Source of the DNA: a virus
Direction: 5' to 3' (one strand)
DNA: 27,165 bases
IMG/VR virus record: IMGVR_UViG_3300021225_000200
Span: 1 to 27,165 of that record
Positions within the stretch are counted from its first letter, which is position 1. The number at the start of each line of letters is the position of its first letter. The translations under genes were made by a program, and so were the position numbers. Positions 1-27,165 of this stretch are shown in pieces. The notes under the pieces are model-generated. The model was not told the DNA's origin. It made no database searches and saw only the letters and a list, made by a program, of their open reading frames with translations.

Positions 1-8
1 TTTTTGTC

Positions 9-67
9 AATCACACGGCGACCACCGAGATCTACCACTCTGTCCCTACACGACGCTCTTCCGATCT
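9..67 (+). other. Illumina P5/TruSeq adapter remnant (assembly artefact)
   Basis: The sequence follows the Illumina P5 plus read-1 adapter almost base for base, with a few substitutions and one inserted C, and ends in the diagnostic CGACGCTCTTCCGATCT. It is not phage DNA. The true genome sequence begins no earlier than base 68, and the left edge should not be read as a genome terminus. Confidence 0.97.
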
Positions 68-131
68 GGCATCTTGATCCGGAGTGTCCCCGAAGTGACA
101 TCACCATCGAATGCATCCCCGAAGTTGCTCC

Positions 132-160
132 AAAAAAAAGCCCCACTAAGAAGCGGGGCT
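132..160 (-). terminator. Rho-independent terminator (minus strand)
   Basis: On the minus strand AGCCCC and GGGGCT form a stem around a short loop, followed directly by a run of eight T. It would stop leftward transcription. No minus-strand gene is visible just upstream, so it may end a non-coding or antisense transcript of this region. Confidence 0.65.
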
Positions 161-422
161 AAGTCCCCAGTTGGATGGGGAGAGGAGACAAGGAGAAGCA
201 CGAGTGAACATGCAAACGCAGTATACCCCGGGATCGCCCGGTGAGTTTGTGCGTTTAAACATAGCACCAGAAAAAAGCGGCAATAAGTAGTTAGGGCAAA
301 CACTTATATGGGGTGCCTGTTTTTCTTGTACACTTGTTTCTGCGCGACATGATCGTACCCGTGCAGTTCCTGCACAAATTGGCTTTTCCGGAGAGCCTAC
401 CAAGGGGAAAATAGCCTCGCGC

Positions 423-658
423 CCAACACGCATGGGGATTGTCGGTTCACAACCGAGCAGCGGGTGGTTTCCGTTGCATGAGATTCAGTCCCCAGCCGTG
501 TTGGTGGGATGTGGCATGGCGCGAGTACGCGATCATCATCAAAGCTATGGGCTGGAGCAATAAGCCATGCACCCAAGCGCCACCAACAACTAACACGCAT
601 GGGGATTGTGGTTCGCCGTTTAGAGCCGTCCTTGCAAGGCAGTCTCCAGCCGTGTTGG
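423..658 (+). ncRNA. Duplicated long stem-loop, candidate structured RNA
   Basis: Two copies of one hairpin lie 167 bases apart. In copy 1, CCAACACG (423-430) plus TGGGGA (433-438) pair with TCCCCA (489-494) plus CGTGTTGG (497-504), with a CA/GC internal loop. In copy 2 the same arms are at 590-605 and 643-658. Differences between copies keep pairing through G-T wobbles, and both retain the same internal loop, which points to an RNA function. Between them GCATGGC (514-520) pairs with GCCATGC (564-570). GTTGGTGG (500-507) can also pair with CCACCAAC (580-587), which would compete with the first hairpin. The strand is assumed from the downstream tRNA-like element and terminator. Confidence 0.6.
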
Positions 659-677
659 GAAAGCGGATGCTGTGCCA

Positions 678-769
678 GAGTCTGGTCTATTGGTGATGTA
701 GCTAAAGAGACTCAAGTGCCGCTACGGGCAATACTTGGGTCTCCGTGAGTTCGAATCTCACCAGACGCA
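678..769 (+). ncRNA. tRNA-like element without an anticodon loop
   Basis: A perfect T arm is present (GTGAG, loop TTCGAAT, CTCAC; 745-761). It is followed by CAGACGC (762-768), which pairs with GAGTCTG (678-684) at six of seven positions as an acceptor stem, with A769 in the discriminator place and no encoded CCA. GTCT/AGAC can form a D-like stem with GG in its loop. In place of a normal anticodon arm there is an 11-bp helix (707-717 with 733-743) capped by a 15-base loop that has no plausible anticodon. This recalls the tRNA-like domain of tmRNA, although no tag-peptide reading frame is seen. A decayed class II tRNA is the main alternative. Confidence 0.5.
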
Positions 770-797
770 GCGAGTACCAATATTTTTTGTAAAGTTG

Positions 798-826
798 TTG
801 CACCCCGTATCATTCTGTGATACAGT
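798..826 (+). promoter_or_regulatory. Possible sigma70 promoter
   Basis: TTGCAC, a 17-base spacer and TACAGT resemble -35 and -10 boxes. The inverted repeat GTATCA/TGATAC overlaps the spacer. Transcription would start near 833 and run into the terminator at 860-927, giving an RNA of roughly 95 bases. Motif match only. Confidence 0.35.
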
Positions 827-835
827 GCGAACAGT

Positions 836-927
836 TGCCGTAGGAAGCGACTGGTTGAAAGCCGTTTACTCATGCCTCTTCCACCTTTTGGTGGTTCCTA
901 CAGGGGGCAGTAGTAAACGGCTTTTTT
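836..927 (+). terminator. Pseudoknot-capable RNA ending in an intrinsic terminator
   Basis: AGCCGTTTACT (860-870) pairs perfectly with AGTAAACGGCT (912-922), followed by a T run: a strong rho-independent terminator with a 41-base loop. Inside the loop CCACC/GGTGG (881-894) forms a second hairpin. TAGGAA (841-846), upstream of the stem, pairs with TTCCTA (895-900) inside the loop, which would make a pseudoknot. The unit may be a small RNA or the 3' end of a longer RNA that includes the elements upstream. Confidence 0.65.
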
Positions 928-1154
928 CATTCCTGCCGTACTCCACACGATAGCAAGCGTTAACCTGACGGCGTGGAAGAAAAGGGTACACGGTAAGCGT
1001 TATGGCGCGGAGCAACTACTCCCAATAATCCGTGGTGCTGGTCTAAGCTGCAAGCACAGGGGGCATAACAGCCATGCAGATGCCGAGAGGCGGTGAAACC
1101 ATTCCTTCCTTCTCCTTCAGTGGGGAAGGGGGGTCTTTGGGTGAAAATTAACAA

Positions 1155-1180
1155 GACCGCCCAAGCGGTCGATGAAAGGA
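1155..1180 (+). promoter_or_regulatory. Hairpin directly upstream of a ribosome site
   Basis: GACCGC (1155-1160), loop CCAA, GCGGTC (1165-1170) is a perfect 6-bp hairpin ending five bases before the ribosome-binding AAAGGA (1175-1180) of the gene at 1185. It has no T run, so it is more likely a translational or mRNA-stability element than a terminator. Confidence 0.4.
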
Positions 1181-1184
1181 TGAG

Positions 1185-1619
1185 ATGAGAGAGTTGTATG
1201 AATCAGAGGATGACTTAGCCAGAGAGTCCAAGGTCATAGCCTTGGTCGAGTCTGCGTGGAAATGCAAGGCGGTGAAGTTGTCCATCAAGTACAGTCTTGA
1301 CTATGTTCTGACCAGAGATGACAAGGCCCTTGCCTTTTGCGAGGTTAAGACTAGAAACTACACGATGGCAGAGATTGACCAGTTCGGGGGTTACCTGTTG
1401 AGCCTTGGTAAATGGACGGCAGCAAAGGAAATAGCCGAGTCTTCTGGTCTGCCATTTTTTCTTGTTGTTAAAGCAACCGATGCTGTCTATTATGCAGAAT
1501 TCCGTACCGGATTTTTCCACCCTGATAACGTGTTGGTCAGAGGTAGGAAAGACAGAGATGACTGGCAGGACATAGAGCCTTGTGTCTTGCTTGATGTAAA
1601 CAAGTTTAAAAAAATCTAG
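1185..1619 (+). CDS. PD-(D/E)XK-like nuclease
   Basis: The 144-residue product carries the spaced acidic core of the PD-(D/E)XK fold: E22 in an N-terminal helix, D39 in a short strand, and E53-V-K55 at the end of the next strand (AFCEVKTR). Enzymes of this fold cut DNA using Mg2+, and phages use small ones to resolve branched DNA or degrade host DNA. The exact subfamily is not recognisable. It opens a three-gene unit with an HNH-like protein and the primase-helicase, which supports a role in DNA metabolism. The ATG at 1185 follows AAAGGA at close range, downstream of a hairpin. The fold call rests on motif spacing alone. Confidence 0.65.
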   Translation: MRELYESEDDLARESKVIALVESAWKCKAVKLSIKYSLDYVLTRDDKALAFCEVKTRNYTMAEIDQFGGYLLSLGKWTAAKEIAESSGLPFFLVVKATDAVYYAEFRTGFFHPDNVLVRGRKDRDDWQDIEPCVLLDVNKFKKI

Positions 1620-1627
1620 GAGCTTTT

Positions 1628-1867
1628 ATGCCACGCGATTACAAACAGGAATACAAAACACAGGTAGCAAGGGGTGAACACCCCGACAGGATGGAGCGGC
1701 AACGTGCCCGCAGGAAGCTTGATGCAGAAGGCGTAGCCCGCAAAGGCAAAGATGTAGCCCATGTCAAAGCCCTGAGCAAGGGCGGTTCCAACTCAGACGG
1801 TGTGAAGCTGCAATCCCCGTCGCAGAACAGAAGTTTTAAACGTCGATCTGACGGCAGCATGAAATGA
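1628..1867 (+). CDS. Small HNH-like nuclease protein
   Basis: A basic 79-residue protein. The segment at residues 41-69 (GKDVAHVKALSKGG, then N-rich SPSQNRSFK) matches the HNH/McrA-type pattern: a D-V-A-H first strand, the KGG turn and a late Asn. No zinc cysteines are present. The N-terminal half is a charged helix rich in Arg. HNH proteins nick or cut DNA, and small phage versions sit beside replication and packaging genes. It lies 8 bases after the previous gene with AGGAG ahead, and its stop overlaps the next start (ATGA), so it should be translationally coupled to the primase-helicase. Catalytic activity is uncertain because the protein is short. Confidence 0.6.
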   Translation: MPRDYKQEYKTQVARGEHPDRMERQRARRKLDAEGVARKGKDVAHVKALSKGGSNSDGVKLQSPSQNRSFKRRSDGSMK

Positions 1868-3549
1868 TAGAGGCCATGATCGAGAGGTCTGGCTTTGATC
1901 AGACCGGTAGGATTGCTTGCCCCTACTGTTCCAATGAGCGCAAGAAAACAAACCAGAAGGATATGACCCTGACACGCAAGCCTGACGGCGCGGTTGTGTA
2001 TCACTGTCATCACTGTTCTGCAAGCGGATCAATACAACCCAAGGAGATTAAATTGTCAGCCGTCCCCGTCCTCAAGATAGATAACCAAGTCCTCCAGCCT
2101 TTTCACTACGACTACCTTCAGTCGCGGGGCATATCAAAACAGACCGCAGACCGCATGCGGTTATTCGGTGCAGATAAGTTCTTCCCCAAACTCGACCGCC
2201 ACTCAGATGCAATAGCATTCCCCTACTACCGAAACGGTGCATTGGTCGCAGTTAAATATCGCAGCTTCCCCGAGAAAGCGTTTACACAAGATGCAGGCGG
2301 AGCGCATGACTTCTTTGGTATCGATCAGCTTGAGAAGGGTAAGCCTATCATCATCGTAGAAGGTGAGATTGATTGCCTCACATTGATGGAGGCAGGAATA
2401 GAGAACGTGGTGTCAGTGCCGAGCGGTGCCCCCATCAAAGTAGCAGACGGCAAGGTTCTGCCCAGCGAAGACAAGCGGTTCAGTTATGTATGGAACGCAG
2501 TAGAGTATTTAGATGCAGCCCCGTATGTCATCCTAGCCACAGACCAAGACACCGCAGGGCAAGCACTGGCAGAAGAGTTGGCCCGTAGGATTGGCAAAGA
2601 GAAATGCAGGCTTGCAAAGTTCGATGCAAAAGACCTCAACGAAATATTTCTCAACGACCCTTCAACGCACGACCCCTCAACGCAGATACGCGAGATACTG
2701 GACGCTGCCCTCGCCTACCCCATCGCGGGCCTGTCCGAAGCCACGACGTACAAAGACCGTTTAAACGACCTGTACGCACGCGGCACCGGCAAGGGATTCA
2801 GCACCGGTTATAAGTCCATCGATGACATTTACACGGTGGCACCTGCCCAGCTAACGGTGGTCACCGGATACCCATCGTCCGGTAAGTCCAACTTCGTTGA
2901 CCAGATCACCGTTAACCTAGCGAGAAACGACGATTGGAAGTTCGCCATCTGCTCGTTCGAGAATCAGCCCGAGATCCACATCACCCGACTGATGGAGATC
3001 TACACCAAAAAGCGGTTCTTCGACGGTAAAAACAGAATGACGGATCAGGAGAAGGAAGAAGCGTTTAAATGGGTGAACGACCATTTCCTGTTCATCGATA
3101 CAAACGGGGATGAGCCTTCGACCCTTGAGTCGATCCTGACCCGCGCCAAGGTGGCGATCAAGCGCATGGGTGTGCGTGGTCTGGTGATCGACCCCTACAA
3201 CTTTATTGATCTGACCCGCAACTCGACCGAGACCGAGGCCATCTCGGACATGCTCACCAAGGTGCAGCGGTTCGTCAAAGCCCACGACCTGCATTGCTGG
3301 TTCGTTGCTCACCCCGCCAAGGTCAATCGCACAGGCATGGAGCAGCCCCGACCGGACGGCATGAGCATCAGCGGATCGATGGCATGGTGGGCTAAGACCG
3401 ACTGCGGCATCACGATCCACCGTAAAGAAGGGTTTGTAGAGATGGCGGTGTGGAAGTGCCGCCACCGCTGGGTGGGCACTCAGGGCGAGACAACCCTGCT
3501 ATTCAATACTACGTCCGGCACGTACAGTGAAAACTTAGATATGTTTTAG
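1864..3549 (+). CDS. DNA primase-helicase (T7 gp4 / Twinkle type)
   Basis: The 561-residue product makes RNA primers and unwinds DNA at the phage fork. An N-terminal zinc ribbon (C19, C22, C48, C51) recognises the template. The TOPRIM domain (about 160-260) shows IVEGE with E167 and D227-Q-D229. The RecA-like DnaB-type helicase follows, with Walker A GYPSSGKS (335-342), Walker B ending at D443, VAHP with H483, and the SGSMAWWAK loop near 505. Length and domain order match T7 gp4 (566 residues). ATGA overlap with the upstream gene decides the start. It ends in a convergent gap with a bidirectional terminator. No phage DNA polymerase is visible in the window. Confidence 0.95.
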   Translation: MIEAMIERSGFDQTGRIACPYCSNERKKTNQKDMTLTRKPDGAVVYHCHHCSASGSIQPKEIKLSAVPVLKIDNQVLQPFHYDYLQSRGISKQTADRMRLFGADKFFPKLDRHSDAIAFPYYRNGALVAVKYRSFPEKAFTQDAGGAHDFFGIDQLEKGKPIIIVEGEIDCLTLMEAGIENVVSVPSGAPIKVADGKVLPSEDKRFSYVWNAVEYLDAAPYVILATDQDTAGQALAEELARRIGKEKCRLAKFDAKDLNEIFLNDPSTHDPSTQIREILDAALAYPIAGLSEATTYKDRLNDLYARGTGKGFSTGYKSIDDIYTVAPAQLTVVTGYPSSGKSNFVDQITVNLARNDDWKFAICSFENQPEIHITRLMEIYTKKRFFDGKNRMTDQEKEEAFKWVNDHFLFIDTNGDEPSTLESILTRAKVAIKRMGVRGLVIDPYNFIDLTRNSTETEAISDMLTKVQRFVKAHDLHCWFVAHPAKVNRTGMEQPRPDGMSISGSMAWWAKTDCGITIHRKEGFVEMAVWKCRHRWVGTQGETTLLFNTTSGTYSENLDMF

Positions 3550-3559
3550 CTTTTAAATA

Positions 3560-3574
3560 CCGGTTTTCTACCGG
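3560..3574. repeat. Small inverted repeat after the primase-helicase
   Basis: CCGGT, TTTCT, ACCGG forms a 5-bp hairpin ten bases after the primase-helicase stop. There is no T run, so it is not an intrinsic terminator by itself. Confidence 0.4.
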
Positions 3575-3630
3575 CGTTACAAGCGTTTAAACGGCTATAC
3601 GTATTCGTTTTTTAAACAACGGTAACGACG

Positions 3631-3657
3631 GACGTTTCAGACGTATCAGACGTATCA
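3631..3657. repeat. Three 9-bp tandem repeats (iteron-like)
   Basis: GACGTTTCA, GACGTATCA, GACGTATCA lie head to tail in the convergent gap between the primase-helicase and the minus-strand operon. Copies of GTTTAAA/TTTAAAC flank them at 3585, 3611 and 3661. Direct repeats of this size can be iterons or protein-binding arrays; nothing here says which. Confidence 0.6.
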
Positions 3658-3670
3658 TGCGTTTAAATAG

Positions 3671-3694
3671 ATAAAGGGGCCGAAGCCCCTTTAT
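3671..3694. terminator. Bidirectional intrinsic terminator
   Basis: ATAAAGGGGC and GCCCCTTTAT form a perfect 10-bp stem around a CGAA loop, with T-rich sequence on both strands. It lies between converging transcripts and overlaps the stop codon of the minus-strand gene at 3694. Confidence 0.85.
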
Positions 3695-3906
3695 TATTTT
3701 GCGTGAAACAATGCCCGAAATAAACTGTCGTGCCGACCTAGCCTGTATGGCTGGCCTGCCTGCATCCTAGCGATCTGCCAGCCCCTGTCCCAGTAGATGT
3801 ACTTCCCCCGCGCTGGTGGCGAGCCGACCAACTCGACCAGCAGGGGACACTCGGGGGCAGCAGACCGTGCATACGGGCAGTCCAGTACCTTAACCTTGGT
3901 AAACAT
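3694..3906 (-). CDS. Conserved-looking small phage protein, unknown function
   Basis: Last gene of the minus operon: 70 residues, mixed charge, two Cys (10 and 20), no membrane segment and no family I can name. The middle (about 30-48, GSPPARGKYIYWDRGWQ) is aromatic and could be a small beta fold. The start lies 17 bases inside the end of the upstream gene, so translation is probably coupled. No strong ribosome site is visible. The stop sits in the shared terminator stem. Being flush with its neighbours in a compact operon supports it as real. Confidence 0.55.
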   Translation of the reverse strand: MFTKVKVLDCPYARSAAPECPLLVELVGSPPARGKYIYWDRGWQIARMQAGQPYRLGRHDSLFRALFHAK

Positions 3907-4120
3907 ACTTGCGTATGCTTAACAGGGCGTTGAGATGGTCAGGCTCTAGGTAATGGATCGACTCCAGCAACTCCATCAGCGCAGGCGCAGCGGAACACAT
4001 CCGAGCATTTAAACGCTGATCAGCGGTTGGCATGTTCTTGTTGGTGCAGTCCGCGATCAGGGTCTCACCCATCGCAGTGTGCGTCCAGACTCGGGTTTGC
4101 GTTGCGTACCAGTCAGACAT
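3890..4120 (-). CDS. Small phage protein with NAR-x(5)-AP-x-L-x-ELL motif
   Basis: 76 residues. The central segment RLNARMCSAAPALMELLESI matches a helical motif I recognise from many small, functionally unassigned phage proteins (typically NARLIAAAPELLEAL). The N-terminal part reads as two or three beta strands. The start ATGTCTGA overlaps the stop of the upstream 28-codon ORF by 8 bases, and its own end overlaps the next gene. Role unknown; it lies in an operon whose main products are the ATPase/vWA/metallopeptidase set. Confidence 0.65.
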   Translation of the reverse strand: MSDWYATQTRVWTHTAMGETLIADCTNKNMPTADQRLNARMCSAAPALMELLESIHYLEPDHLNALLSIRKYVYQG

Positions 4121-4199
4121 AAAGCACCACGCACAAACAGATCAGGCAGACCGCCAGCCATCCCCAAGCCTCTTGGCTACTGGTTTCATTCTTCATCAT
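4113..4199 (-). CDS. 28-residue single-span membrane peptide
   Basis: A tiny ORF squeezed between two genes. It overlaps the gene upstream by 14 bases and the gene downstream by 8 bases (ATGTCTGA). The product has a polar start (MMKNETSSQEA) then a hydrophobic stretch, WGWLAVCLICLCVVLYV, that would span the membrane and end at the C-terminus. It fills an interval that would otherwise be the only real gap in this part of the operon. Small phage membrane peptides act as holins, superinfection excluders or inhibitors, but nothing here assigns a role. It could be chance, although the double overlap and clean hydrophobic pattern argue against that. Confidence 0.55.
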   Translation of the reverse strand: MMKNETSSQEAWGWLAVCLICLCVVLYV

Positions 4200-4401
4200 G
4201 ATCCCCTGTGTAGGCCATGATCTCCAGTATGGCTAAGTTCTGAATCACCGATGCAAACATCACCCTGTTATCGTGGGCAACATGCATCAGCGCGTAGGAC
4301 AGGACGGCGAGCGCCATCTCGGGGTCAGGCCCTGCCATGCTGGTGATGATGTCCAGCTTGGCCCGAGCCGATGCCATAGTCTTTTCGTTCATTGGTCTCA
4401 T
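4186..4401 (-). CDS. Small helical protein, unknown function
   Basis: 71 residues starting MRPMNEKTMA, with AGGGGG a few bases upstream of the ATG at 4401. An open frame extends further upstream to 4791, but that part runs antiparallel inside the vWA gene and has an unnatural composition, so it is rejected. The protein is mostly helix (about 8-62) and Met/Ala-rich, and ends in the acidic DHDEE. It follows the vWA gene by 10 bases. No family recognised. Confidence 0.65.
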   Translation of the reverse strand: MRPMNEKTMASARAKLDIITSMAGPDPEMALAVLSYALMHVAHDNRVMFASVIQNLAILEIMAYTGDHDEE

Positions 4402-4411
4402 GGTGTCCCCC

Positions 4412-6082
4412 TTATGCTGCAAGCTTGATTTGTTTAAACGATGCGTTACCAATGTCTTCCGCCGATTTGATGCGGATCGATTTGGGGTAGATATGCTCGA
4501 CATCCAGCCCGATGCCGATGCCCACGGTGCTGATGCCCAGCGACTCGCCAGCCTTGACCTGCGCTGCGGTAGCGTCCTCATTGCCCACGCCGTCAGTGAT
4601 AACGAACACCGCCTTGCGCTGCTCGGGGCGGTAGGCCAGCACTTCGTGTGCGTAGCGCACCGCTTGGTAATCGTTGGTGTCGCCGCCAGTCCACACCTGC
4701 GCCAGCTTGGACAGGCCACGCGCCAGTGGCTCATCAAAGCCCTTAAACACCGCAGTGCGCGACCCGAAGGTGTGCAGTGATACCTTAACACCAGCGCGGG
4801 TCAGGGTGTCCAGCAGCGCAGCCGTGGCCTTGATAGCGTAGTCCATGTAGCAGTATTTCTGATAGCCGCCCGCTGCGTTGAGTAATGCATTGCCCATCGA
4901 GTCAAACAGGTAGTGCTCATCGAACATGGATCCACTCACATCCAGCGCCACGACCACCGCAGAATCGACCCCGTCAGATTCCAATCGGCGTTTAAACAAA
5001 CGGTCACTGGTGGAAACCTTGGGCAGGGCGCGGACGTTCAGCGATCCAGCACGGCGGTTGACCTGCCACTCATCATTGGCGGTATTCTCGAACAGGCGGC
5101 GCACCTCATAGCGCAGGCGGGCGTTGGCGGTAATGCTGATGTCCCATGCCTGATTGTGGCGGGTATGGCGGTCAGCCTTTGCTACACCGGACTGGTTGGA
5201 GTAGGTGCCGTCACCCTTGCCGTCAGCGGTCAGGCTTGGCTCGGTCTCGGTGGCGGTGGCGCGAGGCGCTACAGGCTTGGCACGACCAGCCGTGGCTGGC
5301 TTTTTCGGTTGACCCGCACCCTTACCCTTACCCTGCCCTTTATCGTCGCCGTTTGACCCCTTCTGATCGGCCTCAGACCCATCGCCAGCAGTGCCATCCG
5401 CACCGTCTGCACCGTCCGCGCCATCGGATCCGTCCGCGCCGTCTTCGCTCTTTTCTTCGCCCTTGTCGTTGCTCTTGCCATTGCCTTGCAGTTGGCTCAG
5501 GATCCACTTTGCCAGCGCCAATGTATCGGCAGTGCTGGTGCATTGGGTGATGCGGCGCTGCGCCTCGGTCAGGATCCACTCGTGGCCTTGCGCGACTGGC
5601 ACGGTCTTGCCATGCAGGCGTAGGTTGACGGCAAAGCTAAAGGGATAGCGGCTGGTGTCTGACCAGTCTTTGACGTTGTCCATCGCCTGATCGACCATGC
5701 CATCGACCAGCACCGTCAGCAGTTGCTCGACATTGCCCGTCAGTCCCTCGCGGATAGCGCGGTTCTCAATCCATGCATCTTCCACGCCGTTGTGCAGTTG
5801 GCGCAGGTACTGACCGCTGCTAGAGCGGACAACATCGAAGTCCGTCCACTGGCGGTGCAGCAATTCGTGCAGCACAAAGCCAGCGTATTTCCACACCAGC
5901 GCCTCAGTGACCACTGCATCGTCCACCACATTGGCAAGCATAACGTGACCGTAGCGGTTGACGGCTGCGGTGGTGATGCCGCTAGTCCACTCGATGCTGA
6001 TGGTCATGCCGAGATCGGCGGCGATTTTGTGTGCGGCTTTTTCGACACCGCTGCGGAATTGAATACCGTTTAAACGTTTCAT
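4412..6082 (-). CDS. HExxH metallopeptidase plus vWA protein (CobT/DUF2201-like)
   Basis: 556 residues. The N-terminal domain has HELLH (72-76) and then NGVEDAWIENR (99-109), the zinc-ligand pattern of the putative metallopeptidase half of DUF2201/CobT-like proteins. A low-complexity acidic Gly/Asp/Lys linker (about 200-300, ADGADGADG repeats) follows, like the acidic middle of CobT. The C-terminal vWA domain has the MIDAS residues D381-x-S383-x-S385, T469 and D497. In bacteria such proteins are activated by a partner MoxR/CobS AAA+ ATPase, which is encoded immediately upstream. The start at 6082 has AGAGG and sits 10 bases after the ATPase stop. An upstream in-frame extension would overlap the ATPase gene and is out of character. 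The substrate is unknown; cobalt chelation is unlikely without other cob genes. Confidence 0.85.
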   Translation of the reverse strand: MKRLNGIQFRSGVEKAAHKIAADLGMTISIEWTSGITTAAVNRYGHVMLANVVDDAVVTEALVWKYAGFVLHELLHRQWTDFDVVRSSSGQYLRQLHNGVEDAWIENRAIREGLTGNVEQLLTVLVDGMVDQAMDNVKDWSDTSRYPFSFAVNLRLHGKTVPVAQGHEWILTEAQRRITQCTSTADTLALAKWILSQLQGNGKSNDKGEEKSEDGADGSDGADGADGADGTAGDGSEADQKGSNGDDKGQGKGKGAGQPKKPATAGRAKPVAPRATATETEPSLTADGKGDGTYSNQSGVAKADRHTRHNQAWDISITANARLRYEVRRLFENTANDEWQVNRRAGSLNVRALPKVSTSDRLFKRRLESDGVDSAVVVALDVSGSMFDEHYLFDSMGNALLNAAGGYQKYCYMDYAIKATAALLDTLTRAGVKVSLHTFGSRTAVFKGFDEPLARGLSKLAQVWTGGDTNDYQAVRYAHEVLAYRPEQRKAVFVITDGVGNEDATAAQVKAGESLGISTVGIGIGLDVEHIYPKSIRIKSAEDIGNASFKQIKLAA

Positions 6083-6092
6083 TGTGTGCCTC

Positions 6093-7571
6093 TTAGATGT
6101 TGGCGCGGATAAAGTCCGCCGAAATATAGGTGGCCTTGATCGCCTCAATGGCGGTAGCCGACTCGGACGGCTGGCGGTGTCCGATGGACGCAGCCCATGC
6201 CTCATCGACACCCAGCACTGCGACCGACCGAATGAAGGCCATCACCTGACGGATCGATGGCGCATCGATGATGTCGCCGCTGGTCACCTTGGCGCGGCAG
6301 GCGTGGACGGCGCGTAGGACATGGTCAGCCAGCGCCTCAGTGCATCCGGTATGGCGCACCACTGCGTTGATTTCATCATGCAGCGACAGGTGTTTAAATG
6401 CTACAACCCGAGCGAAGCGATCAGCCAGTGCCGAATTCATCTGACGGGTGCCAGCGTAGCGGCCTGACTCATCGCCGTTGGTCAGGGTGTTATCGGCAGC
6501 GAACACCAGCACATCAGGCGCACGGCGGCGGACGGCACCGCCATAGGACACCGCACTATTTGGCTCTAGAAAACCGTTCAGCGTAGCCAGCGCAGCAGGG
6601 TCTGCATTGGTGATTTCGTCCAGCAGGATCAGGGTGGCAGGCGTGGTGAAAGCTTTTAGGAAGTCACCCTCGGTGAACACGGTATCGCCGTTGACCAGTC
6701 CCATCGCGCCGATGTAATCCTCGCTGGTGGTGTACTTATGGAAGTTGATTCGGCAGTAACCGCGACCAGTGCGAGCGGCGAATTGTCGGACGGTCTCAGA
6801 TTTGCCAGTGCCTTTTTCACCGCCGAACCACAAGTTTTCTCCGGTGGACTGCGATAGCAGCAGGTGCTTAAGGATCGACTCAGTCCACACAAAGCATGGA
6901 TCGATGGCGGGTGCGGCAGGGTTGTCATAAACATCGACCAGCAATTCATTGCCCTTCGCGTCATAGACATCGACACCGAACACCTGCGAGACCGGAGCGG
7001 TCTTGACCTTGGACACCGAGACCATCTGTCCTACCACGGTCTGAGCGCCAGCCGCCACGACTGCAGCCTCAAAGGGTTTAAACGCATCACGCACTGCATC
7101 CGCGACCTGACCCTGCACTAGTGCTGGATCGATCTGCGCCAGCTTGTCCACGTTCAACGCGAGACCGCGCAAGCCCTTGTCAATGGCCTCGATAGCCTCG
7201 ATGATCACGGGCTGGCCTTGCTCTACGACGTCCAGTCGATCCAGTGCGCGGGACAGTTTGCTCATAGTGTCCAGCGAGCGCTGGTCAGCACGGTCAGCGA
7301 CCGTACGCACAGGGTGCAGCGCCTGCTCAATCTGCACGGTGTCACGCACTGAGTCCGCCACGGCAGCAGCGGTGGGGTGTCCTACTGGCAGGGGCGCGGC
7401 ATTGCGCACATCAGCCAGTGTGTAGGGGCCGCCGTTGCGAATCTCACCAGCCATCATCTCGGCGGCGTTTTCTTTGCCCAGCCACTTCGAGTTGCCGTGA
7501 AACTGGCGGAACGCGCCATGCACAACCGCGATGGGCAGTTGCAAGATATCGATTTTGTGATCCAGTGCCAT
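6093..7571 (-). CDS. MoxR/CobS-type AAA+ ATPase
   Basis: 492 residues. The AAA+ core holds Walker A GEKGTGKS (251-258), Walker B LILLDE (314-319), sensor-1 Asn in FAADNT and the arginine-finger segment ALADRF. After Walker A come the MoxR/CobS-like features YIGAMG and GPL-type insert strands. The N-terminal 200 residues are mostly helical and hold a coiled region (about 95-180) not seen in minimal MoxR proteins. MoxR ATPases remodel vWA partners. That partner follows 10 bases downstream, so the two probably form one complex. The start MALDHKIDIL at 7571 has GGAG 8 bases ahead and lies 2 bases after the SprT-like gene's stop. T4-like cyanophages also carry a cobS-like gene, but not in this setting. 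Confidence 0.88.
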   Translation of the reverse strand: MALDHKIDILQLPIAVVHGAFRQFHGNSKWLGKENAAEMMAGEIRNGGPYTLADVRNAAPLPVGHPTAAAVADSVRDTVQIEQALHPVRTVADRADQRSLDTMSKLSRALDRLDVVEQGQPVIIEAIEAIDKGLRGLALNVDKLAQIDPALVQGQVADAVRDAFKPFEAAVVAAGAQTVVGQMVSVSKVKTAPVSQVFGVDVYDAKGNELLVDVYDNPAAPAIDPCFVWTESILKHLLLSQSTGENLWFGGEKGTGKSETVRQFAARTGRGYCRINFHKYTTSEDYIGAMGLVNGDTVFTEGDFLKAFTTPATLILLDEITNADPAALATLNGFLEPNSAVSYGGAVRRRAPDVLVFAADNTLTNGDESGRYAGTRQMNSALADRFARVVAFKHLSLHDEINAVVRHTGCTEALADHVLRAVHACRAKVTSGDIIDAPSIRQVMAFIRSVAVLGVDEAWAASIGHRQPSESATAIEAIKATYISADFIRANI

Positions 7572-7573
7572 GC

Positions 7574-8158
7574 TTATTCTCCAAGGTTGAAAGTGTCGCC
7601 ATCGACAGGGCAGGACGGCAGTCCCATTGCAGCCCACTTAGCGGTGAGCCGGACGGTGTAGCCGCAGCTTGGGCAGCAGGCTTTGAGCATGCGCGTGGCC
7701 TGCGTCTTGCGGGTAGCCATCGACAGTTGGGCATGCGGGTAGTCGCCCAGCCCGTCAATGATCGCGCCAAAGGCAGCGCGGAAGGCATCCCCGCCAGTGG
7801 TGGCTTTGTAGCCAGCTTTGCCAGCAGCAGGGACTAGGTGCATGGCATCCGCCGCCTTGCGGAAGTTAACTCCGTGGTTCATAGCGCCCGAAACGGTGTG
7901 GCACAACTCATGCACCAAGATGTCGGCGACTCGCATAGGGTCTGCGATAGTGGGGGAGATAAGTATCTCCATCGATTTGTCAGCGCTGGCAGTGTCTGCC
8001 CAGCACTCGCCGACTGCGCCGCTGCGCTTGGCGCTGGAAGGGAAACCACAGGTGACGCGCACCTTGGCTGCGATAGGGCTGGCATAGGCTGCGAACAGAG
8101 GGCGGAATTCCTCCACGGCTGCGACCAGCCATTCTTCACGGGTGTTGTAGATTTTCAT
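7574..8158 (-). CDS. SprT-like zinc metalloprotease-fold protein
   Basis: 194 residues. HELCH (83-87) followed by H95 in MNHG is the SprT/WSS-type zinc site. The C-terminus has a zinc ribbon with C161, C162, C165 and C183. SprT/Spartan proteins cut proteins cross-linked to DNA, and phage versions are poorly studied. It is the second HExxH protein in this operon, just upstream of the AAA+ ATPase. GGAG lies about 11 bases before the ATG. Alternatives are an anti-restriction or host-takeover protease; the family call is firm, the target unknown. Confidence 0.82.
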   Translation of the reverse strand: MKIYNTREEWLVAAVEEFRPLFAAYASPIAAKVRVTCGFPSSAKRSGAVGECWADTASADKSMEILISPTIADPMRVADILVHELCHTVSGAMNHGVNFRKAADAMHLVPAAGKAGYKATTGGDAFRAAFGAIIDGLGDYPHAQLSMATRKTQATRMLKACCPSCGYTVRLTAKWAAMGLPSCPVDGDTFNLGE

Positions 8159-8230
8159 CTAGGGTATCTCCGATAACGTGGCAAAAGCACCACTCGCAAA
8201 CCCTGCGCAGCAGGGCAAGCGGCTGGACTC

Positions 8231-8398
8231 TCAGGCGCGGTACAAGCGCACAAAGCGGCGCATCACTTTGAGCATTGCCTTGCGGGGCAGGTTGTATTTG
8301 TCAGCCAGTCCACGCGCCACATAAGGCAGCGCCTCCAGCGGCACGGCACTCAGGATATGGGACAACTCGCGAACGATCCGGTAAGCGGCGCGGCTCAT
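8231..8398 (-). CDS. 55-residue basic helical protein
   Basis: A short ORF reading MSRAAYRIVR and ending RRFVRLYRA. It is nearly all helix and strongly basic, with a PLEALPYVARGLADKYNLP centre that suits a small DNA-binding or adaptor fold. GGAG lies 8 bases before the ATG, and its start is 2 bases after the stop of the preceding operon gene, which supports it as real. The 72-base gap to the next gene contains a CCCTGC/GCAGGG hairpin. No family recognised. Confidence 0.6.
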   Translation of the reverse strand: MSRAAYRIVRELSHILSAVPLEALPYVARGLADKYNLPRKAMLKVMRRFVRLYRA

Positions 8399-8400
8399 AG

Positions 8401-8619
8401 TCAGACTCCAGCGGCAAGGGTTCCCGCTTTGATGCGGCGGGAGACAGCCCTTTCAATTGAGCGGCGAGCCATTTGCTGATCCCGAATGGCATCGATCTCT
8501 GCCCATAGCTTGCGCCCGTAGGGATGGTCAGCGGCATACTGTCCAGCTTCCAGCGTGGCGTGGCAGTCTGCCAGCGCGTAGGCCAGCATTTCGTTGGTGT
8601 AGGTCTTGAAGTTGGTCAT
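8401..8619 (-). CDS. 72-residue helical protein, unknown function
   Basis: Begins MTNFKTYTNEML. The start overlaps the upstream stop as ATGA, so the longer in-frame start at 8646 is not preferred. The protein is helical and charged (ADCHATLEAGQYAADHPYGR, then RSIERAVSRRIKAG) with no membrane segment or known motif. It belongs to a run of four very small genes at the promoter end of the operon, typical of early phage accessory genes. Confidence 0.65.
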   Translation of the reverse strand: MTNFKTYTNEMLAYALADCHATLEAGQYAADHPYGRKLWAEIDAIRDQQMARRSIERAVSRRIKAGTLAAGV

Positions 8620-8747
8620 GCTGCACCCGCCTTTACTGCGAGGCACTCTGCATAAGTGCCAGTGAAGATGATCCGGTATGAATTGCGGACGGTATCGCCT
8701 TTGCAGACGATCACGTTACCGTGGGCATTGATCTGAGCGGTATACAT
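8616..8747 (-). CDS. 43-residue small protein
   Basis: Reads MYTAQINAHGNVIVCKGDTV and ends LAVKAGAA. It looks like a short beta-rich peptide followed by one helix (TYAECLAVKAG). It starts 3 bases after the stop of the preceding gene and overlaps the following one by ATGA. No ribosome site of its own is needed if coupled. No family recognised. Confidence 0.55.
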   Translation of the reverse strand: MYTAQINAHGNVIVCKGDTVRNSYRIIFTGTYAECLAVKAGAA

Positions 8748-8750
8748 GGT

Positions 8751-8918
8751 TTAGCGTCCTAGTAGGTTGGCAGAGTCCAGCGCGGCAGACTCCAACAGGT
8801 TGCGCTCTTCTTTGTTCAGCAACAGGCTGGCAAAGGGGTGTTTGTAGTCATAAGCCAGCAGGCGGCTGGCGGTCTTGGCGTTGGGGTTGGCCTTGTAGGC
8901 GGCTAGAAGCTTCTGCAT
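8751..8918 (-). CDS. 55-residue first gene of the minus operon
   Basis: Reads MQKLLAAYKANPNAKTASRL and ends DSANLLGR. It is helical, with the KTASRLLAYDYKHPFAS segment repeating a helix-loop-helix pattern. AGGA lies about 8 bases before the ATG, and a candidate promoter sits 40 bases upstream. As the promoter-proximal gene of the leftward operon it is expected to be expressed early. Function unknown. Confidence 0.6.
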   Translation of the reverse strand: MQKLLAAYKANPNAKTASRLLAYDYKHPFASLLLNKEERNLLESAALDSANLLGR

Positions 8919-8958
8919 TTTGGAGTCCTATATCTACCGTGCGACATTGCACAACCAC

Positions 8959-8988
8959 ATTGTAATAGCGTTTAAAACAACGGCGCAA
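8959..8988 (-). promoter_or_regulatory. Candidate promoter of the leftward operon
   Basis: On the minus strand TTGCGC, 18 bases, then TACAAT resemble -35 and -10 boxes, with transcription beginning near 8952 and the first gene at 8918. A GTTTAAA copy falls in the spacer and a GTGC/GCAC inverted repeat lies at the start point, so a repressor could act here. Motif match only. Confidence 0.4.
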
Positions 8989-9227
8989 TACTAACCCGAC
9001 TAAACCATATGGTTATTGATTGGAACAGGAAAAACAGGCTCACCAGTGACTAATGGATATACGCGATGCGCATGCGTAGCACAGGTCATGCCAGCAGGTG
9101 TCGCCAAGGTAACAAACTTATCAGAATTTGAACGGATCTGAGCCACTTTAGGGGGTTCAAGCACCCTACCCCTTGACCCATGCGCTGAAGTCGCTCTATC
9201 GCGTTTTTCACTATTTTGGTGCATTTT

Positions 9228-9278
9228 TTATCCACAATTTGCGGTGGATAACTTTACTTATGCACAGGCTGTGGATAA
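9228..9278. promoter_or_regulatory. Cluster of four DnaA boxes, candidate origin
   Basis: TTATCCACA at 9228-9236, the near-match TTATCCACC on the minus strand (9243-9251), TTATGCACA at 9258-9266 and TTATCCACA on the minus strand (9270-9278) alternate in orientation within 51 bp. They fit the TTATNCACA consensus for host DnaA. The cluster lies at the divergence point of the two transcription units, a usual place for an origin. No replication initiator gene is visible next to it, which fits use of host DnaA. DnaA-dependent transcription control is the alternative. Confidence 0.65.
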
Positions 9279-9357
9279 CATTGGGCCACGAACAGTACTG
9301 TTTAAATGCACAGTGCTGTATACTTGACCAGTAAAGACCACGCAAAGGGCTAAGACT

Positions 9358-9951
9358 ATGGGTAAGACAACGTCGATAGAGTATCTCAATGCATTAGAGG
9401 ATGCCGCGCAGCAGAGCGGAGAGGATCAAGCAGACCAATGGTCTGATACTGACGCTGAGATGCTGGCGGCAGCAGCAGAGGCACCAGCAAAGCGCAAAGA
9501 CGGTCAGGTCATAACCGCCCCGAGGCAGAGGCAGTTAACCCCGAAACAGTTGGCCTTCGTAAGAGCCAAGATATCAGGTATGAGCAACGCAGATGCCTAT
9601 AGGGAAGCATACCCAGATGATCACAGTAGCAACAGGGTGATCAGTGCCAACGCATACAAGCTGACAAGGCACCCAGTGATAGGACAAATGCTGGAGGATG
9701 CATGGGGAGAGACGGCAGAGGCGTTGACGGAGGATCTAGCAGCGACAAAGAGATATGTACTGAGGCAGCTACTTGCACTGAGCAAGGGAGCCAAGCAAGA
9801 GGGCAGTCGGCTCAAAGCACTGGAGCTAATGGGCAAGGCAGCAGGTGTGTTTACACCGCAGGTAGACACCAAAGAGGCAGCACCAACGGCAGACCAACTG
9901 AAGCGGGAGCTATCCGGTCACCTGAAGCTGCTGGGTGGCAAGGCGGCGTAG
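9358..9951 (+). CDS. terS: Terminase small subunit
   Basis: 197 residues. LTPKQLAFVRAKISGMSNAD (60-79) and AYREAYP start the helix-turn-helix domain typical of small terminases, followed by helices that would form the oligomerisation part. The protein binds the packaging site and delivers DNA to the large subunit. The first 55 residues are acidic and Ala/Gln-rich and probably disordered. The large subunit gene lies 450 bases downstream, separated by a LexA-type gene, an unusual interruption. The start ATG at 9358 has only AAGGGC roughly 12 bases ahead. Confidence 0.8.
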   Translation: MGKTTSIEYLNALEDAAQQSGEDQADQWSDTDAEMLAAAAEAPAKRKDGQVITAPRQRQLTPKQLAFVRAKISGMSNADAYREAYPDDHSSNRVISANAYKLTRHPVIGQMLEDAWGETAEALTEDLAATKRYVLRQLLALSKGAKQEGSRLKALELMGKAAGVFTPQVDTKEAAPTADQLKRELSGHLKLLGGKAA

Positions 9952-10171
9952 TGTGTAAACGGGAGGTGGTTTAAACGGCAGGGCGAGACCCCACCGTACC
10001 CCCACCCGCCTATATGTGCCGCATGCGCCCCCGCCTACGTTACGCTCTAATCCGCTCTAACGATTACATAGCTACATACCCCCATCCAAGACTTATCCCC
10101 ACCCCCCGGGGGTATATATATTTTTCCAAAAGATAGTTGCGAACGTTCTCAATATCGTTTAAACTCGCAGA
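9952..10171. other. 220-bp gap with C-rich tract and two GTTTAAAC copies
   Basis: The gap between the small terminase and LexA-type genes holds no ORF. It contains GTTTAAAC at 9969 and 10157, a strongly C-biased stretch (about 10000-10105), an AT run (TATATATATTTTT near 10113-10125) and the operator-like palindrome at 10137. Strand-biased base composition next to packaging genes could mark a pac or cos site. Confidence 0.5.
10137..10165 (+). promoter_or_regulatory. Operator-like palindrome over a candidate promoter
   Basis: TTGCGAAC and GTTCTCAA (10137-10152) form a 16-bp inverted repeat with seven of eight pairs, centred on GAACGTTC. TTGCGA, 17 bases, then TAAACT would be a promoter whose -35 lies in the palindrome and whose -10 lies in a GTTTAAAC copy. 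The start point would fall at or next to the ATG at 10172, so the mRNA could be leaderless. No ribosome site is seen. A site like this ahead of a LexA-type gene suggests self-repression. Confidence 0.5.
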
Positions 10172-10402
10172 ATGACTCAACGCAGACAGCTAGTCTTGGA
10201 TTTCATCAGGGCCTACATTAGGCTTCATGGTGTATCTCCGTCATATGAGGTGATAGCTAGGTCTTTGGGGATGTCTTCTAAGTCCAATATCCACCGAATA
10301 GTTCACCGGTTGAAGGAGGATGGGCATATTGAGCTGAAGCCTTATAAGTTTCATTCCATCAAGTTGGCGGATAAGTCCATGAAGGAGATAGCCAAGCTAT
10401 GA
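10172..10402 (+). CDS. LexA-type winged helix DNA-binding protein (no protease domain)
   Basis: 76 residues matching the N-terminal domain of LexA: TQRRQLVLDFIRAYIRLHG (2-20), VSPSYEVIARSLGMSS (21-36) as helix-turn-helix, then a recognition helix and a wing ending HIELKP. LexA itself is about 200 residues with a C-terminal self-cleaving peptidase, which is missing here. It is therefore a stand-alone regulator that could compete for or mimic LexA sites, or control the packaging genes. It sits between the two terminase genes, overlaps the large subunit gene by ATGA, and has a GAACGTTC palindrome just upstream. Confidence 0.75.
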   Translation: MTQRRQLVLDFIRAYIRLHGVSPSYEVIARSLGMSSKSNIHRIVHRLKEDGHIELKPYKFHSIKLADKSMKEIAKL

Positions 10403-11898
10403 CTCTCCTTACAGCCAAAGAGATCTCGGGGTATTTGAGTATTGTGGATAAAGTCCCTGATACCGAGCGGGCCAAGATTAATATGCTCTTGGAGATGGAC
10501 AGGGTTGAGAAGTGCAAGGAGTCGTTCTTGTTCTTTGTCCAGCAGATGTGGCCCATATTTATCTCGGGGCAGCATCACAAGATCATGGCAGATGCCTTTG
10601 AGAGGGTTGCCAATGGCACCCTGAAGAGGTTAATCATCAATATGCCTCCTCGTCACACTAAGTCGGAGTTTGCTTCTTACCTGCTGCCGGCGTGGTTTTT
10701 GGGGAAATTCCCGGAGAAGAAGATCATCCAGACTGCTCACACCGCAGAACTCTCCACAGGATTTGGACGTAAGGTGAGGAATCTGGTCTCCTCTGAGGAT
10801 TATGCGAAGGTGTTTGATACCAAGCTGTCCTCGGACTCAAAGGCAGCCGGTCGGTGGAACACCAACAAGGGCGGGGATTACTTCGCTATTGGTGTGGGTG
10901 GAGCCGTCACTGGTAAGGGTGCAGATCTATTGATCATTGACGATCCCCATTCGGAGCAAGAAGCCAAACAAAATAACCCAGCCATCTTTGACGGGGTATA
11001 TGAATGGTATACCTCCGGGCCTCGTCAGCGTCTTCAGCCTAACGGGGCAATTATCATCGTGATGACCCGATGGGCCACCCGAGATTTAACTGGGCAGATC
11101 CTCAAAAAATCCGGCAACGATGGAGTAGATGAATGGGAAGTTATTGAGTTCCCCGCCATTCTCCCGTCCGGAACTCCCCTGTGGCCCGCCTTCTGGTCTA
11201 AGAAAGAACTTGAATCCCTCAAGGCAGAACTACCAGTCGCCAAATGGGAAGCGCAGTACCAACAGAACCCCACCGGCAACGAGGGGGCGATTATCAAAAG
11301 GGATCAGTGGCGCATCTGGGAAAAAGACAGCATGCCCCAGTGTGAATACATCATCCAGTCTTGGGATACCGCCTTCGAGAAGAATAACCGCGCCGACTAC
11401 TCCGCCTGTACCACTTGGGGAATATTCGAACACCCGGATGACAAAGGTGATTACAAGACCAACATCATCTTGTTAGATGCGTTTAAACAACGTATGGAGT
11501 TCCCTGAGCTTAAGAAGATGGCCCTTGAGCTATATAAGCAATGGGAGCCAGATACCTTGATTATCGAGAAGAGGGCTGCTGGCGCACCCCTTATTTATGA
11601 GTTGCGCAAGATTGGAGTTCCCCTATCTGAGTACACACCGGGTAAGGGCAACGACAAAATAAGCCGTGTAAACTCTATTGCAGACCTATTTGCCTCTGGG
11701 GTTGTATGGTGTCCGACAACACGCTGGGCGGATGAGGTTATGGAAGAACTAGCCGCATTCCCCAATGGGGATAACGATGACTTGGTTGACTCCAGCAGCC
11801 AAGCATTAATGCGGTTTCGGCAGGGTGGATTTATTCAAATTGCCTCTGATGAAGAGGATGAACCACCCATCTTTCGGCGTAAATACGAATATTACTAA
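10399..11898 (+). CDS. terL: Terminase large subunit
   Basis: 499 residues, the normal size. The ATPase domain has Walker A PPRHTKSE (83-90), Walker B DLLIIDD ending at 181-182, and the coupling segment MTRW (222-225). The RNase H-like nuclease domain has D323 (SWDTAF), E390 (LIIEKRAAG) and D464 (DLVDSSSQA). It pumps DNA into the prohead and cuts the concatemer. The start overlaps the LexA-type gene by ATGA, and the portal gene follows after 9 bases. Confidence 0.96.
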   Translation: MTLLTAKEISGYLSIVDKVPDTERAKINMLLEMDRVEKCKESFLFFVQQMWPIFISGQHHKIMADAFERVANGTLKRLIINMPPRHTKSEFASYLLPAWFLGKFPEKKIIQTAHTAELSTGFGRKVRNLVSSEDYAKVFDTKLSSDSKAAGRWNTNKGGDYFAIGVGGAVTGKGADLLIIDDPHSEQEAKQNNPAIFDGVYEWYTSGPRQRLQPNGAIIIVMTRWATRDLTGQILKKSGNDGVDEWEVIEFPAILPSGTPLWPAFWSKKELESLKAELPVAKWEAQYQQNPTGNEGAIIKRDQWRIWEKDSMPQCEYIIQSWDTAFEKNNRADYSACTTWGIFEHPDDKGDYKTNIILLDAFKQRMEFPELKKMALELYKQWEPDTLIIEKRAAGAPLIYELRKIGVPLSEYTPGKGNDKISRVNSIADLFASGVVWCPTTRWADEVMEELAAFPNGDNDDLVDSSSQALMRFRQGGFIQIASDEEDEPPIFRRKYEYY

Positions 11899-11907
11899 GG
11901 ATACCCA

Positions 11908-14424
11908 ATGGCTAATTTTGATAAAAGTTTGTACCAAGCCCCCGCTGGGCTGGATGAATTGGCAAAGGCAGAAGACGGAATCGAGATTGAGATTGTCGAT
12001 CCCGAGGCAGTGAACATCCACATGGATGGCCTAGATATATCCCTAGAGCAAGTCGATGCAGATTTTGGTTTAAACCTCGCAGAAGAAATGGACGAGGGTG
12101 AACTGTCCTCCCTCGCAGGAGATCTGGACGGAGATATCTCCAACGACAAAGGCAGCCGCAAAGACTGGGAGAAAGCCTACACAGAGGGTTTAAAGCTTCT
12201 GGGCCTCCAGTTCGAGGAGCGGACAGAGCCTTGGCAAGGTGCCAGCGGTGTCTTCCACCCCATGATCACAGAGGCAGTTGTAAGGTTCCAGTCAGAGAGC
12301 ATCACCGAGATGTTCCCTGCACAAGGCCCGGTTCGGACAAAGATCATCGGAGAAGAAACCCCCGAGAAGAAAGAAGCCGCAGTTCGTGTCGAGGATGACA
12401 TGAACTATGAACTCACGGAGGTGATGAAGGAGTTCCGCCCTGAGATAGAGCGCATGCTCTGGAGCCTGCCTGCGACCGGCTCTGCCTTCAAGAAGGTGTA
12501 TTTTGATCCCAATCTAGGACGCCAAGTGTCCATGTTCATCCCCGCAGAAGACATCATTCTTCCGTATGGGACGACAGATCTGGATACCTGCTACCGCTTG
12601 ACCCATGTCATGCGCAAGACCAAGAACGAGATCATCAAACTCCAACAGGCAGGCTTTTACCGGGACATCGATCTCCCAGAGCCCGGCAAAGAACAAGACA
12701 ACATCAAACGAGCCAAGGACAAAGAGACCGGTTTTAGTGATTTAAACGATGACCGCTACACCATCTATGAGGTTCATGCAGACCTAGACCTGCCCGGATT
12801 CGAAGATGAAGACGAAGATGGCCCGACCGGCATCGCCCTGCCCTATGTGGTCACCATGATCAAAGGCAGTAACAAAGTCTTGGCTGTCCGCCGTAACTGG
12901 AACGAGGATGACAAGCTGCGTTTAAAGCGCCAGCATTTTGTCCATTACCAATACATCCCCGGATTCGGTGCTTATGGCTTTGGACTGTTCCACCTTATCG
13001 GTGGTTTTGCCAAGTCTGCTACAAGCATCATGCGCCAGCTTATTGACGCAGGTACTTTGTCAAACCTGCCCGGTGGATTGAAGTCTCGCGGTCTGCGGAT
13101 TAAAGGTGATGACACCCCGATCCAGCCCGGAGAGTTCCGCGACGTAGATATCGGCTCTGGCGCTTTGCGCGACAACATCCTGCCCCTTCCTTATAAGGAG
13201 CCAAGTCAGGTTCTAGCAGCCCTTCTTGGAACTATCGTGGAAGAGGGTCGCCGCTTCGCAGCCACAGCGGACATGAACATCAGCGACATGTCTGCTCAGG
13301 CTCCTGTGGGCAGTACCTTGGCTCTGCTTGAGCGACAACTCAAGGTGATGACCGCCATCCAAGCCCGCCTGCATTACACGTTTAAACAGGAACTTGGTCT
13401 TCTCGCTGAGATTATTAAGGATTACACCGACCCCGACTATGACTACAAGCCGGAAAAGGGTGATAAGAGCGCCAAACGGGAAGACTATGACTATGTAGAG
13501 ATCATCCCCGTATCTGATCCCAACGCAGCCACCATGAGCCAGCGCGTGGTTCAGTATCAGGCTGTTATCCAGATGGCCCAGATGGCTCCGGATATCTATG
13601 ACCTCCCCCAACTGCACCGTCGTATGCTGGAAGTCTTGGGGATTAAGAACGCAGATAAGCTTGTAAAACTCCCGGAAGACCAGAAACCAATGGATCCAGT
13701 ATCGGAGAACATGTCTGTTCTGCGTGGGGAGCCGGTGAAGGCGTTCTTCTACCAAGACCAAGACGCTCATATCACGGCTCATATGGCTTTCATACAAGAC
13801 CCCTTGATCGCCCAGTCCGTTGGTCAAAATCCCCGTGCCCCGCAGATACAAGCCGCAATGATGGCTCATATCGCAGAACACGCAGGGTTTAAATACCGCG
13901 CTCAGATTGAGCAGCAGATGGGTATCTCCCTGCCTCCGCAAGATGATGAGTTGCCACCGCAAATTGAGCTTGCCCTGTCTACCATGATTGCTCAGGCATC
14001 CCAGCAGGTTCTACAGCAGAACCAAAGCCAAGCAGCCCAGCAGCAGGCACAGCAACAAGCCCAAGACCCGCTGGTTCAGATGCAGCAACAAGAACTCCAA
14101 ATCAAACAGGGTGAGTTGCAGCTTAAGGCCCAAGAGGCACAACAGAAGTTCCAGATAGAGCAGGCTCGTCTGGAGTTGGATACAAAACGTCTGGCAGCAG
14201 ACGCAGCAAACAAAGCTGACCAAAACAACCTCAAGCGCGAAGCCATACAGGCGGACATGCAACTTGAAGGTACAAAGATTGGAGCAAAGATCAAAGCCGA
14301 TCAGGAACGGCAGACCTTTGACCAAGAACACGCCGGGCTCAAGCTTGGCGCACAGATCTCTAGAGAAAAACGAGATCAAGCCCTGTCTGCTATGCAGGCA
14401 GTCGATAAATCAGAAGGTGTTTAA
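11908..14424 (+). CDS. Portal protein (P22-like)
   Basis: 838 residues, longer than P22 gp1 (725). The dodecameric portal is the DNA entry channel and tail attachment point. The central body (about 100-600), with WQGASGVFHP, LPATGSAFKKVYFDP and the QRVVQYQAVIQMAQ helix, matches large podovirus-type portals. The last 150 residues are a long Gln/Ala/Lys coiled coil that may form the barrel. AAGGA lies 6 bases before the ATG. It follows the large terminase and precedes co-chaperonin and scaffold genes. The stop is embedded in a GTTTAAAC copy. Confidence 0.9.
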   Translation: MANFDKSLYQAPAGLDELAKAEDGIEIEIVDPEAVNIHMDGLDISLEQVDADFGLNLAEEMDEGELSSLAGDLDGDISNDKGSRKDWEKAYTEGLKLLGLQFEERTEPWQGASGVFHPMITEAVVRFQSESITEMFPAQGPVRTKIIGEETPEKKEAAVRVEDDMNYELTEVMKEFRPEIERMLWSLPATGSAFKKVYFDPNLGRQVSMFIPAEDIILPYGTTDLDTCYRLTHVMRKTKNEIIKLQQAGFYRDIDLPEPGKEQDNIKRAKDKETGFSDLNDDRYTIYEVHADLDLPGFEDEDEDGPTGIALPYVVTMIKGSNKVLAVRRNWNEDDKLRLKRQHFVHYQYIPGFGAYGFGLFHLIGGFAKSATSIMRQLIDAGTLSNLPGGLKSRGLRIKGDDTPIQPGEFRDVDIGSGALRDNILPLPYKEPSQVLAALLGTIVEEGRRFAATADMNISDMSAQAPVGSTLALLERQLKVMTAIQARLHYTFKQELGLLAEIIKDYTDPDYDYKPEKGDKSAKREDYDYVEIIPVSDPNAATMSQRVVQYQAVIQMAQMAPDIYDLPQLHRRMLEVLGIKNADKLVKLPEDQKPMDPVSENMSVLRGEPVKAFFYQDQDAHITAHMAFIQDPLIAQSVGQNPRAPQIQAAMMAHIAEHAGFKYRAQIEQQMGISLPPQDDELPPQIELALSTMIAQASQQVLQQNQSQAAQQQAQQQAQDPLVQMQQQELQIKQGELQLKAQEAQQKFQIEQARLELDTKRLAADAANKADQNNLKREAIQADMQLEGTKIGAKIKADQERQTFDQEHAGLKLGAQISREKRDQALSAMQAVDKSEGV

Positions 14425-14426
14425 AC

Positions 14427-14621
14427 ATGGTTCAAGACTTCGCACGCGTATTGCGCGACCAAATACGCAAGGACATGAACAACTATGCAGACGATATGGC
14501 TGGTGGGGCCTGTCGTACCTTCGATGAGTATCAAAAACTATGCGGTGTTATTCAGGGCCTAGCCACCGCAGAGTCCTACCTTTTGGCCCTGCTTAAGAAA
14601 GTTGAACAATCAGATGAGTGA
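14427..14621 (+). CDS. Small helical phage protein after the portal
   Basis: 64 residues, almost all helix (QDFARVLRDQIRKDMNNYAD; AESYLLALLKKVEQ), starting 2 bases after the portal stop. Similar small proteins of unknown function often follow portal genes in podovirus-like phages. It overlaps the next gene by 8 bases and is probably translated with it. No membrane segment. Confidence 0.75.
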   Translation: MVQDFARVLRDQIRKDMNNYADDMAGGACRTFDEYQKLCGVIQGLATAESYLLALLKKVEQSDE

Positions 14622-15042
14622 TCTTATTCTGCCTCCGGGGATTAGTTTCCCCAAACAAATTCAGCCTGCTGAAAAGCCGGATGAAACTGCGACAGACGAA
14701 GAGAAAGCGAAACAGCTTCCAGACCCAGCGGGGTATAAGCTGCTATGTATCGTTCCGGACGTATCTGAGAATTACGAGGGGTCTACCCTTGTAAAGCCCT
14801 CGGACTTCATGCGCCGGGAGGAACAAACCACAACCGTGCTTTTTGTAGTGAAGGTAGGCCCAGATGCCTATAAAGACACTGCAAAGTTTCCCAGCGGCCC
14901 TTGGTGCAAGGTGGGAGATTTTGTGATGACTCGTACCTATACCGGTACGCGCTTCAAAATGTATGGCAAAGAGATGCGTTTAATTAACGACGACCAAATT
15001 GAAGGCGTTGTGCAAGATCCGCGAGGTATTAGCCATGTCTGA
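14614..15042 (+). CDS. GroES-like co-chaperonin
   Basis: 142 residues. From residue 39 the pattern follows GroES/Cpn10: GYKLLCIVPDV (first strand), a gapped mobile-loop region (about 52-72), VLFVVKVGPDAY (75-86), CKVGDFVMTRTYTGTRF (98-114), and KEMRLINDDQIEGVVQ (119-134), the counterpart of the EEVLIMxExDILAIV ending. The first 38 residues are Pro/Glu-rich. T4 gp31 shows that phage GroES-like proteins adapt host GroEL for capsid folding. The place between portal and scaffold fits that. ATG 14614 is chosen over the upstream TTG at 14602. Confidence 0.8.
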   Translation: MSDLILPPGISFPKQIQPAEKPDETATDEEKAKQLPDPAGYKLLCIVPDVSENYEGSTLVKPSDFMRREEQTTTVLFVVKVGPDAYKDTAKFPSGPWCKVGDFVMTRTYTGTRFKMYGKEMRLINDDQIEGVVQDPRGISHV

Positions 15043-15967
15043 GTTTAAATTTCCAGACGAGATTGAGAAAGAAGAGCCAAAAGAGACCAAAGACGAGGTC
15101 GAAATTGAGCTTGTTGATGACACTCCGGAGGTAGATCGAGGTCGTGCGCCGCTTGAAAAAGAGGTTACCGAGCCCTCGGAAGATGAATTAGCCTCATACT
15201 CCAAGAACGTTCAAGCCCGAATGAAGGAATTAACCCGAGTTCGGCATGATGAGCGTCGTGCGAAAGAGGCAATTGCCCGGGAAAAGCAAGATCTTGAGCG
15301 TATTGCACAGCAGCTTTATGAGGAAAACAGCAAACTCAAAGAGTATGTGCAGACCGGAAGCAAGCAATATATTGATCAGTCCAAGACATTGGCTGAAAAT
15401 GAGCTTGAATCTGCCCGCTCGGCTTATAAGAAAGCCCAAGAAGCCTTTGATGCAGACGCTATTTTGGCTGCTCAGGAGGCCCTTTTGGAAGCCAAAATGA
15501 AGGTAAACGCCCTAAATAATATTAGGGAAACCCCTTTACAGCAGCCCCAAAATCGGGTACAACCGCAACAATACAGAGAACCAGAGCCTCAACTAGACGA
15601 AAAAACCCTGCGCTGGCAGGCCAAAAACCAGTGGTTTAGTGCAGACGGCTTTGAAGATGTATCCAGCTACGCATTAGGGCTGCATAAAAAACTAATCAAC
15701 GCAGGTTTTGACCCGCGCAGTGACGAGTATTTCAACGAGATTGATACTCGCGTGAGAGATAAGTTTCCAGAGGTATTTGGAAACGAGCGAGCTAGGTCAA
15801 ATGAGTCTCACAAAAGACCTGTTTCGGTAGTCTCGCCTGCGGCACGTTCGTCAGGCAAGAAAACGATCCAAATGACACCCAGAGCTTTGGCTTTGGCGAA
15901 GAAATTTGGTATCACCCCGCAGCAGTATGCTATTCAACAAGCTAAATTGGAGAACTCAAATGAATGA
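15035..15967 (+). CDS. Head scaffolding protein (probable)
   Basis: 310 residues, highly charged. An acidic N-terminus (1-50) is followed by a long coiled coil (about 52-160), a Gln/Pro hinge (about 167-190), and a basic C-terminal helix pair (KKTIQMTPRALALAKKFGIT) as used by scaffolds to hold capsid protein. The location between portal and capsid genes supports this. The start MSEFKFPDEI at 15035 overlaps the co-chaperonin stop by 8 bases (ATGTCTGA), so the longer frame is not used. The scaffold call is by position and composition, not by a named motif. Confidence 0.7.
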   Translation: MSEFKFPDEIEKEEPKETKDEVEIELVDDTPEVDRGRAPLEKEVTEPSEDELASYSKNVQARMKELTRVRHDERRAKEAIAREKQDLERIAQQLYEENSKLKEYVQTGSKQYIDQSKTLAENELESARSAYKKAQEAFDADAILAAQEALLEAKMKVNALNNIRETPLQQPQNRVQPQQYREPEPQLDEKTLRWQAKNQWFSADGFEDVSSYALGLHKKLINAGFDPRSDEYFNEIDTRVRDKFPEVFGNERARSNESHKRPVSVVSPAARSSGKKTIQMTPRALALAKKFGITPQQYAIQQAKLENSNE

Positions 15968-16400
15968 AACTCGTAAACCCCGTGACCTAGAGGCACGCAG
16001 CGAATCTGTAAGGTATGTTTATAAACCGTCTAGCTCTTTGCCAGACCCGACTCCGGAACCCGGATACACCTATCGCTGGATAGCGACGGCAGTACACGGA
16101 AACTCCGAGGTAATGATGACAAATGTGTCGCGGAAACTCCGTGATGGATATGTCCCGGTTAAGGCAGAAGATCATCCGGAAATGATGATTCCCGGAAATC
16201 CAAAGACTGGCAATATCGAGATTGGTGGATTAATGCTTTGCAAAATCCCCACCGAACGCGCTGTTGCTATGGCTGAGTATTTCAATGGGCAAGCTCAAAA
16301 CCAGATGGATTCGGTAGATAACAGCTTTTTGCGTCAGAATGACCCGCGTATGCCGTTGTTTGCAGATCGAAAATCTACTTCAACGCGTGGGCGGAATTAA
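15960..16400 (+). CDS. Conserved head-region protein, unknown function
   Basis: 146 residues starting MNETRKPRDLEARSE. The motif TYRWIATAVHG, then GYVPVKAEDHPEM, then IGGLMLCKIPTERA is one I recognise from unassigned proteins found between scaffold and capsid genes in aquatic phages. The C-terminus is basic (ADRKSTSTRGRN). The start overlaps the scaffold stop by 8 bases (ATGAATGA). It might be a scaffold partner or an internal head protein. Confidence 0.65.
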   Translation: MNETRKPRDLEARSESVRYVYKPSSSLPDPTPEPGYTYRWIATAVHGNSEVMMTNVSRKLRDGYVPVKAEDHPEMMIPGNPKTGNIEIGGLMLCKIPTERAVAMAEYFNGQAQNQMDSVDNSFLRQNDPRMPLFADRKSTSTRGRN

Positions 16401-16421
16401 ACTTTATTTAGGAGTCTTTAA

Positions 16422-17246
16422 ATGGCTTATCCAACTGTCGATGCGGCTTACGGTTACAAACCCGTAAACCTGATTGGCGGACAGGTGTTTGCTGGATCAA
16501 CGCGGAATCTTCCCGTCCAGTACAACTACGGTACCGCCCTGTACTACGGTGACCTAGTCACCCTTTCGGCTGGTTATGTTGTAATTGCAACTTACCCTGT
16601 TAGCACCACCAACACCACTGTTGGCGTGTTCTTGGGCTGCTATTACACCAACCCAACCACCAAGCAACGTCAATACTCGCAGTATTACCCCGGCAGCGTA
16701 ACCGCTGGCGACATCACTGCTATCGTTGGCGACGATCCTGACCAAGTTATGCGAGTTGCAGTTACTACTGCCGCTGGCGCTACCTCCATTGGATCGGCTT
16801 CGTCGATTCTGGTTGGTGCAAACATGGCTGGTAACACCCTGACCGGTTCTGCTTCCACTGGCAACAGCGCTGGCGCAGTTGTCAATGCTTCGGCAACGAC
16901 TTCTGGCGGTGGTTTCCGTGTTCTCAATCTGGTTCCTGATACTCAAATTAGCTCCTCAGCCACTTATGTGTCTGGTGGCGCTCCTTCGGCAACTTCGGTT
17001 GTTGTATCGGGCCTGACGGTTGGGCAAGTATTGCCTATCGGCACGGATGTGTTTAACTTGGTAAATGGTCAATTGCAATTCACTGGCGCTACGCTAAGTG
17101 CTGCTTCGACCGTGACTACCACTGGTAACACGACCCTGACAGTTACTTCGGTTACCACCCAAGTTGCTGGCACCGTTGTGTTGGTTCAAAGCCCTGAAGT
17201 GTTGGTTAAGTTCAACTTCGGCGCTCACCGCTACTACGTAGCATAA
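16422..17246 (+). CDS. Putative head decoration/structural protein
   Basis: 274 residues. The N-terminal half (GYKPVNLIGGQVFAGSTR, then YYGDLVTL and VGVFLGCYYTNP) is beta-rich and of a type that accompanies the capsid gene in aquatic phages. The second half (about 120-235) is Ser/Thr/Gly/Ala repeat-like, as in surface decoration domains. The end YYVA is short and aromatic. AGGAG precedes the ATG at good spacing, and the capsid gene follows after 13 bases, suggesting high expression. Function is inferred from position. Confidence 0.65.
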   Translation: MAYPTVDAAYGYKPVNLIGGQVFAGSTRNLPVQYNYGTALYYGDLVTLSAGYVVIATYPVSTTNTTVGVFLGCYYTNPTTKQRQYSQYYPGSVTAGDITAIVGDDPDQVMRVAVTTAAGATSIGSASSILVGANMAGNTLTGSASTGNSAGAVVNASATTSGGGFRVLNLVPDTQISSSATYVSGGAPSATSVVVSGLTVGQVLPIGTDVFNLVNGQLQFTGATLSAASTVTTTGNTTLTVTSVTTQVAGTVVLVQSPEVLVKFNFGAHRYYVA

Positions 17247-17259
17247 GGAGTAACTCAAA

Positions 17260-18171
17260 ATGGCTATTTCACGCGCACAACTACTTAAAGAGTTGCTCCC
17301 CGGCCTGAACGCTTTGTTTGGTCTGGAGTATGCCCGCTACGGCGAAGAGCACAAAGAGATCTATGAAACCGAGCAATCGGAGCGTAGTTTTGAAGAAGAA
17401 ACCAAGCTGTCCGGCTTCTCGGCTGCACCGGTCAAGAATGAGGGTTCTGCCATTGCTTATGACAATGCGCAAGAGGCTTTCACTGCCCGTTACAACCACG
17501 AAACCATTGCCTTGGGCTTCTCCATCACGGAAGAGGCTGTGGAAGATAACCTGTACGACTCCCTGTCGGCTCGTTATACCAAAGCTCTGGCCCGTGCTAT
17601 GGCTTACACCAAGCAGGTTAAAGCTGCTGCTGTTATCAACAATGGCTTCTCCGCCAGCTACCCCGGTGGCGACGGTGTTGCTTTGTTCAGCACTGCTCAC
17701 CCGCTGGTCTCTGGTGGAACCAACAGCAACCGCCCGGCTACCAATGCTGACCTGAACGAAACTTCGTTGGAAAACGCAGTTATTCAGATCGCAGGTTGGA
17801 CGGACGAGCGTGGTCTGTTGATTGCAGCCAAGCCCCGTAAGCTGATTGTGCCGCCGAATCTGATGTTCGTTGCTACCCGTCTGTTGGAAACCAGCCTCCG
17901 TGTTGGCACTACCGACAACGATATCAATGCACTGAAGAATAACGGTTCGATCCCCGAAGGTTATACCGTTAACCACTTCTTGACCGACACCAACGGCTGG
18001 TATTTGACCACCGATGTGCCAAACGGTCTGAAGCACTTCGAGCGCACTCCGCTGACTAACAGCATGGACGGTGACTTTGACACCGGCAATGTCCGTTATA
18101 AGGCTCGTGAGCGTTATAGCTTCGGCTGGTCTGATCCTCTGGGCATCTTTGGATCGCCCGGTTCGACCTGA
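17260..18171 (+). CDS. Major capsid protein (Mu gpT-like, HK97 fold)
   Basis: 303 residues, a normal size. It follows the Mu gpT pattern: LLPGLNALFGLEYARYGEEH, YETEQSERSFEEETKLSGF, then YNHETIALGFSITEEAVEDN, ALARAMAYTKQVKAAAVIN, the FSTAHPLVSGG loop, and AAKPRKLIVPPNLMFVA. The AAGGAG ribosome site is strong, as expected for the most abundant head protein. A palindrome and strong terminator follow directly. Confidence 0.88.
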   Translation: MAISRAQLLKELLPGLNALFGLEYARYGEEHKEIYETEQSERSFEEETKLSGFSAAPVKNEGSAIAYDNAQEAFTARYNHETIALGFSITEEAVEDNLYDSLSARYTKALARAMAYTKQVKAAAVINNGFSASYPGGDGVALFSTAHPLVSGGTNSNRPATNADLNETSLENAVIQIAGWTDERGLLIAAKPRKLIVPPNLMFVATRLLETSLRVGTTDNDINALKNNGSIPEGYTVNHFLTDTNGWYLTTDVPNGLKHFERTPLTNSMDGDFDTGNVRYKARERYSFGWSDPLGIFGSPGST

Positions 18172-18186
18172 TAGGTTTAAACCTAT
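18171..18186. repeat. 16-bp perfect palindrome containing GTTTAAAC
   Basis: ATAGGTTTAAACCTAT begins on the last base of the capsid stop codon. It is the longest palindrome built on the dispersed motif and lies immediately before the terminator, so it could be a protein-binding site rather than part of the terminator stem. Confidence 0.7.
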
Positions 18187-18188
18187 AT

Positions 18189-18214
18189 AAAAAGGCTCCT
18201 TCGGGGGCCTTTTT
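18189..18214 (+). terminator. Strong intrinsic terminator after the capsid gene
   Basis: AAAAAGGCTCC and GGGGCCTTTTT form an 11-bp stem (one G-T) closed by a TTCG tetraloop and followed by T. It should limit transcription from the head genes into the tail genes. The A run makes it work in both directions. Confidence 0.9.
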
Positions 18215-18335
18215 TATTTGCACAAGCGTTTAAAACTATGATATATTGCAGTCAATCCGGGCTTTCCGGTACATCAAACTGTCCCGGCAGACGACATACC
18301 GATTGATGTGCCATACTTGTATGTAAGGAATTATC
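18215..18335. other. Short gap before the small structural genes
   Basis: About 120 bp after the terminator. It carries GTTTAAAA at 18228, an AT-rich ATGATATATTGCA stretch, and a CCGG/CCGG pair around 18259-18271. A new promoter is expected here because the terminator upstream is strong, but no box pair is convincing. Confidence 0.4.
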
Positions 18336-18827
18336 ATGGGATTTGCTACTCATCTTGGCCCGTGGCTGCTTGGCACGGTTAAAAACACCACCGGCACTAC
18401 TGCTGGAACCATCCAAAACACCGGCACTACTCAAGTTACCCAGACCGCCACAATGACGGTCAGCGACACTACTGCAAAAACAATTGCAGTATTGCCAGCA
18501 GGCGCACAAATTACCAATATTTTCTGCGACATTACCACTGCGTTTTCTGGTACCACTGGTAATACTATTACTGTTCAGACATCGGGCGGTACAGCTTTGG
18601 CTACTGTTGGCGGTGCAACCACTACTCCTTTGGCTATAGGCCGTGCAACGACCACTCTGTCTGGCACTAATATGGCTACCATTTTGAACGTAGGCACTAC
18701 CGACCTGATCCTTCAAGTAATTTATGCTTGCGCAGGAACTGCCAGCGGCGGCGCAGCACAAATTACCGTGCAATACGTTGTCAAAGACTCCAACGGCAAT
18801 AGCTCGCAACCTGCTGGTCAGCAGTAA
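18336..18827 (+). CDS. Small beta-rich structural protein
   Basis: 163 residues beginning GFATHLGPWLLGTVKNTTG, an N-terminus I recognise from virion-associated proteins of aquatic phages. The rest is Thr/Gly/Ala-rich beta sequence (MTVSDTTAKTIAVLPAGAQI; ITVQTSGGTALATVGGATT) without charged helices, consistent with a decoration or tail-surface protein. AAGGA lies ahead. It sits between two terminator-like hairpins, so its expression level may be set separately. Confidence 0.65.
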   Translation: MGFATHLGPWLLGTVKNTTGTTAGTIQNTGTTQVTQTATMTVSDTTAKTIAVLPAGAQITNIFCDITTAFSGTTGNTITVQTSGGTALATVGGATTTPLAIGRATTTLSGTNMATILNVGTTDLILQVIYACAGTASGGAAQITVQYVVKDSNGNSSQPAGQQ

Positions 18828-18835
18828 TTAATCTT

Positions 18836-18851
18836 AGGGGCTTCGGCCCCT
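18836..18851 (+). terminator. Weak terminator or attenuator hairpin
   Basis: AGGGGC, TTCG, GCCCCT is a stable 6-bp stem with a TTCG loop. The following TGCTTTAT is a poor T run, so partial termination is likely. Confidence 0.5.
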
Positions 18852-18870
18852 GCTTTATAGGAGATTGATT

Positions 18871-19161
18871 ATGATGCAGACAGATGTTAAGTCAGCCCAT
18901 GCAAGTGTTGCTGGTACATTGTTCAATGGGCCAACTCGCCTGAAGGGTTTAATTATTTGCCCCGCAGCAAGCACTGCTGCTACCGTGCAATTCAAAGATG
19001 GCGGTTCATCGGGCGCTGTTTTACTGGAGATTGATATTGCCAGTAATACAAATCCAAATACGTACACCTTTGACATTCCCGGCGAAGGTATTAAATTTAA
19101 CAGCACGTTGTACTTGGCATTAAGTGCAGCAGTAACAGGCGTCACGGCGTTCTATGGCTAA
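18871..19161 (+). CDS. Small beta-sandwich-like structural protein
   Basis: 96 residues (MMQTDVKSAHASVAGTLFNG), Gly/Ala/Thr-rich with alternating strands: LKGLIICPAAS, TVQFKDGGSSGAVLLEIDI, TYTFDIPGEGIKF, YLALSAAVTGVTAFYG. This resembles small head or tail proteins in related phages. ATG at 18871 has AGGAG seven bases ahead and is preferred over the TTG six bases earlier. The stop overlaps the next start by 8 bases (ATGGCTAA). Confidence 0.7.
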   Translation: MMQTDVKSAHASVAGTLFNGPTRLKGLIICPAASTAATVQFKDGGSSGAVLLEIDIASNTNPNTYTFDIPGEGIKFNSTLYLALSAAVTGVTAFYG

Positions 19162-19399
19162 GTCCCCAGCATGGCAACGCAAGGAAGGCAAGTCCGAGAA
19201 GGGCGGTTTAAACGCCAAGGGTCGAGCCTCAGCCAAAGCGCAAGGTATGAACTTGAAACCGCCCCAGCCCGAAGGCGGCAGCAGGCGCGACTCCTTCTGT
19301 GCAAGGATGACTGGGATGAAGAAGAAGCTTACCAGCGAGAAGACGGCAAAAGACCCAAATTCCCGTATCAATAAGAGCCTGCGGGCATGGAATTGCTGA
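19154..19399 (+). CDS. DUF6321-like small basic protein
   Basis: 81 residues with the pattern WQRKEGKSEKGGLNAKGR, then LKPPQPEGGSRRDSFCARM, and C-terminal INKSLRAWNC. This is a very recognisable short phage protein (DUF6321 type) widespread in aquatic phages. It is strongly basic and probably disordered until bound. Its function is unknown. It begins a run of small basic proteins of similar composition. GTTTAAAC lies within the GLNA codons. Confidence 0.8.
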   Translation: MAKSPAWQRKEGKSEKGGLNAKGRASAKAQGMNLKPPQPEGGSRRDSFCARMTGMKKKLTSEKTAKDPNSRINKSLRAWNC

Positions 19400-19400
19400 A

Positions 19401-19649
19401 ATGGAACTGCCAATTTGGAACGTCGTTTTATCTTTCCTATCAACAGCTTTGCTGTTGTGGGTGAAGATTTCGCACGATGAGGTTAAGCGTCTTGGCATTC
19501 TTTTAAGCAAAACACGCGAAGAGCATGCTGACAAATTTGTCACCAAAGCAGATATGCATGCAGACATTAACCGAGTGATAGCCCGTCTTGACCGGATGGA
19601 TGAAAAGCTTGATGCCTTTATGAGGGAGCAACGCAGTGCCATCAAGTAG
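19401..19649 (+). CDS. Single-span membrane protein with coiled coil
   Basis: 82 residues. A hydrophobic segment (about 5-21, IWNVVLSFLSTALLLWV) is followed by a charged coiled coil (22-82) with heptads such as VTKADMHADINRVIARLDRM. The layout suits a class III-like holin, a spanin relative or a small membrane anchor, but no lysis enzyme is encoded nearby in this window, so no role is assigned. It starts 1 base after the previous stop and overlaps the next gene by 14 bases. Confidence 0.6.
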   Translation: MELPIWNVVLSFLSTALLLWVKISHDEVKRLGILLSKTREEHADKFVTKADMHADINRVIARLDRMDEKLDAFMREQRSAIK

Positions 19650-20016
19650 TAAAAAGCAACATAATTTCATGGCTGCGATAGCTCATTCGCCATCGTTTGC
19701 CAAGAAAGTAGGGGTTCCACAGTCTGTGGGGCAAGAATTTACCAAAGCCGATAAAGGCAAAACGTTTAAACAAGGTGGTGATATGGCTACAAAAGGTGTG
19801 AATCCCTTTGCAAAGTTTGAGAAGTCCGGCAAGGATGTAGAGAAAAAAGGATCCAAAGAAGGCTCCAAGAAAGAAATGATGATGGACAAGATGCAGATGA
19901 AGAAAATGGCATCTGGCGGTCTTGCTTCAGGTCACAAAAGCGCAGACGGTATTGCCTCCAAAGGCAAAACCAAAGGTAAAAACATCACCATGAAGCGTGG
20001 CGGAATGGCCTGCTAA
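19636..20016 (+). CDS. Small basic protein with C-terminal ADGIA/GKTKG tag
   Basis: 126 residues from a GTG start at 19636. The N-terminus KKQHNFMAAIAHSPSFAKKV, then GVPQSVGQEF, is a known short phage motif. The middle is Lys-rich and probably disordered. The C-terminus carries KKMASGG and SADGIASKGKTKG (102-114), then KRGGMAC. The same tag ends the next two genes. The GTG start overlaps the membrane protein gene. Such proteins may be packaged inside the head or bind DNA; this is inference from charge. Confidence 0.7.
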   Translation: MPSSSKKQHNFMAAIAHSPSFAKKVGVPQSVGQEFTKADKGKTFKQGGDMATKGVNPFAKFEKSGKDVEKKGSKEGSKKEMMMDKMQMKKMASGGLASGHKSADGIASKGKTKGKNITMKRGGMAC

Positions 20017-20026
20017 GGAGTAAATA

Positions 20027-20506
20027 ATGGCTACCAATCGCATTGTCTCCAAAAAAGAACTGGAAGAGTCCGGTTTGAGCTTGCGCGACTTCTTGAACAA
20101 GGAGCGTGGTTTAACTCGCAAGCCTGACCCAGACATGAAGTTTGGTGTAAACAAGCAGCGTGGCCCAAGCGCCAATGATCTTGCCACATTTAAAGCACAA
20201 GAACTTGCAGACCAAGGTCTTGATGAAGACGGTCAACCTCTTCAGCGTACAGCAGGTTATGTGCCCCGTGATCAGTACACCCAAAGCGGTAAAGCTATGG
20301 TGGACAAGCAAGATGAGATGGCTCGTCGTGATGCTTCTATGAAGAACTATGTGCCCCGTCGTGATGCTTATGCAGAAGATCGCAACAAGGAGTACAAACG
20401 TGGCGGCGCAATCAAGAAGATGGCTTCTGGCGGCTCTGTGTCTTCTGCTTCTCGTCGTGCTGACGGTATTGCCCAGCGCGGCAAGACCAAAGGTAAATTT
20501 TGTTAA
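20027..20506 (+). CDS. Tagged small protein (RADGIAQRGKTKG)
   Basis: 159 residues. The first 110 residues are charged and Gln/Asp-rich, with two Tyr-Val-Pro-Arg repeats (GYVPRDQ, NYVPRRD). The C-terminus is IKKMASGGSVSSASRRADGI continuing to GKTKGKFC (tag 144-156), clearly related to its two neighbours. AAGGAG lies before the ATG. The body differs from the neighbours, so the shared end looks like an added module. Confidence 0.7.
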   Translation: MATNRIVSKKELEESGLSLRDFLNKERGLTRKPDPDMKFGVNKQRGPSANDLATFKAQELADQGLDEDGQPLQRTAGYVPRDQYTQSGKAMVDKQDEMARRDASMKNYVPRRDAYAEDRNKEYKRGGAIKKMASGGSVSSASRRADGIAQRGKTKGKFC

Positions 20507-20515
20507 GGGTTAATC

Positions 20516-20755
20516 ATGGCTGATGTTAAATATCCAGATTCCGTCCCTGTGGATGAACCGGTGGCAAAAAAATCTAAGCCTGCTCCAAAGCCAGCGCCAA
20601 AACCCCCAATCTATCCGGATTCTGTTCCTGTAGATGAACCAGTCAAACGCATGGCAAAAGGCGGCTCTGCATCCTCTCGCGCAGATGGTATTGCCCAACG
20701 TGGCAAAACCCGTGGCACGATTGTGATGTGCGGCGGTGGGATGTATAAAAAATGA
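20516..20755 (+). CDS. Tagged small protein with PDSVPVDEPV repeat
   Basis: 79 residues. The decapeptide PDSVPVDEPV occurs twice (7-16 and 34-43), separated by a Lys/Pro/Ala linker. The C-terminus has MAKGGSASS and RADGIAQRGKTRG (55-67), then MCGGGMYKK. The design is a short repeat body plus the common tag. It overlaps the next gene by ATGA. No enzymatic motif. Confidence 0.7.
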   Translation: MADVKYPDSVPVDEPVAKKSKPAPKPAPKPPIYPDSVPVDEPVKRMAKGGSASSRADGIAQRGKTRGTIVMCGGGMYKK

Positions 20756-20985
20756 TGTCCAGCCGGGGTATGGGCGATATATCCCCGTCCAAGATGCCAA
20801 AAGGCAAAAAAACTGCTCGACGGGACGATACTGACTTTACGCAGTACGCCGGAGGTGGTAAGGTCGGGCTGTACGCTAATATTCATGCAAAGCGAGCAAG
20901 AGGCGAGAAGATGCGCAAGCCCGGTCAAAAAGGCGCGCCCACTGCTCAGGCATTTATTGATTCTGCAAAAACTGCGAAGAAGTAA
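20752..20985 (+). CDS. Small basic phage protein
   Basis: 77 residues, Lys/Arg/Gly-rich: KMPKGKKTARRDD, then YAGGGKVGLYANIHAKRARG and GQKGAPTAQAFIDSAKTAKK. The YAGGGKVGLYANIHAKR segment recurs in small aquatic phage proteins. It has the GG turn of its tagged neighbours but not the ADGIA tag. A DNA- or nucleoprotein-binding role is possible. The start is coupled to the previous gene. Confidence 0.65.
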   Translation: MMSSRGMGDISPSKMPKGKKTARRDDTDFTQYAGGGKVGLYANIHAKRARGEKMRKPGQKGAPTAQAFIDSAKTAKK

Positions 20986-20988
20986 AAT

Positions 20989-21687
20989 ATGGCTGTATCA
21001 GGAGTCGCAACTTTCAATCTTGACCTCTCGGAAATCGTAGAGGAAGCGTTTGAACGCGCTGGCTCTGAACTGCGTTCTGGTTACGACCTTCGCACCGCCC
21101 GTCGCAGTTTAAATATCATGTTTGCCGATTGGGCAAACCGTGGTGTAAACATGTGGACGTTTGAGCAGGGCACAATTAATCTTGTCCCCGGCACAGCGAC
21201 ATATGATTTGCCAACAGATACAGTGGATTTGCTTGAGCATGTTATTCGCACCGGGGCGGGAAGCGCGTCTACTCAGGCAGACCTGACCATTACCCGTATC
21301 AGCGTTTCCACTTATGCCACCATCCCCAATAAGCTGCAACAAGCTCGCCCTATTCAGGTTTGGATAGAGCGGCTAGAGACTCCTCGCATCACGGTATGGC
21401 CCGTACCAGATAACTCTCAGACTTATCAGTTTGTTTACTGGCGCCTGCGCCGTATAGACGACGCTGGCACTGGAGTTAATACTATGGATGTGCCTTTCCG
21501 ATTTTTGCCTTGTATGGTCGCTGGACTATCTTATTATTTGGCGCTGAAGGTTCCTAGTGGAGCGCAGCGCTTGGATGTACTGAAACAACAGTATGACGAA
21601 GCTTGGGCTTTGGCTTCCGAGGAAGACCGCGAGAAGGCAGCCGTAAGGTTTGTGCCGCGTCAAGCGTTTATCGGAAGCGGAACGTGA
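20989..21687 (+). CDS. Head-tail adaptor (P22 gp4-like, probable)
   Basis: 232 residues. The N-terminal helices LSEIVEEAFERAG and RTARRSLNIMFADWANRGVN, then WTFEQGTINLVPGTATYDLP, followed by strands around RITVWPVPDNSQTYQFVYWR and a C-terminal helix AGLSYYLALKVP, match tail accessory/adaptor proteins that plug under the portal. The start follows the previous stop by 3 bases with a weak site. Position after head genes and before other tail-assembly genes agrees. Exact family by pattern only. Confidence 0.7.
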   Translation: MAVSGVATFNLDLSEIVEEAFERAGSELRSGYDLRTARRSLNIMFADWANRGVNMWTFEQGTINLVPGTATYDLPTDTVDLLEHVIRTGAGSASTQADLTITRISVSTYATIPNKLQQARPIQVWIERLETPRITVWPVPDNSQTYQFVYWRLRRIDDAGTGVNTMDVPFRFLPCMVAGLSYYLALKVPSGAQRLDVLKQQYDEAWALASEEDREKAAVRFVPRQAFIGSGT

Positions 21688-21688
21688 A

Positions 21689-22078
21689 ATGGGCAATAGG
21701 TTTGCATCCGGCAAAAATAGTATTGCCATGTGCGATAGGTGTGGTGCTCAGTTTAAATTAACCGAGTTACGCAAGGAAATTATCAAGACAAAGACGTACA
21801 ATTTACTTGTATGTGGTTCTTGTTGGGATCCGGATCAGCCGCAGTTGCAATTGGGTATGTACCCAGTGGATGATCCACAAGCGGTGCGTAATCCAAGGCG
21901 TGACAGCACATATGTGACAGCAGGGGTTAACAGCGCAGGAAATCTGACTGGTGGCTCTAGGGATACTCAGTGGGGCTGGGCCCCTGTAGGTGGAGCCAGC
22001 GGGTTTGATGCGGTTTTAACGCCAAATTACTTGGTTGGAACCACAAGTGTTGGCACGGTAACGGTAACGGTTTCATAG
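21689..22078 (+). CDS. Zinc-ribbon structural-region protein
   Basis: 129 residues starting MGNRFASGKNSIAM. C15-x2-C18 and C42-x2-C45 form a zinc ribbon, followed by DPDQPQLQLGMYPVDDPQA, a pattern I know from small conserved proteins beside adaptors in aquatic phages. The C-terminal half is Gly/Thr/Val beta sequence. The ATG at 21689 lies 1 base after the adaptor stop and is preferred over an upstream start inside that gene. Confidence 0.7.
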   Translation: MGNRFASGKNSIAMCDRCGAQFKLTELRKEIIKTKTYNLLVCGSCWDPDQPQLQLGMYPVDDPQAVRNPRRDSTYVTAGVNSAGNLTGGSRDTQWGWAPVGGASGFDAVLTPNYLVGTTSVGTVTVTVS

Positions 22079-22087
22079 GAGTTTACG

Positions 22088-22258
22088 ATGGACGCGAAGA
22101 AAGTAAAGCAAATTGCTGATACTGAGGCCAAGAAGATGGTCAAAGGTCACGAAAGCCGCATGCATGCCAAGGGCATGAAAAAAGGTGGCCCAACCAGCGA
22201 AGACCGTATGCGCCTTGGTCGCAACCTGTCTCGTGCAGCTAACCAGAAAACGGGGTAA
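22088..22258 (+). CDS. 56-residue basic protein
   Basis: A short ORF with AGGAG well placed ahead. The sequence contains KKMVKGHESRMHAKGMKKGG then TSEDRMRLGRNLSRAANQK. It is Lys/Arg/Met-rich with the MKKGG turn shared by the tagged protein group, but without the tag. This motif recurs in small aquatic phage proteins of unknown role. It ends 3 bases before the next start. Confidence 0.65.
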   Translation: MDAKKVKQIADTEAKKMVKGHESRMHAKGMKKGGPTSEDRMRLGRNLSRAANQKTG

Positions 22259-22261
22259 ATC

Positions 22262-22525
22262 ATGGCATACAGTATGAAAAAAGGCGGCAAAGAAGTCGGC
22301 CCTGCTGCTGTCTATGCAAAGCCGCACAACATGAGCGGTAAGGCAGTTTCTATTTCCAACAACCCCGGAAAAGAACCCAACCGAAGCAAGCTAGATACCT
22401 ATGATGTAAGCATTGGTGGTATCAGCAAGTCTGCTGGGAATGAAGCTGTTAAAACCAGCGGCATCAAAACCCGAGGCAATGGCTGCGCCACTAAGGGCGT
22501 GACAGCGCGAGGCCCGATGGCATGA
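22262..22525 (+). CDS. Small Gly/Lys-rich protein, degenerate tag relative
   Basis: 87 residues: MAYSMKKGGKEVGPAAVYAK, then SISNNPGKEPNRSK and SKSAGNEAVKTSGIKTRGNG. The ending KTSGIKTRGNGCATKGVTAR has the GIK-TRG/Cys flavour of the tagged group and may be a distant variant. It is probably disordered. It overlaps the adaptor-like gene by ATGA. Confidence 0.65.
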   Translation: MAYSMKKGGKEVGPAAVYAKPHNMSGKAVSISNNPGKEPNRSKLDTYDVSIGGISKSAGNEAVKTSGIKTRGNGCATKGVTARGPMA

Positions 22526-23373
22526 ACTACGTTGAGCTTTTAACCGATATACAGACTTACACGGAAAACTTTTTTTCGACGATTACCACTGCAAGTTTGT
22601 ATTCGGCTGGAAGCTTTGTTGTTGGTCAGACTTACACAATTGTTTCAGTTGGCACAACTAGCTTTACAGCAATTGGCGCTTCAGCCAATACAGTTGGCGT
22701 TGTTTTCACGGCTACAGGCGTTGGCTCTGGAACGGGCACTGCAAACCTAGCCGCAAACTCTACGGATCAGATTAACCGGTTTATTCAGCAAGCGGAGCAG
22801 CGCATCTATAACTCGGTGCAGTTTCCGTCATTGCGAAAAAATATGACCGGGACAATTACGATTAACAATAAGTACTTGTCTTGCCCAACAGATTTCTTGG
22901 CACCGTATTCTCTGGCTGTTTATCCTTATGGAGGTGGGGATTACACCTATCTTCTAAACAAGGATGTTAACTTTATGCGTGAGGCATACCCTAGCCCAAC
23001 AAGTACAGGAACCCCCAAGTATTACGCCCTATTTGGCCCGACCATCTCTGGATCTACGATAACAAATGAGTTAAGCTTTATTTTGGGCCCGACCCCTGAT
23101 GCAGCTTACTCCGCAGAGCTTCACTACTACTACTACCCTGAGTCCATCACCACGGTATCCGGTGGGCAGACTTGGTTGGGCGACAACTTTGATAGCGTTT
23201 TGTTTTATGGCGCTCTGGTGGAAGCCTACACCTTTATGAAGGGCGAGCAAGACCTGATTGCCTTGTACGACGGCAAGTACAAGGAAGCACTTGCTTTGGC
23301 TAAACGTCTGGGTGACGGCATGGAGCGTCAGGACGCGTATCGTAACGGTCAGTACAGGCAGGCGGTCACATGA
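22522..23373 (+). CDS. Phage adaptor-like protein with inserted beta module
   Basis: 283 residues. N-terminal helix NYVELLTDIQTYTEN, then residues about 24-79 form an inserted Gly/Thr/Ser unit (GQTYTIVSVGTTSFTAIGAS ending GSGTGTANLA), after which the helix FIQQAEQRIYNSVQFPSLRK continues the adaptor pattern. Later come YFLAP-type strands, LHYYYYPESIT, and the C-terminal helices FYGALVEAYTFMKGEQDLIA. Proteins of this plan are often annotated as tail adaptors. The insert is a module seen in other aquatic phage proteins. ATGA overlaps couple it on both sides. Confidence 0.65.
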   Translation: MNYVELLTDIQTYTENFFSTITTASLYSAGSFVVGQTYTIVSVGTTSFTAIGASANTVGVVFTATGVGSGTGTANLAANSTDQINRFIQQAEQRIYNSVQFPSLRKNMTGTITINNKYLSCPTDFLAPYSLAVYPYGGGDYTYLLNKDVNFMREAYPSPTSTGTPKYYALFGPTISGSTITNELSFILGPTPDAAYSAELHYYYYPESITTVSGGQTWLGDNFDSVLFYGALVEAYTFMKGEQDLIALYDGKYKEALALAKRLGDGMERQDAYRNGQYRQAVT

Positions 23374-23786
23374 GCATAGTTCAAACGCAGACCACCAGCT
23401 TCAAAAAAGAGTTGTACCAAGCAATTCACAATCTATCTTCGGATACGATCAAGATTGCGCTTTACACTGGTAACGCTAATTTAAACGAAGACACGACGGT
23501 ATATAGCACCTCTAACGAAGTAGTGGCCTCCGGTTACACGGCTGGCGGGGTAACCATGACTGGCGCGTCTATCAGCTCTTCTGGCTCTGTAGCTTATGTA
23601 AACTGGAATAACGTATCTTGGACGGCGGCATTAACCGCCCGATGCGCCCTGATTTACAACGCCTCCAAGGCGAATAGGTCAATTGCGGTTTTGGATTTTG
23701 GCTCTGATAAAACGTCAACCACCACGTTTACAATCACTATGCCTGCAAACACATCAACCACTGCACTGATTAGGAGTTCAAATTGA
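23370..23786 (+). CDS. Tail structural protein, paralog A
   Basis: 138 residues: FKKELYQAIHNLSSDTIKIA, LYTGNANLNEDTTVY, ASGYTAGGVTMTG, and the ending TFTITMPANTSTTALIRSSN. Beta-rich and common among aquatic phages as an unassigned virion protein. It shares its plan and the GYTxGGVT and TMPANTxTTALIR blocks with the gene at 23984. Coupled to its neighbours by 4-base overlaps. Confidence 0.7.
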   Translation: MSIVQTQTTSFKKELYQAIHNLSSDTIKIALYTGNANLNEDTTVYSTSNEVVASGYTAGGVTMTGASISSSGSVAYVNWNNVSWTAALTARCALIYNASKANRSIAVLDFGSDKTSTTTFTITMPANTSTTALIRSSN

Positions 23787-23974
23787 TTGTTACCACCACC
23801 AAAGGCGATATGGACGATTCCCAGCTAGAGAAGCGGGGAGGCACAGTCGATAATGACAACGAGTTAACAACATGGGTTGAGTACTGGTTGGATGGGGAAC
23901 TTGTTCACAGGTCTGCCCATGTTATTTTGAAAAAAATGCCAACCTTTGCGGGTGGCGAAGCTGCTTCTTTTTAA
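23783..23974 (+). CDS. Small conserved protein from a TTG start
   Basis: 63 residues: MIVTTTKGDMDDSQLEKRGG, TVDNDNELTTWVEYWLDGEL, VHRSAHVILKKMP. I recognise this pattern as a recurrent small protein next to such tail genes. The N-terminus MIVTTTKGDMD is conserved in family members I recall, which supports the TTG start at 23783 (TTGA overlap with the previous stop, AGGAG ahead) over the internal ATG at 23810. Role unknown. Confidence 0.7.
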   Translation: MIVTTTKGDMDDSQLEKRGGTVDNDNELTTWVEYWLDGELVHRSAHVILKKMPTFAGGEAASF

Positions 23975-23983
23975 GGATTTATC

Positions 23984-24475
23984 ATGGCAAATACTCAATC
24001 AATGTGCACATCGTTCCTCAGCGAATTGATGTTGGGCCAGCACCAGCTTGGCGCTTCTACCATCACTTCGCGTGGTAGCTTGACTTCGCCCACTACCGAC
24101 ACGGTTAAGGCTGCGCTTTATCTGGCTTCTGCCACTATGAATGCCAGCACTACGGCATATACGGCTACCGGCGAAGTTACTGGAACCGGTTATACCCCCG
24201 GCGGTGTTACGGTAACCAATGCTACTGCACCCACATCTACCAACTCGTCTACCACGGCGGGCGTAGGTTACTGGACTCCCTCTGCATCAATCAGCTACAC
24301 AACCGTTACGCTGACCACTGCATTTGATACGGTTCTAATCTACAACTCTACCCAGAGTAACAAGGCTATCAGCGTTCACACGTTTGGTTCGCAGACCATC
24401 ACGGCTGGAACCTTTACGCTAACGATGCCTGCTAATACCACGACTACTGCGCTGATTCGTCTAGCGACAACCTAA
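23984..24475 (+). CDS. Tail structural protein, paralog B
   Basis: 163 residues: SMCTSFLSELMLGQHQLGAS, DTVKAALYLASATMNASTTA, GTGYTPGGVTVTN, TFTLTMPANTTTTALIRLAT. It aligns along its whole length with the gene at 23370 but has a longer Ser/Thr-rich middle loop. The two likely arose by duplication, with a 63-codon gene between them. AAGGA precedes the ATG. Confidence 0.7.
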   Translation: MANTQSMCTSFLSELMLGQHQLGASTITSRGSLTSPTTDTVKAALYLASATMNASTTAYTATGEVTGTGYTPGGVTVTNATAPTSTNSSTTAGVGYWTPSASISYTTVTLTTAFDTVLIYNSTQSNKAISVHTFGSQTITAGTFTLTMPANTTTTALIRLATT

Positions 24476-24500
24476 GCGGAGGCGGCGTATGCCGTAAACC

Positions 24501-26030
24501 ATGTTTGGTATATCCGCGTTTTCAGCCGCCCCCTTCTCTAGTCTTAGCGAGGGGGCGCAGCCAACTACTGCCCTTACAGGAGTATCGGCTACAGGTTTGG
24601 TTGGCGATATTGTTGTTAGCGGGGATATACCGTTAACTGGAGTATTTGCTGCTGGGCTAGTTGGCACCCCTACCGCCAACATTACGATTGACCTTACAGG
24701 GGTCACCGCTTCTGGGTCAGTGGGCACTGTAGCTGTCGCTGCCCGCAGCTTGGCGCTTACTGGCGTTTTAGCATCAGGCGAAGCAGGTACAGTTTCAGCC
24801 GATTCCACCGCCTCTATATCAGGGGTTGTTGCATCTGGCTTGGTAGGCACTGTAACCCCGAACTTATCTATCGACGTTACCGGGGTGGATGCTTCCGGCT
24901 CAGTTGGGATAGTATCTAATAGTCCATCTGTTGCGATCACAGGGGTTACGGCTTCCGGCTTTGCAGGGTCGGTAACTCAAGACGCCAGCATTGAGTTGTC
25001 TGGTGTAGAGGCTCAAGGCACTGTTGGTGGAATTGCTGAAGGTAACACGCCAGAAATACAAGAAGTTCATGCAGACTGCTTTGTTGGCACAACTGAAGCC
25101 AGCTTATCTATAGCCCTTAGTGGCGTAGAGGCAAGTGGCGCTGTTGGGGATGTTGTCTTTGGCAACCCAAATTATCTTACCAGCGTAACTGCGAATGGAG
25201 ATGTTGGCACGGTCTCTGTAGATGAGCGGTTTATTGCCATTACAGGGGTTTTTGCTGATGGCAATGTCGGCACAGTAACTTCTACTGCTACGGTTGATGT
25301 ATCTGGCGTTGAGGCTTCCGGTAACACTGGATTTGTATCGGTTGCAGATCGCTCCCTAGACCTTACAGGCAATACCGCAGATGGGCAAGTTGGAACCATA
25401 GTTCCTACAGAGCGTTTGTTTGACTTGTCAGGTGTTGCAGCTACTGGAAATGTTGGCACAGTCAGTTTAGATGTAACTGTTGCCATCACCGGAGTTTCTG
25501 CTCAAGGCAGCGTTGGAGATGTTCTATACGGCAGGGAATACAGCATTACGGGAGTTAGCGCTTCCGGTGATGTAGGCACAGTTTCAGTCAGTGAGGCGGT
25601 ATCAAGTCTTGGTGTTTCCGCTCAAGGGGACGTAGGCCCGGTAACGCCTAATTTGGTTATTGCGTTGACTGGAGTTTCGGCAGCAGGGGCCGTCGGCACA
25701 GTTATAGGCTCCAAATCCATTGATCTGACTGGAGTTAGCGCCACTGGAAACGTTGGTAACGTTGGTAAAGGCACAAGATTCCGTGCCCTTACCGGCGTGC
25801 AAGCAGAAGGTTTTGCTGGAACAATTATTCCATCTTACTGGGTCATAATAGATGACAGCCAAACAGCAAACTGGCAAAATATATCTGACGCGCAGACGGC
25901 GGCATGGACAGCTATTTCCAATGCGCAAACATCAAGCTGGGCTGTAGTAAGTAACGCGCAAACCCCTAGCTGGACTACAATCCAAGACAGTCAAACAGCA
26001 GGCTGGGTGTTGATTGACAATTCACCGTAG
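24501..26030 (+). CDS. Tandem-repeat tail protein (21 x ~20 residues plus QTxxW repeats)
   Basis: 509 residues. The N-terminus MFGISAFSAAPFSSLSEGAQ is a recognisable aquatic phage virion motif. It is followed by 21 copies of a roughly 20-residue unit, consensus [LI]TGVxAxGxVGTV plus a variable strand (about 25-445). The last 60 residues switch to an 11-residue repeat, xxIxxxQTxxW, five full copies and one partial. Such repeats form long beta folds, as in fibres or spikes. The ribosome site is weak. Copies are diverged at DNA level, so it is an old expansion. Confidence 0.75.
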   Translation: MFGISAFSAAPFSSLSEGAQPTTALTGVSATGLVGDIVVSGDIPLTGVFAAGLVGTPTANITIDLTGVTASGSVGTVAVAARSLALTGVLASGEAGTVSADSTASISGVVASGLVGTVTPNLSIDVTGVDASGSVGIVSNSPSVAITGVTASGFAGSVTQDASIELSGVEAQGTVGGIAEGNTPEIQEVHADCFVGTTEASLSIALSGVEASGAVGDVVFGNPNYLTSVTANGDVGTVSVDERFIAITGVFADGNVGTVTSTATVDVSGVEASGNTGFVSVADRSLDLTGNTADGQVGTIVPTERLFDLSGVAATGNVGTVSLDVTVAITGVSAQGSVGDVLYGREYSITGVSASGDVGTVSVSEAVSSLGVSAQGDVGPVTPNLVIALTGVSAAGAVGTVIGSKSIDLTGVSATGNVGNVGKGTRFRALTGVQAEGFAGTIIPSYWVIIDDSQTANWQNISDAQTAAWTAISNAQTSSWAVVSNAQTPSWTTIQDSQTAGWVLIDNSP

Positions 26031-26038
26031 AGGCATAA

Positions 26039-26749
26039 ATGGCTCTTGTACTAGCAGATCGGGTTAAAGAAACTACCACTACGACTGGTACAGGCACGGT
26101 CACGCTCCTTGGCGCCTCTACAGGCTATCAATCCTTTGCGGCGATAGGCAACGCCAATACAACCTACTACACCATTGCAGGCCAAACTGGCTCTGAGTGG
26201 GAAGTTGGAATTGGAACATATACATCTTCTGGTACAACCCTGTCCCGTGATACCGTGCTGGCCTCCAGCAATAGTGGTTCGCTCGTTACATTCTCAGCCG
26301 GAACCAAGGATGTATTTGTTACCTATCCGGCAGGGCGCTCTGTCTACGCCAATGGCACGGTGCTTACGGCGACCAATAGCTCTATCCTTCCAGCCACCAG
26401 CGGCGGTACAGGACTTAGCGCCCCCGGTACAGCCGGTAATGTTTTAACTTCCAACGGGTCAGTTTGGACTTCCGCTGCGGCGGCTGGTAGTGCATACACA
26501 CGTACATCTTTTACTGCTACGGCAGGGCAGACTGTATTTACAGTTACTTATGCGGTGAACTATCTCCAAGTCTACGTAAACGGCGTGTTACTAGCCACCT
26601 CGGATTACACTGCCACCAATGGAACAAGCTTTACCCTTGGAGTTGCTTGCGCAGTAGGGGACATCGTAGAGGCACTAGTCATCACTACCTCGGTGACTGG
26701 GGTAACCACTGGCAAGAGTATCGCAATGGCGATGATCTTTGGGTATTAA
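26039..26749 (+). CDS. Tail fibre/tail-associated protein
   Basis: 236 residues. DRVKETTTTTGTGTVTLLGA, GYQSFAAIGNANTTYYTIAG, EWEVGIGTYTSSGTTLSRDT and GTKDVFVTYPAGRSV form a module common to aquatic phage tail proteins. Then comes the fibre-type linker ATSGGTGLSAPGTAGNVLTS. A C-terminal domain (QTVFTVTYAVNYLQVYVNGV) resembles receptor-side beta modules. GAGG lies ahead of the ATG. Confidence 0.75.
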   Translation: MALVLADRVKETTTTTGTGTVTLLGASTGYQSFAAIGNANTTYYTIAGQTGSEWEVGIGTYTSSGTTLSRDTVLASSNSGSLVTFSAGTKDVFVTYPAGRSVYANGTVLTATNSSILPATSGGTGLSAPGTAGNVLTSNGSVWTSAAAAGSAYTRTSFTATAGQTVFTVTYAVNYLQVYVNGVLLATSDYTATNGTSFTLGVACAVGDIVEALVITTSVTGVTTGKSIAMAMIFGY

Positions 26750-26758
26750 GGAACAAGC

Positions 26759-27143
26759 ATGGCAAATCCAAACATAGTTAACGTAAGCACAATTTACGGC
26801 ACCACAACCTACTACACCCCTAGTGGCACAACTGCGGTGGTCTTGGTAGCCAATGCCGCCTCCTCAAATACCGTCTACAAAATCGACAACGTGGTCGCCG
26901 CAAATGTGACTGGTACATCAGCAACCGCAACAGTTTCCATTTACACCAATCGCACAAGGCTCTGCGCCTTCTGGCGGTACAGCGTACCCGATCATCTTTC
27001 AAGTGCCCGTGCCAGCCAATGCGTCAGTTGTGGTGGTGGACAAAAGCACGGCGTTTTACTTGCAAGAAGGTACGTCTATTTCAATCACGTCAGGCACTGC
27101 CAACGCCATTACGTTTACTACGTCTTACGAGGCGATCAGCTAA
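26759..27143 (+). CDS. Structural protein with an apparent frameshift
   Basis: Starts MANPNIVNVSTIYGTTTYYT with AAGGA ahead. The first 64 residues are normal Thr/Val/Ala-rich virion sequence ending ATVSIYTN (to about 26950). Continuing in that frame gives Cys/Arg/His-rich nonsense, while one base over the sequence reads AQGSAPSGGTAYPIIFQVPV and then VVVVDKSTAFYLQEGTSISI, stopping at TAA 27141-27143. One extra base near 26951 (or two missing) explains this. It may be a sequencing or assembly error close to the contig end, a true mutation or a programmed shift. The stop overlaps the next start (TAATG). Confidence 0.65.
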
Positions 27144-27165
27144 TGTCTACTCGCTACAAAGGTTC
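27143..27165 (+). CDS. Start of a further gene, cut by the window end
   Basis: The ATG at 27143 overlaps the previous stop as TAATG. Seven full codons are visible (MSTRYKG). This opening recurs in tail proteins of related aquatic phages, but too little is present to name it. Confidence 0.5.

Follow-up and report, generated by a model that had tools for sequence, protein, structure and literature searches.

Results

The region analysed here probably belongs to a class of modular phage RNA that is very widespread and had not been listed before. It combines an array of hairpin domains, a promoter with a two-hairpin terminator RNA (element 2) and a leader RNA (element C). Its structure, the strand that is the RNA, the exchange of cassettes and its spread are demonstrated at the level of sequence comparison. 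The window is the whole stretch of DNA that was analysed, 27,165 nucleotides of the genome of a freshwater phage (viral record IMG/VR IMGVR_UViG_3300021225_000200), and features lie on its + strand unless stated otherwise. An earlier note had proposed a candidate large structured RNA region in a phage at 423-927. The structured RNA spans a wider stretch, approximately 163-1184, and is made up of at least three separate structured elements rather than one large RNA: the array at 425-785 (A-B-A-B1), the promoter and two-hairpin terminator RNA at 798-927, and the C leader at 934-1150. That the region is structured RNA is supported by covariation in independent sets (frame A, frame B2, element 2 and C), and in the homologues collected for these sets pairing-preserving changes were found far above those in shuffles. 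The main point beyond the earlier note is that the stems are constant frames with exchangeable inserts.

Window layout

Positions 1-68 are an artefact and not phage sequence. We recognised them by eye as an Illumina adapter remnant, which we take to be approximately the P5 adapter, ending ACACGACGCTCTTCCGATCT; the public record is thus contaminated at the start of the contig. The C-terminal end of a RusA-type Holliday junction resolvase follows (69-162, open frame to 162), with 78% DNA identity to L011, the nearest relative, whose full resolvase ORF matches both Pfam RusA and the PHROG RusA-like resolvase. This gene precedes the array, and the C element precedes a PD-(D/E)XK nuclease (PDDEXK_14; 1185-1619; Pfam PF24579, E 6.6e-32) and a primase-helicase. 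Protein coding within the region is ruled out by the insert lengths, which are not biased to multiples of three, and by open frames that are about as frequent as in shuffles, in agreement with the claim that the region holds no protein gene.

Frame A and its covariation

Two copies of one stem-loop had been noticed in the window. Both are present, at 425-502 and 592-656, with arms that are identical at 18/18 and 18/19 positions and insides that are unrelated. The frame A pattern is AACACG CAU GGGGAUUG..insert..CAGUCCCC AGC CGUGUU. Fold z-scores were computed against dinucleotide shuffles (200 for the two A copies). Copy 1 (arms 425-441 and 486-502; cassette TCGGTTCACAACCG...GAGATT) has a z-score of -6.8, with 0/200 shuffles folding as well, and copy 2 (arms 592-608 and 640-656; cassette TGGTTCGCCG...TTGCAAGG) has a z-score of -3.2, with 1/200. 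The long-range helix that was said to compete with the first stem-loop (arms 422-441 and 640-659) does exist, but as a by-product and not as a separate feature: as the two copies are built on one frame, the 5' arm of the first can pair with the 3' arm of the second. In L011 a single A frame stands where the window has A-B-A. The module of copy 1 is 96% identical in L061 and 94% identical in L179, and that of copy 2 matches at 87-90% in L049, L146, L161 and others.

The exact 17-mer of the 5' arm of A was found in at least 120 IMG/VR viral contigs, where the 3' arm is nearly always present 20-200 nt further on. A search of 84,980 bacterial and archaeal genomes with the same 17-mer gave 19 matches, only one of them with the partner arm. 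This sole host copy lies on a 1.18-Mb contig of Polynucleobacter sp. UK-Kesae-W10 and ends beside a tRNA-Gly; among 299 related genomes the exact 17-mer occurs in that one only. Matches in Bartonella and other hosts have no partner arm and were hence rejected as chance or coding. Since nearly all host matches are without the partner arm, the frame A family is phage-linked.

The covariation set for frame A consisted of 52 distinct stems, namely the consensus and 51 stems from modules in which neither arm equals the search pattern. In this set 95.3% of cells are paired and 46 cells carry double changes, compared to 9.8 after shuffling; in helix 2, 98.6% of cells are paired and both sides have changed in 6/8 pairs. 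None of these measures was reached by any of 500 shuffles. The four free positions of the frame are fully paired in 210 of 223 modules, with 22 of 32 distinct combinations paired compared to 6.8 in shuffles (maximum 14). As the sample was selected with seed patterns, the counts are minimum values and the conservation of the stems is in part a consequence of that selection; we relied on covariation tests at positions or in modules lying outside the search patterns.

Among A modules not fixed by the search, G.U occurs 71 times and A.C twice. The large excess of G.U identifies the RNA as that of the + strand. In 251 of 286 modules one particular U.G wobble is conserved, which suggests recognition by some factor. 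The T-loop motif GTTCRA is present in 16 of 277 A inserts (approximately 6%), and the array is therefore not simply tRNA mimicry.

Cassette exchange

The A inserts are 20-200 nt long and unrelated between copies, and the same family of inserts can be found again in unrelated phages and within frames other than A. From 320 freshwater A modules we obtained 127 insert families, and 47 of the 63 families with at least two members sit between unrelated 250-nt flanks on both sides. There are also 17 contig pairs with similar flanks and different A inserts. For L083/L048 and L061/L249 the flanks are near-identical and the insert is wholly replaced, with breakpoints at the arms. As far as sequences can tell, cassette exchange in near-identical phages is thereby demonstrated; it probably takes place by recombination in the conserved arms. 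Twenty of 118 A insert families were also found outside called A modules. Some of these are A variants, and clear cassettes in other frames are those in B1 (L219, L372), in a different stem in Polynucleobacter, and in a GAAGCTG/CAGCTTC stem. Replacement extends to whole modules, with a B2 module or a tRNA-like module taking the place of the same C-element hairpin loop in L041 (1214-1611) and L422 (886-1242).

The window region itself matches different phages piece by piece. Compared to L011, the helicase is 86% and the C element 94% identical, the single A frame of L011 carries another cassette, and the loop-loop helix of element 2 differs. The pair L153/L086, considered as a case of swapped module order, was rejected as identical over the aligned stretch. 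The variety of cassettes could represent drift in non-functional loops; the recurrence of cassettes as defined families is a point against this explanation.

B modules and the tRNA-like cassette

Between the two A frames lies a B-type module (500-590; GTTGGTGG...CCACCAACAAC; z -2.0), with a closing stem as in B modules elsewhere. Frame B1 is at 654-780 (GTTGGGAAAGCGGATGCTG...CAGCGAGTACCAAT) and is followed by a U run at 783-788 that may end the array transcript. The B1 pattern was found in 30 viral contigs, and window positions 640-780 are 88% identical to L093. The B1 cassette at 680-766 is tRNA-like, with an acceptor stem (680-686/760-766), a T arm (745-761) and an 11-bp hairpin (707-717/733-743) that stands where the anticodon arm would be. 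The tRNA-like element of the earlier note is thus real, although it is not a tRNA: neither ARAGORN nor Rfam finds a tRNA (cloverleaf with anticodon arm) in the window. The cassette recurs in L044, L093, L168 and L382; a pattern search of viral contigs with the exact 5' half of the window's element gave no match.

Frame B2, GGUGAAUGCGCAGGCUGAUGCGC..GCCGGAGAUCAGCACCGGCCACC, was found in 120 or more viral contigs, and many of these, to judge from the IMG genome numbers, are prophages in isolate genomes. A single B2 query matched 132 GenBank phage records, and with at most one mismatch B2 was found in 8 of 398 Pseudomonadota genomes, where the reversed control gave 0 matches. Immediately beyond the search pattern, the first two positions of the outer stem are paired in 67/67 distinct combinations, with a mean run of 3.85 compared to 1.72 in shuffles; the second hairpin covaries too. 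The two loops (GCUGAU and AUCAGC) are complementary to each other and likely make a kissing contact.

Promoter, two-hairpin terminator RNA and C element

A predicted sigma70 promoter (798-826; TTGCAC, 17 nt, TACAGT) immediately precedes the two-hairpin terminator RNA (832-927, approximately 95 nt). The promoter score in 31 homologues is 8.7 out of 12, compared to a mean of 6.8 and a maximum of 7.16 for shuffled sequences, and GTTG usually follows the end of the -10 by 6-7 nt. The loop of the first hairpin pairs with the internal loop of the intrinsic terminator that follows (terminator stem 858-870/913-925), positions 840-846 (GTAGGAA) pairing with 895-901 (TTCCTAC) in the window. The terminator had been called pseudoknot-capable, and the homologues bear this out: the loop-loop helix has at least 7 bp in 31/31 of them, with 19 distinct sequences, and its mean length is 7.35 bp compared to 4.41 in shuffles (maximum 5.35, 300 shuffles). 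This helix was tested sequence by sequence because the MAFFT alignment misaligned the inner loop. Positions 828-927 fold with a z-score of -6.9 relative to dinucleotide shuffles. From its anatomy and position, the two-hairpin RNA may well act as an attenuator and limit how much transcription proceeds into C and its gene.

The C element (934-1150) is a conserved pseudoknotted leader RNA that ends shortly before the next gene, and a 24-mer from it occurs in 34 viral contigs. In ten homologues, ten helices including one pseudoknot have 98.6% of their cells paired, with both-side changes in 17 of 45 pairs and 0/500 shuffles as good on four of five measures. The 5' hairpin of C is not restricted to this element: in L150 and L214 it stands before a second downstream domain of a different kind.

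Occurrence in known phages

P1, P7, mEp460, phiEt88 and Klebsiella phages carry frame B2 and A modules of an enteric form, in many cases next to tRNA genes. Enteric A reads ACAACAGG UAA GAGCAUUG..CAGUGCUC UUA CCGUUGU and precedes B2 in P1, mEp460, IME207 and phiEt88. Relative to freshwater A, AUUG/CAGU is kept and GGGG/CCCC is swapped for GAGC/GCUC. A 90-nt P1 query matched 224 phage records, and a 591-bp stretch of the mEp460 module region has matches in 2,814 of 5,426 complete E. coli genomes, the matched part not covering the modules in every case. P1 (L394) and P7 (L452) are approximately 96% identical around the array and differ by whole modules and cassettes in the tRNA-ban operon, where the array stretch comes after tRNA-Asn/tRNA-Thr (OP279344, 65.5-66.5 kb). 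In the P7 record the C1-repressor operator Op(ban) is annotated upstream of the tRNAs and the array, so that lytic expression is likely. An apparent extra tRNA-Ser was also seen between the modules of P7.

The proximity to tRNAs that had been likened to that of GOLLD and ROOL holds for the family, which we found in tRNA islands of P1, P7, SUSP2, IME207, phi_D3 and phiEt88. The phiEt88 array is flanked by Q and a tRNA, and the match in Suspvirus SUSP2 is an A cassette within a tRNA island. Elsewhere, the neighbours of arrays include NinB, RuvC-like and HNH genes, which lie upstream, and terminase genes, found on either side. Several records list 'hypothetical proteins' or tRNA-Arg over modules, and gene annotation there looks unreliable.

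Some minor observations were made at these loci. A recurring phage protein of 70-90 aa (..VASQDDLV..) is encoded beside arrays in L036, L167 and L426. The SUSP2 tRNA island (L400; approximately 780-865, 1240-1530 and 2130-2750) contains non-canonical tRNA-like genes that are not annotated as tRNAs, one with an extended hairpin replacing the D arm and others with extra hairpins. In mEp460 (L393, 4147-4330) another long-stem element, ACAAAACAGAGAAGAGCA..TGTTCTTCTCTGTTTTGT, lies before the early-left genes and is very common in E. coli. The annotation table of the K-12 MG1655 CPS-53 region has no annotated RNA.

Database and literature searches

Rfam gave no gathering-score match to GOLLD or ROOL on the window or on 37 related loci, and none at E up to 10 on window positions 1-1250. 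A tmRNA was not found in the window by ARAGORN or by Rfam, either at gathering or at E up to 10. No Rfam 15 family matched frame A, B2, element 2 or C, and the only Rfam families in the 37 loci were tRNA, C4, isrK, int-alpA and IS1222_FSE. The covariance-model searches that the earlier note had proposed (GOLLD, ROOL, tmRNA and all Rfam) thus gave nothing on the window at gathering score; with E relaxed to 10 on 1-1250, the only matches were weak ones to terminator-like sRNAs on the minus strand at 132-243, which we ascribe to chance or terminator likeness. At 132-190 on the - strand, Betaproteobacteria_toxic_sRNA scored below threshold (40.6 bits, cutoff 50), mainly over a terminator hairpin.

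A blastn search of 68-1184 against GenBank phages gave no match, probably because the modules are short and mosaic. Mimicry of rRNA or pairing to it as antisense was rejected, as words shared with E. coli rRNA are about as long as those for shuffles. In the literature searched, which included searches with sequence words and had subscription journals and most preprints outside its scope, we found no description of the modules.

Discussion

Modules of this class are present in classic phages such as P1 and P7 and in hundreds of phages overall, and absent from Rfam and from the literature searched. The broad kind, large phage RNAs near tRNAs with unknown function, is already known; frames with exchangeable cassettes are new within the reach of our tests. 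Phage proteins are well known to exchange folded domains, and such exchange is seen here in RNA, with constant stems as joints. The two-hairpin terminator RNA and C represent two further RNA families with strong covariation. Having P1 as a carrier makes the function of the modules directly testable.

In the model that we propose, the array is a chain of independently folding hairpin domains in which a constant frame (A, B1, B2 and others) encloses an exchangeable cassette, and phages would diversify by replacing cassettes and whole modules. The array RNA would be stable and made in lytic growth with the resolvase or tRNA transcript. The promoter would then lead into the loop-loop terminator RNA, attenuating entry into C and its gene, and the pseudoknotted C leader would control entry into the next operon. 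As to function, we tentatively suggest that the array is a stable lytic RNA whose cassettes act in trans on a fast-changing factor of the host or of a rival phage, in counter-defence or host-takeover. The rapid turnover of cassettes in otherwise near-identical phages points to a conflict with such a changing factor. Slightly more speculative is a combinatorial RNA system in which each cassette would provide specificity against one host defence factor or rival phage and recombination would reshuffle the cassettes as it does the genes of receptor-binding proteins, with hosts that would include at least enteric, Pseudomonas and freshwater bacteria.

RNA-based antitermination, as by HK022 put or the Bacillus EAR element, is rather unlikely to be the main role of the two-hairpin RNA and/or C. 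In HK022 put RNA two hairpins lie directly after the promoter and make a tertiary contact (PMC9378689), and window positions 832-927 likewise form two stem-loops at the predicted transcript start, with a loop-loop contact in homologues. The mEp460 modules are in the early-left leader, and arrays occur near the Q/nin region before late genes. However, unlike in put, the second hairpin of 832-927 is itself an intrinsic terminator, the A/B array of L161 follows a stop codon with no space for a promoter between them, and an antiterminator would not need more than 100 cassette families. The lambda late leader pR'-tR' (6S RNA) also consists of a promoter and a short terminator-bearing leader near the nin/Q region. 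Element 2 resembles it in having a promoter and a short leader with a terminator, but differs in its covarying loop-loop helix and in the next genes, a nuclease and a primase-helicase. No Q protein was identified in the window.

It is similarly unlikely that tRNA-like modules and altered tRNAs are decoys or escape variants for tRNA-cutting defence enzymes, soaking up anticodon nucleases or staying uncut. The location of arrays in tRNA islands, the tRNA-like nature of some cassettes (window 680-766; the P1 A-frame insert) and a hypervariability that fits an arms race are consistent with this role, whereas the T-loop motif in only 16 of 277 cassettes argues against it.

Elements acting at the DNA level, such as cruciform recombination sites, integron attC-like sites or MITE-like insertions, would account for inverted arms that are common to unrelated insides and for exchange at the arms. 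They are nevertheless very improbable, as the excess of G.U over A.C is explained only by RNA of one strand, and compensatory changes and the direction of the arrays (co-directional with the next gene in 147 cases vs 43) speak for RNA as well. By eye, the frame arms read GTTGGTG / CACCAAC and do not match the attC core GTTRRRY/RYYYAAC.

That the region is a new or diverged GOLLD or ROOL RNA, as the earlier note had suggested, is close to refuted. GOLLD and ROOL are large, highly structured, phage-borne, often beside tRNAs and of unknown function, and GOLLD has a less conserved 5' region and occasionally carries tRNAs (PMC12286853). Our family shares the phage location near tRNA genes, the window itself being without a tRNA by ARAGORN. 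In contrast to the one closed fold of GOLLD and ROOL, the architecture here is a chain of separate small domains with exchangeable cassettes, and Rfam gave no match to either on the window or on 37 related loci. An RNA-only multimeric cage is a further mark of the GOLLD/ROOL kind. The tRNA-like pieces and nearby tRNA islands could suggest that the non-coding spacer holds decayed tRNA genes and similar debris; this reading is refuted by the covariation, which reflects strong purifying selection on pairing in all elements.

We know of no function for the species 1 and 2 RNAs of T4. These RNAs (rnaC and rnaD; NC_000866) are similar to the modules in that they are small and stable and lie next to tRNAs within a phage tRNA cluster, and differ from the window in having, by eye, neither an A nor a B frame. 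T4 rnaC (species 1; L402, 1109-1247) ends in a tRNA-like T arm, as some cassettes do.

Follow-up and report, generated by a model that had tools for sequence, protein, structure and literature searches.

A conserved DnaA-box array before the terminase genes of an uncultured podovirus-like phage group as a candidate host-dependent replication origin

Bacterial replication origins (oriC) carry clusters of TTATNCACA R-boxes together with an AT-rich unwinding element, and DnaA recognition is known in the forms TTWTNCACA and TTGTCCACA. Tailed phages of about 60 kb usually bring their own polymerase or initiator. DnaA boxes at phage and plasmid origins are already known in kind, namely from P1 (PMC5043065) and lambda (PMC3985674). 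The P1 oriR is an extrachromosomal replicon with host DnaA boxes at its origin, and in lambda, host DnaA sites near the phage control region link transcription to replication, with origin and promoter roles that can coincide. No description of DnaA-box arrays before phage terminase genes was found in the literature (open-licence papers).

The locus described here lies in a window, that is, the whole stretch of DNA analysed, of 27,165 bases; it is an IMG/VR virus record for which end repeats were not reported, and it is probably a fragment. The locus resembles a bacterial oriC in having a cluster of consensus boxes in both orientations, an AT-rich stretch and a non-coding divergence region. Unlike oriC, however, it belongs to phage genomes of about 60 kb, lies before terS and not before dnaA/dnaN, varies in layout and offers only a candidate unwinding element. 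The phages with the array are similar to P1 oriR in that host DnaA boxes are placed on an extrachromosomal replicon, although P1 also needs RepA iterons; the window clade yielded no iteron set. Neither integrase nor ParA was detected in 15 group genomes, and this lack argues against a phage-plasmid lifestyle. Lambda uses its own O/P initiator and weak sites, whereas the present group has strong consensus arrays and no recognised initiator. CtrA-controlled alphaproteobacterial phages (lytic deferment) are alike in that sites for a host cell-cycle regulator are clustered in phage intergenic control regions; the CtrA study tested DnaA sites too, and reported no positional clustering in its phages (PMC9437464).

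The original prediction was that four DnaA boxes alternate in orientation within 9228-9278, at a density very unlikely to arise by chance and at a point of transcription divergence. Pattern search located all four boxes there in the order + - + - (Table 1). They sit in non-coding DNA, flanked on one side by a leftward SprT/MoxR/VWA block and on the other by a rightward operon of terS, a helix-turn-helix (HTH) gene, terL and portal, an order that is kept in relatives. The place of box 2 holds a perfect TTATCCACA box in a relative (L016), and boxes 3 and 4 form a convergent pair with a 3-bp gap. Exact TTATNCACA matches number four in the window versus 0.83 per dinucleotide shuffle, and at least three exact boxes within 300 bp were obtained in 0 of 1000 such shuffles, which bears out the low chance density. 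Single-mismatch sites show no excess over the whole window (22 versus 19.6 expected), so the signal resides in the clustering of exact boxes. A fifth exact box, TTATCCACA on the minus strand at 10443-10451 within terL, was judged incidental, as it lies in coding sequence and is shared by close relatives only.

Table 1. Features of the window around the DnaA-box array (positions in the window)
Feature	Position	Strand	Remark
TOPRIM + DnaB-type primase-helicase	1864..3549	+	
VWA/CobT-like protein	4412..6211	-	
MoxR-type AAA ATPase	6093..7637	-	
SprT-like protein	7574..8158	-	closest conserved leftward gene
Least stable stretch of upstream region, candidate unwinding element	9204..9231		directly left of box 1
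DnaA box 1	9228..9236	+	TTATCCACA, perfect
DnaA box 2	9243..9251	-	TTATCCACC, one mismatch at position 9
DnaA box 3	9258..9266	+	TTATGCACA
DnaA box 4	9270..9278	-	TTATCCACA, perfect
Conserved element	9288..9319	+	CGAACAGT, then two ACAGTRCTGT palindromes (9292-9301, 9310-9319)
TATACT, possible terS -10 hexamer in window clade (weak)	9319..9324	+	sequence
terS, terminase small subunit	9358..9951	+	first gene of rightward operon; phrog_51, E 3e-11
LexA-DNA-binding-domain-like HTH protein, 76 aa	10172..10402	+	PF01726, E 4e-11
terL, terminase large subunit	10399..11898	+	phrog_38, E 1e-102
Portal protein	11908..14424	+	

Left of the SprT/MoxR/VWA block lie a PDDEXK nuclease and the primase-helicase. 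An open reading frame adjoining the array (9000-9224) was considered as a leftward gene and set aside as probably not conserved: its match in one relative (G011) is broken into two pieces, with alignment gaps that differ by one base. The conserved element between the array and terS is likely to be an operator or promoter-proximal element of the terS operon. Its palindrome pair can also be read as a LexA-like CTGT-N8-ACAG site (9298-9313); control by SOS/LexA was rejected because this motif is present in some lineages only. The LexA-like HTH protein has no peptidase domain and lies between terS and terL in 12 of 12 relatives examined; it might bind the ACAGTRCTGT sites or the GTTTAAAC sites described below. 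In translation, the contig start (1-75) gives ...LPLCPYTTLFRSG, as Illumina adapter sequence usually does, and the window therefore probably begins with an assembly artefact.

Relatives were collected through TerS, and the 99 loci with upstream sequence were reduced by upstream similarity to 36 lineages. These were defined by applying a k-mer rule to this very upstream DNA; they share ancestry and are not fully independent. At least two strict TTATNCACA boxes precede terS in 33 of the 36 lineages. Allowing A/T at position 1 and A/G at position 3 brings this to 35 of 36 lineages with at least two DnaA-type boxes, so that the conservation in related phages on which the original prediction had in part been made to depend is found; the lineage L023 has zero boxes. 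Perfect TTATCCACA boxes upstream of terS number 89, where the group's own genomes predict 0.71. A de novo search for frequent 9-mers before terS, made in a smaller set of 21 lineages, gave the E. coli DnaA box as the commonest (0.07 per set in shuffles). In 18 long relatives the boxes mostly form one cluster, with few boxes elsewhere, and group genomes have three to nine boxes each at one fixed site. The convergent pair with a 3-bp gap is the commonest neighbour geometry of the group (14 pairs). Relatives of 58-64 kb have the same gene order as the window, and three of them show a 123-base terminal overlap, which is typical of a circular assembly.

The pattern of variation among the boxes fits that of DnaA, judged from the sequences. 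Single mismatches occur 22, 31 and 24 times at positions 1, 3 and 5, and 0, 2 and 0 times at positions 2, 4 and 8. Between relatives at 81-92% TerS identity, the flanks align while the arrays differ in number, order and orientation of boxes. This turnover between conserved flanks indicates that the boxes themselves are selected and not merely inherited. Neither a DnaA AAA+ domain nor a DnaA HTH domain was found in the group, and a DnaA or DnaA HTH protein encoded by the phage was accordingly rejected as the reader of the boxes. Since neither a DnaA gene nor a DnaA DNA-binding domain was found in the group, host DnaA presumably reads them.

The gene content points the same way. The phage encodes its own primase-helicase, as originally noted, and this is the sole replication-fork protein recognised in the group. 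PolA was not detected in 16 group genomes that are near-complete or long (10 of 58-64 kb, five further of 58-65 kb, and G011), nor were PolB and Pol III alpha in the first 11 of these 16, those tested for both. With a primase-helicase but neither a DNA polymerase nor DnaA recognisable in the phage, initiation driven by the host becomes more plausible. By TerL, the nearest annotated phages are 023Pt_psg01, DSL-LC04, HTVC027P and HTVC023P at 52-58% identity, so the group has no cultured member in that phage collection; nor did the terS region match the collection by DNA similarity. A weak hint at the host comes from one related contig, which had been placed in a bin with a Burkholderiales MAG. 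The HTVC023P-type pelagiphages and DSL-LC04 are alike in size (about 60 kb), but have PolA, a separate primase and helicase, and no array. PolA is present in four of the four sisters and the array in none, an association that compares one clade with four sister phages. A more distant relative, Pag-Yong1, shares the primase-helicase, VWA and ATPase genes with the group and has neither PolA nor DnaA boxes. At the place syntenic to the array it carries nine same-strand GTCATACR direct repeats (L280 26225-26571), which suggests that this region serves as a control site, read by different factors in different hosts or lineages. The GC content of the Pag-Yong1 record, 69%, is odd for a Planktothrix phage.

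We propose that the array is a cis-acting, host-DnaA-dependent origin of phage replication, to which we assign a probability of roughly 0.55. Host DnaA would bind the cluster of high-affinity boxes and melt the adjoining AT-rich stretch, and the phage primase-helicase and/or host DnaB could then be loaded at the array. As no recognisable DNA polymerase comes with the phage, host Pol III would copy the phage genome from forks started there. The number of boxes, their two orientations, the single fixed site, the gene content and the low-stability stretch are all consistent with such an origin. In low stability, the candidate unwinding element ranks at the 99.7th percentile of the window. The excess at group level is modest; 23 of 35 lineages have a low-stability stretch to the left of their array. 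Low stability near the array gave a Fisher p of ~1e-4 over 12 non-independent genomes without an intergenic control, and the AT-rich stretch is not exceptional in the window clade (p 0.16 in the window, 0.54 in G011).

The origin call had also looked to GC skew. Of 10 near-complete relatives, only 5 have their skew minimum within ~4 kb of the array, the maximum coincides with the switch in gene direction (about 42-45 kb) in most genomes, and strand correction shifts most minima. As the skew follows gene direction, it cannot decide the origin and was dropped as support. What stands of that call is the candidate itself, now with conserved boxes, a DnaA-type mismatch pattern and the divergence point. 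Against an origin are the PolA-less Pag-Yong1 and the lineage L023, both of which lack DnaA boxes.

In many lineages the array borders directly on a -10-like TATAAT/GCGAACAG element, and DnaA control of the terS promoter is therefore the main rival. DnaA over the -35 region or spacer of the terS promoter, and possibly also at the leftward one, would repress or activate the packaging and structural operon, and late expression would follow the DnaA-ATP state of the host. A -10-like hexamer next to the last box counts against the origin, as it fits promoter control equally well. Among 31 lineages the key A and T of the hexamer are kept in 65% and 87%, an invariant-like GCGAAC / GCGAACAG follows it, and in several lineages the last box lies between -10 and -35 or overlaps -10. 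A role of DnaA in regulating transcription is known (PMC8203912), promoters near the lambda origin are stimulated by DnaA (PMC3985674), and host-regulator sites that control phage genes have been documented for CtrA (PMC9437464); an unrelated podovirus lineage also has boxes just before its terminase. However, there are four to nine boxes, many of them 100-250 bp upstream, which is beyond the needs of most DnaA-regulated promoters. The layout of the array relative to the promoter varies, and the window clade has no -10 element at the conserved place and no consensus promoter; no full sigma-70 promoter match was found near the terS of the window. We consider promoter control unlikely, though by no means negligible; if true, it would be the DnaA equivalent of phage development gated by CtrA.

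Host DnaA may also serve as a cell-cycle or growth sensor that gates both the start of replication and packaging or late expression from one compact site, a site that would have been placed independently before the terminase in apparently unrelated podovirus lineages, the group of the window and the L303/L294/L338/L313 group. Such joint gating would be the DnaA counterpart of the CtrA-controlled phages, and we regard it as a rather unlikely, tentative idea. Improbable, in our view, is a DnaA sink, in which replicating phage DNA would titrate DnaA so that host chromosome initiation stops and the replisome is freed; the same low weight covers a variant in which the phage DNA would promote hydrolysis of DnaA-ATP, as datA does. 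The boxes are mostly consensus high-affinity sites, and copy number during infection would multiply them. Each genome has only three to nine, though, at one fixed site by a promoter-like element and conserved flanks, and a sink could sit anywhere and would not need a fixed position.

Still more doubtful is that a phage-encoded protein reads the repeats, such as TerS acting at a pac (packaging) site, and that their likeness to DnaA boxes arose by convergence. The array lies directly before terS, the GTCATACR repeats of Pag-Yong1 take its syntenic place, and 18 aligned TerS proteins are well conserved in their C-terminal half. Yet both the consensus and the positions that tolerate mismatches are exactly those of DnaA, a coincidence that is unlikely over nine positions plus their tolerance, and such boxes are also found in unrelated phages whose terminases differ. 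Chance or functionless inherited sequence, for which only the small size of a 9-mer speaks, is already contradicted by the shuffles and by the surplus of perfect boxes across lineages together with their turnover, and its probability is practically negligible.

What appears to be new is a whole uncultured podovirus-like group that has no recognisable polymerase and keeps, where transcription diverges before terS, an array that is oriC-like and freely rearranged. With the array as a host-DnaA-dependent origin, this widespread group would show how a phage can hand initiation over to its host, and a minimal working DnaA-box layout could be read from the many naturally rearranged arrays. The prediction is that phage replication (or terS expression) fails when host DnaA is inactivated.

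Arrays of this kind were also seen outside the group. When viral contigs were scanned for a single convergent-pair pattern, at least 119 stretches matched. Among the matches listed, 15 of 80 examined loci belong to the group of the window, and some loci outside it, on contigs from putative viruses, carry denser arrays. In one of these (L303 5042-5536), 17 boxes lie inside a 500-bp stretch immediately ahead of a terminase-portal module that is of a different type. Together with L294, L338 and L313, L303 represents podovirus-like contigs with a different terminase and, before the terminase genes, dense arrays of mostly TTGTCCACA boxes. The nearest complete relatives of the L303 group, DSL-LC05 and MW202483, have no array. 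The podovirus MW202483.1 encodes a 98-aa protein consisting of a DnaA HTH domain only (L396 31423-31719; PF08299, E 1e-17), yet is without the array of its relatives.

Two further repeats were noticed. Tandem 11-bp repeats, TTACGTGAAAC / ACGTGAAACTT, lie left of the array in L016 (about -163 to -144 before terS), L025 and L263; ACGTGAAACTT was rejected as a general iteron, being confined to these three, with related single motifs in a few more. The 8-bp palindrome GTTTAAAC has 16 copies in the window (e.g., at 9969, 10157, 11481, 12068 and 14419) and 15-52 per genome in most group members (also G001-G007 and G009-G012), where below about 1.2 are expected. G008 has only two copies. The sister phages have 0-3, a count that covers part of the genome in three of them, and the palindrome is not enriched in a Burkholderiales MAG. 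No paper on GTTTAAAC repeats was found in the literature. The copies occur in coding and non-coding DNA without a flanking consensus, and GTTTAAAC may be a protein-binding or modification site.
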